The notes under the pieces are model-generated. The model ran no database searches, was not told the DNA's origin, and was given only the letters and a program-made list of their open reading frames with translations. Made by a program: the position numbers and the translations under genes. From the NCBI GenBank assembly GCA_030602715.1, contig JAUVZD010000002.1:201603-265602 (forward strand): 64,000 nucleotides of DNA, written 5' to 3'. Position 1 is the stretch's first letter. Each line of letters begins with the position of its first letter. The DNA comes from Candidatus Coatesiibacteriota bacterium. GTDB lineage: Bacteria; RBG-13-66-14; B26-G2; JAUVZD01. Below are positions 1 to 64,000 of this stretch, piece after piece.

Positions 1-13
1 GAACCTTGTCCAT
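1..13 (-). CDS. Start of a gene running off the left edge (first codons M-D-K-V)
   Basis: Reading leftward, an AGGAGG Shine-Dalgarno (complement of 19-24) stands 5 nt before an ATG at 13-11, followed by GAC AAG GTT and the window edge. Only four residues are visible, so the product cannot be read. The gene lies 55 bp downstream of the lysine-ketoglutarate-reductase-like gene on the same strand. A saccharopine-dehydrogenase-type partner would fit that position, but this is inference from context only. Confidence 0.6.
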
Positions 14-67
14 CAAGTCCTCCTGATGTGCTTATCGTTTGTTAAATGAGTGAAGGGATGAGTGGGG

Positions 68-1399
68 TTAAGAGACTCCCCGCTCAAACTTCTCTAAAAA
101 CCGGTAGATATACTCATAGTCCGGGGTCAACTTCCCCCGATAGACGATGACCGCTCGCTTCATCTGTGGAGGAAGCTCAAGCGCATCAAATGGCACCGTG
201 TAGTCGGCATGGGCGATGGCGGGGACGAAGGGCTCCAACTCGGCGCTGAAATGCTCCGAAGCCTCACGAGGAAGCTCACAGGGGAGGTTATCCACCGCAA
301 GAATTACCGGTCCCTCGCCCTCCACGCCGTCCTGAGTCTTGCCGGTGGCCGGGTGGTACACATAGACGGGATTTCCGGAATCGGTGGTACGTAGCGTCGC
401 CTCCACAGCGCCCTCTATATCACAGCTCAGGTCGCCGATGACCTTGAGCTTGGGTGTCCCCTGCGCATAGGTGCGCCGCAGATACTCCTTGGTCACCAGC
501 CGGGGGTAGCGCTCATCCCAGTAGATACAGTTCATCAAAACGGTCAGATAAGGGAGATAGGTCTCAAACTTGGGAAGATACCTCTCCGGGTGGTGATAGT
601 AATCCTCCAGGTCAAAGTTGCCGTCGGGATCCTTCGGCTGGACCATATGTCGTTCCTCAAAGACCACCTTATATAACATCTCGGGGGAGCAATCGCCACC
701 CTCCACCAGACCCGCCAGCTCCTCGGGCGCCACCGTTGTGGTCGGCAGATGTTCCAGAATCTCCTGAGCGCCGCCGGAGACATTCCCGTAACCTGAGAAA
801 CCCACAATCAGGGGCACAATCCCCTCTGGCAGACCCCCATTGCTTATCCTCTCCCCCGCCTCAGCGACCGCAGACTCCGCCTCCGCCAAGTCGTTGTATC
901 TCCAGGCTTGCCCAATCCGGCTAAACGGCGACTCCAGCCCCTCCCACTTCAGCCGCTCGCCCAAAGCCCAGAGGGTGTCTATCATCCCCGCCAGCCCGGC
1001 GTGCCGCCCGAAGAAGACCAGACGCTGTCCCCGCTCATCGGTTATGCACTCATAGTCTATCACCGTGCAACCACCGTCCAGCAGGCGGCGCAGCATGGGC
1101 ATATTGTGGGGCTGACCTTTGATGGTGTGAGAGAAGAAGATGTAGGTGCGCTCCTCCTGGATGAAGTCCATGGGCAGTTCCTTGACCGCAAAGACTACGG
1201 GACATGGGGATAAGTCCTCATTGACCTCGGCGCCGGCTTCAACATATTCTTCGTCGCTGTAAAACCGTATCCTGGAGGGCTGTATGCGGACTTCAATGTC
1301 GCCACTCTCCACCAGGTAGCGGACGAGGTCCGGGGTGAGCGGTGTGCGCCGCTCCCATCGGTTCATATCTTCCCGTCTTATACCGATTAAGGAGGCCAT
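68..1399 (-). CDS. Lysine 2-oxoglutarate reductase (saccharopine-forming) domain protein, AlaDH/PNT-N superfamily
   Basis: This 443-residue protein resembles the N-terminal (LKR) half of eukaryotic bifunctional aminoadipic semialdehyde synthase. The pattern RRED-x5-WERRTPLTPD near residues 8-24, the FFSHTIKGQ stretch near 88-96, the IDYE motif and the FGRHAG-x-AGMID segment near 129-140 are typical of that family. The LKR reaction condenses lysine with 2-oxoglutarate to saccharopine. Here LKR stands alone, and a separate gene starts just downstream, perhaps a saccharopine dehydrogenase. No clear Shine-Dalgarno precedes the ATG at 1399. The family call rests on motif memory; a related amino-acid dehydrogenase with another substrate is the main alternative. 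Confidence 0.75.
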   Translation of the reverse strand: MASLIGIRREDMNRWERRTPLTPDLVRYLVESGDIEVRIQPSRIRFYSDEEYVEAGAEVNEDLSPCPVVFAVKELPMDFIQEERTYIFFSHTIKGQPHNMPMLRRLLDGGCTVIDYECITDERGQRLVFFGRHAGLAGMIDTLWALGERLKWEGLESPFSRIGQAWRYNDLAEAESAVAEAGERISNGGLPEGIVPLIVGFSGYGNVSGGAQEILEHLPTTTVAPEELAGLVEGGDCSPEMLYKVVFEERHMVQPKDPDGNFDLEDYYHHPERYLPKFETYLPYLTVLMNCIYWDERYPRLVTKEYLRRTYAQGTPKLKVIGDLSCDIEGAVEATLRTTDSGNPVYVYHPATGKTQDGVEGEGPVILAVDNLPCELPREASEHFSAELEPFVPAIAHADYTVPFDALELPPQMKRAVIVYRGKLTPDYEYIYRFLEKFERGVS

Positions 1400-1548
1400 A
1401 GTGGAGAGAGCACAACATTATCCTGCCTGTTGCGCCTAAAAAAGTATTATGCCTGGAGGGGAACAGATTTTCAAGGGGAAAGTGAGAAAAAAATCACAGG
1501 ATTTAGGAGGAAGGATTCGGTGAAAAGCAAAATCCGGTAATAAATATT

Positions 1549-2358
1549 CTAGAATGGAAGTTGTTGGACAATTTCTTTCTTTGGCCAGAATACGCCTAGT
1601 ACAATAAAACTTCCCGGATGCCAATGCATATCTCCAACAAAAAAATATGTATCCTTATCGTTACTGCACAATTCGTTAAAGAACTTATTACGGATATCTT
1701 TTTTTATTGCTTTAATATCATCTCCGTATTTATCTCTTAGGTTTCGGTAAAGTTCGCAAATCTCCCAATCTACTATTGTTTGGATGTGACCTCTACAAGA
1801 TTTATCTTCGCAAAAATAATGATATTTAAAGATAAAAGGAATTTTTTCTAAAAGTGATTTTGGGGGTTCAAACAATTCAGTCTGGCTCATTACCTCAATT
1901 TGTCTATCCGTCCATTCAACAGGGGCATCTTCAATTATTAGGTCAATAACCTTTTTGGGTCTAAATATACCTAGGGATTTGTAGGTTTCTTTTTGTAACT
2001 GTTGAACCTCACACATTGATTTACTTGCCAATGGTAGCACCCATTCTTTTCTCTTCTTCCAATTGTACTTTGTATCCAGGTATCCAATTTTTTCATAAGA
2101 ACCTTCGTCGGGCAGATAGCTTTCAGGTCTTATATCTCTTTTATACTTACAAATGCGGATTCTTACTATCTCATATTTCTTTGGACGTTTATCGTAGCCT
2201 AGGCTCCTAATTCTTACTGGATAAAGCCTTATCCACTCACCATTCCTAGTAATCCCAGCAACACAAGAAGCCTCCCTATAACTAAAGCTTGGATTTGGAT
2301 AAGCTTTTACTGTAAATAATATCTCTTTTGTTATCCACTCATGTTTACCTTTTCTCAC
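1549..2358 (-). CDS. DUF488-partner protein, accessory, unknown function
   Basis: This 269-residue protein is basic and soluble, with no signal peptide. Near residues 175-195 it has a C-x4-C-x-GH pattern followed by a DWE motif, and near the C-terminus a FFVGDMHWHP segment followed by a GVFWPK segment. I recall this arrangement from proteins encoded next to DUF488 genes, but the function is not known to me. Its ATG overlaps the stop of the upstream DUF488 gene by 4 bp, so the two are translationally coupled. The pair is clearly AT-richer than the flanking genes, which points to horizontal acquisition. A nucleic-acid-related or defence role is possible but not shown by the sequence. Confidence 0.6.
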   Translation of the reverse strand: MRKGKHEWITKEILFTVKAYPNPSFSYREASCVAGITRNGEWIRLYPVRIRSLGYDKRPKKYEIVRIRICKYKRDIRPESYLPDEGSYEKIGYLDTKYNWKKRKEWVLPLASKSMCEVQQLQKETYKSLGIFRPKKVIDLIIEDAPVEWTDRQIEVMSQTELFEPPKSLLEKIPFIFKYHYFCEDKSCRGHIQTIVDWEICELYRNLRDKYGDDIKAIKKDIRNKFFNELCSNDKDTYFFVGDMHWHPGSFIVLGVFWPKKEIVQQLPF

Positions 2359-2798
2359 AAATGGACGACCTCCACATTTGATTTTGCATTTTTAATTATT
2401 TCTTCAGCAACTAAAGAACGATGGCATCGCCCAGCGTCCTTCTCAAAACACATCAAACAGCAATTATTTTCAAAAACTAAAAACGACAATTCATCAATTA
2501 CATCTGATGCATTGTCCAATCTATCTTTATATAACTTTGAAAATAAGTTGAAATTTCCCGTTTCATCCAATAAATTTCGAAGATTTGCAGGTGCTCCCAA
2601 ACTTACGAAGTGAAAATATGATACTCCAACAGACTCAAGGTTCTCTTTGAGTTGGGATTTTGAGAACCCATTTTTCCTGCTGTTAGAAATGGCTCTCACA
2701 TCAATAAGAACATCAATGCCTTTTGACTTCAGCTTATCCATAAACTCTTCACTACTTAATCCTTCGTAACCTATCGTGTATAAATTCCTTGTAGTCAT
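2355..2798 (-). CDS. DUF488 family protein
   Basis: The protein has about 147 residues and the hallmarks of DUF488 (PF04343). These are an N-terminal IGYEG segment, a conserved IDVRAIS-x-SR-x-GFSK segment, and near the C-terminus a C-x-E-x5-CHR cluster (CFEKDAGRCHR). These polar and Cys/His residues suggest a metal or nucleotide site; the biochemical activity of the family is not established. The ATG at 2798 is preferred over the upstream start at 2861 because GGAGGTC lies 6-7 nt ahead of it and the protein then begins close to IGYEG. It overlaps its partner gene by 4 bp and has its own promoter. Confidence 0.8.
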   Translation of the reverse strand: MTTRNLYTIGYEGLSSEEFMDKLKSKGIDVLIDVRAISNSRKNGFSKSQLKENLESVGVSYFHFVSLGAPANLRNLLDETGNFNLFSKLYKDRLDNASDVIDELSFLVFENNCCLMCFEKDAGRCHRSLVAEEIIKNAKSNVEVVHL

Positions 2799-2830
2799 TT
2801 TTTGACCTCCGATAGACTTTTCCACCTCCA

Positions 2831-2858
2831 ATAATATATTTAAATATTTCAAAGTCAA
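2831..2858 (-). promoter_or_regulatory. Promoter of the DUF488 pair
   Basis: On the minus strand TTGACT (complement of 2853-2858) is followed by a 16-nt spacer and TATTAT (complement of 2831-2836), 32 bp ahead of the DUF488 ATG. Confidence 0.6.
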
Positions 2859-2959
2859 CAACTATTGTAATTATACTTACCCCGAACACATTTTTCAGTA
2901 TTTATAAAATTTAATCAACCCCTCTAAATACCTCCCAATTAAACCTTGGACCCCTTATA

Positions 2960-3055
2960 TTACGTCCGGGGAGGCTTCTCCTCGTCGGGAAAGCCCAGCG
3001 GGTAAGCCAAAAAACCACCGACCAGGCAGACACAAAGAGAGCGGAACACCCCCAT
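2960..3055 (-). CDS. Small membrane peptide downstream of fhs
   Basis: This is a 31-codon ORF that starts 2 nt after the fhs stop codon. The end of fhs supplies a GGAGTGAGG-type ribosome site just before the ATG. The peptide begins with MGVFRSLCVCLVGGF, a hydrophobic stretch long enough for one membrane segment, and ends in an acidic/basic tail (DEEKPPRT). Coupled position, plausible ribosome site and hydrophobic composition favour a real small gene; no homolog is known to me. Chance is the alternative. Confidence 0.4.
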   Translation of the reverse strand: MGVFRSLCVCLVGGFLAYPLGFPDEEKPPRT

Positions 3056-3057
3056 CC

Positions 3058-4728
3058 TCACTCCAGCCCCACCACATTACCCCCCTCGTCTATGTCCAGG
3101 CGCATAGCCGCCGGCTCGGCGGGAAGCCCGGGCATGCGGATTATGTCGCCGGTGAACACCACCAGGAAACCTGCGCCGGCGTTTATGATTATCTGCCGAA
3201 CGGTAACCAGGAAGTCCTTGGGGCGACCGAGCAGTTTCGGGTCGTCGGAGAGCGACTTCTGGGTCTTGGCGATGCAGACCGGCAATTTGGCGTAGCCCAG
3301 TCGGGAGATCCTCCTCAGGTCCCGCTTTGCCTGACGGGTGTAATCCACCGCCTGCGCGCCGTAAATCTTGTTTGCCACCGCAAATATCTTACCCTCCACC
3401 GAATCGTTCCAGTCATACATGGGCGCAAAGGGGCGGTTCTCCCCGCTTGCGGTCTCCCGCACCACCTCAGCCAGCTCCACCGCCCCCTCTCCCCCCCTAG
3501 CCCATCCGTCGCAGACGGCGAAGGGGTTACCCCGCTCCTCACACATGCGCCGAACCACCGCTATCTCCTCCTCGGTGTCCGTCGTGAAGCGGTTGAGGGC
3601 CACAACCGGCGATTCCTTGAAATGACCGATGCTCTCCAGATGTTTCCTCAGATTGGGTAGTCCCCGCTCCACCGCCTGCGGGTCGGGCTCGGTCAGCTGG
3701 TCGGGCTCCTTTCCCCCGTGCAGTTTGAGCGCCCTTATCGTCGCTACCAGAACCACCGCATATGGGTCCAGGTTTGCAGAGACGCATTTGATGTCAAAGA
3801 ACTTCTCGGCGCCCAGATCAAAGCCGAAGCCGGCCTCGGTGATACACCAATCGGCGAGGGCTAGAGCGGTCTTGGTCGCCACCACCGAGTTGGTCCCCTG
3901 GGCTATGTTGGCGAAGGGGCCGCCGTGGATGAGGGCTGGGGTGCCCTCCATGGTCTGCACCAGATTGGGCTTGAGGGCATCCTTGAGCAGAACGGTCATA
4001 GCCCCGTCGGTTCTCAGGTCTCTAGCATAGACCGGCTCTCTATCATAGGTGAAGCCGACCAGTATGTTTCCCAGTCGGTGCTTGAGGTCACCCAAATCCT
4101 CCGCCAGGCAGAGGATGGCCATCACCTCGGAGGCGGCGGTGATGTCAAAGAAAGATTCGTGGGGGACGCCGTCGGTGGGTTTGCCCAAGCCGACGACGAT
4201 ATCCCGCAATTCCCGGTCGTTTATGTCCACCACCCTGCCCCACCTGACTCGCCGGGGGTCAATCCGGGGGTCAAGTCGGCGGTAGATGTGGTTGTCCACC
4301 ATAGCTGTGAGCAGGTTGTGAGCGCTCCCCACGGCGTGGATGTCGCCGGTGAAGTGGAGATTGATATCCTCCATGGGCACCACCTGGCTGTATCCTCCGC
4401 CGGCGGCTCCGCCCTTCATCCCCAGGGTGGGTCCTAAGCTGGGCTGGCGGAGTGCCAGGCAGGTGCGCTCCCCCAGACGAGCCAGACCCATAGCCAGGGC
4501 GATGGAGGTGGTGGTCTTCCCCTCTCCAGCCGGGGTGGGGGTGATAGCCGAGACCAGGATGAGCCTGCCCTTCAGACGGTCTCTGCGAGAATCAAGCACA
4601 TCCAGATGGACCTTTGCCTTGTAGTTGCCGTAGAGGTCAATATCTCCCTCGCTCAAACCCAGGTCCCCCGCCACCTCAACTATCGGTCTCATCTCGGCTG
4701 AGCGGGCAATCTCTAAATCGGTGGGCAC
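3058..4728 (-). CDS. fhs: Formate--tetrahydrofolate ligase
   Basis: The enzyme makes 10-formyl-THF from formate, THF and ATP, in the cytoplasm. It is the entry step of the methyl branch of the Wood-Ljungdahl pathway and feeds one-carbon metabolism generally. The 556-residue length is normal for the family. Visible signatures are the P-loop TPAGEGKTTT near residues 64-73, the RQPSLGPTLGMKGGAAGGGYSQV block near 94-116 with the MEDINLHFTGD stretch after it, and GGPFANIAQG-x-NSV near 270-284. The start GTG lies a few bases after a GAGGAGG-like site. It has its own near-consensus promoter at 4764-4792. With glyA at 48.3 kb it indicates active folate-linked C1 metabolism; no other Wood-Ljungdahl gene is in view. 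Confidence 0.97.
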   Translation of the reverse strand: MPTDLEIARSAEMRPIVEVAGDLGLSEGDIDLYGNYKAKVHLDVLDSRRDRLKGRLILVSAITPTPAGEGKTTTSIALAMGLARLGERTCLALRQPSLGPTLGMKGGAAGGGYSQVVPMEDINLHFTGDIHAVGSAHNLLTAMVDNHIYRRLDPRIDPRRVRWGRVVDINDRELRDIVVGLGKPTDGVPHESFFDITAASEVMAILCLAEDLGDLKHRLGNILVGFTYDREPVYARDLRTDGAMTVLLKDALKPNLVQTMEGTPALIHGGPFANIAQGTNSVVATKTALALADWCITEAGFGFDLGAEKFFDIKCVSANLDPYAVVLVATIRALKLHGGKEPDQLTEPDPQAVERGLPNLRKHLESIGHFKESPVVALNRFTTDTEEEIAVVRRMCEERGNPFAVCDGWARGGEGAVELAEVVRETASGENRPFAPMYDWNDSVEGKIFAVANKIYGAQAVDYTRQAKRDLRRISRLGYAKLPVCIAKTQKSLSDDPKLLGRPKDFLVTVRQIIINAGAGFLVVFTGDIIRMPGLPAEPAAMRLDIDEGGNVVGLE

Positions 4729-4763
4729 GACTCGCCTCCTCTAAATTTGGTTGACTATATTTT

Positions 4764-4792
4764 AGTATAAAGAATACAGCGACCCATATCAA
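4764..4792 (-). promoter_or_regulatory. Promoter of fhs
   Basis: TTGATA (complement of 4787-4792), 17-nt spacer, TATACT (complement of 4764-4769), about 36 nt ahead of the fhs start codon. Confidence 0.7.
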
Positions 4793-4850
4793 GAAGAACC
4801 CCACCCGAGCTGTTGCTAGGGTGGAGTATTGTTTACCAGACAAAGTAGCC

Positions 4851-4901
4851 TTATTTACAAAAAGGGCGAATTTTGTAAATAACGAAATTGTTATTTACAA
4901 A
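4851..4901. repeat. Inverted repeat with a third copy (TTATTTACAAA)
   Basis: TTATTTACAAAA at 4851-4862 is followed 8 nt later by its exact reverse complement TTTTGTAAATAA at 4871-4882, and then by a third direct copy of TTATTTACAAA at 4891-4901. It sits in an AT-rich 320-bp gap between fhs and the TPR gene, which otherwise holds only the fhs promoter. It could be a hairpin or a dimeric protein-binding site; no run of T marks it as a terminator. Confidence 0.6.
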
Positions 4902-5048
4902 TCTGATAATGAGAGCTTTCATCAACCCAAGAAAAAGCCAACCCATATATTAACTTGGATAGGATTTAGTACATCCATCAAAATCTCTGAGGTATATATT
5001 GAAAATTTCTATATAATTTAAAACCAATCATCACTAACAGGAGCTTAC

Positions 5049-5690
5049 TCAACCTCCCCCCTCCTTCTCCTCCTTAATCTCCTGATACTTTTCATACTTC
5101 TCCAAATCCTCCTGCAGGGCTTTCATCGCATCCTCCACAGATGTTCCCTCAATCTCCTCCGGGCGCTTCTCCCCTTCCAACACCGCCAGTTTATCCCTTG
5201 CCCTCTTCTCCCGCTCCTCATTCGGCAAAATCTTGTCCAGCATATCAAGATATTTTTTTAGATACCCCTTGGCTTTATTTGGGGGGGTATCGCCGCCCAT
5301 CCCCACCATGAAGTAGCAGTAGGCTAAATGCTCGGTTGCCACCTCGGTCTCATCCCACTCGGTCTCCTCAATCTTACCCTCGGTGCCGTATTTCTCCACG
5401 GCGGAAAAATAATCCTCCCAGGCTAAAGCCGCCTCCTCATAATTTAGCTCCTCCAAACATATCGCCAGATTGAAATAGGCATCTATAAGCGTAGGGTCAT
5501 AGTGAATCGCCAGCCTATACTCGGCTATCGCCTCCTCGTAACTCTTCAGATCGTATAGCTTGTTCGCCAGATAGTAGTCCTCCAAAGCCCTCTCCTCGGG
5601 GCTCTTGCTCTTCATGACCACGATGACGATGATTATTACCAGGGTGATAAATGTTGACCAGAATAGGAACCAGCGTTGAGACCGTTTCAT
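5049..5690 (-). CDS. Membrane-anchored TPR protein
   Basis: This 213-residue protein has a single N-terminal membrane segment (residues about 8-26, rich in Ile and Val) with a positive N-terminal flank, so the bulk should face the periplasm or outside. Residues about 35-100 contain at least two TPR-type helices (ALEDYYLANKLYDLKSYEEA, then YFNLAICLEELNYEEAALAW). The C-terminus is highly charged, Glu/Lys-rich and probably coiled-coil. TPR domains mediate protein-protein contacts; no partner is evident. A GGTAGGGAGA ribosome site precedes the ATG. It is a lone gene divergent from the terminase gene. Confidence 0.75.
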   Translation of the reverse strand: MKRSQRWFLFWSTFITLVIIIVIVVMKSKSPEERALEDYYLANKLYDLKSYEEAIAEYRLAIHYDPTLIDAYFNLAICLEELNYEEAALAWEDYFSAVEKYGTEGKIEETEWDETEVATEHLAYCYFMVGMGGDTPPNKAKGYLKKYLDMLDKILPNEEREKRARDKLAVLEGEKRPEEIEGTSVEDAMKALQEDLEKYEKYQEIKEEKEGGG

Positions 5691-5785
5691 TCTCCCTACC
5701 TCCCAGAATGCTTTTTCACATTTTACATTACAACCTCCAAAATGGCAATTCTTTTTTGGTCGGCATACTGCTGTTTATTTGTATG

Positions 5786-5814
5786 TTGATATTATGTTAT
5801 AAATATGTTATAAT
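5786..5814 (+). promoter_or_regulatory. Promoter giving a near-leaderless terminase mRNA
   Basis: TTGATA at 5786-5791, 17-nt spacer, TATAAT at 5809-5814. Only 9 nt separate the -10 box from the ATG at 5824, so the predicted RNA start lies 0-4 nt upstream of the start codon, and no Shine-Dalgarno is present. Confidence 0.7.
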
Positions 5815-5823
5815 AAATGTCTT

Positions 5824-7359
5824 ATGTCCGATTCCCACACCACCGACGAGATTCTGGAGTGGGCTTCCAGCAATATCATCCTCAGAAACTCTCCCTTCTC
5901 GCTTGAGCGCTACCCCTTTCTGGAACAGATCTACCAGGACATATCCCCCATCCAGGTATTCCGCAAAGCCGCCCAGGTGGGTATCACCACCTATCACATC
6001 ATCAAATCCCTGTGGCTGGCAGACACCCGAACTGTCAAGATAATCTACTTCTTCCCCACCGACTCCGATGTGCGAGACTTTTCTAAAGATAGGGTGGCGC
6101 CGATAATTTCCGCCTCGCCCCTGCTCAGGGAGCGGGTTAGAGGCACGGATAATGTGGGCTTGAAGAAGCTGGGGGACTCCTCGCTCTATTTTCGGGGACT
6201 TCTGGGGAAGGTGCGGGTCCGCTCCGTGGACGCCGACTACATCATCTTTGACGAGCTGGATATGGCTGACCGGTCTCAGAAGGAGTATGCCCGCGACCGC
6301 ATACTCCACTCCTCGCTCGCCTGGGAGAGCGAACTCTCCATCCCCAGCTTGCCCGGGGTGGGTATAGACGCCTCCTTCAAGGCAAGCGACCAGCATTTCT
6401 GGCTGGTCAAATGTCCCTCGTGTTCCACCGAAGAGCCCCTGGAGGAGCACTTCCCCGACTGCATCAGGGAGGTGGCTGGAGAGGTGTCAATCGTCTGCCC
6501 CAAATGCCACACGCCTCTGGATGTGAGATGCGGAAGATGGGTCGCCAAACACCCACAGCAGGGTGAGGTGCGCGGCTATCAGCTCTCCCAGCTGATCGCC
6601 GGAATCATCTCACCCGGACGGCTTCTTTCAGAATTCAAGGGCGCAAAGAACGAGACCGTAAAAAGGCGTTTCTACAACTCCATGCTCGGCTTGCCCTATG
6701 CCGGGGGGATGGTTCCGCTTGACGGGATACACTTGCAGGCATGTCTGGGCTCGGAGCCGATGAGGTTGGAGGTTGGACCCAGTTACATGGGCGTTGATGT
6801 CGGTGATACTCTCCACATCTCAGTGGGCAAGATGACCACCGAGGGGAGAGTGCGTATCTTCTGGCTGGAGGCTACCGAGAGCTGGGAACGATTGGACGAA
6901 CTGATAGAGGCATGCGGGGTGCTGTGCACGGTGATAGATGCCATGCCCTACAAGCACTCCGCCAAGGAGTTAGCCCTTTCCCACCCCGGGCGGGTCTATA
7001 TCGCCTACTATCAAGGTGAGCATCTCGCCAAGGGCAGAGAGGGTAAGGGCGAGAAAGCGGTGCCCAAAGTGAACATAGACCGCACCGAGAGCCTGGATGA
7101 GCTGGTCGCACGCCTGAGCAGGGGGGAGATATCGCTTCCCCAGGGGGGAGGAGCGGTTGAGGAGGCGCTGAGGCATCTGGGCAGACTGCGCAAGGAGCGC
7201 AGGGAGGGGGCTGGGGGGCGAACCGTCCTGGGTTATGCCCACGGTCTGGAGGACCACTACGCAATGGCTCTAAACTACATGCTGGTGGCGACGGCAATAG
7301 CCCCCATAAGGGCGGAGAGAGAGGGGATATCGCTCAAGGGACTTAGGACCTTCAAGTGA
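5824..7359 (+). CDS. Phage-type terminase large subunit (GpA-like), orphan
   Basis: The 511-residue protein has the two-domain plan of DNA-packaging terminases. The N-terminal ATPase half contains a deviant Walker A (RKAAQVGITTY, about residues 47-57) and a Walker B (YIIFDELDMAD, about 139-149). A zinc-binding insert follows, with two CxxC pairs (CPSC near 199, CPKC near 225). The C-terminal RNase-H-like nuclease half shows candidate acidic residues in GVDVGD (near 324), VIDAMPY (near 365) and near EDHYAMAL at the end. No portal, capsid or small terminase gene lies beside it; neighbours are ordinary chromosomal genes. It could be a prophage relic or part of a dispersed gene-transfer-agent-like set. 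No inactivating break is visible. The promoter placement suggests a leaderless message. Confidence 0.8.
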   Translation: MSDSHTTDEILEWASSNIILRNSPFSLERYPFLEQIYQDISPIQVFRKAAQVGITTYHIIKSLWLADTRTVKIIYFFPTDSDVRDFSKDRVAPIISASPLLRERVRGTDNVGLKKLGDSSLYFRGLLGKVRVRSVDADYIIFDELDMADRSQKEYARDRILHSSLAWESELSIPSLPGVGIDASFKASDQHFWLVKCPSCSTEEPLEEHFPDCIREVAGEVSIVCPKCHTPLDVRCGRWVAKHPQQGEVRGYQLSQLIAGIISPGRLLSEFKGAKNETVKRRFYNSMLGLPYAGGMVPLDGIHLQACLGSEPMRLEVGPSYMGVDVGDTLHISVGKMTTEGRVRIFWLEATESWERLDELIEACGVLCTVIDAMPYKHSAKELALSHPGRVYIAYYQGEHLAKGREGKGEKAVPKVNIDRTESLDELVARLSRGEISLPQGGGAVEEALRHLGRLRKERREGAGGRTVLGYAHGLEDHYAMALNYMLVATAIAPIRAEREGISLKGLRTFK

Positions 7360-7417
7360 AGGCATTAACAGATGGTCTAACTGTCAGATAATACCCAAGA
7401 AACCCTTATGATTTGAC

Positions 7418-7447
7418 TTGACACCTCCACCCAAGCATATCTATAAT
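7418..7447 (+). promoter_or_regulatory. Promoter of the BsuPI-domain gene
   Basis: TTGACA at 7418-7423, 18-nt spacer, TATAAT at 7442-7447, about 69 bp ahead of the start codon at 7517. Confidence 0.65.
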
Positions 7448-7516
7448 TATGGAAAATAATAATAGCTCGCTCTCATACACAAAACGGTAGCAATCAACCC
7501 CTCAGAGGTAGTTGAC

Positions 7517-8017
7517 ATGCGTCAGATCGCCATCACCTCCATCCTTATCCTCCTTCCAGCATTGGGCTTAGCCTTCACCGTTCCTGAGGACACCATCCCC
7601 TCGGTGCGAGACGATGAAGGGGTCTGCGCCAGCATCATAGACGACGAGATATTCCTGCAGGTCTCGGTGGACAAGGAGAGCTACCTGCCGGGAGAGGAGG
7701 TGCAGATAGATTTTCTGATAACCAACCTCTCCGACTCCATGATAAAGCTGTTCTTCCCCACCTCCCAGAAATACCACATCTCCATCTACTGCGACGGCGA
7801 GGAGCTGTGGAACTCCCGTGACGGCACCTTCACCCTGCCGTTGTTCTCGCTCTATAATATTGCTTCCGGCGAATCGCTGGCTTACCACGAAGTCTGGGCT
7901 CAGTTGAAGAAGAACGATAAGCCGGCGAAACCGGGCACCTACCAGGTGCTGGCGGTCTTCTCCTCCACGCCGGTGCTCTCCCCCCCTCCGGTCAGCTTCA
8001 GGATTGTTGAGCGTTAG
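7517..8017 (+). CDS. Secreted BsuPI-type domain protein
   Basis: This 166-residue protein has an N-terminal signal peptide (hydrophobic residues about 4-19, ending LALGLAFT-like). Residues about 48-160 look like the BsuPI (intracellular proteinase inhibitor) beta-sandwich: the FLITNLSDSMIKLFFPTSQ stretch, a Tyr-x-Ile-x-Ile strand, a GEELW turn, a GESLAYHEVW segment and a PGTYQV strand near the end. In the family the fold is associated with protease inhibition or general binding. The signal peptide indicates an envelope or outside location. AGAGGTAG is the ribosome site, and a hairpin terminator follows. Confidence 0.7.
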   Translation: MRQIAITSILILLPALGLAFTVPEDTIPSVRDDEGVCASIIDDEIFLQVSVDKESYLPGEEVQIDFLITNLSDSMIKLFFPTSQKYHISIYCDGEELWNSRDGTFTLPLFSLYNIASGESLAYHEVWAQLKKNDKPAKPGTYQVLAVFSSTPVLSPPPVSFRIVER

Positions 8018-8078
8018 CAGGTGAAGGGGGCTTCAACCGAAACCCTCTTATCCTCGCTTACAATAAACTGAAAAATAT

Positions 8079-8107
8079 AAAAAAGCCTCCAAATCTGGGG
8101 CTTTTTT
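8079..8107 (+). terminator. Rho-independent terminator
   Basis: AAAAGCCTC pairs with GGGGCTTTT around a short A/T loop and runs into T6, 62 bp after the BsuPI-domain gene. Confidence 0.75.
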
Positions 8108-8231
8108 GCTAACAGCCCTCCGCCTCTCCCCATCCCGCCTCCATCCAATTCAGCCTTTACACCGTCCCTCTCTTTTGATACCATCAATTAAATCTTTGCC
8201 TAAACTGCGGTATTAAAGGATTTAGAAAGCG

Positions 8232-9230
8232 ATGGCTCCCCCAAGACCCCTGAAAATTGTAGCATTTCTGGGCAAGGACCCCATCTACTCCAACACGGTT
8301 CAGCAGGTCGTCTCCCAAGAGCCGGACCTGGCGGGTGTCCGGTTGGTCGCCTCCACCAGCAAGAAACACCTGCTGGAGATAATTCCCGACGCTGAGGTCT
8401 TCCTGACTTTCCATATCCCCGATGGAGCGATAGATGCCGCTGTTAAACTGCGTTGGTTGGCTTTCGGTCAGGTGGGTGTGGAGCGGGGACTTACCCCCCA
8501 GGTGAAAAAAACAGTCAAGGAGAGAGGCATCATAGTAACCAACGCCGGGGAGGTAACCACGCCGATGGTCGCCGAGCACGCTTTAGCCCTGATGCTTGCC
8601 CTTATTCGCCGACTGAAGACCTGTCTGGAATATCAGCGACGCAAGGTATGGGGCTTCGGCGATCTGCGCGACCGGGTGGATATCCTCGCCGGCAAGACGG
8701 TGGCAATTTTGGGTCTGGGCAGAATCGGGTATCAGGTGGCACATCTCTGCAGAACCTTTGGAATGAGGGTGGTCGCCCTTGACCGCGAGCCCAGAGACAG
8801 CGATGTCGTTGACAAAATCTACCGCCCAAATCAGCTCCACCAACTGCTCGGAAAGGCGGATTTCGTGGTTCTCTGCCTTCCGCTGACCGATGCCACCCGT
8901 AATATTATGAGCCGGGAAGCCTTCTCCGCTATGAAGGAAGGGAGCTATCTGGTCAATGTAGCCCGGGGGGGTTTGGTGGACGAGGGAGCACTTCTGGAGG
9001 CGCTGGATTCTGGCTGGCTGGCTGGCGCGGCGCTGGATGTGGTAGCTGAGGAGCCCCTGCCGGCGGAAAGCCCCCTCTGGGAGCAGGAGGGGGTTATAAT
9101 CACCCATCATCTTGCCGGTCTGGGTCCGAAATACTTTTATCGGCTGGGGGAACTGATGGTTGAGAATATTCGCAGGTATCTGGCGGGTGAGGAGCTGGTG
9201 AACATTGTGGATGTTAAGAGGGGTTATTAG
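8232..9230 (+). CDS. D-isomer-specific 2-hydroxyacid dehydrogenase, NAD-dependent
   Basis: This is a 332-residue member of the D-2-hydroxyacid dehydrogenase family, interconverting a 2-keto acid and its D-2-hydroxy acid. The Rossmann fingerprint is ILGLGRIG (about residues 155-162) with an acidic residue (LDRE) at the end of the next strand, favouring NAD. NVARGGLVDE near 234-243 carries the catalytic Arg, and the VVAEEPLP stretch near 262 and HHLAG near 284 supply the Glu and His of the catalytic set. Substrate (glycerate, lactate or phosphoglycerate) cannot be decided; at 332 residues it lacks a C-terminal ACT domain, so it is not a full-length SerA. AAAGGAT lies upstream as ribosome site. 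It stands alone. Confidence 0.9.
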   Translation: MAPPRPLKIVAFLGKDPIYSNTVQQVVSQEPDLAGVRLVASTSKKHLLEIIPDAEVFLTFHIPDGAIDAAVKLRWLAFGQVGVERGLTPQVKKTVKERGIIVTNAGEVTTPMVAEHALALMLALIRRLKTCLEYQRRKVWGFGDLRDRVDILAGKTVAILGLGRIGYQVAHLCRTFGMRVVALDREPRDSDVVDKIYRPNQLHQLLGKADFVVLCLPLTDATRNIMSREAFSAMKEGSYLVNVARGGLVDEGALLEALDSGWLAGAALDVVAEEPLPAESPLWEQEGVIITHHLAGLGPKYFYRLGELMVENIRRYLAGEELVNIVDVKRGY

Positions 9231-9414
9231 GAATTAATTCGTTCACCAGAGTTCTTACCTTGACAACCGTATCCTTCCTCCTTCTGGTCGCTTTAACCCA
9301 TACGACTGAACTAAATGAGGGAAACATTCGCCGTGATAGCACCCACGGGTGCGAGGGATTGCGGAAGGACCACTGAAGCATTGAAAATTGAAGTCGTATA
9401 AGGAAAAATCTGCC

Positions 9415-9732
9415 ATGAGTAGCTCAACATTTTCACAGCAGATAATTGAGGTCATCAAGAGGATACCGAAAGGCAAGGTGGCCACCTACGGACAGATTGC
9501 AACCATAGCCGGTAATCACCGCGCTGCCCGTCAAGTGGTGCGGGTGCTCCATTCCTGGTCTAAAAAAGAGGGTCTTCCCTGGCACCGGGTGATCAACGGC
9601 AAGGGGGAGATATCCCTGAAGCCGGGGCGGGGCTTTGAGCTACAGAAAAGCTTGTTGGAAGCCGAAGGGGTTACCCCAAACCAAGAGGGTACAGTTGACT
9701 TGAGAATTTACCTGTGGCAACCGACTGAGTAA
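9415..9732 (+). CDS. Alkyltransferase-like protein (ATL), DNA-repair MGMT homolog without catalytic Cys
   Basis: The 105-residue protein matches the DNA-binding domain of O6-alkylguanine alkyltransferases: FSQQIIEVIKRIPKGKVATYGQIA, then RAARQVVRVLH, then the active-site loop. That loop reads LPWHRVING instead of PCHRV, so Trp replaces the methyl-accepting Cys. This is the hallmark of ATL proteins, which bind O6-alkylguanine without repairing it and hand the lesion to nucleotide excision repair. ATG 9415 is preferred because AAGGAAAAA precedes it; an in-frame TTG at 9388 would add nine residues. No promoter is obvious in the 180 bp upstream, which holds only a small GC hairpin near 9340-9352. 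Confidence 0.88.
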   Translation: MSSSTFSQQIIEVIKRIPKGKVATYGQIATIAGNHRAARQVVRVLHSWSKKEGLPWHRVINGKGEISLKPGRGFELQKSLLEAEGVTPNQEGTVDLRIYLWQPTE

Positions 9733-9913
9733 ACGGCGGGCGGAAACCACACCAGGGCGAGAAGCGAAAGAAACGGATGGAGAAGTTTATGGGGGGGAGT
9801 CGGTGGGTTAGGTTCAGGAAGAGAGTATGTATCTCTGGCGGCGATATCTGTCGCCGGTCTTCGCATAGTTAAATCTCAAAATATGAAACCCCCTAGAAAG
9901 CACATTCAACCTT

Positions 9914-9922
9914 TGTTATACT
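9914..9922 (+). promoter_or_regulatory. Extended -10 promoter of the SAM hydrolase gene
   Basis: TGTTATACT (TGn plus TATACT) at 9914-9922 with no convincing -35 box. Seven nt later comes the GTG at 9930, so the message is predicted to begin at or next to that codon. No Shine-Dalgarno is visible. Confidence 0.5.
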
Positions 9923-9929
9923 CCATCCG

Positions 9930-10760
9930 GTGTCAATCATGCCCCCCATGCCAACATACCCCAACCCCTCCGGCAGGGGCTCCATAATCACCCTGCTCAC
10001 CGACTTCGGGTTAAGCGACGGTTATGTGGGCGCGGTCAAAGGGGTGATACTCTCCCTGGCGCCCGAAGCCACCATCGTGGATATAGCCCACCTGGTTCCC
10101 CCGCAGGACATACTCGCCGGCGCCCTGGCACTGGAGTGCGCTTGCTCCACATTTCCTGAGACCACCATCCACATGGCGGTGGTGGACCCGGGCGTGGGCG
10201 GAAGACGCTCTGCGCTTGCCTGCCGAACGGAGAAGTTCTACTTCATCGCCCCGGACAACGGCATCCTCACCCTGGCTCTCACCCACCATCATCTAAAAGA
10301 AACGGTGCACATTACCGACATCTCCCCACCCCTGGGGCGCATCTCCTCCACCTTCCACGCCAGGGACGTCTTCGCCCCCGCAGCCGCCCACCTGGCACGG
10401 GGGGGAGCGCTAAAAGACCTCGGCGAGAGCGTTACCGAGGTCATCATGCTGGAGGTGCCGCAACCGCAGGAGGGAGCAAAAACCCTCACCGGTCAGGTCA
10501 TCCACACCGACCCCTTCGGCAACCTGATTACCAATATCACCGAGGAAGACCTGGCGGGAAGGGAGCCGAACGAACTGCTGGTGCAGGTCGGCGAACACAC
10601 CATCAAAGGTCTCTCCAGATCATATTTTCAGGGAGGGAGTGACAAGCCCATAGCCCTGATGGGCAGTGGCGGTCGTCTGGAGGTGTCAATCAGCGGTAGG
10701 AGCGCCGCCGAACTGCTGGGCTTGAGCAGAGGCGATGGGGTGGTGGTGCGTTGGAGATGA
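9930..10760 (+). CDS. SAM hydroxide adenosyltransferase (DUF62 family)
   Basis: This is a 276-residue member of the DUF62/SAM hydrolase family, which splits S-adenosylmethionine with water (hydroxide) to adenosine and methionine; related halogenases use chloride or fluoride. Visible landmarks are LLTDFGLSDGYVG near residues 23-35 with the substrate Asp, VVDPGVGG near 85-92, the FIAPDNGILT segment near 110-119, FHARDVFAPAAA near 142-153 and the HTDPFGNLITN segment near 187-197. The annotated GTG at 9930 would fit a leaderless start; ATG at 9939 or 9948 are alternatives. The downstream HAD gene overlaps its stop (ATGA), so the two form an operon. Confidence 0.9.
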   Translation: MSIMPPMPTYPNPSGRGSIITLLTDFGLSDGYVGAVKGVILSLAPEATIVDIAHLVPPQDILAGALALECACSTFPETTIHMAVVDPGVGGRRSALACRTEKFYFIAPDNGILTLALTHHHLKETVHITDISPPLGRISSTFHARDVFAPAAAHLARGGALKDLGESVTEVIMLEVPQPQEGAKTLTGQVIHTDPFGNLITNITEEDLAGREPNELLVQVGEHTIKGLSRSYFQGGSDKPIALMGSGGRLEVSISGRSAAELLGLSRGDGVVVRWR

Positions 10761-11410
10761 GAAAGTTTCCGACCAGCCCGCAGGCGGTCATCCTGGATGT
10801 ATGCGGGACGCTGACCGAGGTAACCTCCATATGGCGCTTCCTATACGAGCGGATGGGAATCTGGGAGGATGAGGGCGCGCCCCTCTTTTCGGCTTTCAGA
10901 GCGGGAGAGATGGACTATGTCACCTACTCATCGTCCTTCGCTTCCGCCTTTGCCGGTCTGCCGGAGGAGGAGTTCTGCCGGATGATAGACCAGGTCCCCC
11001 TACGGCAGGGGATAGCCGGCATGGGGGAGATGCTCAAGCCGCTGGGAACCAAGTTCTTCATCATCTCCACCGGAGTCTCCCACATGGCGGAGCGAATCGG
11101 TCGGATAATAAAGATTGATAGAATAATCGCCAATCGCCTGCTCTGCGAAGACGGCGTCCTGACCGGGGAGGTGGAGGTGGTGGTCAATTACGGCAGAAAG
11201 CATGAAGCGCTGGCGAAGCTATTGGAAAGCGAGGGACTTGCGCCAGATAAGTGCATCGCCCTGGGGGATACGGAAAGCGACATCCCCATCTTCGGTCAGG
11301 TGGGCTACTCCTTCGCCGTCCACCCCAAGAGCGAGGTTGTGGCGCACAGTGCCGATTTCGTTTATTATGGGGACAACCTGGGAGAGATGATCTTTCAGGC
11401 GATGGCTTAG
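10757..11410 (+). CDS. HAD-superfamily (phosphoserine-phosphatase-like) protein with altered motif I
   Basis: The protein has 217 residues of HAD subclass IB type. Motif I reads LDVCGTLT near residues 14-21: the nucleophile Asp is present but the second Asp of the canonical DxDGT, the general acid/base, is Cys. Motif II is ISTG with the Ser/Thr, motif III a Lys in the RKHEAL segment, and motif IV GDTESDIPIFG. The missing second Asp argues for lowered phosphatase activity or a different phosphotransfer role. The ATG overlaps the stop of the SAM hydrolase gene by 4 bp, so both proteins are made together; a shared metabolite is possible but not shown. Confidence 0.8.
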   Translation: MRKFPTSPQAVILDVCGTLTEVTSIWRFLYERMGIWEDEGAPLFSAFRAGEMDYVTYSSSFASAFAGLPEEEFCRMIDQVPLRQGIAGMGEMLKPLGTKFFIISTGVSHMAERIGRIIKIDRIIANRLLCEDGVLTGEVEVVVNYGRKHEALAKLLESEGLAPDKCIALGDTESDIPIFGQVGYSFAVHPKSEVVAHSADFVYYGDNLGEMIFQAMA

Positions 11411-11519
11411 GCTTAAGTAATCTTCCCCACCTCGCTCCTTCCGCATCTCCTTCATTTTCTGTCAGGCACCCCATATCCTTCCCACGATAACAGCAGGCAA
11501 CCCCCAACCTGAAAGTATA

Positions 11520-11557
11520 AGATACCCCACCGGGCTCGTGCATATCCGCCGGGGTAT
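11520..11557 (+). other. GC-rich hairpin after the SAM hydrolase/HAD operon
   Basis: ATACCCC-A-CCGG near 11521-11532 pairs with CCG-CCGGGGTAT near 11545-11557. It lacks a T run, so it may be an RNA-stability hairpin or a factor-dependent stop rather than a classical terminator. Confidence 0.45.
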
Positions 11558-11585
11558 GGCTCGTTATCACTGGCGAAAAAATCAC

Positions 11586-11614
11586 TTGACTTTTTGGCAT
11601 ATTTTTGCTATTAT
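11586..11614 (+). promoter_or_regulatory. Promoter of the gene at 11655
   Basis: TTGACT at 11586-11591, 17-nt spacer, TATTAT at 11609-11614. Confidence 0.65.
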
Positions 11615-11654
11615 ATACTAATGCAAATTGCTATTGTGGAAATAAGGAGAAAAA

Positions 11655-12128
11655 ATGTATCAACATAACTATTTCATCCAATTAAAGTCGGCCATAAAAG
11701 AGTTCATACAGAACCACCTCCCCTCGGTTACCGTCTATCTTGAGGACTTAGCCGCCATACCCGCCTTTCCCCCGCAGGGGGTGGTCTGTCTGCAGTCGGC
11801 ATACGACACCACCACCCTGGGCGAGGAAGGGGAAGGAAGACTGGAGGTAGCCCTGAACATCTGGGTCTATCTTCCTCAAATAGATGGGGCGGAAGGCGAT
11901 TCGGCGATTACCGACCTGGGGTTGAGGGTGGGGGATGCCCTGCTATGGGGCGTGGTAAACGATTCCGCCCTGGCGACGATGATAAAGCGCATAAATTACC
12001 TCCGCTCCACCTACGGCAGAAACGAAGAAGCGGGCTCGTCCCATCGCGAGTATCTGCACTACTGCCTTCTGGAGTTAGAGGTGGAGATGAACCGCAACAG
12101 GCTCAGCCGGGCGCTGAACGCACCCTAA
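11655..12128 (+). CDS. Hypothetical protein, possible phage tail-type protein
   Basis: The 157-residue soluble protein was not recognised with certainty. Its plan is an N-terminal helix (FIQLKSAIKEFIQNHL), a strand region with an 'exact date of use' style Val/Leu-rich core (GRLEVALNIWVYLP, near residues 58-71), a GD(A)L helix and a C-terminal strand LHYCLLELEVEMNR. This resembles small tail-terminator or tail-completion proteins of tailed phages, which would suit the orphan terminase 4 kb upstream, but the match is only by shape. AAGGAG precedes the ATG and a promoter lies upstream. No terminator separates it clearly from the next gene, which has its own promoter. Confidence 0.55.
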   Translation: MYQHNYFIQLKSAIKEFIQNHLPSVTVYLEDLAAIPAFPPQGVVCLQSAYDTTTLGEEGEGRLEVALNIWVYLPQIDGAEGDSAITDLGLRVGDALLWGVVNDSALATMIKRINYLRSTYGRNEEAGSSHREYLHYCLLELEVEMNRNRLSRALNAP

Positions 12129-12184
12129 AATCCACCCTTCGGTTTTCGCAGGGCGAAAACATGGGCGAATTTCTCAAAAAACAC

Positions 12185-12213
12185 TTGACAAGGGGTATCA
12201 AATATGTTAAGTT
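12185..12213 (+). promoter_or_regulatory. Promoter of the Glu-rich lipoprotein
   Basis: TTGACA at 12185-12190, 17-nt spacer, TAAGTT at 12208-12213, followed by a small GTGTT-AGG-AACAC hairpin and an AAAGGGGGTG ribosome site. Confidence 0.65.
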
Positions 12214-12251
12214 TGCGTGTTAGGAACACCTTGCGAAAGGGGGTGTAACAA

Positions 12252-12461
12252 ATGAGAAAGTTCATCTCCATCCTTTTAATCCTCACCGTTGCCAGTATGG
12301 GTCTTCTCTTCTTAAGCTGTAAGAAGGAGGAGGCTGTGGAGGAGGAAGCTCCTGTGGAGGAGGAAGCACCCGCGGAGGAGGAAGCTCCGCCTGAGGAGGA
12401 GGCTCCGCCTGAGGAGGAGGCTCCAGCTGAGGAGACTCCGGCTGAGGAGGGCGGCGAGTAA
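12252..12461 (+). CDS. Small Glu/Ala/Pro-repeat lipoprotein
   Basis: This 69-residue protein has a lipoprotein signal: hydrophobic residues 5-19 followed by LFLSC, so Cys about 22 would be lipidated and the mature protein membrane-anchored. The mature part, about 45 residues, is almost wholly tandem repeats of an E-E-A-P type unit (EEEAPVEEEAPAEEEAP and so on) with no hydrophobic core. It should be an extended, strongly acidic surface peptide. It has its own promoter, a strong ribosome site and a strong terminator, which suggests high expression as a single-gene unit. Function unknown; spacer, cation-binding or structural lipoprotein are possibilities. Confidence 0.8.
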   Translation: MRKFISILLILTVASMGLLFLSCKKEEAVEEEAPVEEEAPAEEEAPPEEEAPPEEEAPAEETPAEEGGE

Positions 12462-12553
12462 TCCATCGCCCAACGCTCTAGTCGAAGTCTTTGAGAATGC
12501 TACTTTACAAGAAGTGTACAAAAGGAATCATCATTCAAAAGAAGTAGCAAATA

Positions 12554-12588
12554 GGGGAAGGATTTATGTCCTTCCCCTCCGTTTTTTT
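12554..12588 (+). terminator. Strong rho-independent terminator
   Basis: GGGGAAGGA pairs perfectly with TCCTTCCCC around a 6-nt loop and is followed by CTCCG-T7. It lies between convergent genes. Confidence 0.9.
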
Positions 12589-12620
12589 ATATCATTATAA
12601 ACCCTCCTGCCAAGCACCCT

Positions 12621-13655
12621 CTATCTCTCCTTCTCCAATCGCAACTGCTCGTGTTCCACATAGCTTTTGGAAAAGTGGTGGGAGCCGTCCCCGCAGGAGA
12701 TAAAGAATAGATAGTCAACATCTGCGGGCGCAACAGATGCGATAAGTGATTTCAACCCCGGGGAGCAGATAGGTCCCGGGGGAAGCTTATTATACTTATA
12801 AGTATTATACGGATGGTCCACCTTCAAGTCCTGAATGGTGATGCGCTCATCGGTCTTATCCACCGCATAGAGAACCGTGGCGCAGGACTCCAGCCGCATC
12901 CCCCTATCCAGCCGGTTATGGAAGACCGCCGAGACCAGGGCCCGCTCCTCGTCCAACAGCGCCTCTTTCTCTATTATTGAAGCCAGGGTCACTATCTGGT
13001 GCATGCTCATCCCCGAATCCTCCGCCGCATCCGACAGCTCCTCCCGCCACAGCTCAAGGAAGCGTCCCACCATCATTGCCACTATCTCCTCGGCGGTGGT
13101 CTCCTCACTCACCAAATAGGTGTCCGGGAAAAGATAGCCCTCCAGGCTCTCATTTGCCTCAGCGGGCAGTCCCGCAGGTAGCTTCACATCTTTGAGCGCC
13201 CGCTCAAACTCCAAAGTGGTGCAGATTCCCTCCCGTTCCAGAATCTCCCCTATACCCATAAGCCGAGTTCCCTCCGGGATGGTGAAGCGCTTGGTGTGCA
13301 CCTGACCCGTGGATATGACGCCGATTATCTGTTGAGTGCTCATTGAGGGAGAGAGCGCATAACTTCCCGCTTGCAAATTATCATCCAGCCTCTTCAACTT
13401 AGCCCAAAGGCGGAAAGCCCAAGCGCTTCTTATCAGTCCCTCCTCCTCCAGTAGTTCGGCGATTTCGCCGGCGTCGGCTCCCTCGGGGATGCGCACCAGC
13501 TTCGGGGATACCTCCTCCTCGCTCAGCGGGGAAAGTACTCCTTGAAGATAATCGTAGATGAAATAGCCGGCAAGGACTGTAGCAAGCACCAAAACGAAGA
13601 GGATGATGCTAAACCTGACTCGCCGTTTCCTCTTGCTCGTTCCCTTTTTCGCCAT
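12621..13655 (-). CDS. mltG: Endolytic murein transglycosylase MltG
   Basis: MltG cleaves nascent peptidoglycan strands and helps end glycan polymerisation at the inner membrane. The 344-residue protein has a basic cytoplasmic tip, one membrane segment (about residues 14-35) and the YceG domain. The catalytic Glu lies in ASIIEKEA (near 228), followed by FHNRL and the ATVLYA stretch; YNTYKYNKLPPGPICSPG near 289-306 is the family signature. ATG 13655 is chosen over the in-frame GTG at 13664 because GGGGTG sits 7 nt before it. It is the last gene of a minus-strand envelope operon, 11 nt downstream of the propeller gene. Confidence 0.95.
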   Translation of the reverse strand: MAKKGTSKRKRRVRFSIILFVLVLATVLAGYFIYDYLQGVLSPLSEEEVSPKLVRIPEGADAGEIAELLEEEGLIRSAWAFRLWAKLKRLDDNLQAGSYALSPSMSTQQIIGVISTGQVHTKRFTIPEGTRLMGIGEILEREGICTTLEFERALKDVKLPAGLPAEANESLEGYLFPDTYLVSEETTAEEIVAMMVGRFLELWREELSDAAEDSGMSMHQIVTLASIIEKEALLDEERALVSAVFHNRLDRGMRLESCATVLYAVDKTDERITIQDLKVDHPYNTYKYNKLPPGPICSPGLKSLIASVAPADVDYLFFISCGDGSHHFSKSYVEHEQLRLEKER

Positions 13656-13666
13656 AGTCAGCACCC

Positions 13667-15685
13667 CTACCAGTTGCGGTGTTCTGCGGTTGAGCCGTAG
13701 CCGGCCTCAACTGGAGGAGGACTCCAGCCCACAACCTCCCCGCCCGCACTGACCCGACAGAGTCCTCCGCTCCCGGCAAACCAGAAACTGTCACCAAAAT
13801 ACTCAATATCCCGGATGTAGCCGTCGCCTAAACCCCGGCGGGCATAAAGATAGCACACCACCTCTCCCTTATCAAAATTATAGACATTTATTCCCACCGA
13901 ACGGACGGAGAGCACCGCCCAGGGTGAAAGAGCATAGATGGCCCAAATATCGGTGTAGGAGAGACCGTCCCCCCAGGTGATGTTGCCCACCACACCCTCT
14001 CCCGGTTTATAGATATCCAATCCACCCTCCCAGGTGCCCACAAAGAGCGACTTGCTGGTGGGCTCCAGACTGAAGATGAAATCCGAGGCTAACCCGTCCT
14101 CCTCCCGGCTCAGGCGGTCAACAATGCGCCAATTGCGGGGGTCAACCACAGCCACCCCCCCGCCGAAGGTGCCGGCATAGACCAGTCCGCCCAACTGAGC
14201 CAGGGCGAAGACCCGATTGTTGCCCAAGCCGTCGGGGATAGTTAGACGGCGGGTCTCCTCCCCATCCATTATAAAAAGCCCTCCCTCGGTGGCGGCAAAA
14301 AGCGTTCCATCAACCACAAGCAGGTCGTTTATCTGTGGTTCCGGCTCCATCAGGGGGATGGGCTTAGGCGTTGCCAGTGGCTGAGCGGTGGAGCAGGCGA
14401 ATAAGCCCCGCTTGGTGCCACAATAGAGGATGTCGTCGTCAAGAGCCAGAGAGAATATGCGCGTCCCGGATGGAAAGACATCCACTCTCAGAGGACCGTC
14501 TTGCGGGGAGAAAACCACCAGACCGTCGCCGGTGCCAATCCATAACCGTTCCTCCCCTCCCACCAGGGAGAACACCGCCGGATGGGGAAGGAGGTCAAAG
14601 GGGTTCTCTATGGGGACGGCGATATCCTCGGCAGGGTAGTAGATGTAGGCTCCGTCCTCACCGCCCACCCAGAGCTTGTCGCCGTCAGCCTCTAAGGAGG
14701 TGATGGTCCCCGTCGGTAAACCCTCATTTGAGCCCAGGAGGGCATATTCATCGCCCTTCTCCAACAGGTAAAGGCCCTTATCGGTAGCGGCATAGAGCTC
14801 ATCGCCCACATAGGCTAGAGCGCGGACTTTCCCGGCATCCGCAGAAAATTCCTCCGCGCCGGATACAACCCCCGTGGTTGTGTTTAACCTATACAAACCC
14901 TCGCTCGTCGCCAGCAGGAGGGTATCCTCGCCTCCCCTCTCGGGGATTATATCCAACACCTGAGCAAGACACAAATCTTCGGGAAGGTCGTACTTGCGCC
15001 AGGCTTCCTCACCCACACGACGGCAGAAAATGCTTCCCACCCCGCCGAACCAGACCCCATCCTGCCAAACTAAAGCGCTGTAAAGGTCGTTGAGCAATAA
15101 TCCCTGGGGGCGGAGAAGGAAGCTCCACAGTTCCCTCGGCTCCCTCTGCTGCACCGATTGCCAGCCAACCTCATCTACTTTAGGTGATGGAGGCGGAGGC
15201 GAATAGATGCGCAATCCCTCATAACAGCAGAAGTAGGTTCGTTCCCCGGCGGAGGTTATGGCGGTTACATCGGTCTGACGGTAGCGAGCGGGAGACACCT
15301 CAAAACGCAGACGCATGGAGACCGTATCCAATCTGGCGATGCCGTTGAAGGTCCCCACCCACAGGCGCCCGCTTGCGGAATCATAATGGAGGGTGCAAGC
15401 CAGGTTGTGTCCCAGACCGCTTGCTGAATCCAGCTTGCCCAGCACCTCCCCACTCTCGCGACTCGTCCAGAAGATCCCCCCACCATAGGTGGCGAAGAAG
15501 ACCCTATCCTCCACTATCTCAATATCGGAGATATACCCCTGGTTGGTGATGGCGGTGATGGAGATATTATCCCAGAAAGAGTCCTCTACTTCCGATAACG
15601 CTTGTTCCGGGACTGTGAGCACCGAAAGTAATATGATGAGGAGAGCGGTGTGGGTGGTCCTCGCAAACCCATGCTTAAAGGTCAT
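13667..15685 (-). CDS. Large secreted beta-propeller protein
   Basis: This 672-residue protein starts with a signal peptide (hydrophobic residues about 13-28). The rest is a long series of about 40-residue blades with recurring motifs such as LYAATDKGLYLLE, LWVGGEDGAYIYYP, LWIGTGDGLVVFSP, LYCGTKRGLFAC, LFAATEGGLFIMDG and VYAGTFGGGVAVVD. These are typical of the two-component-regulator-propeller and YVTN/WD-like repeats used for binding at the cell surface or in the periplasm. No catalytic domain is evident. It overlaps the M23 peptidase gene upstream by 11 bp and is followed by mltG, so a role in envelope assembly or peptidoglycan turnover is plausible by association. Confidence 0.8.
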   Translation of the reverse strand: MTFKHGFARTTHTALLIILLSVLTVPEQALSEVEDSFWDNISITAITNQGYISDIEIVEDRVFFATYGGGIFWTSRESGEVLGKLDSASGLGHNLACTLHYDSASGRLWVGTFNGIARLDTVSMRLRFEVSPARYRQTDVTAITSAGERTYFCCYEGLRIYSPPPPSPKVDEVGWQSVQQREPRELWSFLLRPQGLLLNDLYSALVWQDGVWFGGVGSIFCRRVGEEAWRKYDLPEDLCLAQVLDIIPERGGEDTLLLATSEGLYRLNTTTGVVSGAEEFSADAGKVRALAYVGDELYAATDKGLYLLEKGDEYALLGSNEGLPTGTITSLEADGDKLWVGGEDGAYIYYPAEDIAVPIENPFDLLPHPAVFSLVGGEERLWIGTGDGLVVFSPQDGPLRVDVFPSGTRIFSLALDDDILYCGTKRGLFACSTAQPLATPKPIPLMEPEPQINDLLVVDGTLFAATEGGLFIMDGEETRRLTIPDGLGNNRVFALAQLGGLVYAGTFGGGVAVVDPRNWRIVDRLSREEDGLASDFIFSLEPTSKSLFVGTWEGGLDIYKPGEGVVGNITWGDGLSYTDIWAIYALSPWAVLSVRSVGINVYNFDKGEVVCYLYARRGLGDGYIRDIEYFGDSFWFAGSGGLCRVSAGGEVVGWSPPPVEAGYGSTAEHRNW

Positions 15686-16361
15686 CGCCCTCCCTCACAC
15701 AGATATAGGCGATGGGGTCGGTGGAGCGCAGTTGGGCGATGCCCGGCTTGAAATTGACATAGTCCAGATACCACGGCGGTCGGTCCTGCACCTCCACGCC
15801 CAGCTCCACCTCAAAGTGAAGATGGGGCGGAGTGCCGGCGGCGTTGCCGGTCGCTCCCACCTCGGCTATCTTCTGCCCCGCTTCCACAATCTGCCCCGCA
15901 TAGACCTCCCTTTTTGACATATGCAGATAGTAGGTATAGACGCCGTTGCCGTGGTCTATGGCGATCTTGTGTCCGGGACCACCTTTAGGGGTGAAGACGG
16001 AGAGGATGACCACCCCATCGGCGGCGGCGAATACACCAGTGCCCTGGGGAGCGAAGATGTCCACGCCGTAATGATTGGGGCGCAGAAGGCAGCGGAAGTC
16101 GCTCTGACCGTACTGTTCGGCGTATTCCAGGGAATGGAAATTACAATCGGCGACCGGAAAGATGAGGTCAATGTCCCGATAGAGCTCATCCAGGGTAAGG
16201 GAGTCAGCATTGGGCAGGGGGGGCAGATGGAGTTTTCCGTCGGCGCCGATATAAACGAGCTCTACCACATCATCAGCCGACCGAGCGGGGATGGGAACTG
16301 TGAGCAAAAGCGATAATATTATAATGGTCGTTTTCAAGAGTCGCCTAAAGGTCGGTGGCAA
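15675..16361 (-). CDS. M23 family (LytM-type) metallopeptidase, exported
   Basis: This 228-residue protein has an N-terminal signal segment and a C-terminal M23 domain. The zinc ligands are visible as HYGVD (first His and Asp, near residue 99) and HLHFEV (second His, near 182); the HGNGVYTYYLHMSK segment carries the third conserved His. All catalytic residues appear present, so it should be an active endopeptidase on peptide cross-links. The start is uncertain: TTG 16361 overlaps the previous gene by 17 bp, and TTG 16337 would give a more usual signal peptide. It lies between an NTF2-like lipoprotein gene and the propeller gene in one operon with mltG. Confidence 0.88.
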   Translation of the reverse strand: MPPTFRRLLKTTIIILSLLLTVPIPARSADDVVELVYIGADGKLHLPPLPNADSLTLDELYRDIDLIFPVADCNFHSLEYAEQYGQSDFRCLLRPNHYGVDIFAPQGTGVFAAADGVVILSVFTPKGGPGHKIAIDHGNGVYTYYLHMSKREVYAGQIVEAGQKIAEVGATGNAAGTPPHLHFEVELGVEVQDRPPWYLDYVNFKPGIAQLRSTDPIAYICVREGDDL

Positions 16362-16740
16362 TCTTCCAGCCCTCCGCTTCTTTTATCATATGCACCACCC
16401 GCTCCTCCTTACCCACCTTATATTTGACCTTGGCGGTCAATTGCACCTCGCTGATGGTCACTGTTGAGTGGGCAAACGCCTTCTGGGACTCCCGCAGGCT
16501 CAGGATGAACAGCTCCTTCATCTCCTTAGAGGTGAGCTGGGTATTTGGTCCCGTGGCTACCAATGCATCTTGCGAGTAACATTTTATCGCCCGCTCGTAG
16601 TCCCCCTCCTTCATAGCCTGAGTGAACTCCATTATGGTGCTCTCCGGAGTAGCGTATGGACCCTCATCAGGAGATGTTCCACAGGATGCGACCGTCGCTA
16701 AGATTAGAATCGCCAAAGGAAGGATAATCTTTCTCATCAT
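16345..16740 (-). CDS. Lipoprotein with NTF2-like (DUF4878-type) domain
   Basis: The protein has about 131 residues with a lipoprotein signal ending ATVASC. The mature part, from about residue 30, reads PESTIMEFTQAMKEGDYERA-x-KCYS and ends VVHMIKEAEGWKIATDL. This is the pattern of DUF4878/NTF2-like domains, cone-shaped pockets that bind ligands or partner proteins. GGAGG lies 5 nt before ATG 16740 (8 nt before a second ATG); longer reading to 16824 has no ribosome site and would bury the signal peptide. It is the first gene of the envelope operon with the M23 peptidase, propeller and mltG. Confidence 0.8.
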   Translation of the reverse strand: MMRKIILPLAILILATVASCGTSPDEGPYATPESTIMEFTQAMKEGDYERAIKCYSQDALVATGPNTQLTSKEMKELFILSLRESQKAFAHSTVTISEVQLTAKVKYKVGKEERVVHMIKEAEGWKIATDL

Positions 16741-16873
16741 TTTTTCCTCCAGGTAAACGATAGGGCATCCAGGATGCCCCAGCGAATTTTTCCGTATTGT
16801 AATTGAAAAAGGGCGGGTTGTCAAGAGGGGGAGGTTACATAGTCCTTCAAAATTTGTTGGTAAATAAACTAAG

Positions 16874-17038
16874 TTATTTGTCTAAATATGCCTCACACAG
16901 CAGTTCTGATATCTCCTCTAAAACCCATTTTCTTCCACATTCACAATTTCCAGTATAAGTATCCTGATACTGACCTCCATAAATTTCAAGTTTCACTTCT
17001 TTCCCGCAGATGCATTTGATAAATAAATAATTCCCCAT
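16874..17038 (-). CDS. Small CxC...CxC zinc-ribbon-like protein (54 aa)
   Basis: This is a short ORF of 54 residues with two CxC pairs (CIC near residue 9, CEC near 32) in the pattern IKCICGKEV...GNCECGRKW, which looks like a treble-clef or zinc-ribbon knuckle, followed by an acidic helix. GAGGTGAG precedes the ATG. It is the third member of an AT-rich minus-strand cassette (zinc-finger peptide 17900-18016, nuclease-like protein 17163-17867). The paired CG-x-K/R pattern and good ribosome site make a coding call likely despite its size. Zinc binding is inferred; function unknown. Confidence 0.65.
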   Translation of the reverse strand: MGNYLFIKCICGKEVKLEIYGGQYQDTYTGNCECGRKWVLEEISELLCEAYLDK

Positions 17039-17162
17039 CTGAGATCTCACCTCACAAACTAATAGAATTTTACATTGTTTTTTCTCAAAGGCTAAATTAT
17101 AACATAACTACACCTTTGACTAATAAATTTTATTAAATATTTATGTAACAAATAAATTTATG

Positions 17163-17867
17163 TTACTCTCTCATTATTAGATATTTTATATACTCATAGT
17201 TATATATATCTGACAATTTATCAAAGTCTAGAAATTTTACTCTTTCTCTTATATTTCTAAAAATATTTTGATCTATTTTCACTTTAAATAATTTTTCGCT
17301 TGAACTATCAGCAACAATGAAAAACTTACCGAAAAAATCTTGTAGTTCATTGTACTTAATTAAAGACCTTTCAAATCTACCTGTCGTTTCAATTTCATAA
17401 AATCTCTCTGGCATTTTTCTTTCATTAAACCATATTACATCAATATATTTTGCTTGGTTCAATAAATTTCCATAACAAAAGTTATATATACTATCTAATG
17501 TCGCAATTTCACTTAATTTCTTATCTAAAAATAATTTGTTCTTATCCTGATTTGGTACAAAAGTTTGAAATTTACACACATTACCTAATTCAATAAGTAA
17601 TCCTTGATAATATGTGTGCTTTGATGTTTCTTCTTTTAATAAAATATTATCTGGTAATTCATTTTTGAATGTATTCAATGCCCATAGACCAGGTTTTATT
17701 TTAAAGAAATATCTTTTATCTTGGACAATTCTTCTAATACTTTCGTAAGGAGTTTTTGACTTTGATTCCAATTCTTTATTTTTAAGAACGTTTTCATATA
17801 AATATCCTAAAGTTGCATATCCTCCATGCTCTTCCATTACTTTGATTACTACTTCATGTTGAAACAT
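17163..17867 (-). CDS. Winged-helix plus PD-(D/E)XK-like nuclease protein, accessory
   Basis: This is a 234-residue AT-rich gene. Residues about 1-75 resemble a HARE-type winged helix (HEVVIKVMEEHGGYATLGYLYENVL, then IRRIVQDKRYFFKIKPGLWAL). The second half contains IDVIWFNE (near 143) and FYEIETTGRFERSLIKYNEL (near 157-176), the arrangement of a restriction-endonuclease-like core with Asp followed by Glu-x-Glu/Thr. Proteins of this kind are often found as lone or accessory restriction nucleases. AAGGAG precedes the ATG. It follows a zinc-finger peptide 32 bp upstream and is followed by a zinc-ribbon peptide; together they look like an acquired cassette. Specificity and activity are unproven. 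Confidence 0.6.
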   Translation of the reverse strand: MFQHEVVIKVMEEHGGYATLGYLYENVLKNKELESKSKTPYESIRRIVQDKRYFFKIKPGLWALNTFKNELPDNILLKEETSKHTYYQGLLIELGNVCKFQTFVPNQDKNKLFLDKKLSEIATLDSIYNFCYGNLLNQAKYIDVIWFNERKMPERFYEIETTGRFERSLIKYNELQDFFGKFFIVADSSSEKLFKVKIDQNIFRNIRERVKFLDFDKLSDIYNYEYIKYLIMRE

Positions 17868-17899
17868 AAAAATTCTCCTTAAGTTGAGTTAAATTTACA

Positions 17900-18016
17900 C
17901 TAATCAAAAAACATTTTAGAAAAAAATGTCCTAATATCAAGTAAATAACCATGTCCTCCCTTTATGTGTTCTCCGAGGTTTCCTTTTATGTTGCTCTTGC
18001 AAATTGGACATTGCAT
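17900..18016 (-). CDS. Small C2H2-type zinc-finger peptide (38 aa)
   Basis: The ORF encodes MQCPICKSNIKGNLGEHIK and a short tail. CxxC (Cys 3 and 6) followed by H-x4-H (His 17 and 22) gives a complete C2H2 zinc-finger ligand set. GAGGGG lies ahead of the ATG, and a perfect consensus promoter (TTGACA-17-TATAAT) lies 21 bp further upstream. It leads the three-gene AT-rich cassette with the nuclease-like gene. C2H2 fingers in bacteria often contact nucleic acid, so a regulatory or guide role for the nuclease is possible, by inference only. Confidence 0.65.
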   Translation of the reverse strand: MQCPICKSNIKGNLGEHIKGGHGYLLDIRTFFSKMFFD

Positions 18017-18036
18017 TACTAGCCCCTCTTTTTACC

Positions 18037-18065
18037 ATTATACACGAATACTAATCTATTGTCAA
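18037..18065 (-). promoter_or_regulatory. Perfect consensus promoter of the zinc-finger/nuclease cassette
   Basis: On the minus strand TTGACA (complement of 18060-18065), 17-nt spacer, TATAAT (complement of 18037-18042). It sits immediately after the threonine aldolase gene. Confidence 0.8.
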
Positions 18066-18069
18066 ATTC

Positions 18070-19128
18070 CTACCCCCCATCACCTCCCTTTCCCAAAACG
18101 CTCCCTATCACCTGCAGAGCCCGCTCCACATCATCGTCATCTATATCCTTATGACATACCATACGGATAGTATCCTCGCCTAGATTTAGAAACCACACTT
18201 TTTCCTTGTGCGCCTCCTCCACCAACTGGGGAGCGTTCAGGTGAGCTCCCTCACCCAACCGAAAATAGACCATATTGGTATCCACCTCATCGGGGTTAAG
18301 CTCTATTCCGGTGATGTCGGTAAGTTCCTCCGCCAAATGCTTGGCTCGCTTATGGTCTTCAGCCAATCTGTCTATATTCTCCCGCAGAGCGACCAGACCA
18401 CAGGCGGCGATTATCCCCGCCTGGCGCATTGTCCCCCCCAAAAGTTGACGAACCTTCCTCGCCTGCTCAATAAAATCCTCGCTTCCACAGAGAACTGATC
18501 CCACCGGACAGCAGAGCCCCTTGGAGAGACAGAACATTACCGAATCAACCGGCTCGGCAAGCCTTTTGGCGGAAATCCCGCTTGCCACCTGGGCGTTGAA
18601 GATGCGGGCTCCGTCCAGGTGGACGGGAACCGACGCCCGGTGGGCTATCTGCGAAAGCTCAACGATATTCTCCCGGGGGATCACCCGCCCGCCGCTAAGA
18701 TTATGGGTGTTCTCCAACCAGAGCAGGCCGGTTCCCGGTGTGTGACTGTCGCCGACACGCAAACGCTCGGCAACATCATCGCAAGCCATCAACCCCCGCT
18801 CTCCGGCAATGGGTCGCATCTGCAAACCGGCGTAAGCCAGCCCTGCCAGCTCAAAGTTCAGGGTGTGGCAGTCCTCATCAAGGATGACCTCCTTGCCCGG
18901 GGGGCAGTGCACCCTTCCGGCAACCTGATTAGCCATAGTCCCGGAAGGGCAGTATAACCCAGACTCCTTACCCATCATCTGCGCAGAAAGCACCTCCAGC
19001 TGCAGGACCGTGGGGTCGTCACGGAAGCTGTCGTCGCCGAGCGGTGCACTCGCCATAGCCTCATACATAGCCGGAGTGGGCCAGGTTACGGTATCGGAGC
19101 GAAAGTCGGAAATGCCATTATGCGCCAT
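18070..19128 (-). CDS. Low-specificity threonine aldolase
   Basis: This PLP enzyme splits threonine (and allo-threonine) to glycine and acetaldehyde. The 352-residue protein matches the aldolase family: [18 protein letters not shown] at the N-terminus, the SGTMANQVA block near residue 60, [11 protein letters not shown] near 139, the PLP-contacting LDGARIFNA near 169, and the Schiff-base Lys in [14 protein letters not shown] near 200. ATG 19128 has GGAG just ahead and stands 2 nt after the stop of the upstream phosphodiesterase-like gene, so the two are one operon. Together with glyA and fhs it supplies or consumes glycine and one-carbon units. Confidence 0.93.
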
Positions 19129-19130
19129 GG

Positions 19131-20990
19131 TTACTCCTTCATACCAGATTGTATTTCGCCAGCTTCTCCTCCCCACAAGTCCCTTCCCTCCCACCAGTCG
19201 GGTATATCCTGCCCCAAAAAAGATGCAATTGTGGGGGGAAGATCCAGCAAGGTGAGGTTAGCCCCTTTGATAGGAAGATTGGAGATAAGCAGGCTCGGTA
19301 GAGCCTGCGGGTGGAGGGAGAGATGTTCCCCGCTCCAACCGCCCTGGTTCTCGGAAAAGACCTCTCGGGGAATACGGTCAGCCTCCTCGTAGCCGGAGGC
19401 GAAACCGGGCGCAAAATCCACCATCAGATGGGGAGTTTTCTCAAAGAACTCCCCGCTGAAGATTACCCGCCCGTAAGTGATGTCCTTGACCACCAGGTTT
19501 TTCCCGCACTTCAGGCGCACCAGCGCCTCTCTGGCCTCCGCCAAATTCTCCTCACTCCTTCTCCCCTGCTGGTAACCTTTATAACTACGATTGAGATAAA
19601 TGCTTCCTCCCCCCAAAGAATAGACCCTGGTCCTGTCCCAGTCAACCTTATCCCAGAAATCGTGAAGCCCTATCTGCGGAATGCGCACCCCTTCCTTGAG
19701 ATGTAGCAAACCCCTCTCCAGAAAATAACGATTGAGGCTTACCAGGTATGATACCCGGCGCTGACCGCTGTCCCCGGCGACGATGAGCATATCATCCTCA
19801 CCGATCCTCTCCAGGATGCGACCGACTAAACTGTCCAGCAGGCGGTAGAAGACGAGCAACAGCTTACCCTGGGAGCTGGATTCTTTCGGGGAGCGCTTGC
19901 GTAAATCCCCCCATACCACATGCTGGAGGGCGTCAATAATTCCGATGTTGAGGGCAAGCAGTCTGCTACCCGCCAGCCGTGGGTGGAGAAGGTTGTTCTC
20001 CAAGGCGCGCAAGAACGCCTCGGAGGAGAGGCGCATGTTCTGCTCCAGGATTTGGCTCACTCCCATCATATCCACCATCCCCGATGAGTGGGCGGCGGCG
20101 ATGAGCCGGGGGTCAATAAACGGAAGGTCACCGAGGATGCGAATAAGCCGGGCGGCGTAGAAGCGGGGCTGGGATAGGCGATAGGGGAAGTCCATGGGAT
20201 GGGGCAGGACGCCGGGTATGAAGATGCGCAGGTGGGGGGTTATGGAGGAGAGGAGAAAGCGGAGCAGGGCGCGTCTGGGGCGACGCAGCCAACCGACGAA
20301 GGAGACCTGAAGGGGCTCGCTCAACTTGCCCAACCGAGCCTCTACACTACGCCTGCGGGAATGAACCACCGCCCGCTCCTTATCGGGCTCAATCACTATG
20401 CGCAGTGGAGCGGAGGTAAAGTTCGGTCCCTGCAGGCGCAGGGAAACCGTATTTTCGGCTACCTGCACTCCGATAATCTGCCCCCCGTCAAGCTCGTCTT
20501 TCCCGCCGATCTCGCTGGTCAGCAGGAGGGGAGATGCCAAACCCTCAAAACTTGAGGGGAGACAGCCTGCGAGCAGATGTCCTTTTATGTGCGGTGCGGG
20601 AAAGGTGTGGGGAAAGCCCATCATCACCGGACGGATGTCCTTCTTGAAGGCGGAGAAGAAGTAACCTCTCTCCAGGAGGGGGAATATGCCCGCCCTGCCC
20701 AAGCGACGAGGTATGACCACCAACTCCGGCAACCGAGCCCGTTTGTGGTCTCCATCCATTCGGGGAAGGGCTAGATGCCCGTGTTCGGCGGGGTTTACCC
20801 CGGTGAGGAAGGAAGCCCAGGAGGCGGAGTGCTGGTTTGGGCGGAGGGGTATGAGTCGGCACAGGGTTCCGCCTGTCGCCAGCTTGGACATATGGGGCAG
20901 GAAGCCTTTATCAAGCCAGTATTCGGTCAAAGAGGCGTCCAGACCGTCAACGCCCAGGAAGATGACCCGTCCTTTGGAACCATTAGTCAT
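19131..20990 (-). CDS. Alkaline-phosphatase-superfamily (type I phosphodiesterase-like) protein
   Basis: The protein has about 619 residues. The first metal-site motif is [11 protein letters not shown] near residues 10-20 and the nucleophile region is [20 protein letters not shown] near 53-72. A second metal-binding stretch is [12 protein letters not shown] near 405, where the usual DHG is replaced by DSG, so one ligand is changed. The C-terminal part ([17 protein letters not shown]) is typical of sulfatase/phosphodiesterase members. No signal peptide is evident. The start is unsettled: a TTG at 21005 lies inside the T run of the upstream terminator, and ATG 20990 has no clear ribosome site. 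It is followed 2 nt later by the threonine aldolase gene. Confidence 0.8.
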
Positions 20991-21003
20991 AGGAAGATGG
21001 ACC

Positions 21004-21037
21004 AAAAAAAAATTCCCCCAATATTAAGGCTTGGGGG
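21004..21037 (-). terminator. Terminator of the AgmX/TonB-like gene, abutting the next start
   Basis: On the minus strand CCCCCAA pairs with TTGGGGG around a 9-nt loop and is followed by AA-T9. The T run touches a possible TTG start of the phosphodiesterase-like gene. Confidence 0.85.
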
Positions 21038-21066
21038 AGGATAAATCAACCGAAAAAGTAGGCAGA

Positions 21067-22239
21067 TTACTTGGGTTGGAAGGTGAACGGATAGCTTATG
21101 GTAACATCGCCGGCTAAGGTGGGAGAGAAGTGGGCGCCGCGGATTGCGCTGACGATGGCGCTTTCCAACCTGGAGTTGTTGACATTGGAGGAGATGACGT
21201 AGGCGTTGGTAACCGAGCCCCCTCCGCTTATGGTGAAACCGACTACCACCTTGCCGGAGATTCCCGGGGTCTTGCCCAGCTCTTTGTTGTAGGTGGAGGT
21301 GATGGAGCCCATCACCCCATAGACCCCGCTGGAGATTTTGTCCGCTGTGCGTGCGGTGTCATTCTTACCGGCGCCGTCTATGGAGAGCGGTCCGGTAATG
21401 TTTACCGTGCCCAGGGAGGTCTCTATATCCGGCTCTATCGGTTCAACTTTCGTCTCACCCGTCTCACCGATCTCCTCCTTCAGCTTATCCCGCTCCTCCT
21501 TCAACTCCTTCAGCTCGTCGGAGATACCGGAGATGGCAGAGAGGTCCTGGTCCTCAACGGCTTTAGCCAGCTTCTCCTCCAGGGCGACGATTTTGGCATC
21601 CAGCATATCCAGCTGGTCCAGCTTGATCCGGTATTCTTCCATCTTATAGAGATAATTGATGAAAAGAGAAATTCCCACAGCCAGAGTTACCAGCACCACA
21701 ACCCCGGCGATGATTATGGGTATGCGCCGGGAGCGCTTGACCCGGGTGGTCATCTGGGAGAGTTCCTCCTCCTCCTTCTCCAACCGCTGGCGTTCATCTT
21801 CCAGATGCTTACGTTCATCCACCAGGCGTTTATACTCCTCGGAGCGCTTGGCGACCTCATCAGCCAGCTCCTCCTTCATTCTGGCTTCCTCTTCCTCCAG
21901 CTTCTTGCGCGCTTCCTCCAGCTCCTGGCGCTCCTGCTCAATCCGCTCCCTCTCCTCAACCCGTCCATCGGGGGTGAGCACCATCGCCGGTTTCCCCTCA
22001 CGAACCACATCCAACCAGCCAGAGAATGCTTCTTTCCTCTGTTCGTCCTCCTTAGCATCAAAGAGAGCCTTGAGGTGCACCAGGTTCTTAGCCATCACCC
22101 AGTGGGTTTTGTCCTCCATGCGGATGAAGTCTTCCGGGGTAAACTCTCGCTTGTCAATAAGCTCCTTGACCTGTCCCACGGTCAAGGGACCCCTCTCTTC
22201 GCCCTCTATTCGCAGGAATAAATTTCCCTCTTCAGCCAT
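21067..22239 (-). CDS. GYF-like / coiled-coil / TonB-AgmX-type membrane protein
   Basis: This 390-residue protein has four parts. Residues about 6-65 are a GYF_2-like domain (GPLTVGQVKELIDKREFTPEDFI). Residues about 95-165 are a Glu/Lys/Arg-rich coiled coil. A membrane segment covers about 175-195. The periplasmic region holds a second coiled coil and a C-terminal domain (GKVVVGFTISGGGSVTNAYV, then LESAIVSAIRGAHFSP) typical of TonB C-terminal/AgmX-PglI domains, which couple energy or gliding machinery to the outer envelope. TAGGAG precedes the ATG. Its own terminator follows. Partners (ExbB/ExbD-like) are not in the window. An outer membrane is implied if the TonB-like reading is right. Confidence 0.75.
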   Translation of the reverse strand: MAEEGNLFLRIEGEERGPLTVGQVKELIDKREFTPEDFIRMEDKTHWVMAKNLVHLKALFDAKEDEQRKEAFSGWLDVVREGKPAMVLTPDGRVEERERIEQERQELEEARKKLEEEEARMKEELADEVAKRSEEYKRLVDERKHLEDERQRLEKEEEELSQMTTRVKRSRRIPIIIAGVVVLVTLAVGISLFINYLYKMEEYRIKLDQLDMLDAKIVALEEKLAKAVEDQDLSAISGISDELKELKEERDKLKEEIGETGETKVEPIEPDIETSLGTVNITGPLSIDGAGKNDTARTADKISSGVYGVMGSITSTYNKELGKTPGISGKVVVGFTISGGGSVTNAYVISSNVNNSRLESAIVSAIRGAHFSPTLAGDVTISYPFTFQPK

Positions 22240-22331
22240 GACAGCGCTCCTATAAAAGAATGAGCTAGACTTACTCAGATATTATAAATTAGCATATCAC
22301 AGCAATACTACCATCACCCACCCTCAGCCCC

Positions 22332-25300
22332 CTACTCCCCGAACTCCACCTCATCGCTCTGACCGGTGTCGGTATCGGCGGGGGTTATGCGGAAGAGGAT
22401 GCGCTCCCCTCCCACTGTGGTGGGTATGTCGTCTCCCCTCAACCAGGAGACGGTGTGAGTGCCGGAGCTGAAGCCGGAGGTGCTACCCTCAATTGTCGCC
22501 GGATTCCAGGAGAGACCGGCGTCCTCGGAGAACTCGCAGAGCAATTCGCAGGGGTCGCCTTCCGCATCGGTGAGGGTGAACTCTATCAGGGCGATGCCGG
22601 TGTCGGTGTCGTGGCTGTGCCCGGTGATGGAGACCGACGGCGGGGAGTTGTTGTCCACCACGAATGAACCGCTCACCACCGCACTCCCCTCCTTGGTGTC
22701 GGCAGGGATTACCCGCAGGCGCACATCGCTGTGCTCCGTATCCCCCAAGTCGTGGTAAGCATCCCACACAAAGGCGCCCACATAATCTTCGGGGTAGATG
22801 TTCTCCCCTCCCTCCACTATCGTCGCCCTCTTCCAGGTCCCGCCGCCATCAATTGAGTAGACAACCACCAGGTCAACCACATCCCCTTCGGGGTCGTAGA
22901 TGGTGTAATCTATCTCCACCTGCTCCTTCTGTTCCGTCCAGGGGTTGATCAGGGTTATCTGCGGAACTCTGTTCAGGTCCATATCGCCGACCGCTACCTC
23001 GGTGCTAAGCCCCATCTTCATATCCGAGGGGGTGATGCGGAAGCGCACACCATGAAGAACCTGTCCCCCTACATCCGTAACCGCCGCCCAGATGACCACC
23101 CCACTGTAATCCTGGGGTTGCAGGTCGGTGGAGAGACCCAGGATAGTGGCAAGCTCCCAGCTTCCACCGTCATCCAATGAATACTCGCAGATGAAGGAGA
23201 GTGTGTCCCCCTCGTCGTCGGATAGTTCATAGGGGATCTCCACATCACCGCTATCAGCCACCCGGGGAGAACCCAAGATGACCTGGGGTAAGGCGTTGTT
23301 ATCCAGGTTGAAGCTGGCGCTTATCGCCGGCTCACCCCTGTCTGCATCCGCAGGGGTAAGGCTGAAGACCGCAGTAGTCAGTCCCATCCCCGGCAGGTCG
23401 CTTGAGGAATGCCAAGTCAGCTGTCCACGGTAATTCGCCGGGGAGACGTCGGTGGTAATTCCGGAGAGGGTAGCTTCACTCCAGGTCAAGCCACCGTCCA
23501 GGGAATATTCGCCGAAAAGCTTCACCAGGTCGCCCTCGGGGTCGGAGATGGTGTAGTTTATGGGCACATCTCCACTGGCACCCTCCAGGGGGATATCCAC
23601 CGTCACCTGGGGTGAGGCGTTGTTGTCCAGAACGATGCCCGTAATTTCACCCACTTCACCTACATTCTCATCGGAGGGGATGATGCGCAGAGCCACTCTC
23701 TCGCTATAAGTATTTGCCATATCCCTCTCCGAGAGCCAGGTCAGGGTGCCGGCATACATCATACTGTAGATATCCTTGGTGTCGCCCTCATAGGTAGCGG
23801 GATGCCAACTGGCGCCGTCGTCCGGGGAATACTCCAGCGTTATGTTCACCAGGTCGTTCTCAATATCCTCAATGGTGTAATAGACCAAAACATCCCCGAA
23901 GATCTCGTAGTCAATGGGCTCCAGGGTAACTCTTGGGGGAGTGTTGTTGTCCACTCGGAAATCGTCGGTCTCGTCCATCTCCCCCAAATCTTCATCGGCG
24001 GAGATGATGCGGAAGCGCACCGCAGAGGAGTCCAGACCGGGCATGTCATAAAGCGAATCCCAACTGATACTGCCGGAATACCCAGCCGGGCTTATACTAC
24101 TGATGACCCCCTCCAGCTTGGCGGGGTCCCAGGTCTGGCCGCCGTCCAGGGAGAACTCACCGCTTATCTTCAAGGTGTCCCCTTCGTTATCGGAGAGGGT
24201 ATAATTGATTGCGACCATACCGGCGGTAACTTCCGTGGGGGTGGCTACCGCGACCGAGGGCGGTGCGTTGTTGTCCACGAACATACCGGCGGTAACCCCC
24301 ATAGAGCCCTCATCCTCGTCGCTGGGGACGACCTTGAAAAGGATGCCCTTCTGGTCCACCCCGGCCAGGTCGGCGGCGGTATTCCAGGTCAGAGTGCCGA
24401 AGTAGTCGTCCGGTCCTAATCTCTCGCTCAGTTGGGATACGGTAGCCTCCTGCCAGCTTGCTCCTCCGTCAAGGCTGTAGAAGGTTTGCAGACTGACCAC
24501 ATCGCCTTCATCGTCGGCGATAACATAGTCAACCAGAACATCCCCCTCAATCTCCTCAGGAATGTCGGATACGGTGATGTCGGGGGGGATGTTGTTGTCC
24601 AGATGGAAGGGATTGCTTACTCCCGACTCGCCGGGGTCGTTGTCGCCGGGGACCACCCGCACCAGCACATCCTCCTGGTCCAGACCAGGTAAATCCAGGC
24701 TGGAGTTCCACACCACGCTACCGCTGTAGTCGGTCGGCTCCAGATTGACGGTGCTGCCAGCGACGGTAGCAATATTCCAGCTCTGCCCACCGTCCGTAGA
24801 ATACTCCACCTCTAAGGAGAGGACATCGGAGTTGGGGTCGGTCAGGGTAAACCGCAACGGCACATCCCCGCTCTCCTCCTCAGTTATCGCCTGCAACTGT
24901 GCAGAGGGCGGGGTATTATTATCCAGGTGGAAGGGACCCACGGTGCCCTCAAAGCCGGGGTCTATATCAAAGGGGGTGACCTTGAACATAATATCCGACC
25001 GGTCCACATCAGGAAGGTCCTTATCGGAGACCCACCGCACCACGCCGGAGTAAGTGGTGGGGTCTATGGTGGTCTCGGCGGCTACCGTGGCTTGATACCA
25101 GGTAAAGCCACCGTCGGGGGAATATTCGCACAAAATCTCGTTGGCGTCCTTCTCCTCGTCGGTGATGGTATAGACCACATCAACTATGCCAACCTGCTCC
25201 AACTCAAGCTCGGCAAGCTCCACCGAAGGACGCTCGTTGTTGTCCAGGTGGAAATTCTGGGTCTCTCCGAAGATACCCTCATCATTATCCCAGGGGATGG

Positions 25301-27570
25301 CCCGGAAGCGGATGTCTGTCTGGTCCACCATAGGAATGTCGTCCTTGCTATGCCAGTAGAGGGAGCCGATGTAGCCGGCGCTGTCTACCTCGTCAGTTAT
25401 CCCGCTAACTGTGGCTGGCCACCAGGTCTCTCCTCCATCCTCGGACCACTCGCAGACCAGACTGACGGTGTCGTTCTCTTCGTCGTGGATGGTATAGTCA
25501 ATGAGAATATCGGAATACTGTTCGCCCTCCGGAGTGCTGACCAGAATATCCGGCACCAGGTTGTTGTCTATGTGGATGGGACTGGAGAGAGAAGGCTCTC
25601 CAGAATCCAAATCTGAAGGGGTGACGCGGAAGATTATCTGGTCGTAGTCCACACCCTTGGCATCAACCAACGAACTCCAGATGACCGAGCTCTTGTACTC
25701 GGAAGGGGAGATAGCCATGTAGTCACCGATGATGGTGGCAAGGTTGAAATTCTCCCCCCCGTCTAAAGAGAACTCACAGTATATACTACAGACATCCCCC
25801 TCCACATCGCTTATGGCGAAGGGGATGGTTACATCACCGGTGGTCTTCTCCTCAATGACTTCCAGAATAGCCACTGTGGGCGGCTCGTTGTTATCCAGTG
25901 CGAAGCTGGTAGTGGTTCCCGGTTTTCCCTCGTCGTTGTCATGGGGAACGATCATGAACTGGGTGGTATTGCTGAACAGATTGGGGACATCCTGCATAGA
26001 ATACCAGACGAGAGAGCCGATATATTCGCTCTCGTCTATGTCCGCCAGAGCGCCGGACACGGTCGCCTCACTCCAGTTTACACCGCCGTCAATAGAATAC
26101 TTACATAACAGGTTGATCTCATCCTGCTCCATATCGGAGATGGTGTAGAAGACCTCCACATCCTCGCTCTGCTCGCTGGTGAAGTCGGAGAGCAGAACCG
26201 AGGGCGGGGCGTTGTTGTCCACATAGATTTCCGGGGAGACTGCCGGTTCGCCGTCATCGGAATCTGAGGGAGTGATGCGGAAGAGCACCTCCGTTGAATC
26301 CACCCCCAAAAGGTCCACCAGCGAATCCCACAGAATATTACCATCATAATCGGCAGGTTTGATATCGGTCAACAAACCGCTCACCGTGGCGTTTCGCCAG
26401 ATAGCCCCGCCGTCGTCTGAGTATTCGCAGACCAGGGAAACCCCGTCCCCCTCTGGGTCGGATATGCTGAAGATTATCGGGAACTCACCATACTGCTCCT
26501 CCTCCAACATATGGATAGTCATCTGCGGGGTCTGGTTGTTGTCCAGGTGGAAGTTACCTGAGGTGTCCAGCTTTCCCTCGTCGTTATCCTTGGGTATTAT
26601 TCTGAACTGGAAGGTGCGGCTGTCCGTTCCAGGGGCGTCCAGCTCGCTCTTCCAGACGATACTGCCCTCATATTGAGACAGGGAGATACCATCTACCTGC
26701 CCCTCCACCGTAGCCTGCTGGAAGTTCTCCCCGCCGTCGGCGGAGAAGAGGCAGGCTATGGATAAGGCATCCTCCTCCCTGTCCCTCAGCTCATACTCAA
26801 CGGTAACATCCCCGCCGACCTCCTCGTATATATCGGAGACCAGGATACCGGGCATCTTGTTGTTGTCCAGATGAAAGATGTTGGACCGGGTGGGGATGCC
26901 CGGGTCCAGGTCCATCGCTGTTACCTCAATTATCACCGTCTCACTGTCCAGGTAGGGTTCGTCGCCGTCGGACTCCCAGGAGAAGGAGCCGGTATCATAC
27001 CTGCTGGGGCGGATCGCCTCCAACTGACCGGTGGTGGACGCATCCTTCCAGGTCTCTCCCCCATCAATTGAATAGCGCACCTTGAGGTCAATTATATCGT
27101 GCTCCGCATCGTGGATGCTGTATTTGAAGACCACATCACCGCTCACCTCTCCCTCCACCTCGGTGAACTCAATCGTGGGAGTTACATTATTATCCACATG
27201 GAAAACAGCGGTCTCACCGCCGGTCCCCACCCCGTTGGCGTCGCTGGGAATTACCCTGAACTTGACCGACTTCAGCTCCCTGAAATCACGCCGCTCGTCA
27301 GCAAGAATATCGGGGTCGGTAGTCCCCCGCCTCTCCTCCGGACCCTTCATATCGTAGTTGGAATCCCAGATGATAGAGCCCCTGTATCCGCTGGGACCGA
27401 TTCCGGTGGTCTTGCTGATCACCTTGGCTTCATACCAGCTCTTGCCGTAATCCAGGGAATACATGGGGCGCATGTCCAGGATATCCCCCTGGCGGTCAGA
27501 GAGGATATATTCTATAACTACTTCGCCGGAAACCTCCTCGGTGATGTCGGTGAGGGTGATTGAGGGAAGC
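22332..27570 (-). repeat. Tandem array of about 16 units of roughly 290-300 bp coding beta-sandwich repeats
   Basis: Units are recognisable by the DNN-PP boundary and the YSxDGG motif. At DNA level they are diverged, so the array is old rather than a fresh expansion. Confidence 0.8.
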
Positions 27571-28982
27571 TCGGCGACACCGCCGGAATAGCCGTAGATG
27601 GAACAACGCCAGGGCCCCTGTTTGAACTGCGGCCAGGGCATGTCGGTTCGGATGGCCATGGAGTTGGTCAACTCAAAGCAGTAGAGGATGTTGTCCGAGG
27701 AGGGAATCAGAAGCTCCAGGTTACTGTCGCCGTCAATATTGCCCAAGGCGGGGGCGCTGGTGATACGGTAGATGTCAATTCCCCCCACAAGGAACGGGAA
27801 GCCCTCGGAGGTGAGCTGGTTGCCATAGCCGTCAACTGCATAAATATAATTGTTGTTACTTCCTATCAGGGCATCAACGACGCCGTCCGAATTGATGTCA
27901 GCCAGAACCACCGAGGAGTTCAGAAGCCTTCCGCCCAGATAAACACCCGGCACCTCAATGGTATCACCGCTGTAGCTCTCTTCCTCGTGGGTCCAGCCGG
28001 CGACAGGCAAGCCGTTGCCGTCAAAGGCGTAGATGTAGCCGTCTCCGGAGCCGAAGACCACCTCCAAGACATTGTCGTTGTCAATATCTCCCAGAGCCGG
28101 GGAGGAGAAGTTGAGCTTGTAGGTGGTGGTGACCGGCCAGCCGCGCACTGCAACCCCGTTACTTTCAAAGGCATACATGGAGAAGTCATCGGAACCGCAG
28201 ACCAGCTCATAGGCACCGTCTCCGTCTATGTCGCCCATCGCCGGGGAGGAGCGGACGAAGTAGCCGGTGCGCTTCTTCCACATAATCTCCGGCTCACCCA
28301 TACGATACTTGAGCAGATAGATATAGCCGTCATCGCAACCCACGGCTATCTCCATCACATCATCCTGGTCCATATCCCCCAGGCAGGGGGAGGATTCTAT
28401 TGCCGCACCGGAGGAACTCAGCTGGAACGGAAAGCCGGATAGTAAGAAACCGCTTGCGTTCCAGGCGTAGAGGTAACCGTCGGTGGTGCCCACCAGGACG
28501 TCGTTTTGCAGATCACCGTCAATATCCCCGATGCACGGCGTGCAGTGTATCGCCGCAGAGCACTCCTGCGGCCAGCCGGGGAGGTTGGAGCCGTTGCCGT
28601 TGACCACATAGACATAACCGTCCTCGGAGCCGAAGACCACCTCAAAGGCTGAATCGGCATCCAGGTTGCCCGCAGCCGGCGAGGCATAGACCGCTCCCGC
28701 AGCAGGATAGGGCCAACCGGGAACAAACATCCCCGAGGAGCTATAGGCATAGACCATACCGTCCCGCCCGCCGATGACCACCTCGTCAATCCCATCGCCG
28801 TTTATGTCCGCGATTACCGCGCAGGAGAGATTCTCCGTTCCTTGGCCGATAAACTGCTGCCACTGGTCAATGAACCCGCCGTAGCTATAAGCGCACAAAG
28901 AAAGCAGGGCTACGGCGGTAAAGAACACCGTCAAGCCCCACCTTATGCGGAAATGAGAGGAGTGCGGATAACTCATATTCAT
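22332..28982 (-). CDS. Giant secreted FG-GAP propeller plus 16-fold beta-sandwich repeat protein
   Basis: The protein has about 2,216 residues. After a signal peptide (residues about 15-36), eight FG-GAP/VCBS-type blades follow (for example PALGDIDNDNVLEVVFGSGDGYIYAFDG), giving an integrin-like propeller up to about residue 465. From about 470 to the end come 16 tandem units of about 95-100 residues. Each starts DNNxPPxV, continues EExSGDVxIxYxxSDxEGD, then YSxDGGxSWxxATV, and ends VxFRIxPxDxDxGE; one unit reads DLN in place of DNN. Asp/Asn-rich turns suggest calcium-stabilised beta-sandwiches forming a long stalk. ATG 28982 is chosen because GGAAAGGCGG precedes it. A surface adhesin or scaffold is likely; no sorting tag is evident. 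Confidence 0.85.
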   Translation of the reverse strand: MNMSYPHSSHFRIRWGLTVFFTAVALLSLCAYSYGGFIDQWQQFIGQGTENLSCAVIADINGDGIDEVVIGGRDGMVYAYSSSGMFVPGWPYPAAGAVYASPAAGNLDADSAFEVVFGSEDGYVYVVNGNGSNLPGWPQECSAAIHCTPCIGDIDGDLQNDVLVGTTDGYLYAWNASGFLLSGFPFQLSSSGAAIESSPCLGDMDQDDVMEIAVGCDDGYIYLLKYRMGEPEIMWKKRTGYFVRSSPAMGDIDGDGAYELVCGSDDFSMYAFESNGVAVRGWPVTTTYKLNFSSPALGDIDNDNVLEVVFGSGDGYIYAFDGNGLPVAGWTHEEESYSGDTIEVPGVYLGGRLLNSSVVLADINSDGVVDALIGSNNNYIYAVDGYGNQLTSEGFPFLVGGIDIYRITSAPALGNIDGDSNLELLIPSSDNILYCFELTNSMAIRTDMPWPQFKQGPWRCSIYGYSGGVAELPSITLTDITEEVSGEVVIEYILSDRQGDILDMRPMYSLDYGKSWYEAKVISKTTGIGPSGYRGSIIWDSNYDMKGPEERRGTTDPDILADERRDFRELKSVKFRVIPSDANGVGTGGETAVFHVDNNVTPTIEFTEVEGEVSGDVVFKYSIHDAEHDIIDLKVRYSIDGGETWKDASTTGQLEAIRPSRYDTGSFSWESDGDEPYLDSETVIIEVTAMDLDPGIPTRSNIFHLDNNKMPGILVSDIYEEVGGDVTVEYELRDREEDALSIACLFSADGGENFQQATVEGQVDGISLSQYEGSIVWKSELDAPGTDSRTFQFRIIPKDNDEGKLDTSGNFHLDNNQTPQMTIHMLEEEQYGEFPIIFSISDPEGDGVSLVCEYSDDGGAIWRNATVSGLLTDIKPADYDGNILWDSLVDLLGVDSTEVLFRITPSDSDDGEPAVSPEIYVDNNAPPSVLLSDFTSEQSEDVEVFYTISDMEQDEINLLCKYSIDGGVNWSEATVSGALADIDESEYIGSLVWYSMQDVPNLFSNTTQFMIVPHDNDEGKPGTTTSFALDNNEPPTVAILEVIEEKTTGDVTIPFAISDVEGDVCSIYCEFSLDGGENFNLATIIGDYMAISPSEYKSSVIWSSLVDAKGVDYDQIIFRVTPSDLDSGEPSLSSPIHIDNNLVPDILVSTPEGEQYSDILIDYTIHDEENDTVSLVCEWSEDGGETWWPATVSGITDEVDSAGYIGSLYWHSKDDIPMVDQTDIRFRAIPWDNDEGIFGETQNFHLDNNERPSVELAELELEQVGIVDVVYTITDEEKDANEILCEYSPDGGFTWYQATVAAETTIDPTTYSGVVRWVSDKDLPDVDRSDIMFKVTPFDIDPGFEGTVGPFHLDNNTPPSAQLQAITEEESGDVPLRFTLTDPNSDVLSLEVEYSTDGGQSWNIATVAGSTVNLEPTDYSGSVVWNSSLDLPGLDQEDVLVRVVPGDNDPGESGVSNPFHLDNNIPPDITVSDIPEEIEGDVLVDYVIADDEGDVVSLQTFYSLDGGASWQEATVSQLSERLGPDDYFGTLTWNTAADLAGVDQKGILFKVVPSDEDEGSMGVTAGMFVDNNAPPSVAVATPTEVTAGMVAINYTLSDNEGDTLKISGEFSLDGGQTWDPAKLEGVISSISPAGYSGSISWDSLYDMPGLDSSAVRFRIISADEDLGEMDETDDFRVDNNTPPRVTLEPIDYEIFGDVLVYYTIEDIENDLVNITLEYSPDDGASWHPATYEGDTKDIYSMMYAGTLTWLSERDMANTYSERVALRIIPSDENVGEVGEITGIVLDNNASPQVTVDIPLEGASGDVPINYTISDPEGDLVKLFGEYSLDGGLTWSEATLSGITTDVSPANYRGQLTWHSSSDLPGMGLTTAVFSLTPADADRGEPAISASFNLDNNALPQVILGSPRVADSGDVEIPYELSDDEGDTLSFICEYSLDDGGSWELATILGLSTDLQPQDYSGVVIWAAVTDVGGQVLHGVRFRITPSDMKMGLSTEVAVGDMDLNRVPQITLINPWTEQKEQVEIDYTIYDPEGDVVDLVVVYSIDGGGTWKRATIVEGGENIYPEDYVGAFVWDAYHDLGDTEHSDVRLRVIPADTKEGSAVVSGSFVVDNNSPPSVSITGHSHDTDTGIALIEFTLTDAEGDPCELLCEFSEDAGLSWNPATIEGSTSGFSSGTHTVSWLRGDDIPTTVGGERILFRITPADTDTGQSDEVEFGE

Positions 28983-29086
28983 CCAAGCCGCCTTTCCCCG
29001 ATAAGACAAATCACCACTAACTATCCCTTTGGGGAGATGATTGAGGATAGAAGCTTCTCAGGTAAAGCTCAAAACACTTCCCGTTA

Positions 29087-29115
29087 ATAATACCATTAAG
29101 AGTTTTAATAGTCAA
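29087..29115 (-). promoter_or_regulatory. Promoter of the giant repeat-protein gene
   Basis: TTGACT (complement of 29110-29115), 17-nt spacer, TATTAT (complement of 29087-29092), about 100 bp ahead of the start codon. Confidence 0.7.
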
Positions 29116-29210
29116 GGTTTGTTAAAGCAAAGGGTTGCCTTGAGAGAAACAGCACTTTACCGCTTCTTCGGGTCTCCCCGGACAACCCCCAACATGAAAC
29201 TTGGGGTTAT

Positions 29211-29762
29211 CTAGTCCCTGAGCACCCTGTCCTTTACAAACGGGTCAAAGACGACGAAGTCGGCGTGATGGACGATGATAGCCTCCGGCGTGCGGGGGAA
29301 GAGGTCTCCCTCGCCGGCGTGGACGGCAATGATGTGCTGAACCTCCTCGGGAAGACCGGCCTGCATAGCCAGCCCCACACCGCTGAAGGGGTGTCGCACC
29401 AGCTTTCCCCTGCGGGTCTTTGCCCATCCCCCCTCGGCGCTCCTGCCCACCTCTATCAGCTTGGCGACATCGCAGAGCAGGGCACCGGCTTTCAATATAT
29501 CCATATTTACAGGTATAGCATCGGTCATATACTCGTTCATCGCCTCGGCGGTGCGCACGCAGATGTGATAGACACAGCGCAGTTTGTCGGCGAAGCTGAC
29601 CTCAGTCTCCACCAGGGCGGTGAAAGCCATCTCGGTCATATCCCGGGGGCGCTTGCCCCCCTCCTCGCAGGCCAGAAGAAAGCACTTGATGGTTCCCTCC
29701 CGCAGTTCGGGGTCGGAAATCTGGTTCAGTTCAGGGATTATCTTCAGCAGTTCCTCGCGCAT
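29211..29762 (-). CDS. HD-superfamily-like protein with degenerate HD motif
   Basis: This 183-residue all-helical protein has the spacing of HD phosphohydrolases. VYHICVRTAEAM (near residue 64) gives a first His, and ILKAGALLCDVAKLIEVG (near 88) is the position of the hallmark HD, but reads CD instead of HD. HPFSGVGLA (near 123) and IIAVHAGEG (near 143) supply further His residues, and HHADFVVFD (near 163) the terminal acidic residue. The loss of the metal His suggests altered metal binding or a non-catalytic role. GGAGGGCT precedes the ATG. A GC hairpin without T run overlaps the 3' end near 29186-29210. Confidence 0.65.
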   Translation of the reverse strand: MREELLKIIPELNQISDPELREGTIKCFLLACEEGGKRPRDMTEMAFTALVETEVSFADKLRCVYHICVRTAEAMNEYMTDAIPVNMDILKAGALLCDVAKLIEVGRSAEGGWAKTRRGKLVRHPFSGVGLAMQAGLPEEVQHIIAVHAGEGDLFPRTPEAIIVHHADFVVFDPFVKDRVLRD

Positions 29763-29877
29763 AGCCCTCCAAATGCGGGAAAAAACTTGACTTGTTCAAT
29801 TATGCGAAGATAAAAGAGTTAAGTCAAGGGGGAAATCGGAGGTGGATTTGCAGGTAGAGATAAGTATATATAGGGGG

Positions 29878-29918
29878 GAAAAAGGAGCCCCAGCTTGAAT
29901 TATAAAGCTGGGGAGCTC
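29878..29918 (-). terminator. Terminator of the symporter gene
   Basis: A 12-bp stem GAGCCCCAGCTT/AAGCTGGGG(A)GCTC, followed on the minus strand by CCTTTTT, 27 bp after the symporter stop. Confidence 0.8.
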
Positions 29919-29944
29919 AAAAAATAGATGGTTATCCCTTTATC

Positions 29945-31315
29945 CTACTTCTCCTTCACCTCATCCTTTGCCCCCCCAGCCTCCCTCTCCTCCCTCCGTC
30001 CCACCCACTTTCCTACCAGTATGCTGGTCACCACATCTCCGTTGACATTGAGGGTGGTGCGAGCCATATCCAGCGCTCTATCCACACCGAAGAGGACCAC
30101 CACAGCCCCCGCCGGCAGCCCGTAGCGGATGAGCACGCCAGCCAGAAGAATCAGACCCGATGCCGGCACAGCCGCCGCCCCGATGCTTACCATGGTCAGA
30201 TTGCCCATGAGTCCAATCTTCTGAGGCAGGTCCAGATGAACTCCAAACAGGTCGGTCAGGAATATCGCCGCCGAACCCTGATAAAGTGCGGTGCCAGCCA
30301 TATCTATTGTGGCGCCGATGGGCACCACGAAGCGGGCGATGCTCTCCGGCACCTTGAAGCGCTCCATGCAAGCCCTCATCGTCAGAGGGAGGGTGGCAGC
30401 GCTGGAGGAGGTGCTGAAGGCGAGGAGCAGGGCGTCCTTCACCGAGCGTAGGTAGTAGCCCACCTTCACCCCGGCTAAGATGCGCAGGACCAGCATATGC
30501 ATAATGAAGGTAAGCACCAGCCCACCGATTACTACAAGCGAAAATATTGCCAGTATCTTGAGCAGGTCCATGCCCATGGTCACCATACTGTCAAAGGTGA
30601 GGGCGAAGACGGCGAAGGGGACAATCTTCATGGCGAAGCTGACGATGGTGAGCGATGTGTTCATCATAGAATCGCTCAAGTCCAGAAGCGGCTGGGACCT
30701 CTCCCTCCTCTGCACCAGCAGGGCGAAGCCGATGATTATCGCCAGGGTGATGATCTGCATCATATTGGCCGAGGCAAGGGTGCTGAAGAGGTTTGTGGGA
30801 AGAATACTGCTGATAAATCCACCGCTCCCTTCAGCATCGCCGGTTTTGACCAGGCCGGCAAAATCCTGGTCAGCCTTCACCTTTTGCACCAGCGTCTCCC
30901 TCTGCTCCGGGGAGAGGAAGGAGGTGGGCTGGACCAACTCCATTATGAAGATGCCTAAAGCGATAGCCATCAGGGTTAGCGCCAGATAGCAGAGGAGGGT
31001 GTAGATGCCCACGGTGCGCAACTTCTGGGGGTCTTTCAGAGCGGCGACACCGCTTATGATGGAGGAGAAGACCAGGGGTACCAGAATAAGTTGGATGATG
31101 GAGAGGAAGATAGTGCCTATAGGCTCAAGGAAGCCTATGAGCCGTTCGGTTACTTTGGGGGAGACCAGGTTGGTCTCGGGACCGAAGAGCAAGCCGAGTG
31201 TGATGCCCAGGATAATGGCCAGGATTACCTGCAGGTGGAGCTTCTGGCGCACCAGCTTGATCTGCGCCTGGACCACCTTCTCCACCTGGTCCACTATGTG
31301 AGGTCGTTTGGGCAT
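29945..31315 (-). CDS. Dicarboxylate/amino acid:cation symporter (DAACS family, GltP/DctA-like)
   Basis: The 456-residue inner-membrane transporter imports C4-dicarboxylates or acidic amino acids with Na+ or H+. The re-entrant hairpin HP1 serine-rich motif STSSSAATLP lies near residues 283-292. GATIDMAGTALYQ near 313-325 corresponds to the TM7 NMDGT cation motif with changes. DRALDMARTTLNVNGD near 413-428 contains the conserved Asp/Arg/Asn that bind substrate in TM8. About eight membrane segments plus two hairpins can be traced. No Shine-Dalgarno stands before the ATG; the leader is C-rich. The first ~20 codons and the upstream 100 bp are duplicated at 33452-33608. Confidence 0.93.
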   Translation of the reverse strand: MPKRPHIVDQVEKVVQAQIKLVRQKLHLQVILAIILGITLGLLFGPETNLVSPKVTERLIGFLEPIGTIFLSIIQLILVPLVFSSIISGVAALKDPQKLRTVGIYTLLCYLALTLMAIALGIFIMELVQPTSFLSPEQRETLVQKVKADQDFAGLVKTGDAEGSGGFISSILPTNLFSTLASANMMQIITLAIIIGFALLVQRRERSQPLLDLSDSMMNTSLTIVSFAMKIVPFAVFALTFDSMVTMGMDLLKILAIFSLVVIGGLVLTFIMHMLVLRILAGVKVGYYLRSVKDALLLAFSTSSSAATLPLTMRACMERFKVPESIARFVVPIGATIDMAGTALYQGSAAIFLTDLFGVHLDLPQKIGLMGNLTMVSIGAAAVPASGLILLAGVLIRYGLPAGAVVVLFGVDRALDMARTTLNVNGDVVTSILVGKWVGRREEREAGGAKDEVKEK

Positions 31316-31415
31316 GGATTGGGGGGGATGTTATGGGGTGTGTTTTGCAATTCGGGTAATGATAACATAGTTGGAGGGAGAAGGCAAAACTATAGCGGAG
31401 GTTATAAGCCTCCGC
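31316..31415. repeat. 100-bp direct repeat, copy 1 (symporter promoter region)
   Basis: It is identical at 97 of 100 positions with 33509-33608. It contains the symporter promoter, C-rich leader and a GCGGAGG...CCTCCGC palindrome (31394-31415). Two of the three changes keep the palindrome symmetrical enough to fold. Confidence 0.9.
31359..31387 (-). promoter_or_regulatory. Promoter of the symporter gene
   Basis: TTGCCT (complement of 31382-31387), 17-nt spacer, TATCAT (complement of 31359-31364), giving a leader of about 37 nt without Shine-Dalgarno. The same boxes recur in copy 2 at 33552-33580. Confidence 0.6.
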
Positions 31416-31504
31416 AAAAAAAGTATTGTTTTTGGTAATTATTATAAATTAGACGTTTTTTGCGTATTTATTTTAGTTCTTGTTATATTGCCTTGTATTT
31501 CTTG

Positions 31505-33202
31505 TTATTTTCCTAATAGACTTTTTATATATTCTTTATAACAGTCTGATATTTTTCCTGACCTTTCTTTAATGAATTTTTCGTAATTCTTTTTATTCCA
31601 TAGTTCTTCATTAACATCTATTATTTGGCTTTTTAATTGTATATTACTAATCATACCAAAATATTTTTCAGGGACATCATTTCCAAACCTTTTGTGACTA
31701 TCTCTACTAATTAATACAATATTTCCTATTAAATCTTTTTCAGAAGATATTTTCGATTTTGGAAATACATGATGATTATTTATTTCCTTGCGTTCTTTTA
31801 TCAAACTGCACATTTCAATTGGTTCACCTTCATTCCAATCTAAAGCATTTTTTCTGATTAAAGACCAATATAAAATAAAGTATGGAATATATTGTAAAAA
31901 TGTACCTTCTACAGTGTTTTCATCTATAATATCTTTTATATCTTCGTCTTTCATAAATCCAAATTTCCCCATATATCTTATAAAATCATCTATTTTAGGG
32001 ATTTTGTTGATTCTATCATTATCTACACCAATAATTTCAACTAAACATTTTTCAAGCGGTGTTTCAAAGCTTCCAGTATAAATCCCTTTTAAAGTAGCTA
32101 CATGGAAATGATATAACATAATTCTTCTTTCTTCATCACTTAAATTGTTAGAACCAACCCTTCCAATGTAAAAGACAATTGGCACCAGAACATTTTGCGA
32201 TGGCATAGTTTTTCTAATTATATTATTTGGTAATCCTTCGTTTTTAATTATCTCTATTGTTTTTAAAAATGATTTTGAGAATTCTTCTGTTTTTTCTTCA
32301 ATTGTTTTGCTATCAATATCTCCCAGATTCTTTTTTATTGACTCCAAGTTTTGACTCAATCTTTGTGTTCCTAAAAGATGTGCTGAAAAAGCTCTTAAAA
32401 ATATTGATGTCTCAATATCAAAACCCATATCTAAACAATCTCTTTCAAGTTCAGTAAAAGTATTACTAATTCTTTTATCCAAGTCTTTTGTTTGAAACGC
32501 AATCCAAGAAAAAAAGATATCAGTTGCCTTTAATTTAGTTCCTGCTGTGTTAACCTTTTCAAATATTTCTAGAACTCTTAGATAATCATATTTTTCCCCT
32601 GTCATAACTAATATTGGAAATTCATAATTTAACATATTATGAACCTTTTGCAATCTAGCCATTATCTTATCTCTATTCTCCTCATAATCTTCTCTATCTT
32701 TCAATTTTTCTTCAAATTCCTTTTTTATCTTCTCAAGTTTTTCATCATCAGATCTTAATACCTTTGAAACCTCTATCCATTTAATGTCCATTCTTCTCTT
32801 AGCGAATGAAAACTTTTCATCAAATACATCAAACATTATTGGGGATAAAATATCATTTCTAATATTACTTATTTCATGTTCACCGATCTTATCTCTAGCT
32901 TTACTATCACTTAAATTACCGTTAGAAAAATATGCTAACCAAATTGATTTTACTCTTTGTTGTCCATCAATAATTAAAAGATTCTCACCACCAGCCATTT
33001 TTGATTCTTCCCTTAGTGGTATAGATTTTGGTGGAATCCAAAAAAGCAAACTACCTGTAGGGTCATCATTGTATATTGAATTAATAAATTTCTCAATTTG
33101 GTTTTGTTTCCATACAAATCTCCTTTGAACTTCTGGAATCAATAGATTCTCACCATCAAAATGATCTACTAATTCTTTAAAAGTATAATTTCTAGTACCC
33201 AT
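31505..33202 (-). CDS. DUF262 / HNH (GmrSD-type) protein, probable defence nuclease
   Basis: The protein has 565 residues. The N-terminal DUF262 domain shows IPEVQRRFVW (near residue 22) and the nucleotide-binding signature IIDGQQRV (near 78). The C-terminal region has NNHHVFPKS (near 475) followed by GNIVLISRDSHKRFG, an HNH/DUF1524-like nuclease site. This domain pair is known from GmrSD-type IV restriction enzymes, which cut modified phage DNA after nucleotide hydrolysis, and from related systems. ATG 33202 has GGAGG upstream, better than the reading from 33253. The gene is very AT-rich with its own promoter and lies between two copies of the symporter promoter region, showing insertion. 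Confidence 0.85.
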   Translation of the reverse strand: MGTRNYTFKELVDHFDGENLLIPEVQRRFVWKQNQIEKFINSIYNDDPTGSLLFWIPPKSIPLREESKMAGGENLLIIDGQQRVKSIWLAYFSNGNLSDSKARDKIGEHEISNIRNDILSPIMFDVFDEKFSFAKRRMDIKWIEVSKVLRSDDEKLEKIKKEFEEKLKDREDYEENRDKIMARLQKVHNMLNYEFPILVMTGEKYDYLRVLEIFEKVNTAGTKLKATDIFFSWIAFQTKDLDKRISNTFTELERDCLDMGFDIETSIFLRAFSAHLLGTQRLSQNLESIKKNLGDIDSKTIEEKTEEFSKSFLKTIEIIKNEGLPNNIIRKTMPSQNVLVPIVFYIGRVGSNNLSDEERRIMLYHFHVATLKGIYTGSFETPLEKCLVEIIGVDNDRINKIPKIDDFIRYMGKFGFMKDEDIKDIIDENTVEGTFLQYIPYFILYWSLIRKNALDWNEGEPIEMCSLIKERKEINNHHVFPKSKISSEKDLIGNIVLISRDSHKRFGNDVPEKYFGMISNIQLKSQIIDVNEELWNKKNYEKFIKERSGKISDCYKEYIKSLLGK

Positions 33203-33243
33203 ATGAACCTCCACGTAAAAATCGTTCAATGCTATTAGTATTA

Positions 33244-33272
33244 AGAATAACATAATAAAAATGAGATGTCAA
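33244..33272 (-). promoter_or_regulatory. Promoter of the DUF262/HNH gene
   Basis: TTGACA (complement of 33267-33272), 17-nt spacer, TATTCT (complement of 33244-33249). Confidence 0.7.
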
Positions 33273-33321
33273 GCAAAATACTAGAATTTAGAGTCTTCTT
33301 TTCCACAGTCTTTTTCCATAC

Positions 33322-33356
33322 AAAAAACCCCCGCCATTCACTTGGGCGAGGGTTTT
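33322..33356 (-). terminator. Terminator after the chimeric mini-gene
   Basis: AAAACCCCCGCC pairs with GGGCGAGGGTTTT; on the minus strand the hairpin runs into GTTTTTTG. It lies 27 bp after the mini-gene stop and also insulates the DUF262 gene. Confidence 0.8.
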
Positions 33357-33382
33357 GATTATTTTCGGTCTATCGTAGGGGC

Positions 33383-33508
33383 TCAGCCGGCGTATATCTC
33401 CTTCTTCTCCTCGTCGGAGAGAGCCTCGGTAACACTGCCGTAGATGCGCTTAATCTGCGCCTGGATGACCCTCTCCACCTGGTCCATTATGTGAGGTCGT
33501 TTGGGCAT
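33383..33508 (-). CDS. Chimeric 41-codon mini-gene: symporter N-terminus joined to radical SAM C-terminus
   Basis: The ORF reads MPKRPHIMDQVERV-IQAQIK and then RIYGSVTEALSDEEKKEIYAG. The first ~20 codons match the start of the symporter (29945-31315) and the last ~23 match the end of the radical SAM gene (36170-37642). The parents share a Gln-Ile-Lys (CAG ATY AAG) at the junction. The copied promoter lies upstream and a terminator follows, so it can be transcribed. The junction kept the frame. It is best read as a product of duplication and deletion by microhomology; whether the peptide is made or useful is unknown. Confidence 0.8.
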   Translation of the reverse strand: MPKRPHIMDQVERVIQAQIKRIYGSVTEALSDEEKKEIYAG

Positions 33509-33608
33509 GGATTGGGGGGGATGTTATGGGGTATGTTTTGCAATTCGGGTAATGATAACATAGTTGGAGGGAGAAGGCAAAACTATAGCGGAGGTTTTAA
33601 ACCTCCGC
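33509..33608. repeat. 100-bp direct repeat, copy 2 (symporter promoter region)
   Basis: This is a near-identical copy of 31316-31415, placed ahead of the chimeric mini-gene. Its hairpin (GCGGAGGTTT/AAACCTCCGC) is a perfect palindrome. Confidence 0.9.
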
Positions 33609-33673
33609 TTCATAAACACATCTATTCCCTATCGTCTTGCTTTCCTGCGCAGGGCGAAGATGGAGAGGGAGGT

Positions 33674-35359
33674 TTACTGTCTAAAAGTAAATTTGTTTAC
33701 AAAGAACGAAACCAAACTACCAAGCATTATAAAACCTAAAAGAACCTCAATTAAAACGTAAACTTTTGCAGGTATGTTTTCAGCTACAAAATCAGCCATA
33801 CCTAGAGAAGTGAAGACAAGACCTGATAAGTAGAAATTATCAAACCAACCTCCAGACGGCGAACTTGTTTTCAAATAAACTTTTGGATGCAAGCAACACA
33901 ACCAATCGTCAATCGGTGAAGGAACCCACTCTTGAATTTCAAATCCCATATAAATAACACCAAAAAACACAATTACAAAAATACAACAGAAAAGCCAAAG
34001 ACTTATCCTTTCGCCCCATAAAGATGTAATGCCCCACAATTTATAAAGGAAAGGACTTCTCCTTTGTAATGCAAAAAGATTTTGTTGAAATCTGATATCT
34101 GATACTAATTGTGGTGAAACAATCAATGTCTCATTGGTAAAAGTAGTTTCTCTAAAAATAATAGCACCACGCATTAATTTTGGTCTATAAAATGAAGAGC
34201 AAAACCTTCTAAATTTTCTAAATACAAAGACAGGGAATATGATTGGTGTAATAAGAACAAGTATTAACCACAAGAACAATTTCCCCAGTATATACCAAAC
34301 ATTTGGTAATATTTTATAACTGAAGCTCAATAGGCTAGATGGGAAGCTTTCCTTTGAAACACCAATATGGGCTTTTGAAAGATCAGCACCGAAAAATTCT
34401 GCTTTATTAAGATTCGCATCTACTAAAATTGTATCTGGATGTGATAGATCTGAATTATGAAAACTAACACAGGAAAGATTTGCTCTGTTAAAATATACAC
34501 CTCCTAAAAACTCTGATCTATTTAAGTCACCTCCAGATATAAACTTTGCACCAAAGAAATCAGCTATCTTTTTGAAACTTGATTTTGAAAAGTCTACTTC
34601 TTTTCTAAATTCTGCCCCCCTGAAGTTAGACATGCTATAAAAATTTGCCTCGCTGAAATCTACAGACCCATCAAATGTTACATTTGAAAATATACATGAA
34701 TCAAAACATTCAATAAAACTGAAAACAGCTTTCCCTGAAAAAAAAGCACTACTAAAACTCAACATACCCTTGAAGGTTGAACAATCTATAATAAAGTCTC
34801 CGTTAAAATTTGCTTTATGAAAATTGGTTTTTTTAGAAAATTCCGTAGCCGAAAAAAAGACTCCACCTTTAAAATTAACACCGTTAAAATGAGTATTACT
34901 ATAAAATATGTTTCTAGAAAAATTAGCATCGCCTTCAAATAAAGTCTTGTCAAATATAGCATCCTCGTGAAATTCTGATTCCTTAAAATTAATATTTCCA
35001 TGGAATGTTGCATTTGAAAAATCAACTTTAGATAAAAACTCGGCTTCGCAAAAATTTACGTCACCATCAAATTCTACATAACATAAATTAACTTTAATTC
35101 CTTTAGGAAATTGGAAACCTTCAAAAAAATCTCTTGTCTTTGGAAATACGAAACCCTCAAAATTCCATGTATCTACACCCGAATTTTTTAAATCTTCAAC
35201 TATTTTTGTAAAAGCATCCCAAAACTCATTCTTAAATTTTGCTGATGAAGGTGCATGAAAAATGCAGTATCTTTCACCTTTTCGAGTTATCTTCCCATAT
35301 TTCTCATAAATACATTTTTCTCCTAATTTTCCCCAACTCTTATACTCATAATCACACAT
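33674..35359 (-). CDS. Pentapeptide-repeat protein fused to an ion-channel-like membrane domain
   Basis: This 561-residue AT-rich gene has three parts. The N-terminus has several Cys/His (MCDYEYK..., C-x-FHAP) that may bind metal. Residues about 75-320 are pentapeptide repeats of the A(D/N)LxX class in an F-rich variant (VDFSNATFHGNINFKESEF and so on), forming a right-handed quadrilateral helix. The C-terminus has membrane segments near 345-370, 460-485 and 530-555; between the last two lies FTSLGMADF, which resembles a K+-channel filter (TxGYGD-like) but with changes. Pentapeptide-channel fusions occur among bacterial accessory and defence-like proteins, where the channel may kill or depolarise. 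It has its own promoter and a GAAGGGAG ribosome site. Confidence 0.8.
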   Translation of the reverse strand: MCDYEYKSWGKLGEKCIYEKYGKITRKGERYCIFHAPSSAKFKNEFWDAFTKIVEDLKNSGVDTWNFEGFVFPKTRDFFEGFQFPKGIKVNLCYVEFDGDVNFCEAEFLSKVDFSNATFHGNINFKESEFHEDAIFDKTLFEGDANFSRNIFYSNTHFNGVNFKGGVFFSATEFSKKTNFHKANFNGDFIIDCSTFKGMLSFSSAFFSGKAVFSFIECFDSCIFSNVTFDGSVDFSEANFYSMSNFRGAEFRKEVDFSKSSFKKIADFFGAKFISGGDLNRSEFLGGVYFNRANLSCVSFHNSDLSHPDTILVDANLNKAEFFGADLSKAHIGVSKESFPSSLLSFSYKILPNVWYILGKLFLWLILVLITPIIFPVFVFRKFRRFCSSFYRPKLMRGAIIFRETTFTNETLIVSPQLVSDIRFQQNLFALQRRSPFLYKLWGITSLWGERISLWLFCCIFVIVFFGVIYMGFEIQEWVPSPIDDWLCCLHPKVYLKTSSPSGGWFDNFYLSGLVFTSLGMADFVAENIPAKVYVLIEVLLGFIMLGSLVSFFVNKFTFRQ

Positions 35360-35391
35360 ATCATTCTCCCTTCTAATTCACACTAAATTTT

Positions 35392-35419
35392 ATTATAAAA
35401 ACAATTATTTAAATTACAA
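35392..35419 (-). promoter_or_regulatory. Promoter of the pentapeptide-channel gene
   Basis: TTGTAA (complement of 35414-35419), 16-nt spacer, TATAAT (complement of 35392-35397). Confidence 0.6.
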
Positions 35420-35464
35420 GCAATAAATTTCCCATACAACACCACTAGCGACGATGGGTATCGT

Positions 35465-35525
35465 CGCCTTCAAATATAAATAACCCCCCCCCCCCCCAAA
35501 GGCGGGGGGGGCTTTATCATCCAAT
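35465..35525. repeat. Duplicated terminator unit, copy A
   Basis: The block CGCCTTCAAATATAAA, a C run, AAAGGCGGGGGGG and then TTTAT-CCAAT recurs at 36090-36150. This copy has 14 consecutive C. Together the copies bracket hicBA. A GCGACGAT-GGGT-ATCGTCGC hairpin abuts it at 35449-35468. Confidence 0.8.
35483..35516 (-). terminator. C-run/G-run terminator after hicA
   Basis: C-rich arm 35484-35497 can pair with GGCGGGGGGG 35501-35511. On the minus strand a weak TTATTTATATTT run follows. The length of the C run is prone to sequencing error. Confidence 0.6.
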
Positions 35526-35543
35526 TAAAAGTATAAATCAACA

Positions 35544-35753
35544 TTATTTAGAATAGAAATGTTTATATAGCAAGTCAACGGATATATATTTTGAAGCTTG
35601 TTTGATAATGGCTTTCAATGTCCCTTCGCCCAATTCTTTATGGTTGGGAATAATTAAGGTCTCCTTCAATCCTTCAGTCGTCCTTCGTAATTTCAGATGG
35701 CTTCCTATTTGTCTTAAAACCTTAAATCCAAATCCCTCAAATATAGAAACCAC
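35544..35753 (-). CDS. hicA: HicA-type toxin (mRNA interferase), start codon doubtful
   Basis: HicA toxins are small double-stranded-RNA-binding-fold ribonucleases. The visible catalytic motif is RQIGSHLKLRR with the essential His, followed by IPNHKELGEGTLKAIIKQA, typical of the family. The GTG at 35753 gives 69 residues, but in-frame codons upstream spell AETLSAKEV, which is the missing first helix (family pattern LSGKEVVKIL). No ATG/GTG/TTG precedes it, and the TAA of hicB lies directly in the same frame. Either a shortened toxin is made, or the true start was lost, or there is a base error. It follows hicB by 24 bp. Confidence 0.75.
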   Translation of the reverse strand: MVSIFEGFGFKVLRQIGSHLKLRRTTEGLKETLIIPNHKELGEGTLKAIIKQASKYISVDLLYKHFYSK

Positions 35754-35777
35754 CTCTTTGGCGGATAATGTTTCAGC

Positions 35778-36005
35778 TTAGGTGACCTGCACCGGCTCTA
35801 CTTCATAAGTTATGACTATAACCGGGTCCTCCACAAAGCCCAACTCCTGCGCATCCCCGTCCTCAAGCGCCAGCGCGATAGCTTCTTTCACATTCTCTAC
35901 CGTCTCATCCAGGGTCTTACCCTGAGTGATCACAGATAAATCCGAGCACTCAGCGACATAGTATTTCTCTCCGCGAAAGATATTTACGAATACGGTTCTT
36001 CTCAT
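35778..36005 (-). CDS. hicB: HicB-type antitoxin
   Basis: This 75-residue protein has the partial RNase H fold of HicB antitoxins: VFVNIFRGEKYYVAECSDLSVITQGKTLDETVENVKEAIALAL. It should bind and neutralise HicA and, in many systems, repress its own operon, though no C-terminal DNA-binding domain is present here. GGAGGTTGAG sits just before ATG 36005; the longer reading from 36023 has no such site. Antitoxin precedes toxin here. The pair is bracketed by two copies of a terminator unit (35465-35525 and 36090-36150), which suggests insertion as a cassette. Confidence 0.85.
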   Translation of the reverse strand: MRRTVFVNIFRGEKYYVAECSDLSVITQGKTLDETVENVKEAIALALEDGDAQELGFVEDPVIVITYEVEPVQVT

Positions 36006-36089
36006 CTCAACCTCCATATCCATTGTATCATAAAATCCATCATTTGTAATAGAAATTCTGAACCTACGCTACCCCGCCAAAGGCGGGGG

Positions 36090-36150
36090 CGCCTTCAAAT
36101 ATAAACAAACCCCCCCCCGCCAAAGGCGGGGGGGGGTTTTATAGTCCAAT
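36090..36150. repeat. Duplicated terminator unit, copy B
   Basis: This is the counterpart of 35465-35525, lying directly after the radical SAM gene in transcription order; it is probably the original copy. Confidence 0.8.
36109..36140 (-). terminator. Terminator of the radical SAM gene
   Basis: CCCCCCCCCGCC-AAA-GGCGGGGGGGGG stem; on the minus strand TTTGTTTATATT follows. It lies 30 bp after the stop codon. A second GC hairpin (36072-36089) comes right after it. Confidence 0.75.
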
Positions 36151-36169
36151 CTAAAATTATCAGCACCGA

Positions 36170-37642
36170 CTAGCCGGCGTATATCTCCTTCTTCTCCTCG
36201 TCGGAGAGTGCCTCGGTAACACTGCCGTAGATGCGCTTGATCTGCTCCTCTCGGTGCGGGTCGTGTCCGTATTCCCTCTCCATGTTCTTCTCCATAACAT
36301 CCGGGTCGTCGTTGTGCTCGGCAAGCCACTGGGCAAAGCGCTCGGAGAGGTCCTCCAGGAAGGGAGCAAACTCGGTTACGATGGAATCGGCGCCCTCGTG
36401 GGTCCAATAGACCTCGTCGCCGGCTTCCTCCAGCACCTCACGCAACTGCTCGTTGGCGTCTATGAGCATACAGGGCTGTCTGCGGTCCAGCTTGTAGGGC
36501 TGGCGCTTGCGGATGGCTTTGAACAGTGGGGAGCCAAGCGCTTCTTTGAGGGTGGTATCCTTGATGTTGTGAGTGGCAAAGTGGCAGAAGACACAGGGCT
36601 CAATGTCCCCCTTGGAGTTGATGTGGAAGTAGTGCTTTCCGCCGGCAATACAGCCGTCAACATAGTCGCCGTCGTTCCAGAAGTCGGCGATGAAGACCCC
36701 TTTGGTGCCGCGCAGTTGGCGGATGCGCTTTCTCAGCCAGCCCCTCTGCTCCGGAGTGAGCATCAGGTCGGTGGTGGCGCCTTTGCCCAGAGGCATGTAG
36801 TGGAAATACCAGCCGTAGAAGACGCCCCGCTCCTGCAGGTCGTCCATGAACTCGTCGGAGGCAACTATATCCAGGTTGTAGTGGTGGGCGGTGCAGGAGA
36901 AGGCGAACAGTCCGCCCAGCTCCTTGAGATATGCCATAGCGTCGGTTAGCTTCTTATAGGTGCCCTTACCTCTCCGCTCGTCGGTCTCCTGCTCAAAGCC
37001 CTCAACGGAGATGGCCGGGATGACATTGCCCAGCTCCACCAGCTTCTTAGCCATAGCCCGGTCTATCAGGGTGGCGTTGGTGTAGAACTGGAAGGTCATA
37101 TCCGGGTGCTCCTCGCACATGCGGATGAAGTGCGGCCAGTAGAGGGGCTCACCGCCGGAGATGATGACCAGATACATCCCCAGGTCCTTCGCCTGGGCGA
37201 GGATATCCTTCACCTGCTCGTAGTCCAGACCCTTAGCCCGATAGGAGCTGGCGTAACAGCCGAAGCAGGAGAGGTTGCAAGCCATGGTGGGGGAGATGAC
37301 CAGGTGAGAGGGGGGATAGAATCCCAGCTCCTCCTTCACCTTATAGCGGGTCTGGTAACCCAGCAGAGCTTCATTGGCGATGAGATTGCGCATGATGGTG
37401 CGGCGCACATGGGGGTCCAGCTCCCGCATGAACTTGCGAGACATGTGCATCTGGGGGTGATTTATCTCCAGACGATGGTGGAAGCCCTCAACCGCACTGG
37501 ACCACAGCGGGTTATTGGTAATCCTTGCGGCAATCTCAACTATCTTTATCAGGTCCTCATCAGTGCCGGATTCGGCCAGGGCACACATCTGGTCAATAGC
37601 CTGGTCAACAGCCATCTCCTTTATCTTGTCCTTGATGCCCAT
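36170..37642 (-). CDS. Radical SAM / SPASM-type protein
   Basis: The 490-residue iron-sulfur enzyme binds its SAM cluster through CNLSCFGCY (near residues 121-129), with the SAM-binding SGGEP near 160. A C-terminal auxiliary-cluster region follows (CIAGGKHYFHINSKGDIEPC, then FCHF and a further Cys near 400). Such SPASM/twitch proteins modify peptides or proteins, or act in cofactor synthesis; no substrate peptide gene is evident nearby. An N-terminal helical domain of about 110 residues precedes the barrel. AAGGAGG lies before the ATG. The last ~23 codons are duplicated in the mini-gene at 33383-33508. The gene has its own promoter and terminator. Confidence 0.9.
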   Translation of the reverse strand: MGIKDKIKEMAVDQAIDQMCALAESGTDEDLIKIVEIAARITNNPLWSSAVEGFHHRLEINHPQMHMSRKFMRELDPHVRRTIMRNLIANEALLGYQTRYKVKEELGFYPPSHLVISPTMACNLSCFGCYASSYRAKGLDYEQVKDILAQAKDLGMYLVIISGGEPLYWPHFIRMCEEHPDMTFQFYTNATLIDRAMAKKLVELGNVIPAISVEGFEQETDERRGKGTYKKLTDAMAYLKELGGLFAFSCTAHHYNLDIVASDEFMDDLQERGVFYGWYFHYMPLGKGATTDLMLTPEQRGWLRKRIRQLRGTKGVFIADFWNDGDYVDGCIAGGKHYFHINSKGDIEPCVFCHFATHNIKDTTLKEALGSPLFKAIRKRQPYKLDRRQPCMLIDANEQLREVLEEAGDEVYWTHEGADSIVTEFAPFLEDLSERFAQWLAEHNDDPDVMEKNMEREYGHDPHREEQIKRIYGSVTEALSDEEKKEIYAG

Positions 37643-37779
37643 AAAGCCTCCTTACAAAAATCTATCCGAAATTTTTCAAACACACAAAAAAACAACTTGA
37701 TGCAATTCAACATGGCGCGGAAATTAAACAGTCCGCACAATCCACTTGAATAACATCTTTATGCCCAAATTAGTTTCGG

Positions 37780-37808
37780 ATAATACTAAAGAATCGGGCG
37801 AAAGTCAA
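37780..37808 (-). promoter_or_regulatory. Promoter of the radical SAM gene
   Basis: TTGACT (complement of 37803-37808), 17-nt spacer, TATTAT (complement of 37780-37785), leaving a leader of about 130 nt. Confidence 0.65.
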
Positions 37809-37929
37809 GTGAAAACTTTCCCCGGCGTGGGGAACAGAGACCATAAAGCGCACCTGGAACGTAGCCGAAGCAGAATAGGCGAACTGTTACATATGGGACG
37901 ATGTAAACATCGTTCCAGAGAAAAAAATG

Positions 37930-37958
37930 TTGACAGATGTATGGAGACAAGCTATATT
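37930..37958 (+). promoter_or_regulatory. Promoter of the secreted protein gene at 38008
   Basis: TTGACA at 37930-37935, 17-nt spacer, TATATT at 37953-37958. Just upstream, GGGACGATGT/ACATCGTTCC (37895-37917) forms an inverted repeat that could be an operator. The remaining gap 37643-37929 holds only the divergent promoter. Confidence 0.7.
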
Positions 37959-38007
37959 CGCCAGGCGTATAAGCAGAAAACACAACTAATTAAGGAGGTT
38001 TTTAAAA

Positions 38008-38361
38008 ATGAGGTTAACAACTACCTTAGTCCTCACCCTGGCGCTGTTGGTTATGTTCATAACCGCTGTAGCGGTGTATGCAAAGGAGAGGACCGAAACC
38101 GTAACTATCACCCTGACTGAAGACCAAGCGAAGTCCGTTGCCAACGCCAGGGGGAGCAATGTCAACATACAGTTGACGGAAGGACAGATTAAGATTTTCA
38201 CCAGCTCCGTTCCGGAGTTCAATTTAAAGACCCTAACCCTGAACTCCACGCACTTGCGTTCCAGCAACACAGTCGTCCTTGAACTTTCGGTGCCCGATGA
38301 CTTAACCGATCCCAATGCCCGGATCGGTATGGATCCCCAACCCAGTCCTAAAGAAATGTAA
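38008..38361 (+). CDS. Small secreted protein of unknown function
   Basis: This 117-residue protein has a clear signal peptide (hydrophobic residues about 5-24, ending AVAVYAKE). The mature part of about 92 residues has two similar strand-rich pieces (TETVTITLTEDQAKSV and NVNIQLTEGQIKIF), then a Ser/Thr-rich segment and a Pro-rich tail. AAGGAGG is the ribosome site, and it has its own promoter and terminator, so it is a single-gene unit. No family recognised; a small envelope or periplasmic protein is likely. Confidence 0.7.
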   Translation: MRLTTTLVLTLALLVMFITAVAVYAKERTETVTITLTEDQAKSVANARGSNVNIQLTEGQIKIFTSSVPEFNLKTLTLNSTHLRSSNTVVLELSVPDDLTDPNARIGMDPQPSPKEM

Positions 38362-38375
38362 ACCAACGAGATGTC

Positions 38376-38408
38376 GGGGCGGTGAATATCACCGCCCCCA
38401 TGTTTTCC
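38376..38408 (+). terminator. Terminator
   Basis: GGGGCGGTGA pairs with TCACCGCCCC around a 3-nt loop, followed by CCATGTTTTCC. Confidence 0.8.
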
Positions 38409-38433
38409 CCTCCGCTTAATGGTGTGAGGAGAT

Positions 38434-39561
38434 TCACGCCCTTTTGCCTAACAGAACCATTTCCTCTAAACCATCCACTCTCCTCCCCTTCAAAAGCCCC
38501 CTGTATATCCCCTCCAGCCTGTCCACCGCCTTCTTGATGTCGTGTTCGGATTCCACCACCCCTCGCCCAAAGCGTGAGAGCCTCCGCCGGGTGCTTTCGC
38601 TTGTCAGGGCAAGGACGGCGCCGGCGGAGGTCAAGCCGGCATCAAAGAGTCGCTGGGAAGAGCAGTCCCCAAAATTGGTCGCCTGAGCGAGGGCTATGTT
38701 GCCCACATCCACCAAGCCCAGAGAAGCCCTCTCCCCCAGGGCGATGAGCGGACGTCCGCATGCCATGGACTCCAGCGCCGCCCTGCCGGCGGCGACCATC
38801 AGGTCGCAGGAGGCGATAAAGGAGGGAACATCATCCACCACACCCACCAGGCGAACCGCCCTCTTCCCCAGAGCCCGGTTGCACCGCTCCGCCTCTTCCA
38901 CCACCCGGGGGTTCTCCTTGCCGGCGATGTGGAGCTCCACCGCCGAAATCTCCTCATTGACCAGCGGAAATACCTCCCTGATGAACCAGCAAGTTGACTC
39001 GCCTTTGGGACCGCTCTGCCTGCCCAGTATCCCCATCCGTTTACCTCTGGTGCCTTTTCCCTTACTCAGCGGTTTAGGTGAATATAAAGACAGGTCCAGG
39101 CCGTTTCTCAATACCTCCAGCCGATGTTGGCGGACCGGAAAATGTCTTTGCAGGTGGAAAGCCACCTCCTCACAGATAACCAGAGTCCTATCCCCCAGGG
39201 CGGGAAGCAGTTTCTTGGATAAACCCCCAGGCAAAAGTTGATGCACCGAGACCACCAGGGGAATGGCCGCCGTCCGGGAGGTGAAGGTAGCCACCCAGGA
39301 TGAGGCTCGGGAGTGGGCGTGCAGCAGATGGGGGCGAAAGGAGCGGACGATAGCGTTTAAGCTGAGGATGTTCTGGATACGTTTTGGATAATTTCGCCGA
39401 TGTAAGGGAAGGGGGATATGTGGGCATTCCCAGGGGGTGTTGATAGTGCCGGAGACCACCAGAGCTTGGTGACCCCGGGCCAGCAGTTCCCGGGTTAAGT
39501 CACGAGCCATAATTTCGGCTCCGGTCAGCTCCCACTGGGAGAGAAGTTGTATGACACGCAT
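38434..39561 (-). CDS. Family 4-type glycosyltransferase (GT-B fold)
   Basis: The 375-residue protein has the GT-B plan. The N-terminal domain begins LLSQWELTGAEIMARDLTRELLARGHQ, with the HAHSRASSW segment near residue 80. The C-terminal donor domain has ILGRQSGPKG near 180, LHIAGKEN near 210, FIASCDLMVAAGRAALESMACGRPLIA near 250-276 with a Glu in the E-x7-E region. It should transfer a sugar from a nucleotide-sugar to a lipid or polysaccharide acceptor at the inner face of the membrane. It starts 4 nt after the GT2 gene with no obvious ribosome site, so it is probably translated by coupling. The two form a cell-surface glycan pair. Confidence 0.88.
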   Translation of the reverse strand: MRVIQLLSQWELTGAEIMARDLTRELLARGHQALVVSGTINTPWECPHIPLPLHRRNYPKRIQNILSLNAIVRSFRPHLLHAHSRASSWVATFTSRTAAIPLVVSVHQLLPGGLSKKLLPALGDRTLVICEEVAFHLQRHFPVRQHRLEVLRNGLDLSLYSPKPLSKGKGTRGKRMGILGRQSGPKGESTCWFIREVFPLVNEEISAVELHIAGKENPRVVEEAERCNRALGKRAVRLVGVVDDVPSFIASCDLMVAAGRAALESMACGRPLIALGERASLGLVDVGNIALAQATNFGDCSSQRLFDAGLTSAGAVLALTSESTRRRLSRFGRGVVESEHDIKKAVDRLEGIYRGLLKGRRVDGLEEMVLLGKRA

Positions 39562-39565
39562 AAGC

Positions 39566-40348
39566 TTAAGAACGGTCGCTTGAGGTCAGGCGCAGATACT
39601 CAGCATAGGCGGATATCCCCACAGCTGTGTCCAGGACTGCGGCAAGAAATCCGGCATAGCCCCCAAGAAAGCCGAGTTTAAGAAGATATCTGCGCAGGAA
39701 GCGAACCGTCGGCTTTATGCACAGATAATAAAGGCGGGCGGGGAGGCTCCTGCCCAGCCTCCGTTTCGCCATGCTATCCGCCATCAGGGGGATATAGGTG
39801 GACTGCTTGCGGAAGTATTCACCGATGGTAGAATAAGTATAGTGAAGTAGGGGCGAGTGCAGCCGCCCAACTGACCCCTCCACCCGGAAGCTCTCGTGAA
39901 CCGGCAGTCCATCCAGAGAGGCTTTTTCTCGGCGCATCAGGCGGAGTTGCCGGTCGGGATAGTGACCACCGAAGCGGAGGAATTTACCGAAATAATAGTT
40001 CCTTCGGGGGATGAGGTAGCCGTCGTGTTGGGGTTTGCCGGCTAAAAGCTTCACTATCTCCTCTCCAAGCTCCGGGGTGACCCGTTCATCGGCATCCAGC
40101 GAAAACACCCACTCTCCCCCAGCCCTGGTGAGGGCAAGCGATTTCAAACGGGAGAAGTCCGAAAGTCGGCTTCCGTCAACCACCCTAGCCCCCATCCTGC
40201 GAGCGATGATGGGGGTATCATCCTGGGAGCCGTTGTCCACCACCACCGTCTCGTCGGCGAAGGAGGCGCTCTCCAAGCACTCGGCGATATTGCCCGCCTC
40301 ATTTCTGGCGATTACGATTAAGCTCAGTCCTGCCTTTTGCGGTGAAAT
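39566..40348 (-). CDS. Family 2 glycosyltransferase (WaaE/KdtX-like), non-ATG start
   Basis: This GT-A glycosyltransferase resembles lipopolysaccharide-core or glycan glucosyltransferases: [11 protein letters not shown] near the start, [19 protein letters not shown] (the DxD-type metal motif), [15 protein letters not shown] and HESFRV. A start at TTG 40276 would remove the first beta strand and the conserved N-E. Reading upstream in frame restores [20 protein letters not shown], but an in-frame TGA precedes and no ATG/GTG/TTG is available. ATT 40348 lies 6 nt after GGTGGAGG; CTG 40327 is the alternative. The protein then has about 260 or 253 residues. The C-terminus has hydrophobic helices near 180-230. 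Confidence 0.8.
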
Positions 40349-40402
40349 TATAAGCCTCCACCTGTTGAGGATTCAGCCTGTAGGAAAAAGGTCAAAAAAC
40401 CC

Positions 40403-40431
40403 TTGCAAAAGGGGGGAAAATATGTTAGCTT
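40403..40431 (+). promoter_or_regulatory. Promoter of rpmB
   Basis: TTGCAA at 40403-40408, 17-nt spacer, TAGCTT at 40426-40431. Confidence 0.55.
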
Positions 40432-40487
40432 ATCCATCAATTTTGCCAGTTGACAAGGGGCTAGTTTGCCCCGGGAGGAGTTTGAAG

Positions 40488-40697
40488 ATGTCCCGGCGTT
40501 GTGAAGTTTGCGGGAAAGGACCTATGAGCGGTCACAATGTCAGCCATGCCACCAACCGCACCAAACGCAGGTTTTATCCCAACCTGCAAAAGGTGAGGGT
40601 ACTTATTGACAAACGACCGGTCACCCTCAAGATATGCGCTCGGTGTTTGAAGTCCCTCAAATATCCCCGCCTGACCGGATACCGCAAGCAAATATAG
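40488..40697 (+). CDS. rpmB: 50S ribosomal protein L28
   Basis: L28 is a bacterial large-subunit protein. The 69-residue protein begins [20 protein letters not shown] and continues [14 protein letters not shown], typical of the family. CEVC near residues 5-8 and CARC near 53-56 give a complete zinc-binding set, the C-plus form. GGGAGGAG lies ahead of ATG 40488; the longer open frame upstream is not coding. It is monocistronic with its own promoter and a strong terminator. Confidence 0.97.
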
Positions 40698-40725
40698 CAG
40701 ACCGAACTTTTGCTGTCAATCCATT

Positions 40726-40756
40726 TCCCCCTCCAGCACAGGAGGGGGATTTTTTA
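40726..40756 (+). terminator. Terminator of rpmB
   Basis: TCCCCCTCC pairs with GGAGGGGGA around a 6-nt loop, then T7. Confidence 0.92.
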
Positions 40757-40852
40757 ATACTCCGGGCGCATTTCTGAAACATTTAAGGCTCTATATCGTC
40801 TGATATTTTGAAGATAGGAAATTTTGGGTTATAAACTGAAAGGGGTAAGACG

Positions 40853-40951
40853 ATGAACTACGAGATTGCAAGGATGTTATTTGTGGTGACAACCACAATT
40901 TTAAGCCAGATGGCTCTACTGCTCACTCTCAGCCGCTCTTTTGCTTTTTAG
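40853..40951 (+). CDS. Small membrane peptide (32 aa)
   Basis: The ORF begins MNYEIARMLFVVTTTIL and continues with a hydrophobic stretch ending RSFAF, so it forms one membrane helix with a short polar N-terminus. GAAAGGGGTAAG precedes the ATG and a clean terminator follows at 41016-41045. It occupies most of an otherwise empty 385-bp gap between rpmB and the Mrp gene. These features together favour a real small gene. No homolog is known to me. Confidence 0.5.
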   Translation: MNYEIARMLFVVTTTILSQMALLLTLSRSFAF

Positions 40952-41015
40952 CTTCGCACCCAATCCACCCTAAACGGGAAAAGATAGAACAACCATCTAC
41001 TCAACCTCCTAAAAG

Positions 41016-41045
41016 ACGCCGGCGAAAGCCGGCGTAAATTTTTAT
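41016..41045 (+). terminator. Terminator between convergent units
   Basis: ACGCCGGC-gaaa-GCCGGCGT perfect stem with a GNRA-type loop, then AAATTTTTAT. Confidence 0.85.
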
Positions 41046-41082
41046 ATCTTGAACGGTAGCTGAAACAGTTATTGTCCGTCTA

Positions 41083-41946
41083 TTACCTCTCCACAAGTCC
41101 CATAATTTTTTCGGCGATCCGGTTAATCTGAACCGCCGAAGGCGCATGCGGATGCTCCACCACCACCGCAAGACCCGCCTCGCTGTCCCCCTCCATTAAC
41201 TCGTCAAAGGGTATGGACCCGAGGAAGGGAACACCATAGGATTTAGCCGCTTGCTCGCCGCCGCCGGCTCCGAAGAGTTTGATCTCTCTACCGCAATCCG
41301 GGCATCTGAACGGACCCATATTCTCCACCACGCCGATGAGCAGCGTCTTCATGCTCTTGGCAAAAGATATGGTCTTTACCGCACTTGCCACAGCTGCGGA
41401 CTGGGGCGTAGTTATCATCACGATTCCGTCCAGGTTTTTTATCCGCTGGGCAAGGGACAGTATCTCATCCCCAGTCCCCGGAGGGGTATCTATTACCAGG
41501 TAATCCAACTCACCCCAATTCACATCGCCCAGGAGGCTGTCTATCATCTGCATCTTTAAAGGTCCCCGCCAGATGACCGCCGAGTCAGCCTCACCCAAGA
41601 GGAAAGCCATAGACATCACCCGGATGCCGTCCTCGGTTACCTGTGGATTGATTGACTCCGCCTCGCCTGAAAGTTGTGGCTCTTTAATCCCGAAGAACTT
41701 GTCCGCCGACGGCCCGTGAATGTCACCGTCCAGGAAACCGACCTTCCTTTTATGTGCAGCGAGAACCTTGGCCAGGTTCACAGCGAAGGACGATTTACCG
41801 ACGCCGCCCTTACCGCTGGCGATGATTATCTTATGCTTGATGGCACCCATCCGCTCGTTGATGCGATTCGCTAACATTACCCGACGGCGAGTGGCTTCAA
41901 TCTGCTCTTTCTCCTCCTCTGTCAACTCTCTGTCTTTATCTACCAT
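41083..41946 (-). CDS. Mrp/NBP35 family P-loop ATPase (iron-sulfur carrier)
   Basis: This 287-residue protein has the Mrp deviant Walker A SGKGGVGKSS (near residues 44-53), FLDGDIHGPSADKFFG (near 70), MSMAFLLG and the IWRGPLK stretch, and VIDTPPGTGDE near 150. FRCPDCG near 213 gives the CxxC that bridges a [4Fe-4S] cluster between subunits. These proteins carry and insert iron-sulfur clusters. That fits the many Fe-S enzymes in this window (radical SAM, polyferredoxin, KorD, HdrA). It is monocistronic. Confidence 0.93.
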   Translation of the reverse strand: MVDKDRELTEEEKEQIEATRRRVMLANRINERMGAIKHKIIIASGKGGVGKSSFAVNLAKVLAAHKRKVGFLDGDIHGPSADKFFGIKEPQLSGEAESINPQVTEDGIRVMSMAFLLGEADSAVIWRGPLKMQMIDSLLGDVNWGELDYLVIDTPPGTGDEILSLAQRIKNLDGIVMITTPQSAAVASAVKTISFAKSMKTLLIGVVENMGPFRCPDCGREIKLFGAGGGEQAAKSYGVPFLGSIPFDELMEGDSEAGLAVVVEHPHAPSAVQINRIAEKIMGLVER

Positions 41947-42074
41947 GCCACATCTCCTTTTTTTCTATTACCCACCGGGGATTGACGGTCAATCTCCAAT
42001 CAATAGATAACTACTTTGCCACTTTTCTTATACTACTGATTTGATCACCGAATCAATTTAGGAGGGCAATTTAT

Positions 42075-42131
42075 ATGCCAAAGCGTTCCGACCATTATAC
42101 TCCCCAATTGATGACCTATCAACCCAAATAG
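42075..42131 (+). CDS. Possible 18-codon leader peptide
   Basis: AGGAGG is followed 9 nt later by ATG and the codons for MPKRSDHYTPQLMTYQPK. It stands alone in the 393-bp gap before the Tyr-rich repeat protein, with a hairpin terminator (42202-42227) and a new promoter after it. It is too short to judge by composition; a chance ORF is the alternative. Confidence 0.25.
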   Translation: MPKRSDHYTPQLMTYQPK

Positions 42132-42201
42132 TCCGTCATTCCCCCTTTCGGGTATCCCCTCAAATAAACCTTTAATACAACGCATCCACCAAACCCCCAA
42201 A

Positions 42202-42227
42202 GGCGCCGGAAACCTGCGCCCTTTTTA
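42202..42227 (+). terminator. Probable terminator upstream of the repeat-protein gene
   Basis: GGCGC pairs with GCGCC around a 9-nt loop, followed by CTTTTTATG. It insulates the gene at 42340 from upstream transcription. Confidence 0.55.
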
Positions 42228-42230
42228 TGC

Positions 42231-42258
42231 TTGACAGTTGGCACACTTTTCTTATAGT
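42231..42258 (+). promoter_or_regulatory. Promoter of the Tyr-rich repeat protein
   Basis: TTGACA at 42231-42236, 16-nt spacer, TATAGT at 42253-42258. Confidence 0.7.
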
Positions 42259-42339
42259 AATAGAAATCTAACTAGCCTTGATTTTCCTCTTTCTTATCTT
42301 TGACGTTATCCAATCTGTTCATCACAAAGGAGTGAGTTG

Positions 42340-44595
42340 ATGAGAGCGATAATCAGTTCCTCAATCGCGGTTTTATTCCTAGCCTTCTGTCTGAACGCTT
42401 CGGCTATGGAAACCTACTACTACGACGATGACTGGAATGAGCTGACCGCCGAGGAAGCCCAGGGGCAGGCTCACATGCGCGAGGTATATGACGACGACTG
42501 GAACCAGGTAGAGACCGCCTACTACGACGCCGATGGAAATCTGCGCCTAAGCCCCGATGGCTACGCCAGGGCGGTCTATGAATACGAGGGTTACAACATG
42601 ACCTCGGAATCATTTCTCGGCGTGGACGGTGACCTGGTGGACACCTACTACGGCTACGCCCGAGCCGAGTATGGTTGCGATGAAGCGGGCAATCAGATTA
42701 CCGAGGACTACTACGATTCCAGCGGTCAGCTTGCCCTGAATTACGACGGTTATGCCCACTCAGAGATGAAATATGACGAATACGGATACAACACCGAGAC
42801 TGCTTACTTTGACGCCCAGGGCAATCCGGTTATCAGCGCCTTCGGTTACGCAAAAGTGGTCTACGAGTACGATCAGTGGGGCAGTCTAATGGTGGACATT
42901 TTCTATGGCATTGCTGACGAGCCTATAACGGGTCCCGACGGCTACCACAAAGGGGAGGGCATATTTGAGGACGACCTGGAAGTGGAGGTCAACTTCTACG
43001 ATACCGAAGGCAACCTGGTGGTCTGCGACTGGGGCTATGCCAGATACACCGCCGAATACGACTCTTTCGGCAACGTCACCGAGCGAGCCTACTGGGGCGC
43101 AGATGCAGAGCCTATCCTTACCATCGACGGCTACCACAAGGAGAGCTATAAATACGACCCTTCAGGAAATCTCCTGCAGGAATCCTATCACGGGCTCGGC
43201 GGTGAGCTGGTGGACGGGGGATGGGGCTTCGCTATGCTCAAGAACAAATACAACTCCGCCGGATACACGATAGAGGAGTCCTATTACGACGCAGAGGGCG
43301 ACCTCACCGCCGACTATGCCGGCTACGCCCGCATCATCTGGGACTACGACCAGAACGACAACCTGCTGGAGGAAGCCTACTACGGCGAAGACGGCAAGTT
43401 GATAGACGGCTACTACGGCTACGCCCGCAATGTTCGGGAGTATAACGACGATGGATTCCTGCTCAAGGACTGTTACTACAACGCCGAAGGCAAGTTGACC
43501 GAAGGCTACTACGGCTACGCCAAACAGGAGAACAAATACGACAAGATGGGCAACCAGACCGAGGAGGCTTACTACGACGCCGACGGTAAGCTGGTAGTAG
43601 GCTACGACGAATACGCACTAGCCAAGTGGAAATACGACAAAAACGGCTATCTGACGGAGGAGGCTTACTACGGCGCCGACAAGAAGTTGGTAATGTACTA
43701 CTATGGCTACGCCAAGGCAAAATACAAGTATGACGACGATGGCTATCTGCTGGAGGAAGCCTACTACGACACCAACGACAAGCTGATGGTGGGACCTTAC
43801 GGTTATGCTATGTACAAGTCCGAATGCGACGACTGGGGAAATCCGACAAAAATCAGCTACTACGGCACCAACAAAAAACTGATGATTAGCGAAGAAGAGG
43901 GCTACGCCCAAGTGATATATACCTACACCGACGACGGGATGCCCCTGTCGGCGGAGTTCCTGGATGAGCAGGGCAATCCCTCCTTAAACACCTGGGGTTT
44001 TGCCAGCGCCCGCCTGGAATATGATTCCTACGGCAATGTGGTCCTGGAGGAGTATTTCGGCCTGGACGGTGAGCTGGTCCTCAGCAGCGACGGCTACGCC
44101 CAGTGTTACTACGAGTATAATCCCCTGGGTTATCCCATCTCAATGGCTTACTACGGAACCGACGGTGAGCCGGTGCTCGCCGGTTGGCCAAAATGCCACA
44201 AAACCGCCCGGGACTACGACTCCGAGGGAAACATGAGAGAGGAAGCTTACTACGACTCCGAGGGAAACCCCTTCGCTCCCGAAGAGATCGGCTATGCCCG
44301 CGCTACCTACAAATACGACCTCTTCGGTTATCAGGTTGAAGAGGCTTACTTTGATGTTTTGGGCAACCCCACCCTCTCCGTTGACGGCTATGCCAAAGTT
44401 ACCTACGATTACGACACCAACGGCTATTTAATTGAGGAGGCATACTTCGGTTTGGACGGCGAACCGGTGGAAAGTAATTGGGGCTACGCCCGGGCTACCT
44501 ACTCCTACGACGAAGAGGGCTACTATCTGGACGAACACTACTATGACTCCGAGGGCAACGAGGTCACCCCCGATTGGGGTTACGGCGGCTGGTGA
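42340..44595 (+). CDS. Secreted Tyr-rich tandem-repeat protein (about 21 YD-like repeats)
   Basis: This 751-residue protein has a signal peptide ending NASAMET near residue 22. The rest is about 21 tandem units of about 34 residues with consensus GYAxxxYxYDxxGNxxxEAYYDxDGxLxxx. The unit combines the YD-repeat core (YxYDxxGN) of RHS-type shells with a second EAYYGxDGxL hairpin. The composition is exceptionally rich in Tyr, Asp, Glu and Gly. It should form an elongated or wrapped beta structure outside the cell. There is no toxin domain or C-terminal tag; it ends PDWGYGGW. ATG 42340 is preferred (AGGAG, 7-nt spacing) over TTG 42337. Own promoter and terminator. Confidence 0.85.
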   Translation: MRAIISSSIAVLFLAFCLNASAMETYYYDDDWNELTAEEAQGQAHMREVYDDDWNQVETAYYDADGNLRLSPDGYARAVYEYEGYNMTSESFLGVDGDLVDTYYGYARAEYGCDEAGNQITEDYYDSSGQLALNYDGYAHSEMKYDEYGYNTETAYFDAQGNPVISAFGYAKVVYEYDQWGSLMVDIFYGIADEPITGPDGYHKGEGIFEDDLEVEVNFYDTEGNLVVCDWGYARYTAEYDSFGNVTERAYWGADAEPILTIDGYHKESYKYDPSGNLLQESYHGLGGELVDGGWGFAMLKNKYNSAGYTIEESYYDAEGDLTADYAGYARIIWDYDQNDNLLEEAYYGEDGKLIDGYYGYARNVREYNDDGFLLKDCYYNAEGKLTEGYYGYAKQENKYDKMGNQTEEAYYDADGKLVVGYDEYALAKWKYDKNGYLTEEAYYGADKKLVMYYYGYAKAKYKYDDDGYLLEEAYYDTNDKLMVGPYGYAMYKSECDDWGNPTKISYYGTNKKLMISEEEGYAQVIYTYTDDGMPLSAEFLDEQGNPSLNTWGFASARLEYDSYGNVVLEEYFGLDGELVLSSDGYAQCYYEYNPLGYPISMAYYGTDGEPVLAGWPKCHKTARDYDSEGNMREEAYYDSEGNPFAPEEIGYARATYKYDLFGYQVEEAYFDVLGNPTLSVDGYAKVTYDYDTNGYLIEEAYFGLDGEPVESNWGYARATYSYDEEGYYLDEHYYDSEGNEVTPDWGYGGW
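42500..44595 (+). repeat. Tandem coding repeat, about 21 units of roughly 100 bp
   Basis: Units are recognisable by the TAYGGCTAYGCC (Tyr-Gly-Tyr-Ala) block. The central units (about 43340-43780) are closest to one another, suggesting local expansion. Confidence 0.8.
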
Positions 44596-44612
44596 GGCAG
44601 TAAATAGTAAAG

Positions 44613-44646
44613 AAAAAAAACCCTGCGGGTTTCCGCAGGGGTTTTC
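44613..44646. terminator. Bidirectional terminator between convergent genes
   Basis: CCCTGCGG-gttt-CCGCAGGG stem with GTTTTC on the plus side and A8 (T8 on minus) on the other, serving both the repeat-protein gene and the dCMP deaminase gene. Confidence 0.88.
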
Positions 44647-44674
44647 ATTTTGTCAAGGATTCAGCTCTTAATGT

Positions 44675-45145
44675 TCAATCCTCCTCACCGGATATTACCA
44701 ATATCTCCACTCCCGCTTGACCGAGCAGGTCTTTTGCCAGGCGGTCGGGGTAGTCCTCCGCCAGATATATGCGGGAGATGCGGGCGTTTATCAGCATCTT
44801 GGCGCAGACCACGCAGGGATGGTGGGTGGAGTAAAGCTCCGCCCCCTCAACGGAGACGCCGTGAATAGCTGACTGGATGATGGCATTCTGCTCGGCGTGC
44901 AAACCCCGGCATAGCTCGTGTTTGCTTCCCTGGGCGACCCCCAAAACCTCCCTCAGACAACCAACCTCGGCGCAGTGCGGAAGCCCGGAGGGGACGCCGT
45001 TGTAGCCGGTTGCCAGGATGCGCTTGTTTTTGACCAGCACCGCCCCCACCTGTCGCCGCAGGCAGGTTGAGCGGCGAGAGACCAACCGGGCGATGTCCAG
45101 AAAATAGCGCTGCCAGGTGGGGCGCTTCTGTGGCTTTGAGGACAT
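44675..45145 (-). CDS. dCMP deaminase family protein (ComEB-like)
   Basis: This 156-residue zinc enzyme deaminates dCMP to dUMP for thymidylate synthesis. The catalytic motif is LHAEQNAI (His ligand and Glu, near residue 82) and the second zinc motif is [12 protein letters not shown] (near 108-119), giving the PCxxC pair. The N-terminal W[17 protein letters not shown] block is typical. ATG 45145 is preceded by CACTCACCCC with no Shine-Dalgarno, and the promoter -10 box is exactly 6 nt upstream, so the mRNA should begin at the A of the start codon. Longer readings upstream run through the promoter and are rejected. Confidence 0.93.
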
Positions 45146-45151
45146 GGGGTG

Positions 45152-45180
45152 AGTGTAAGATAGGGTGAAGGGGTTGTCAA
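45152..45180 (-). promoter_or_regulatory. Promoter giving a leaderless dCMP deaminase mRNA
   Basis: TTGACA (complement of 45175-45180), 17-nt spacer, TACACT (complement of 45152-45157), then 6 nt and ATG. Confidence 0.75.
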
Positions 45181-45272
45181 GGGAGGGAGGCATAAAGAGA
45201 ACCGTGTGAATATAAATTGACTGCTTTTGAGGGCTCAGGTCTACACATTCTTTCATTGAAAAAAAATTCATT

Positions 45273-45300
45273 TTGAATTTTTAAGTATTTGTGCTATAAT
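45273..45300 (+). promoter_or_regulatory. Promoter of the inositol-phosphate operon
   Basis: TTGAAT at 45273-45278, 16-nt spacer, TATAAT at 45295-45300. The leader contains a CTGCC-ttc-GGCAG hairpin and ends in AGGAGGGGAG before the TTG start. Confidence 0.7.
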
Positions 45301-45361
45301 ATAGAGCTTTACAGTTTGGGCTGCCTTCGGCAGTGCCGGATTATCCTTTCAGGAGGGGAGA

Positions 45362-46198
45362 TTGCACGGACAGGACACGATTCTTGCCCATCTTAAGGCT
45401 ATTTTCGGCGAGGTGGTAAGCGCGGTTACCAGCGGGCATGGGGAACGGTGGAACGAGTCTAGGCTCAACGCCAAAGGGGATCAGGTCAAATGGTTCGACC
45501 TAGTAGCCGATCAGACGGTCTGTTCCTACCTGCAGGACCGCTTCCCCTGCCCGGTTAGGCTGTTGTCCGAGGAGGGCGAGCCTCGGCAATTCGGTGCTGG
45601 AAAGCCGGAGTTCACCATGGTGCTGGACCCAGTGGACGGCTCCGACAATTTCAGCCGTGGAATCGCTCCCTCAGGTATGGCAGTGGCTCTGGTTCCAGCG
45701 AACCTTCCCATTACCACCGATACGGTTCAGCTCGCCCTGGTGGGCGACCTTTTCAGTGGCAATATCTGGCTTGCCGAGCGGGGGCGTGGGGCATTTAATC
45801 ATGGCAATACCATCCGCACCCGGCAGGTTACCCGACTTGAGAAGGCTATGATCAGTTGCGAACTGAATCACTTTAAAATGGATGAGACCCTCAGCCGATT
45901 GCTTTCGCGTGCCGGCGGCGTTCGCGCCTTGGGTTGCGCCACGCGGACACTGGTCATGGTCGCATATGGCGCTCTCGACGCCCACCTGGATTTGCGCGGG
46001 CGCCTCACGCCGGAGAATCTCCTTGCACCATCCCTGATCCTCACCGAGGCAGGAGGCATAATAACCGACCCTGAGGGCAAACCACTTCCCAAAATCAAGG
46101 ACCTCAAGGAACGCTATTCTATATTGGCAGCCGCCACGCTAGAACTGCACACAACCTTGGTGCAACAGTTGAACTCACCAGATACACATGAACGATAA
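45362..46198 (+). CDS. Inositol monophosphatase-family phosphatase
   Basis: This 278-residue protein belongs to the Mg2+-dependent IMPase/FBPase superfamily. The metal-binding signature is LDPVDGSDNFSRG near residues 88-100, with LLSEEGEP near 66-73 supplying the Glu; the C-terminal metal Asp lies in DAHLDLRG near 208-215. It starts with TTG after AGGAGGGGAG. It overlaps the next gene (CDP-inositol/DIPP synthase) by 11 bp. In that setting it may remove the phosphate from di-inositol-phosphate-phosphate, or from inositol-1-phosphate; the choice cannot be made from sequence. Confidence 0.88.
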   Translation: MHGQDTILAHLKAIFGEVVSAVTSGHGERWNESRLNAKGDQVKWFDLVADQTVCSYLQDRFPCPVRLLSEEGEPRQFGAGKPEFTMVLDPVDGSDNFSRGIAPSGMAVALVPANLPITTDTVQLALVGDLFSGNIWLAERGRGAFNHGNTIRTRQVTRLEKAMISCELNHFKMDETLSRLLSRAGGVRALGCATRTLVMVAYGALDAHLDLRGRLTPENLLAPSLILTEAGGIITDPEGKPLPKIKDLKERYSILAAATLELHTTLVQQLNSPDTHER

Positions 46199-47567
46199 CG
46201 CCAAGTCTCATTCCAAGCCCGACGATGCATTGCCGGCGGTAATTCTTGCCGCAGGCGAGGGCAACCGTCTACAGAAAGGGAACCACGGAATCCCCAAGCC
46301 GCTCACAACGCTTCTGGGGTTGACCCTTCTGGAGCGGGCTGTCCTCTCCTGTCACCAGGTCGGTGTTCAGGAGTTCTATGTGGTGACCGGCTGCTATGAG
46401 AAGGAGTTCATACCCCAAATCAAGAAGCTGGAGCGACGGTTGGGCATCTCAATTCAGGTGGTGCATAATCCCAATTGGAGGGAAGGAAACGGCACCTCCG
46501 CGTTGGCCGTCTCCCCCTATCTCACCGGTCCGTTCCTGCTGGTGATGTGTGACGATCTCTTCGATCCCGATATCCTTCGCTGTCTCATGGACGCCAAGGA
46601 TAGAGCAAACGTCTGCCTTCTGGCGGTGGACCGGCGCACTGACAGAATCTTCGACCTAAAAGAAGCCACCAAGGTTAGGCTCAATGGCCAAGCCATCACC
46701 GCTATCGGTAAAGGGCTCACTCCTTTCGACGCCGTGGATACAGGCCTCTTCCTCTGCCAGCCATTTATGTTCCAAGCCCTGGAGAAGGCAAGATTTGACG
46801 GAGATGGGTCCCTCTCCGCTGGGGTTGGGAGGTTGGTCGGGGATAACAAGATCCGAGCGGTGGAGATAGGCAACCGAATCTGGCTTGATGTGGACACACC
46901 CGAAAGTCTCTCCCTGGCAAAAAGTTACCTTTTAGCCGAACTCTCCAAACCGAGCGACGACGGCTACGTCTCCCGATACATAAACCGTCCGCTCTCCCGC
47001 AGGGTCTCCATGCTCCTGGCCCACACGCCCCTCACCCCCAACGCCATCACCTTCCTGAGCTTTCTTTTATGCCTCTCAGGCGCCTTCCTGTTCAGCCTGG
47101 GGGAGTATATATGGACCCTGCTGGCCGGGCTACTAACCCAGTTGTCCTCAGTCGTGGACGGCTGCGACGGCGAGATCGCCCGACTTAAGTTTCGGAGCAG
47201 CCGTTTTGGGGCTTGGCTGGATACCGTCCTGGACCGCTACGCGGATGTGGCTGTGGCGGTGGGGATCTCCTATGGGTACTGGCTGACCCACCCACATCCT
47301 CTCGTCTGGTTGGCCGGCGTCATGGCTTTGACCGGTTTCCTTCTATCCAGCTACACCAAGAAAGAATACGCCCTCCGCTATCAGCACAAGCACCCCGGCG
47401 GTGTGCTGAATTTGTTAGGCAAGAGGGATGTGCGACTATTCGCCTTGTTCGTGGGGGCGCTTCTCAATCGCCCCTTCGAGGCTCTGGTCCTGGTCGGCTT
47501 TTTCTCTCACATTGTCGTCGCTTGGAGCTTCCTATCCATATTCCCCCAGAGATGGCACAAGACATAA
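46188..47567 (+). CDS. Bifunctional CTP:inositol-1-phosphate cytidylyltransferase / DIPP synthase (IPCT-DIPPS)
   Basis: This is a 459-residue fusion. Residues about 15-245 are a sugar-nucleotidyltransferase (PAVILAAGEGNRL with IPKPL downstream, MCDDLFD metal site near 119, VDTGLFLCQP near 184). Residues about 265-455 are a CDP-alcohol phosphotransferase with several membrane helices and the signature DGCDGEIAR-x8-GAWLDTVLDRYAD. This order is that of IPCT-DIPPS of hyperthermophiles, which makes CDP-inositol and couples it to inositol-1-phosphate for the solute di-myo-inositol phosphate. CDP-inositol-dependent phospholipid synthesis is the alternative. It overlaps the phosphatase gene. No inositol-1-phosphate synthase gene is in the window. 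Confidence 0.85.
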   Translation: MNDNAKSHSKPDDALPAVILAAGEGNRLQKGNHGIPKPLTTLLGLTLLERAVLSCHQVGVQEFYVVTGCYEKEFIPQIKKLERRLGISIQVVHNPNWREGNGTSALAVSPYLTGPFLLVMCDDLFDPDILRCLMDAKDRANVCLLAVDRRTDRIFDLKEATKVRLNGQAITAIGKGLTPFDAVDTGLFLCQPFMFQALEKARFDGDGSLSAGVGRLVGDNKIRAVEIGNRIWLDVDTPESLSLAKSYLLAELSKPSDDGYVSRYINRPLSRRVSMLLAHTPLTPNAITFLSFLLCLSGAFLFSLGEYIWTLLAGLLTQLSSVVDGCDGEIARLKFRSSRFGAWLDTVLDRYADVAVAVGISYGYWLTHPHPLVWLAGVMALTGFLLSSYTKKEYALRYQHKHPGGVLNLLGKRDVRLFALFVGALLNRPFEALVLVGFFSHIVVAWSFLSIFPQRWHKT

Positions 47568-47619
47568 GGGAGAAAAGGAAAAATAGAAAGGCACCTAGCT
47601 CCAATAGATAGACCTGTCC

Positions 47620-48174
47620 ATGCCCAACCGAGAAAAAAGCGGAAAACCCCTCACACGACCAATCATCTTCGCCGTCTGCCTCCTGCTGATGCTGTTCATC
47701 GGGACTATGCGCACCCTTGGCTTCTCCTTCATCGCCAACTGGGGCAACATCGCCGTCTATGTCTCATTCATCGCCCTGGCGGTCACCTCCATCATCACCG
47801 CACGGGCTATAGGGACCAATCTGGTGCGCCGCCTGGCGCTCATTGCGGTCATCCTCCTGCTTTCGGTGGGGGTCCTCCACGCCCTCTTCCACACCGCCCG
47901 CCACCTGCTCGTCGCCGAGGAGGAGATAACCAGGGCGGACTCCCCCAAAGGCGACCTCTATGCGATAGGCTTGCGCATAGACGCCGGAGCCACCGCCGCC
48001 CATGCCCTGCGGGTGGAAGCACGAAAGGAGTGGGGGGGATTTCTGCGCTGGAGCAAAATACTGCTCATCCGTGACAGGACCGACGACTGCCGGCTAGCCT
48101 GGTATGAGGACGGGCTTTTGGTGGTGGAATATTACGGCGCCGAGGACGGGGTGGCGCTGCTCAAGGTCAAGTAG
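47620..48174 (+). CDS. Membrane protein of unknown function
   Basis: The 184-residue protein has three membrane segments in its first half (about residues 14-32, 43-60 and 70-90). A soluble C-terminal part of about 90 residues follows, with strands such as HALRVEARKEWGGFLRWSKILL and RLAWYEDGLLVVEYYG. No family recognised. It follows the IPCT-DIPPS gene by 52 bp in the same direction and shares its downstream terminator, so it may belong to the operon. There is no clear ribosome site before the ATG. Confidence 0.7.
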   Translation: MPNREKSGKPLTRPIIFAVCLLLMLFIGTMRTLGFSFIANWGNIAVYVSFIALAVTSIITARAIGTNLVRRLALIAVILLLSVGVLHALFHTARHLLVAEEEITRADSPKGDLYAIGLRIDAGATAAHALRVEARKEWGGFLRWSKILLIRDRTDDCRLAWYEDGLLVVEYYGAEDGVALLKVK

Positions 48175-48245
48175 AGAAGATAGATTAAGATGTGATTATG
48201 GGGGGAATCTGAAATCTCCGCCACAAAATAATTCCCTGAAAAAAT

Positions 48246-48276
48246 AAAAACCCCGGGACTCCCCCCGGGGTTTTAT
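48246..48276. terminator. Bidirectional terminator
   Basis: CCCCGGG-actccc-CCCGGGG with TTTT on the plus side and A5 (T5 on minus) on the other, between the convergent membrane-protein and glyA genes. Confidence 0.85.
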
Positions 48277-48297
48277 CTTTCAAGAGTAGCCTATCTC

Positions 48298-49575
48298 CTA
48301 TTTCACCGCCAACTGCTCCAACAGTCCCTCATATAGCGGGAACTTGCGGCAGAGCTTCTCCACATCCCCCCGCACCCTCTCCTGAAGCGTACTGTTCTCC
48401 ACATCGTCCAACACCTCACCGATAAAGCCGGCGATGACCTCCATCTCCGCCTCCTTCATCCCCCGGGTGGTAACCGCCGGGGTGCCGATGCGGATACCGC
48501 TGGTAACGAAAGGCGTCTCCGGGTCAAAGGGGATGGTGTTCTTGTTCACAGTTATCCCCGCATCCTCCAAAGCCTTCTCCGCCACCTTGCCGGTCAACCC
48601 CTTGGGACGAAGGTCAACCAACATAAGATGGGTATCGGTGCCCCCGCTGACCACCCTCAGTCCGGTCTTTTCCAGGGCGTCTGCCAGAGCTTTGGCGTTC
48701 TTGACTATCTGCTTCTGATAGGCTTTAAACTCCGGCTTCAGCGCCTCCTTGAAGCAGACCGCCTTGGCGGCGATGACGTGCATCAGCGGTCCCCCCTGGA
48801 TGCCGGGGAAGATGGTCTTATCAATCAGCTTGGCGAACTCCTCCTTGCAAAGTATCATCCCCCCCCGGGGACCGCGCAGGGTCTTATGGGTGGTGGTGGT
48901 GACGAATTCGGCGTGGGGTATGGGGCTGGGGTGGAGTCCGACCGCGACCAATCCGGCGATGTGGGCAATATCCACCATCAGGTAGGCGCCGACCGCATCG
49001 GCGACCTCCCGAAACTTGGGGAAGTCCAGTGTGCGGGGATAGGCGCTCGCCCCGGCGATGATCAGCTTGGGCTTTGCCTCCCTGGCGAGCTCCATCAGCG
49101 CATCGTAGTCTATGGTCTCGGTATCCTCCGCCACCCCATACTGAATGATGTTGAAGTATTTTCCGGAGAAGTTGACCGGATGACCGTGGGAGAGATGCCC
49201 GCCGTGGGAGAGGTTCATACCAAGTATGGTATCCCCCATCTCCAGAACCGCAAAATAGACGCCCATGTTAGCCTGGGTGCCGGAATGGGGCTGGACATTG
49301 GCGTGGTCGGCGCCGAAGAGCTCCTTAGCTCTCTGACGGGCGAGCTCCTCGGCGGCATCCACAAAATCGCAACCGCCGTAGTAGCGCCGTTTGGGGTAGC
49401 CCTCGGCGTATTTGTTGGTCATCACACAACCCTGGGCGGCGAGCACCGCCGGGGAGACGAAGTTCTCGCTGGCGATGAGCTCCAGCTTGTAAGCCTCCCG
49501 CTCCACCTCGCCCAGAATCGCTTGGGCCACCTCCGGGTCGGTCTGCTTCAGTTGCTCTATCTGGGACAAAGGCAT
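48298..49575 (-). CDS. glyA: Serine hydroxymethyltransferase
   Basis: GlyA converts serine and THF to glycine and methylene-THF, using PLP. The 425-residue length is typical. Recognisable blocks are [18 protein letters not shown] near residues 31-48, [14 protein letters not shown] near 56-69, [11 protein letters not shown] near 97-107, and the PLP-lysine motif [13 protein letters not shown] near 232-244. AGGAG lies before the ATG. It is monocistronic. With fhs and threonine aldolase it completes the visible serine/glycine-C1 set. Confidence 0.98.
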
Positions 49576-49764
49576 ATATAGCTCCTTTGGATATATGAAA
49601 GTTGGATATTTGTTGGATTAGTCCCCTTTTGGGGGGATTGGAGGGCTATTCTAGCATAAATGCGGGGGTTTGTGAAGGGGGAATGAGGGGGGGGGCTGCA
49701 TTAATGTAGCAAATAAAAAATCATTACAAATATATACTATGCAATTAAAGAAATTATATCCTGT

Positions 49765-51651
49765 TCATCCTTCAGGAAAAAGGAATTCCTTTAATATCAA
49801 AACTTGGCAATTTTGAGTTCCAGACCTAATACGTTTTTGGGCACTTGGAAATGGATCAATACCATTTCTCTCGAGAGATGAAACAATATATTCTGATTCT
49901 TCATCATAATCATCATCCCACACTACTAATAGATCTATATCTTGTAGAGATTTTTTGCCAGCAACAAAATCCTCTATAATTTCTGAAAGGTAGGTTTTAA
50001 ACTCTACAATCTTAAGATCTGGCCAATTTATTCTGGATGGCATTATATGATCTGGTCTTTCTGAGATGTAAAACAGTGCATCATATGTACTATTAGTACT
50101 CTCGCGAAAGGGGAAGTAACCTTCTAGTAACCCAGCCCCTACAAGTTCATGAAACAAGCAAACTACATCTTGCTCTTCCTTTGGTGCCAGTTTCATTGGT
50201 ATATCAATGTCTTTAAATTTATTGTCAGCCTCCATATATTGTTTATACTCTTCTTCCTTTAACCATAAACCCTTTGGAGGTTCCGTACTTTCCCTTTCAC
50301 CAACAATAAATTTTGCCAATCTACGTAGTACTCCAAATATATCAGCAAAAAATTTATCAGCCTGACCTTTTACAACACTAGGAATATTTCTCTTGCCATA
50401 ACCTAGTGTAGTATCTAAATCCATAATAAAATGCATATTTAGTAGATAGCCTAATTCGCCCGCTCCCCTTGGAGGATTCAACCCAATATTAGTAGGTAAA
50501 CCATTAATTGAAATAAATTGTTTTGGAGCAAGATGCAAAAATTGATTTAAGTATATGCGGGGACCAATTACCAAATATATCCCATTTATCCTTTCAAGAA
50601 TTCTTCTATGGTGAACAAGTTTCTCAGGAACTTCGTAAAATCTATTTATTCCCGTATTTTGGTCACGTCTAATCCTTGAAAGAAGAATCTCAGCCTGATC
50701 AGGTGTAATCTTTTGTATTAGAATTTTCTTTAGATTAGGGTCAGGAGGATTCTCAACCAAATCTACAAAATGCGTATATAATCTGTCAACCTTATATGAC
50801 CTTCTTAGTTGGTTGTGAATTTCTGCAAAATCAGAATATATCGCAGGGAAATTACGCCTTATTGTTCTCCCATGATATGCATCTCCAGACAAAAAACGAC
50901 AATGTTCAATTGTACTTCTACGGTGGGCATCTATAGTTGGAAAATCAAACTTGACATTTACTTCAACTTCAATTGGTTTAAGATTCTCACCAATACCTAG
51001 AAATGATTGAACACATCCTATATAAGTTTTTGTTCTGAAATACAGTTCAATTGCTTCTAGAAAATCTTCTTCTTCTTCTAACCCTTCTATATCTAAATCA
51101 TTGCAATGTTCAACTATTATTTCTTGAAGGAAATCCCTCACGCTATAGTCATGAAGCCTATAACTTATCTTCGTCCATGAATTTTTTGCTTTTGTTCTAC
51201 CGAGGTTTGGATCATCAACATTATCATCAAAATTGGGATCAAGGAAATTCCAACAATCTTCAACTCTTTTTAACCATCTTCCTTCTGAATAATTTGTCTC
51301 AATTTCAAAAAAATCAGATGTAAAAACTGTTGCTTTTATTCCCACACCCTGGCTTCCTTTGAGGATCTTTCTCAAATCGGGAAAATCCTTTTTGGCTGTC
51401 CCTCCCAAAGTAAAGATCGTAGAAAATTCTTCAATCGGTATACCTTTCCCATTGTCTATAACAGTAACGTTATTTTCACCAACAGATAAATCTATCGTTA
51501 TTTTCCCCTGATCAATATCTTCACTAAGTTGAATTGCATCATGAGAGTTTTGTATTGATTCATGGATTATTCGCCACTGTCCCGAATAAGTTTCAATGGT
51601 ATCCTTAATCAACGTCTTAACATGATCTTCATGTAAACCAAATAATCTCAT
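49765..51651 (-). CDS. GHKL (Hsp90/MutL-type) ATPase fused to a PD-(D/E)XK-like domain, probable defence protein
   Basis: The protein has about 628 residues. The N-terminal ATPase has all GHKL boxes: the N box IIHESIQNSHDAI (near residue 30), G1 DNGKGIPIEEF (near 67), the FTLGGTAK segment and G2 GSQGVGIKATVF (near 97). The middle is long and helical. The C-terminal ~130 residues contain YDALFYISERP followed by LKIVEFKTYLSEI, where D...E-x-K fits a restriction-endonuclease-like active site. Such ATPase-nuclease fusions recall MORC/Z1-like restriction proteins. ATG 51651 has GGGGGA 6 nt upstream and is preferred over 51669. The gene is AT-rich, with its own promoter, inserted between glyA and the GNAT gene. 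Confidence 0.7.
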   Translation of the reverse strand: MRLFGLHEDHVKTLIKDTIETYSGQWRIIHESIQNSHDAIQLSEDIDQGKITIDLSVGENNVTVIDNGKGIPIEEFSTIFTLGGTAKKDFPDLRKILKGSQGVGIKATVFTSDFFEIETNYSEGRWLKRVEDCWNFLDPNFDDNVDDPNLGRTKAKNSWTKISYRLHDYSVRDFLQEIIVEHCNDLDIEGLEEEEDFLEAIELYFRTKTYIGCVQSFLGIGENLKPIEVEVNVKFDFPTIDAHRRSTIEHCRFLSGDAYHGRTIRRNFPAIYSDFAEIHNQLRRSYKVDRLYTHFVDLVENPPDPNLKKILIQKITPDQAEILLSRIRRDQNTGINRFYEVPEKLVHHRRILERINGIYLVIGPRIYLNQFLHLAPKQFISINGLPTNIGLNPPRGAGELGYLLNMHFIMDLDTTLGYGKRNIPSVVKGQADKFFADIFGVLRRLAKFIVGERESTEPPKGLWLKEEEYKQYMEADNKFKDIDIPMKLAPKEEQDVVCLFHELVGAGLLEGYFPFRESTNSTYDALFYISERPDHIMPSRINWPDLKIVEFKTYLSEIIEDFVAGKKSLQDIDLLVVWDDDYDEESEYIVSSLERNGIDPFPSAQKRIRSGTQNCQVLILKEFLFPEG

Positions 51652-51815
51652 CAGCATTCCCCCTTCCAAAAATATCTCTATTAAAAATCACCAAATTTTA
51701 TATCAATAACGTTTAAAAATCAAACCTTTTTTGGCACGCTTACTTTTTTTCTTTTCGTCCTTAAAATCTGAACATTATATTCTTTATAACAAGTAAATTC
51801 TTAATACATCCAACA

Positions 51816-51844
51816 TTGACTTCTTCTTTCACATAAGCTAAACT
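51816..51844 (+). promoter_or_regulatory. Promoter giving a leaderless GNAT mRNA
   Basis: TTGACT at 51816-51821, 17-nt spacer, TAAACT at 51839-51844, then six C and the ATG at 51851. No Shine-Dalgarno. Confidence 0.75.
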
Positions 51845-51850
51845 CCCCCC

Positions 51851-52324
51851 ATGCACATCTCCTACCTCGCAGAACACCCTCATCTAATCCCCACGCTCGC
51901 TGAGTGGCATCATGCGGAGTGGGCGCACCTTAACCCCGGCGACACCGTTGAGGCGCGCATCTCCCGCATGCAGAGACTGCTGGTAAAAGAGCAGGTCCCC
52001 ACCGCCTTCGTCGCCTTAGAGGGGGAGACCCTGCTCGGCTCGGCAAGCCTCATTGATAACGATATGGACACCCGAAAAGACCTCCAGCCCTGGCTGGCGA
52101 GCGTATATGTGTCCCCCGAGTTTCGGGACAGGGGGGTGGGAAGCGCTCTGGTCCAGCGCGTGGTGGATGAAGCCCGGGGACAGGGAATGGAGACCCTATA
52201 TCTGTTTACCCCGGACAGGGAAAGCCTCTACGCCAGAATGGGCTGGAAGGTCATTGAACGGACGGAATATCGGGGGGAGCAGGTGGTGGTTATGGAGCTG
52301 CCGATTTCAACACAGAAAAAATAG
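51851..52324 (+). CDS. GNAT family N-acetyltransferase
   Basis: The 157-residue protein shows the GNAT motif A, VYVSPEFRDRGVGSALVQRVVDEARGQG, near residues 84-111 with the pyrophosphate-binding R-x-x-G-x-G, and motif B LYLFTPDRESLYARMGWKV after it. The acetyl acceptor is unknown; small molecules or protein N-termini are both possible. The promoter -10 box ends 6 nt before the ATG, so translation probably begins on a leaderless message. It converges with selA, leaving 30 bp between the two stop codons. Confidence 0.9.
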   Translation: MHISYLAEHPHLIPTLAEWHHAEWAHLNPGDTVEARISRMQRLLVKEQVPTAFVALEGETLLGSASLIDNDMDTRKDLQPWLASVYVSPEFRDRGVGSALVQRVVDEARGQGMETLYLFTPDRESLYARMGWKVIERTEYRGEQVVVMELPISTQKK

Positions 52325-52354
52325 AATAAATTAATAATATCTATATCTCCCCTC

Positions 52355-53644
52355 TCACTCCCCCTGCACCAGAATCTTTGCCAGCTCCCCCACCTGCCCT
52401 TTTTGAAGGGTGCGGGCGAAGAAGAGGGCTTTCCCTCCTCCACGAAGATAATATACGCCCTCATCATGAAGCCGTTCAGCCGTCCTTTCGCTGATCTCTA
52501 TCTCCAAAGCAGAACCCGTTCGCATCTCGCCCAGACAGAAGCCCTCTCGCTCTTTGGGTCTTAGCTTGCCGAAAACCGGCTTTAAGGCTCCAGCCAGTTG
52601 GAAAGCCCTCCGTCTTACCGTTGATTCCGCCTGATAGAGGGGGCTAAGGACGGGATGAGCCCTTTCCCAATCCCGCAGGGAGTAGTTGGCAAGCCGAGCG
52701 GAGGTCAAAGCACATTGCCCGGGGTCAGCCAGCCACACCCCGCCCCCGCGAGCCCGGCGAAGCTCGTCCAGGGCTTCGCCCCACTCACCCTGCCCGATGA
52801 CCAGAGCTCCCCCGGAAAGCCCCAGCAGACCTAATCCGCTGACCAGAATCAGGTCATAGCCGTCGGCGAGGGCTCGGTCTATGAGCAGGTCCGGGCGGAA
52901 GGGCGTCTCTTGTGGGGCGAAGGGGAGGGCGCCGTCCAGTATCAGGATGCGTGGGCAATCATGCTCGCCGGCTATGGCGGACATCTCCGCACTGGATGGC
53001 TGGGCGGTGAAGCCGGCAACAGCCACCTGAGGGGAGCGCACCTCAAGGAGTGCGCACCGCCCCGCCTGCTGCTTCAATATTTGGGCATAGTCATCGGCTC
53101 TGGTCTTGTTGGAGGTGCCCACCTCCACCAGTTCCAGCCTGAGCGCCCGGCACAGGTCGGCGATGTTTCCCGCCCGTAGATGAAGCACCTCCCGCCGGGC
53201 GATGACCATAGCATTGTAGTCTCGCTCCCCGATCAGCCAGGCGGCGACCCCCAATGCTGAGGGTAGGCTCCCGGCCAGGGCGCAGCGCTCCATTCCCAGG
53301 GCGGATGTTGCCAGGGAAAATCCCCTGTCGCCGTCAGTGGACAGGGACGAGACCTCTTTGAGTCCCGAAAGCGGCTGGGGGGGCAAAGGGGGATAATGGG
53401 GGAGGGCGTAGTGGAGAGGGTCGCCGGTGGCGTTGATTGGAGAGTGCTCTGCGAAGAGGGTGGAGAGAAGCTCAGCGACCGCGTTCGGGTAGTCGGCGAT
53501 CTCCTCGCCGGCGCGGGCTCGCTCTATCACCCGCCTGCAAGCGGAGGCGACCAAGGGCTTCCCCCACCCCTCTATCAGCTCCTGCAGAGCAGGATGGGAG
53601 AGCAGTTTTCCGACCGCCGGGGGATGGGAGTCATTTGTTTGAAT
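52355..53644 (-). CDS. selA: L-seryl-tRNA(Sec) selenium transferase, probable ATT start
   Basis: SelA is a PLP enzyme that converts seryl-tRNA(Sec) to selenocysteinyl-tRNA(Sec). Family traits are INATGDPLHYALPHYPPL near the N-terminus, the long fold-type I core with LEVRSPQVAVAGFTAQP and FRPDLLIDRALADGYDLILVSG. The usual PLP-lysine region near GGALVIGQGEWGEALD is not clearly conserved, so activity is not certain. TTG 53554 would cut off the SelA N-terminal domain. In-frame codons upstream encode VGKLLSHPALQELIEGWGK, matching that domain. No ATG/GTG/TTG precedes it, but ATT 53644 stands 6 nt after TTTTGGAGG. From ATT the protein has 429 residues. It follows the 5'-nucleotidase gene by 42 bp. 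Confidence 0.78.
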   Translation of the reverse strand: MQTNDSHPPAVGKLLSHPALQELIEGWGKPLVASACRRVIERARAGEEIADYPNAVAELLSTLFAEHSPINATGDPLHYALPHYPPLPPQPLSGLKEVSSLSTDGDRGFSLATSALGMERCALAGSLPSALGVAAWLIGERDYNAMVIARREVLHLRAGNIADLCRALRLELVEVGTSNKTRADDYAQILKQQAGRCALLEVRSPQVAVAGFTAQPSSAEMSAIAGEHDCPRILILDGALPFAPQETPFRPDLLIDRALADGYDLILVSGLGLLGLSGGALVIGQGEWGEALDELRRARGGGVWLADPGQCALTSARLANYSLRDWERAHPVLSPLYQAESTVRRRAFQLAGALKPVFGKLRPKEREGFCLGEMRTGSALEIEISERTAERLHDEGVYYLRGGGKALFFARTLQKGQVGELAKILVQGE

Positions 53645-53686
53645 GGCGCACCTCCAAAATGGTTGTCATGCGATTTTCCAGTTGAG

Positions 53687-55174
53687 CTACTCTATAATTA
53701 TCCTATCCCCCTCCGGCTCGGTCAATTGACCGACCTCCTGCATATACTCAATGAAATAGTCGTTGACCAGGTAGCCGGTATCCACCCAATCCAACCCCTG
53801 AGTGAAGACGGTGTAGCCGTCCCCGCCGGCGGCTAAAAAGTCCGGCACAGCCACGCTATAGAGGGCGGCTTCATCCAACGGCTCCCCACCTACGGTCACG
53901 CCCCGGATATTCCCCCCGGAGTCGGCGACCACCGTAAGACCGCTCATCTGCAAGAATCCCCCTTCGCCCATGTTGACGGTCAGACTGGTGGAGAGAGCCT
54001 CCACAATCTGCTCGCCGTAAAGCTCCATAGTAACGATGTAGTTTTCAAAGGGGAAGGCTTTGAGCAGGTCGCCTATGGTGATGGGACCTGCGGGGAGGCT
54101 GTCCCGGATGGCTCCGCCGTTTATGAAAGCCACATTGGTGCCCGTTTTTATGCGCATTATGTCCGCAGCCAGGTCGCCGAGGTTGGTCTCCCTACTGCGC
54201 ACATGCTCCCGTATGCCGTCAAACTCCACCTCGGAGTTGCCCACCACGGTGGCGTTGTATTCGGCGATCTGGTCGGAATAACCTTTGATTATAGCCGCCA
54301 CCACCGCATCCTCAGCCACGCCGTCGTCTATGGAGATAAGCTCATTATCGTATTCCTCAATCCTTCCCTCCTGATCAAAGGTTAGCTCTATCACCCCCAC
54401 ATAGTGTCCATGGCATCCGGCGGAGACGACCGGGCAATCACCAAATTTGTCCGGCTCAAATATGGCGTCGTGGGAGTGGCCGCCGACGATCAGGTCTATC
54501 TCCCCCACCTCCAGAGCAAGTTGACCGTCCACCGACCGTCCCATATGGGCCAAGGCGATGACCACCGGATATTCCTCCTCCCAATACTCCAACAGCTTGC
54601 AGGAGACGGCGGTCGGGGAGAGGAACTCCAGCCCCTCCACATTGTGGGGATGGGTAGCCTCCGGTGTCTCCTCGGTGGTCAGTCCATAGACGACCACAGG
54701 CAGGTCAAAGTCCGCCAACTGCGGGGTTATGAACCACTCCTCGGTGAAGGTGTGCTCCTCCTCCGGTATATATACATTGGCGGAGAAGAAGGGAAATTCA
54801 GCCAGGGCGATTAGCTCTCTGAGGTTCTCCTGGCCGAAGTCAAATTCGTGGTTGCCCAGGGTGCAGCCGTCCAAGCCCATAACACTGAGGCACTCCACAT
54901 CCACCTTACCGTGAAAGGCTCTGCTCATCGGCGGTCCGGTCAGCAGGTCCCCGGCGTGCAGGAAGAGCACATTCTCATGCTCCTCCATAAGCTCGGTTAC
55001 CACGGTGGCGATGCGGGCAAACCCGCCCAGCGAGTTACCCTCAAAGTCGGTGAAGGTCTCCACATAACCGTGGGTGTCGTTGATATAGACTATGGTCAAA
55101 TCCCGACTGGCTAACGCCGGGGATACGAGAATCACCAGTGCAAAGAGCAAGCAGGCAAGTCTCCTCAATTCCAT
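53687..55174 (-). CDS. 5'-nucleotidase / UDP-sugar hydrolase-type metallophosphatase, exported
   Basis: This protein of about 495 residues has a signal peptide (residues about 4-22) and the two UshA domains. The N-terminal metallophosphoesterase has YINDTHGYVE (near residue 30), LHAGDLLTGPPMS (near 74), TLGNHEFDFG (near 104), HMGRSVDG and GGHSHD (near 213). The C-terminal substrate domain has NLGDLAADIMR, FINGGAIRDSLPAG and FPFENYIVTMEL. It hydrolyses nucleotides outside the cytoplasmic membrane to salvage nucleosides and phosphate. ATG 55174 directly precedes the signal peptide and has AAGGAG close by; the frame could extend to 55225. It follows the polyferredoxin gene and precedes selA. Confidence 0.9.
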   Translation of the reverse strand: MELRRLACLLFALVILVSPALASRDLTIVYINDTHGYVETFTDFEGNSLGGFARIATVVTELMEEHENVLFLHAGDLLTGPPMSRAFHGKVDVECLSVMGLDGCTLGNHEFDFGQENLRELIALAEFPFFSANVYIPEEEHTFTEEWFITPQLADFDLPVVVYGLTTEETPEATHPHNVEGLEFLSPTAVSCKLLEYWEEEYPVVIALAHMGRSVDGQLALEVGEIDLIVGGHSHDAIFEPDKFGDCPVVSAGCHGHYVGVIELTFDQEGRIEEYDNELISIDDGVAEDAVVAAIIKGYSDQIAEYNATVVGNSEVEFDGIREHVRSRETNLGDLAADIMRIKTGTNVAFINGGAIRDSLPAGPITIGDLLKAFPFENYIVTMELYGEQIVEALSTSLTVNMGEGGFLQMSGLTVVADSGGNIRGVTVGGEPLDEAALYSVAVPDFLAAGGDGYTVFTQGLDWVDTGYLVNDYFIEYMQEVGQLTEPEGDRIIIE

Positions 55175-55231
55175 CACTCCTTTTTTGCGGTGGAAGGACA
55201 AAACTTTATAGAAATTGGACCTCATTTACGC

Positions 55232-56200
55232 TCAACTCACCTCTTCCCTTTCATAAGCTTTAGGCAATGTAGCCAATCTCCTGCCCCCGCCCAGCCAGGA
55301 AATCTTTATGCTGGGACAGGTGGTGCACAACAGACAGCGGATGCAGTCCGGACTGTTGGGGTCATCGTACAAAGAGATATCTACCGGACAGATGCTTTTA
55401 CAGGTTCTGCAATGGATGCAGGAGCGCAGAGCCTTCGGCGCCACCCCCATGCGGAAGACGCTAACCCGATTGAAGATACCAAGTATCGCCCCCAGCGGGC
55501 ATATTGCCCGACAGAAGGGGCGCTTGATGAAGATAAACAGCCCCGCGAAGATGACCAGCATAGCCACCTTTACCCAGAAGAACCAATAGACGGTGGTGAA
55601 CATGGGGTCGCCGGTCAACGGATGGCCCGGATTCCACAGAATCCAGGGTAGTCCCGCCTGCAGGGTGCCCTGGGGGCAGAGCTTGCAGAACCAGGGCAGT
55701 TGTAGAAAGAAGGGGATTACCAGCACCAGAATGATAAGGACGATATAGCGCCCATAGCTCAGGCTGGGGTGCATGATCACCTTGGGGGTTTTAACCTTGT
55801 ATAGCAAATCCTGCAAGAATCCGAAGGGGCAGACCCAACCGCAGAACATCCTGCCCACGGAAAGCCCCACCACTGCGGTCAAAGCCATCGGCCAGGAGGT
55901 GAGGGTGGTGACCAGAGCCTGCAAATAGGTGGAGAGCTTATCCCATAAGGTGGCTGCCGGGGGGAAATTGACCGGTCGGGTGATGAGCAGGATGTGCTGG
56001 ATGGCGCCGATGGGGCAAGCCATGACCGAGGAGGGACAGCCGTAACAGTTGAGCACCGGGGCGCAGTATTGATTGAGAGCCCCGGAATACATCTTCTTGG
56101 TCCAGAAGACGGGGATGAAGGAGTTCAAGGCTATCCACCCCAGGAAAACCTGAAGGAGACGCCTTAAGGGATTGAGGAAGGAACGCTTCCTTACGACCAT
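55232..56200 (-). CDS. Membrane-bound polyferredoxin (NapH/NosR/RnfB-like 4Fe-4S protein)
   Basis: This 322-residue protein has about five membrane segments and several cysteine clusters. CAPVLNCYGCPSSVMACPIGA lies near residues 46-66, FCGWVCPFGFLQD near 118, CRAICPLGA near 226, and two ferredoxin-type sites near the C-terminus (CIHCRTCKSICPVD and CIRCLLCTTCP). It matches NapH-type quinol-electron-transfer proteins, which pass electrons between membrane and soluble or periplasmic partners. No partner reductase gene is beside it. A hairpin with T run on the minus strand lies 60 bp before the start, possibly an attenuator. Confidence 0.88.
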   Translation of the reverse strand: MVVRKRSFLNPLRRLLQVFLGWIALNSFIPVFWTKKMYSGALNQYCAPVLNCYGCPSSVMACPIGAIQHILLITRPVNFPPAATLWDKLSTYLQALVTTLTSWPMALTAVVGLSVGRMFCGWVCPFGFLQDLLYKVKTPKVIMHPSLSYGRYIVLIILVLVIPFFLQLPWFCKLCPQGTLQAGLPWILWNPGHPLTGDPMFTTVYWFFWVKVAMLVIFAGLFIFIKRPFCRAICPLGAILGIFNRVSVFRMGVAPKALRSCIHCRTCKSICPVDISLYDDPNSPDCIRCLLCTTCPSIKISWLGGGRRLATLPKAYEREEVS

Positions 56201-56257
56201 TCTTGCTGTCCTTTACTGAAAAACTGTCCAAGAGATGATTATTTTTAAGAATATATC

Positions 56258-56292
56258 TAAAAAGCCCCCATCTTTCAAGGGAAAGATGGGGG
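56258..56292 (-). terminator. Terminator-like hairpin upstream of the polyferredoxin gene
   Basis: CCCCCATCTTTC pairs perfectly with GAAAGATGGGGG around a 4-nt loop; on the minus strand it runs into CTTTTTAG. Since it lies before the polyferredoxin start it may stop upstream transcription or act as an attenuator. Confidence 0.7.
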
Positions 56293-56346
56293 GAGGGGAT
56301 TATTTATGCCAAAACTCTTGCTTGCGGTAGAATTTTCTCAGGACTT

Positions 56347-56540
56347 TCCCGTAATTAACCACTAAGTCTTGGGGATATAACATTTTGGCGGTCTATGGAC
56401 TGACCTATTCCGACGACAGGGACACATTCTTCTGGAGTTACAATAGCGGCGGCTACAAAATCAGCGAACTGGAGATCACCTTTACTTCCAACGCCGTTCA
56501 GCCCGCCAGTTTGGGCAACATTAAGGCAATCTTCCACTAG
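56347..56540 (+). pseudogene. 3' remnant of a PASLGxIKAIF-family secreted-protein gene
   Basis: The frame ends LTYSDDRDTFFWSYNSGG, then a short stretch, then NAVQPASLGNIKAIFH and TAG. It matches the last ~50 residues of the intact gene at 57040-57834. Upstream the frame hits a stop within about 60 bp, there is no start codon or ribosome site, and only ~190 bp remain. The following 60 bp with terminator are nearly identical to those after the intact gene. It is a truncated paralog. Confidence 0.85.
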
Positions 56541-56559
56541 GTAGCAGAGCACTCAATAT

Positions 56560-56589
56560 AGGGCGGGGTATCTTTACCCCGCCCTTTTT
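56560..56589 (+). terminator. Terminator, array copy 1
   Basis: GGGCGGGGTA-tctt-TACCCCGCCC then TTTTTC. The block 56523-56585 differs from 57818-57880 at one position only. Confidence 0.88.
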
Positions 56590-56650
56590 CTACATTCTTC
56601 CTTCAAGTAAAAACCTTGCCGATTACCCCCAAAACCTTGTATTTATTTTC

Positions 56651-56809
56651 TTGACACAGGAACTATTTGCTAGTGTTAACTGTTTGGATTTTCAATTATC
56701 CCACAAGTAAAAATCTTGCTTATTGTCGCAAAAAAACCCTTTTGATTTCTTGACATATGCTGTGAATGTGTTATAATAAATGAATTAATGTTAACTGCAA
56801 CAGTTAACA
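56651..56809 (+). promoter_or_regulatory. Duplicated promoter region with a TGTTAACTG palindrome
   Basis: Two related segments each begin CAAGTAAAAA-CTTGC and contain TTGACA. The first has TTGACA 56651-56656 with a poor -10 and one TGTTAACTG (56674-56682). The second has TTGACA 56750-56755, a 16-nt spacer, TATAAT 56772-56777, and just past the expected RNA start a perfect palindrome TGTTAACTG-CAA-CAGTTAACA (56789-56809), an operator or 5' hairpin. Confidence 0.7.
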
Positions 56810-56825
56810 ATGTGAAGGATTATAG

Positions 56826-57040
56826 ATGAGATGTGCCGAATCCATATTCCTTTCGGCACACACTTTTTTAACGGTAAATCACATGATGCTAAATCACTAA
56901 CCTGAAGAAAGGAGTTTCAGCTATGAGGATGAGATGTGCCGAATCCATGTTCCTTTCGGCACACACATTTTTAACGGTAAATCACACAATTGAGTTTTCC
57001 GCATGATTAATCACTAACCTAAAGAAAGGAATTTCAGCAA
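56826..57040 (+). repeat. Tandemly duplicated leader with a 9-bp hairpin and mini-ORF
   Basis: Two copies (about 56826-56925 and 56929-57040) share GATGAGATGTGCCGAATCCAT, the hairpin TGTGCCGAA/TTCGGCACA (arms 56832-56840/56852-56860 and 56935-56943/56955-56963), ACGGTAAATCACA and a GAAAGGA-TTTCAGC-ATGAG ribosome site and start. The ATG of copy 1 opens a 27-codon ORF (56923-57006) that closes ahead of the real start at 57040. Each copy also encodes an M-R-C-A-E-S mini-ORF over the hairpin. Confidence 0.75.
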
Positions 57041-57834
57041 TGAGATTGATTTTAACAGCAATCCTTGTAGTAACACCCCTTTGTGGGCTTGGCTATGGTA
57101 TGGACATTGATATCACCGTTCTCAACTCTTTCACCTGCCCCTATGCCCAAGAAATAAAGGGTCTGGACTACATTGAAGGCGAAACTGCCATAACATTCGC
57201 CAGTAACTTGGACGATCTTCTCTATACCTGTGACGCCGAAGACGGAACCTACATAGACGATTTGGAGCTGAGCTACACGGGTAATCCCCATCCCTTCGGA
57301 GTATGTTACGACGACAACGACTACGTCCATGTGAACGACTATTCGCAAAACGATATCCACTGGAACAACTACTCCTCCTGGGATGACTACTCCAATCCTT
57401 CGGATAACAAAGGAAGTGGGATGGACTTTGACGGCACCTACATCTGGGAAACCTATTGGACTGATGGGGTATATCGCTTCTTCCCCGACGGCTCCGGTGC
57501 AGAGTTTTTCTATACCGACGAAGTCACCACTCAGATGAGCGGACTGGCGGTATTCCCCTACAATAGCAATCTGGGGATTATGGTAGCCACCCATGGTAAC
57601 CTTATCTTCTACTTCTATGAGTTTGACGGCTCATCAACAACCTACCTCGGCAACGCCAACTGTCCCCTTATAGCCTCTCAATCCCGTGGATTGACCTATT
57701 CCCAGGAGCGCGGAACCTTCTTCTGGAGTTATGCCGTTGGTGGCGTTGACTGGATCAGTGAACTGGGCATAGATTTTAATTACACCGCCGTCCAGCCCGC
57801 CAGTCTGGGCGACATTAAGGCAATCTTCCACTAA
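57040..57834 (+). CDS. Secreted propeller-like protein with C-terminal PASLGDIKAIF tail
   Basis: This 264-residue protein has a signal peptide (residues about 3-20). The mature part is rich in Tyr, Asp and Asn and has recurring strands (GLDYIEGETAITFASNL, FGVCYDDNDYVHVNDY, SGMDFDGTYIWETYW, SGLAVFPYNSNLGIMVAT, GLTYSQERGTFFWSY) that look like propeller blades. It ends AVQPASLGDIKAIFH. The same ending occurs in the gene at 59912-60421 and in remnants at 56347-56540 and 58734-58775. The tail may be a sorting tag or a shared last strand. GAAAGGA precedes the ATG. No function recognised. Confidence 0.8.
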   Translation: MRLILTAILVVTPLCGLGYGMDIDITVLNSFTCPYAQEIKGLDYIEGETAITFASNLDDLLYTCDAEDGTYIDDLELSYTGNPHPFGVCYDDNDYVHVNDYSQNDIHWNNYSSWDDYSNPSDNKGSGMDFDGTYIWETYWTDGVYRFFPDGSGAEFFYTDEVTTQMSGLAVFPYNSNLGIMVATHGNLIFYFYEFDGSSTTYLGNANCPLIASQSRGLTYSQERGTFFWSYAVGGVDWISELGIDFNYTAVQPASLGDIKAIFH

Positions 57835-57853
57835 GTAGCAGAGCACTCAATAT

Positions 57854-57881
57854 AGGGCGGGGTATCTTTACCCCGCCCTTG
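57854..57881 (+). terminator. Terminator, array copy 2
   Basis: AGGGCGGGGTA-tctt-TACCCCGCCCTT, followed by GTTGT; near-identical to the copy at 56560-56589. Confidence 0.85.
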
Positions 57882-57920
57882 TTGTATTCTTCACACAATT
57901 AAAGACTTCGCCAATTTCTC

Positions 57921-57949
57921 TTGACAGTCCCCTCCGATAATTGTAAGAT
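57921..57949 (+). promoter_or_regulatory. Promoter of the lipoprotein gene at 58084
   Basis: TTGACA at 57921-57926, 17-nt spacer, TAAGAT at 57944-57949. The same boxes recur at 58863-58891. Confidence 0.7.
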
Positions 57950-58083
57950 AAAATTGTCCACAGTGATTTAAGAATTTTTGTGAGTAACGACTTGGAATAA
58001 TGATACAAAGTGTATAGTCTGTTGAATATGTTCATATCCCACTATCCTACCAAAAATCATTTACCGGTTAAGGAGGCACATTA

Positions 58084-58689
58084 ATGAAAAAAGGACTGCA
58101 CCTTACAATCGCTGTTGCGTTAATTTCTGGACTGGCTCTTGTTCTGTGCGATAGCGGGTGCGACGAAGACGGTAACGGTGGCGGAAAGGTCCGCAGTCTG
58201 GAGAAAGCCCGTTCCATAGCCGACCCCATCGCCGATGCCTGGAACCCGGACGCTTACAACTGGCACATTACCGGCTCCTGGGTTGACGAAGAGGGGCTCC
58301 TGCTCCCGCCCGGTGACTCCGTCCTGCATTTCTGGCATTTCAGATACAACAACAACGGAAACCTGGATTATATAGTAACCATTTACTACGACGGAACCCA
58401 CACTGAATTTGAGCAAGGATTGGGCGACGACCTTAACTTGCACGAACTCCCGGCTTACACCGATGAAGATGTTGAGTTCTTGATGGGTATCGCCACCAAC
58501 GAGTTAATAGGTCACCTCGGCGCAGGGGATTATATGTTCACTATAACCCTGCAAGCCACTGACGATGACAATTGCCCCAATTCTGCGTTAATCACAGCGT
58601 ATACTAAGTATGTTTATGGACCGCCCTTGGCTTGGGTCCTTCTAAATGCCGACACCGGGGAGGTCCTTGTGCGCTCCTGGACTCCCTGA
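58084..58689 (+). CDS. Secreted or lipid-anchored protein of unknown function
   Basis: The 201-residue protein has an N-terminal export signal; LALVLC near residues 17-22 could be a lipobox, followed by a Gly/Asp/Asn-rich linker. The mature part has an N-terminal helix (LEKARSIADPIADAWNPDA), strands such as LHFWHFRYNNNGNLDYIVTIYYDG and a C-terminal ALAWVLLNADTGEVLVRS strand pair, resembling small PepSY/NTF2-size binding domains. No family is certain. It lacks the PASLGxIKAIF ending, but 45 bp after its stop lies a remnant of that ending. AAGGAGG precedes the ATG. Confidence 0.75.
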   Translation: MKKGLHLTIAVALISGLALVLCDSGCDEDGNGGGKVRSLEKARSIADPIADAWNPDAYNWHITGSWVDEEGLLLPPGDSVLHFWHFRYNNNGNLDYIVTIYYDGTHTEFEQGLGDDLNLHELPAYTDEDVEFLMGIATNELIGHLGAGDYMFTITLQATDDDNCPNSALITAYTKYVYGPPLAWVLLNADTGEVLVRSWTP

Positions 58690-58733
58690 TCCTGTGGAAA
58701 GTTAGACCAAGACACCACTTTAAATCAAACATA

Positions 58734-58775
58734 AAACCAGCCAGTGTGGGCAAAATAAAGCCAATGGCACTTTAA
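58734..58775 (+). pseudogene. Remnant of a PASLGxIKAIF tail
   Basis: The codons spell KPASVGKIKPMAL then TAA, aligning with QPASLGxIKAIF of the array family, and a family-type terminator follows at 58792-58822. No coding sequence in this frame precedes it, so it is the last ~13 codons of a lost gene, or the original 3' end of the gene at 58084 after a frameshift. Confidence 0.6.
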
Positions 58776-58791
58776 TAGGCTGCAAACCCGG

Positions 58792-58822
58792 AAAAGGGCG
58801 GGGAATTTCAACCCTGCCCTTT
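58792..58822 (+). terminator. Terminator, array copy 3
   Basis: AAAGGGCGGGG pairs with CCCTGCCCTTT around AATTTCAA, then CTCTATTC; a diverged version of the array terminators. Confidence 0.75.
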
Positions 58823-58862
58823 CTCTATTCTCCCTTTACACGGATAATTTTGCTCATTTCCC

Positions 58863-58891
58863 TTGACCGCCCCATACAACGGTCTTAAGAT
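58863..58891 (+). promoter_or_regulatory. Promoter of the RDD-family gene
   Basis: TTGACC at 58863-58868, 17-nt spacer, TAAGAT at 58886-58891. Confidence 0.65.
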
Positions 58892-58933
58892 AACCAGGTT
58901 CACCGTAACTTTAATATTTTCGGAGCAACAACG

Positions 58934-59674
58934 ATGAACTCCCCTAAAAGAAAGTTCTTGAAACGCAGGAAAGCCCACCCGGACCAGGCGGGACTTATTC
59001 GGCGGGGCTTTGCCCTGGGCTCTGATATGATAATGATACTCATCATTTCGTTTGTGATTTATGCGGGAGGTTCTGAAATTATCGGTTGGATGGGCGGGGA
59101 GCCGGGGATATTTTCAAGGATAATCCATGCCAAAAAAGAGGACAAGTCCGTAATAGTGACCTTCTCCGTCGGCAAGCCCGGTGAGGAGACAGAGGAGGGC
59201 ACATCAGAAGGAACTCACCTCACCTACCTGACCATCCTTGAGGAACAACTGTCCCCGCAGGAATATGAGAAAGCCCGGGAGATGGAAATGCACGAACTGG
59301 AATATGCCTATTATGAGGAGTTGGAAGCGGGGCGAGAAAAACGAGAGATTATCTCCCTGGAGGAGGGAAGATTCTCCCTACTACAGGAGTTCATCGTGGG
59401 CTATCTCTATTTCGTCTTACTCTTCCGATTTGGAGGACGAACCATCGGTAAGCTTATCTTCGGGCTTAAGGTGATAGACCTGAAGGGCAAGAAACATCTA
59501 GGGTGGTATCAGTCCTTTGAACGAACTCATGGTTATGCCGCCTCGGCGCTTTTCTCCACCCTGGGCTACTGGCAGGTGCTGTGGGATGCTGAAGGTTTGA
59601 CCATGCACGACAAGATCGCCGGAACCACGGTAGTGCGGGTCCGAGGCAGGGCGAAACTGCCCAAAATGAGATGA
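58934..59674 (+). CDS. RDD family membrane protein
   Basis: The 246-residue protein starts with the RDD motif region LIRRGFALGSDMIMILIISFVIYA (residues about 17-41, first membrane helix). A cytoplasmic or periplasmic insert of about 110 mostly acidic residues follows, then a second helix (VGYLYFVLLFRF) and the C-terminal signature RTIGKLIFGLKVIDLKGK with HDKIAGTTVVR. RDD proteins are small membrane proteins of mostly unknown role; some act in ion transport. The large charged insert is unusual in length. GGAG lies before the ATG. It sits within the secreted-protein array but is not related to it in sequence. Confidence 0.85.
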   Translation: MNSPKRKFLKRRKAHPDQAGLIRRGFALGSDMIMILIISFVIYAGGSEIIGWMGGEPGIFSRIIHAKKEDKSVIVTFSVGKPGEETEEGTSEGTHLTYLTILEEQLSPQEYEKAREMEMHELEYAYYEELEAGREKREIISLEEGRFSLLQEFIVGYLYFVLLFRFGGRTIGKLIFGLKVIDLKGKKHLGWYQSFERTHGYAASALFSTLGYWQVLWDAEGLTMHDKIAGTTVVRVRGRAKLPKMR

Positions 59675-59758
59675 CCGCTTGAAGGCATCCGGGATAAGTC
59701 GGTCCCTCTGGGTCATATGAAGGCGATGTTCAAGCAAGATTTGATAATTACAAAACCA

Positions 59759-59787
59759 AGCCCTCTCCTCGTGGGGAGGGCTTTTTC
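59759..59787 (+). terminator. Terminator of the RDD gene
   Basis: AAGCCCTCTCC-tcgt-GGGGAGGGCTTTTTCC. Confidence 0.85.
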
Positions 59788-59827
59788 CTGCTATAAACCA
59801 TTCTCGCTGAGTAGTATAATTTCTTTA

Positions 59828-59856
59828 TTGACAACGCTGTCCTTATTTGTTAAAAT
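59828..59856 (+). promoter_or_regulatory. Promoter of the secreted-protein gene at 59912
   Basis: TTGACA at 59828-59833, 17-nt spacer, TAAAAT at 59851-59856. Confidence 0.7.
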
Positions 59857-59911
59857 CAAAATGTAAATTTTCCCCACAATAAAAAAAATTGGATGGAAAG
59901 GAGTTTGAAAG

Positions 59912-60421
59912 ATGAAAAGCTGGTGGTCTTTAACGTTGCTGGTAATGGCTGTATCTGTAACGACGGTATCGGCGGGAACATTCTCTGTGGACTTCCCTCT
60001 ATCCTCTGACACCTGGGAGCTTTCTGATTATCCCAACTGGTGGAACTATGGCGATACCATCTATGGCGATAGGAACCTGGGATACTCCGATTTAACCCAG
60101 GTCACTATCTATCTGCCTATCCTATATAACAACCTAAGCTACTCCGGATATGTAGACCTGGACCTAAGGTTGAACAGCACCACCGTAGCCTCCTTCACGA
60201 TAACCGCCGCCGACGGCTCCGGTATGTTGATACGCAACTTCGCCATCTCCTATTCCCCCTCAGGAACCACAGAAGTTCGCTACTTTGAGACCAACCAAAT
60301 AACCCCCGGAGCAGGTTACATCGTCATAGGCGAGGAGGAAGGTCATCTTGACTTTGTAAACACCGACCCCGATGTAGTCCAACCCGCTTCACTGGGTCAT
60401 GTTAAAGCTATATTCAAATAG
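59912..60421 (+). CDS. Secreted protein with C-terminal PASLGHVKAIF tail
   Basis: This 169-residue protein has a signal peptide (hydrophobic residues about 6-22, ending VSAGTF). The mature part is Tyr/Ser/Thr/Asn-rich and strand-forming (YGDRNLGYSDLTQVTIYLPIL, then YSGYVDLDLRLNSTTVASFTITAADGSG). It ends VVQPASLGHVKAIFK. Outside the tail it is not alignable by eye with the 57040 protein, so the tail is shared by otherwise different proteins, which argues for a transferable sorting or anchoring tag. AAAGGAG precedes the ATG; own promoter and terminator. Confidence 0.8.
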   Translation: MKSWWSLTLLVMAVSVTTVSAGTFSVDFPLSSDTWELSDYPNWWNYGDTIYGDRNLGYSDLTQVTIYLPILYNNLSYSGYVDLDLRLNSTTVASFTITAADGSGMLIRNFAISYSPSGTTEVRYFETNQITPGAGYIVIGEEEGHLDFVNTDPDVVQPASLGHVKAIFK

Positions 60422-60442
60422 CCTTCCCCGACTAAACCGACC

Positions 60443-60472
60443 AAGCCCTTCCCCTTCGGGGAGGGCTTTTTC
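60443..60472 (+). terminator. Terminator
   Basis: AAGCCCTTCCCC-ttc-GGGGAGGGCTTTTTC. Confidence 0.9.
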
Positions 60473-60632
60473 ATTCCGGTAACGATTTTTCCGATTTAGC
60501 TTTACAGGTGGGAAAGAGATGTTAGAATCACTGGATATTTTTCTGGGGGTAGGCTCAAACTGTGCAGGTAGACCTTTCGGAGAAGAGTGAGGGCTTCACC
60601 CGAGAAATTTGTGAATTTTATCTCTTTTTCTC

Positions 60633-60660
60633 TTTACATCCAGCGAGAATATGATATATT
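60633..60660 (+). promoter_or_regulatory. Promoter of the kor-hdrA operon
   Basis: TTTACA at 60633-60638, 16-nt spacer, TATATT at 60655-60660, leaving a leader of nearly 190 nt. The rest of the 437-bp gap upstream shows no gene. Confidence 0.55.
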
Positions 60661-60694
60661 TTTATGGGTAGAACCATAGAAAACATATTCCTAG

Positions 60695-60779
60695 ATTGCC
60701 GAGGTCTGGCGGGGAATTAAGCCAGGAAGATATTTGTTAAGGATAGGGCTGTGAATCTTTACAGCTTGCTATTTTTTTG
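60695..60779 (+). promoter_or_regulatory. Structured leader of the kor operon, possible attenuator
   Basis: Within the predicted leader, TCTGGC-ggggaattaa-GCCAGGA (near 60706-60727) forms a hairpin. Then GGGCTGT-gaatcttt-ACAGCTT runs into GCTATTTTTTTG, a weak terminator about 80 nt before the first gene. No known riboswitch class was recognised. Confidence 0.35.
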
Positions 60780-60858
60780 TGCTGGTATTGCGCCAAAGCG
60801 ACGGTTTAAGAATCTAGGATTTTTTAACAGAGAAGGGAAAAATCTGTGAGGTAGAGAT

Positions 60859-61173
60859 ATGAGATTCTGGCGGACTCCTTTTGACATTGACAAGATGACC
60901 ATACCCCACGGCGAACTACACATCATCAACGACCGCTGTAAGGGTTGTGAGTTCTGCGTCCAATACTGCCCCAAGGATGTCCTGGAGATGTCAAAAGAAT
61001 TCAATGTCAAAGGCTATCACTACCCCACCGCGGTTCGCCCGGACGACTGCGTCAACTGCGGACTCTGCGAGATGATCTGTCCCGAGTTTGCCATCTACTG
61101 CGTCAGCACCAATGAAAAAGGCGACGAGAATAAGAAAGCCGGCGCTAAGAAAAAGTCCAAGGAGGGGAAATAG
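60859..61173 (+). CDS. korD: 2-oxoacid:ferredoxin oxidoreductase, ferredoxin subunit (delta)
   Basis: The 104-residue protein contains two [4Fe-4S] ferredoxin motifs: CKGCEFCVQYCPKD near residues 28-41 and CVNCGLCEMICPEF near 64-77. It ends in a Lys-rich tail. It carries electrons from the thiamine centre of the oxidoreductase. It is the first gene of korDABC and directly abuts korA. AGGTAGAG lies before the ATG. Confidence 0.93.
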   Translation: MRFWRTPFDIDKMTIPHGELHIINDRCKGCEFCVQYCPKDVLEMSKEFNVKGYHYPTAVRPDDCVNCGLCEMICPEFAIYCVSTNEKGDENKKAGAKKKSKEGK

Positions 61174-62331
61174 GTGAAGGCTGACCCCAAAGGAGTGCTT
61201 ACCGGCGCCCACTACATTGACGGCGACCACGCCTGCGCTGAGGGAGCCATCGCCGCAGGTTGCCGTTTCTTCGCCGGCTATCCCATCACCCCATCAACGG
61301 AAGCAGCCGAGCGCATCGCCTCTCGCTTTCCTTTCGTCGGGGGGACATTCATACAAATGGAGGACGAGCTGGCAAGCATGGCTGCCATCCTGGGCGCCTC
61401 CTGGGGGGGACGCAAGTCCATGACCGTAACCTCCGGTCCCGGCTTCTCCCTTATGATGGAAAACATAGGCTTGGGGGTGATGATGGAGGTGCCTTGTGTG
61501 ATAGCCAACGTCCAACGGGGAGGTCCCTCCACCGGCCTGCCCACCATGGTGGGACAGCAGGATATGATGCAAGCTCGCTGGGGCTCCCACGGAGACTATG
61601 CCATAATCGCCCTTGCCCCCCAATCACCACAGGAATCGTTTGATTTGACCATAACCGCCTTCAATTTCTCCGAGAAATATCGGGTTCCGGTGCTGTTTAT
61701 GCTTGACGAGTGCATAGGGCACATGACCGAGAAGGTGGTCATACCTCCGGCGGAGGAGATAGAGATTGAACCCCGCCGCCTTACCGATAAACCCCCCGGC
61801 GATTACCTGCCTTACGAGACCGGCAAAGACCTGATTCCTGATATGGCTGACGCCGGTATGGGCTATCGCTTCCACACCACCGGCTTGACCCACGATGAGC
61901 GGGGCTACCCGGATATGTCCGTCGAATGTCAGGGCAAATTGGTTCGCCGGCTGATGGATAAAATTAATAATCGTGTTGATGATATTACCATCATTAGGAA
62001 GGAGAAGATTGACGGCGCCGAGGTAATACTCCTCTCCTACGGTATCTCCGCCAGGGTATCAACCCTCTCCATAGAAAAGGCACGAAAAAAAGGCGTAAAG
62101 GTAGGTCGGGTCCGCCTGATAACCATCTGGCCTTTCCCTGAAAAGGAAATCGCCAAGCTGGCGGATAAGATAAAAGCATTTATCGTTCCCGAGATCAACA
62201 TGGGTCAGATCTCACGGGAGGTGGAGCGGGTGGTTGCGGGCAAATGTGATGTAATCTCCGTCCCCCACGCAGGAGGGGGAGTACACGACCCGGAGGTAAT
62301 TCTTGAAGCGATTATGGAGGCGGTAAAATGA
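61174..62331 (+). CDS. korA: 2-oxoacid:ferredoxin oxidoreductase, alpha subunit
   Basis: This 385-residue protein carries the pyrimidine-binding and transketolase-C-like domains of the OFOR family. AGCRFFAGYPITPSTEAAERIA is near residues 28-49, IQMEDELASMAAILGASWGG near 60-79, and TSGPGFSLMMENIGLG near 86-101. It should act with KorB, C and D on 2-oxoglutarate or a similar 2-oxoacid, making the acyl-CoA, CO2 and reduced ferredoxin, or running in reverse to fix CO2. GTG start with AAGGAGGGG ahead. It overlaps korB by 4 bp (ATGA). Confidence 0.93.
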   Translation: MKADPKGVLTGAHYIDGDHACAEGAIAAGCRFFAGYPITPSTEAAERIASRFPFVGGTFIQMEDELASMAAILGASWGGRKSMTVTSGPGFSLMMENIGLGVMMEVPCVIANVQRGGPSTGLPTMVGQQDMMQARWGSHGDYAIIALAPQSPQESFDLTITAFNFSEKYRVPVLFMLDECIGHMTEKVVIPPAEEIEIEPRRLTDKPPGDYLPYETGKDLIPDMADAGMGYRFHTTGLTHDERGYPDMSVECQGKLVRRLMDKINNRVDDITIIRKEKIDGAEVILLSYGISARVSTLSIEKARKKGVKVGRVRLITIWPFPEKEIAKLADKIKAFIVPEINMGQISREVERVVAGKCDVISVPHAGGGVHDPEVILEAIMEAVK

Positions 62332-63254
62332 GCTCAAAGTCCACCACAAAAACACCCCAAGCGGAGCGGGTAACCACCACCGAAGACATCCATCCCATGA
62401 CCGGTTTTCTGCGCATGGATAGGATGCCCCACATCTGGTGTCCTACATGTGGCATAGGAACCACGGTCAAATGTTTTGCTGCCGCACTGGATAAAGAGAA
62501 TTACGATTTAGACAAAGTAGCTGTGGTCTCGGGAATAGGATGCACCGGTCGGGTGGCGGGCTACATGAAACTGGACTCCTTCCACACCACCCACGGTAGA
62601 GCTATACCCTTTGCCACCGGTTTGCATCTGGCGAACCCGGAGCTCAAGGTGGTGGTCTTCTCCGGGGACGGCGACCTTATAGCCATCGGGGGGAATCACT
62701 TCATCCACGCCGCCCGCAGAAATATAGACATCACCGTCATCTGCATCAACAACTTCATCTACGGCATGACCGGGGGGCAATGCGCTCCCACCACTCCACT
62801 GACCGCAAATACCTCCACCACCCCCTACGGCAACTATGAGCACCCCTTTAACCTGCCCCATCTGGCGACCTCCTGCGGAGCGGTCTATGTGGCGCGCTGG
62901 TCAGCCCTACACATCCGCCGCCTCACCAAGTCCCTGCAGGAAGCTCTGCGTAAAAAGGGGTTCTCCTTCGTTGAGGTGATTACCCCCTGTTCAACCCTCT
63001 ACGCCCGCAGAAACAAGCTGGGCACCGGACTGGATTTGATGAACTACTACCACGACATGTGCGAAATTGACCACGATGTGCACCCGGAGGATGTGGATAT
63101 AAACTTCCAGGAGAATATCACCCTGGGTAAGTTTGTGGACATAGAGAAACCAACCTTCCTAGACTGCCTGGAAGACGGTTATAAGGAGAAGTTGGGGGAC
63201 AAGTATCTAAGCGTTCGCAGTTCACACACTAGGGAGTTAGTGGGACATGATTAA
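62328..63254 (+). CDS. korB: 2-oxoacid:ferredoxin oxidoreductase, beta (TPP-binding) subunit
   Basis: The 308-residue subunit binds thiamine diphosphate. IWCPTCGIGTTVKCFAAAL near residues 36-54 and the VVSGIGCTGRVAGYM segment near 65-79 are typical. The TPP motif runs from GDGDLIAIGGNHFIHAARRN (near 112-131) to INNFIYGMTGGQCAPTTP (near 139-156). It also ligates the internal [4Fe-4S] cluster through conserved Cys residues. It overlaps korA and korC, so all are one operon. Confidence 0.94.
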   Translation: MSSKSTTKTPQAERVTTTEDIHPMTGFLRMDRMPHIWCPTCGIGTTVKCFAAALDKENYDLDKVAVVSGIGCTGRVAGYMKLDSFHTTHGRAIPFATGLHLANPELKVVVFSGDGDLIAIGGNHFIHAARRNIDITVICINNFIYGMTGGQCAPTTPLTANTSTTPYGNYEHPFNLPHLATSCGAVYVARWSALHIRRLTKSLQEALRKKGFSFVEVITPCSTLYARRNKLGTGLDLMNYYHDMCEIDHDVHPEDVDINFQENITLGKFVDIEKPTFLDCLEDGYKEKLGDKYLSVRSSHTRELVGHD

Positions 63255-63828
63255 GGGTCAAGTAGAGATTCGGGTAACCGGCTACGGCGGTCAGGGGGTG
63301 GTGCTCTCCGGCTACATAATCGGTCGGGCGGTAACCATCTACGATGATAAGAACGCCACCATGACCCAGAGCTTCGGACCTGAAGCCCGAGGAAGTGCCT
63401 GCTCCATCTCCATGATTATCTCCCCCGACCCTATCTACTACCCTTATGTTACCTCCCCCAATATTCTGATCGTCATGTCACCTGAGGGCTATACAAAACA
63501 CTATCCCGGCGTCACCGACGATGCAATAATCATCGTTGAAGAGGACATAGTCCACCCGGGAAAGATTAAAGATACCCAGACCCTATACACCTGCCCCGCT
63601 ACCCGCATAGCCGAGGAATTGGGTCGCCGGCTGGTGCTCAATGTGGTAATGTTGGGCTTCTTCACCGCAGCCACGGAGCTCATTTCCGAAGAAGCGATGC
63701 GAAAATCCATAGAAGCCTCGGTTCCTGAAGGAACCCAAAAGCTGAATCTAACGGCTTTTAATAATGGTTATGCCTACTTCCAAGAATCAAAAGAAAAGGC
63801 AGAAGAAAAAGCCCGAACCCAAGCCTAA
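63247..63828 (+). CDS. korC: 2-oxoacid:ferredoxin oxidoreductase, gamma subunit
   Basis: The 193-residue subunit starts [22 protein letters not shown] and continues [21 protein letters not shown], both hallmarks of the OFOR gamma domain, which binds coenzyme A and completes the complex. It overlaps the end of korB by 8 bp, and its own 3' end overlaps hdrA by about 60 bp, indicating tight translational coupling. Confidence 0.93.
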
Positions 63829-64000
63829 GTATGAAGAGAAAGGTGTCTTAGTCTTAGGAGGGGGAATATCCGGCATTCAAGCGGCGCTTGATTTAGCCCG
63901 TGCCCGGATAAGGGTCTATCTGGTTGAGCGCTCCCCCACACTTGGTGGGCGGATGGCTCAACTGGACAAGACCTTCCCCACCATGGACTGCTCCATCTGA
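63764..64000 (+). CDS. hdrA: HdrA-like flavoprotein, partial; last codon TGA is a predicted selenocysteine codon
   Basis: After a Lys-rich N-terminus, the frame enters the FAD-binding fold [20 protein letters not shown] and then [29 protein letters not shown]. This is the core of the heterodisulfide-reductase A family, which uses FAD and iron-sulfur clusters and can bifurcate electrons. In relatives the next residue is Cys (DCSxC followed by hydrophobic residues and P-K-M). Here that codon is TGA at 63998-64000, the last bases of the window. Selenocysteine forms of HdrA are known, and this window encodes selA, so the TGA is probably read as Sec. Start ATG 63764 or 63770, inside korC. If TGA were a true stop the product would be only 78 residues. 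Confidence 0.8.

Follow-up and report, generated by a model that had tools for sequence, protein, structure and literature searches.

At the 3′ end of the window (the whole 64,000-nucleotide stretch of DNA analysed here), the genes for a 2-oxoglutarate:ferredoxin oxidoreductase are followed by the 5′ part of an hdrA gene whose reading frame runs into a TGA codon. The features concerned, all on the + strand, are as follows.

60859..61173, + strand: korD, delta subunit of 2-oxoglutarate:ferredoxin oxidoreductase
61174..62331, + strand: korA, alpha subunit
62328..63254, + strand: korB, beta subunit
63247..63828, + strand: korC, gamma subunit, whose frame overlaps the beginning of hdrA
63764..64000, + strand: hdrA 5′ part, comprising 78 codons from the FAD (thioredoxin-reductase-like) domain and then a putative selenocysteine (Sec) codon
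63998..64000, + strand: TGA predicted to be read as Sec, aligned with Cys197 of Methanothermococcus HdrA (5odc_A numbering); contig C4 ends with these three bases

The overlap between korC and hdrA is also seen in some orthologous operons. The hdrA frame (63764-63997, + strand) encodes 78 residues ending in FPTMDCSI, immediately before the TGA at 63998-64000, although most orthologues begin MPS.., which favours ATG 63770 over 63764 as the start. This 78-residue segment matches positions 132-192 of HdrA2 (NF040770; E 1.1e-22) and contains both the FAD-binding GGGxxG segment and the (F/Y)PTxDCSx(C/U)IL motif by which HdrA is recognised. The open reading frame is as described in the original prediction, which had it passing through the FAD core of HdrA to FPTMDCSI and meeting TGA at the position of a Cys; that an HdrA frame is interrupted by TGA is confirmed. 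A whole-genome search places the window at C4:201603-265602. Contig C4 is 265602 bp in length, so that window and contig both end at the TGA, and the codons that follow it are therefore absent from the assembly.

Gene order and the missing 3′ end of hdrA

In relatives, the genes are arranged in the order korD-korA-korB-korC-fused hdrA(Sec)-mvhD-hdrD-hdrA/mvhD(Sec)-hdrC-hdrB, an order that is kept in about 20 genomes. Contig C5 of the present genome opens with QIESMLTSMLTQEAK and a stop codon, followed by mvhD, hdrD, hdrA-mvhD (Sec), hdrC and hdrB. The 15 opening residues resemble the C-termini of fused HdrA proteins (best score 31, with 0 of 1000 shuffles; other orthologues score more weakly) and appear to represent the probable last 15 codons of the window hdrA. 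On the basis of the gene order in relatives and of this resemblance, C4 and C5 are most likely neighbours with ~2.9 kb missing between them, the size of the gap being estimated from orthologue lengths. When the missing 3′ part of hdrA was sought in the same genome, only other paralogues were found. In the papers searched, a partial set without subscription titles, there was nothing specific on the kor-hdr operon in these lineages, nor was a conserved kor-hdr operon encoding two selenoproteins found.

On C5, about 3.4 kb (L009, 1900-5300) lies between hdrD and the Sec-containing hdrA-mvhD gene; relatives have hardly any sequence there. By eye, two short pairs of genes in this segment look like MNT/HEPN-type modules, and it also includes an extra partial copy of hdrD (3551-3658, 81% identical).

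A conserved TGA in HdrA orthologues and a paralogue

Searching relatives with the 78 residues identified close orthologues in seven places: one each in G002, G003, G006, G014 and G019 and two in G004. Each aligns as far as residue 78, where the open frame stops, and in each the next codon is TGA. Past the TGA the frame continues with ILGPKMMD.., as had been anticipated, for about 955-1441 codons, the lower figure of 522 in G006 being due to a masked stretch in that record. The same-genome paralogue on C5 (L009:5346-7805) likewise reads DCSI-TGA-ILGPKMM and then runs for a further 618 codons to give an HdrA-MvhD fusion. With Cys written for its one TGA, this 819 aa protein scores 1175 bits against NF040770 (HdrA2), above the curated cut-off of 1100. 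The TGA sits where homologues have Cys, both among the orthologues and in a further paralogue on C3 that reads DCSQCIL, with Cys at the Sec position.

A scan of named genomes added 80 loci to the comparison of HdrA sites. Across all HdrA loci fetched, the codon after DCSx is TGA in 51 cases and TGC or TGT in 69, with TAA and TAG absent (0), and these counts indicate that TGA occurs at the site more often than chance would allow. Records in which the site is TGA are labelled Zixiibacteriota, KSB1, Gemmatimonadota, Phycisphaerae, Planctomycetales, Armatimonadetes and Acidobacteria and, in addition, Deltaproteobacteria, Eisenbacteria, Chloroflexi, Ardenticatenia, Thermoflexales, Anaerolineales and a Helarchaeon. 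In Zixibacteria, KSB1, Gemmatimonadota, Planctomycetes, Acidobacteria and others, the TGA-bearing orthologues lie behind the same korDABC genes.

These results bear directly on the alternative of a genuine stop codon in a decayed, truncated hdrA. That the contig ends at the TGA is compatible with such a view, but orthologues from many phyla have TGA at the same codon with long intact frames beyond it, the same-genome paralogue is intact, and decay would be expected to produce mixed stops and frameshifts, yet neither TAA nor TAG is seen. We consider a true stop very improbable, and the earlier judgement that Sec insertion is likelier than a truncated gene holds. The comparison supports the interpretation of the window TGA as a probable Sec codon. 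It was also foreseen that annotation would split the gene, and ORFs of 963 aa and 617 aa do indeed begin immediately after the TGA in relatives and the paralogue. Annotation would break up both the window gene and the second Sec gene of its operon into spurious pieces in this way, hiding two selenoproteins per genome across several bacterial phyla; that HdrA genes can be lost to misread Sec codons has been noted before (PMC12054007).

At two loci (L111, 6163; L138, 6193), the same operon has Cys in the first (fused) HdrA and retains Sec in the second, so that Sec and Cys have been exchanged naturally at one site of the pair. Separately, G004 (L088, TGA at 13423) and also G006 (L091) encode an extra Sec-containing HdrA directly behind korC with a GltD-like NAD(P)H insert, resembling HdrL/type III HdrA.

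Selenocysteine machinery and the downstream hairpin

Incorporation of Sec would require dedicated machinery, the genes for which are located as follows.

C3:338074-339957: selB
C3:336968-337061: tRNA-Sec (selC), 71.3 bits
C3:335759-336904: selA, 446.6 bits, without the N-terminal domain
C11:106248-107171: selD, with one in-frame TGA of its own

SelA, SelB, SelC and SelD are thus all present in the genome, with selB, tRNA-Sec and selA clustered together on C3; of the three genes proposed for searching, selB and selC were found on C3 and selD on C11. The selA gene that the original prediction placed in the window did not survive scrutiny. The SelA-like gene at 52355-53644 (- strand) encodes a degenerate paralogue that scores 65 bits, against an NCBIfam cut-off of 267.9, and reads SGLGLLGL in place of SGDKLLGG, the PLP-binding lysine being absent; it was dropped as evidence for Sec machinery, and the real selA is that on C3. 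This SelA-like gene of the window probably starts at an ATT preceded by a GGAGGT site.

Most genomes of the same phylum (G000-G013, G000 being the present genome) also encode a second, degenerate SelA-like protein, and the window copy and that of G001 carry the SelA N-terminal domain PF12390. Every scorable SelA in G000-G013 (G010 has a fragment only and G012 none) begins at around position 66-73 of the 455-position model, that is, without the N-terminal tRNA-binding domain; SelA proteins of the outgroups G014, G019 and G020 have this domain, and it is stated to be present on SelA in all Sec-using organisms (PMC4607533). SelB scores over the cut-off in all of G000-G013 but G010, and a TGA-containing SelD is found in all but G012. 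Because the SelA of this genome is without the N-terminal tRNA-binding domain, the Sec synthesis step would be unusual. One possibility, which we regard as rather doubtful, is a two-part SelA, in which a catalytic SelA without the tRNA-binding domain would act with a catalytically dead, domain-bearing partner (52355-53644). The SelA oddity could change the view of Sec-tRNA synthesis in these bacteria.

Orthologues have a 7-bp hairpin located 27 nt downstream of the TGA, with a loop of GGUC or GGUA and a folding energy of -10.8 kcal/mol or lower. Published limits for bSECIS elements specify a stem of 4-16 bp, a loop of 3-9 nt with G in the first two loop positions, a distance of 16-37 nt from the TGA and an MFE of at most -7.5 (PMC13188914). 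The orthologue hairpins and that of the C5 paralogue fall within these limits, the latter keeping only 5/7 consensus stem pairs yet folding at -11.5 kcal/mol, whilst the hairpin region of the window gene itself would lie beyond the contig end. A SECIS-like hairpin had been expected within about 40 nt, and 27 nt is what orthologues and the same-genome paralogue display. No family matching the hairpin was found in Rfam for the loci searched.

The hairpin accompanies Sec sites. At least 6 of 7 stem pairs are kept in 45/48 distinct Sec sites compared with 3/69 Cys sites, and mean local folding energies are -10.4 and -3.1 kcal/mol, respectively. A first alignment of 14 sequences did not on its own show covariation, the signal being too weak to count among sequences so alike, but with the wider set it is clear: stem position 29/36 switches between C-G and U-A across the codons GCC/CGG and GTC/CGA, the pair being formed by the second base of a Val/Ala codon and the third, silent base of an Arg codon. 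CGG accompanies GCC in 22 cases and CGA accompanies GTC in 14 (Fisher p 5e-9, for CGN codons and with ancestry not corrected). The switch is present in both operon gene copies, and in opposite directions in different genomes, and therefore arose more than once.

Two further explanations for the TGA can be weighed against these data. In the first, the genetic code would be altered, with TGA generally read as Trp or another residue rather than specifically as Sec. Read-through of in-frame TGA codons in the paralogue and in selD would suit this, but genes here normally end at TGA, as does the C5 hdrA/mvhD gene itself at codon 820, the reassigned codons align to redox Cys positions and not to Trp, Sec machinery is present, and the hairpin goes with TGA and not with Cys codons. 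An altered code seems to us scarcely credible. In the second, conservation of the peptide (M)MD(V/A)GRHP would by itself produce the hairpin, with read-through achieved by other means. Such conservation is good at these sites and constrains the DNA, but twelve GRHP-bearing Cys homologues are mostly without the stem (2-6 of 7 pairs), and the silent third base of the Arg codon tracks the Val/Ala codon (GCC with CGG, GTC with CGA). The chance that the hairpin arises only in this way is, in our estimation, minimal. Reading of TGA as Sec is the interpretation preferred in what follows.

Two-module HdrA and a proposed role for Sec

The orthologues are two-module HdrA proteins. Alignment of their first module to 5odc_A starts at residue 144, with Sec on the DCSIC cysteine (residue 197), and their second module comprises an N-terminal domain and a C-terminal ferredoxin domain with no DCSxC motif. 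This is type II complementarity, in which the second FAD module has the N-terminal domain and the first has the Cys197 position. It has been described that the N-terminal [4Fe-4S] cluster of one HdrA, which lies on the path to ferredoxin, is ligated by Cys197 of the other, and that fusions of HdrA exist in which Cys197 and the N-terminal domain are complementary (PMC9012536).

Comparison across genomes demonstrates the predicted Sec codon, the conserved reading frame, the hairpin, the gene order and the module complementarity; the window gene's own 3′ half we infer. The window gene would then be the 5′ end of a fused two-module (type II) HdrA whose first module is without the HdrA N-terminal domain and has Sec at the Cys197 position. 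SelB with Sec-tRNA would decode the UGA, guided by the hairpin within the coding sequence 27 nt downstream. By analogy with the solved HdrABC, the N-terminal [4Fe-4S] cluster of the partner module would have the Sec as its fourth ligand. Given that Sec aligns to Cys197, that the modules are complementary and that such an arrangement has been described (PMC9012536), the most likely role of the Sec would be that of a selenolate ligand of this cluster within one fused polypeptide. The Sec site would lie on the ferredoxin branch of flavin-based bifurcation, exchanging electrons with the ferredoxin that serves the adjacent 2-oxoglutarate:ferredoxin oxidoreductase; which way electrons flow between the ferredoxin of Kor and the Hdr complex we also infer. 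Taken together, it is highly probable, judging from sequence comparison, that a Sec codon lies in the fifth gene of the operon, this gene encoding a predicted type II HdrA, decoded with SelB and the hairpin, in which Sec would be a cluster ligand.

Much of this has precedent. Both bacteria and archaea are well established to have selenoproteins of the HdrA family (PMC1794560, PMC2702500, PMC13188914), as the original prediction had it for methanogens and some sulfate reducers, with Sec-containing HdrA reported in Syntrophobacter, Desulfotalea, Moorella and methanogens (PMC1794560). Those proteins share with the present ones the HdrA family, Sec encoded by UGA and operons with FrhD/MvhD, and hdrA-hdrA clusters are known in Deltaproteobacteria, but the operons described have frhG-frhA hydrogenase genes, where korDABC, hdrD, hdrC and hdrB are found here (PMC1794560). 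The two thioredoxin-reductase modules of the window-gene orthologues recall type II (two-module) HdrA, and in the operon's second Sec gene hdrA is fused to mvhD, as in type Ia (MvhD-fused) HdrA; the survey of these types covered methane-metabolising archaea, whereas here the organisms are bacteria, with Sec in the first module (PMC12054007). In the fused HdrA3/HdrA4 of ANME and the fused HdrA of Moorella thermoacetica, too, one module has Cys197 without the N-terminal domain and the other the reverse, but in ANME HdrA3/4 the Cys197 module is second, whereas here it is first and the residue is Sec (PMC9012536). Finally, HdrL of Desulfobacterium autotrophicum is a Sec-containing HdrA/glutamate-synthase fusion (PMC2702500); a GltD-like insert is seen in the extra copy of the relative G004 (L088) but not in the 78 residues of the window gene. 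Sec-containing, fused, MvhD-linked and GltD-inserted types of HdrA are all, then, already described, and the putative Sec HdrA of the window, for which the comparative evidence is strong, was rightly predicted and is of a kind to be expected. Sec at the position of a [4Fe-4S] ligand offers a natural test of selenium as a cluster ligand, made possible by the existence of Cys versions of the same operon (L111, L138).

Elsewhere in the window (57040-57834 and 59912-60421, + strand) and on C5 (12266-12910, - strand) are genes for secreted-looking proteins with a common C-terminal tail, VVQPASLG(D/H/S)IK(A/S)(I/L)F(H/K), which is possibly a sorting signal.
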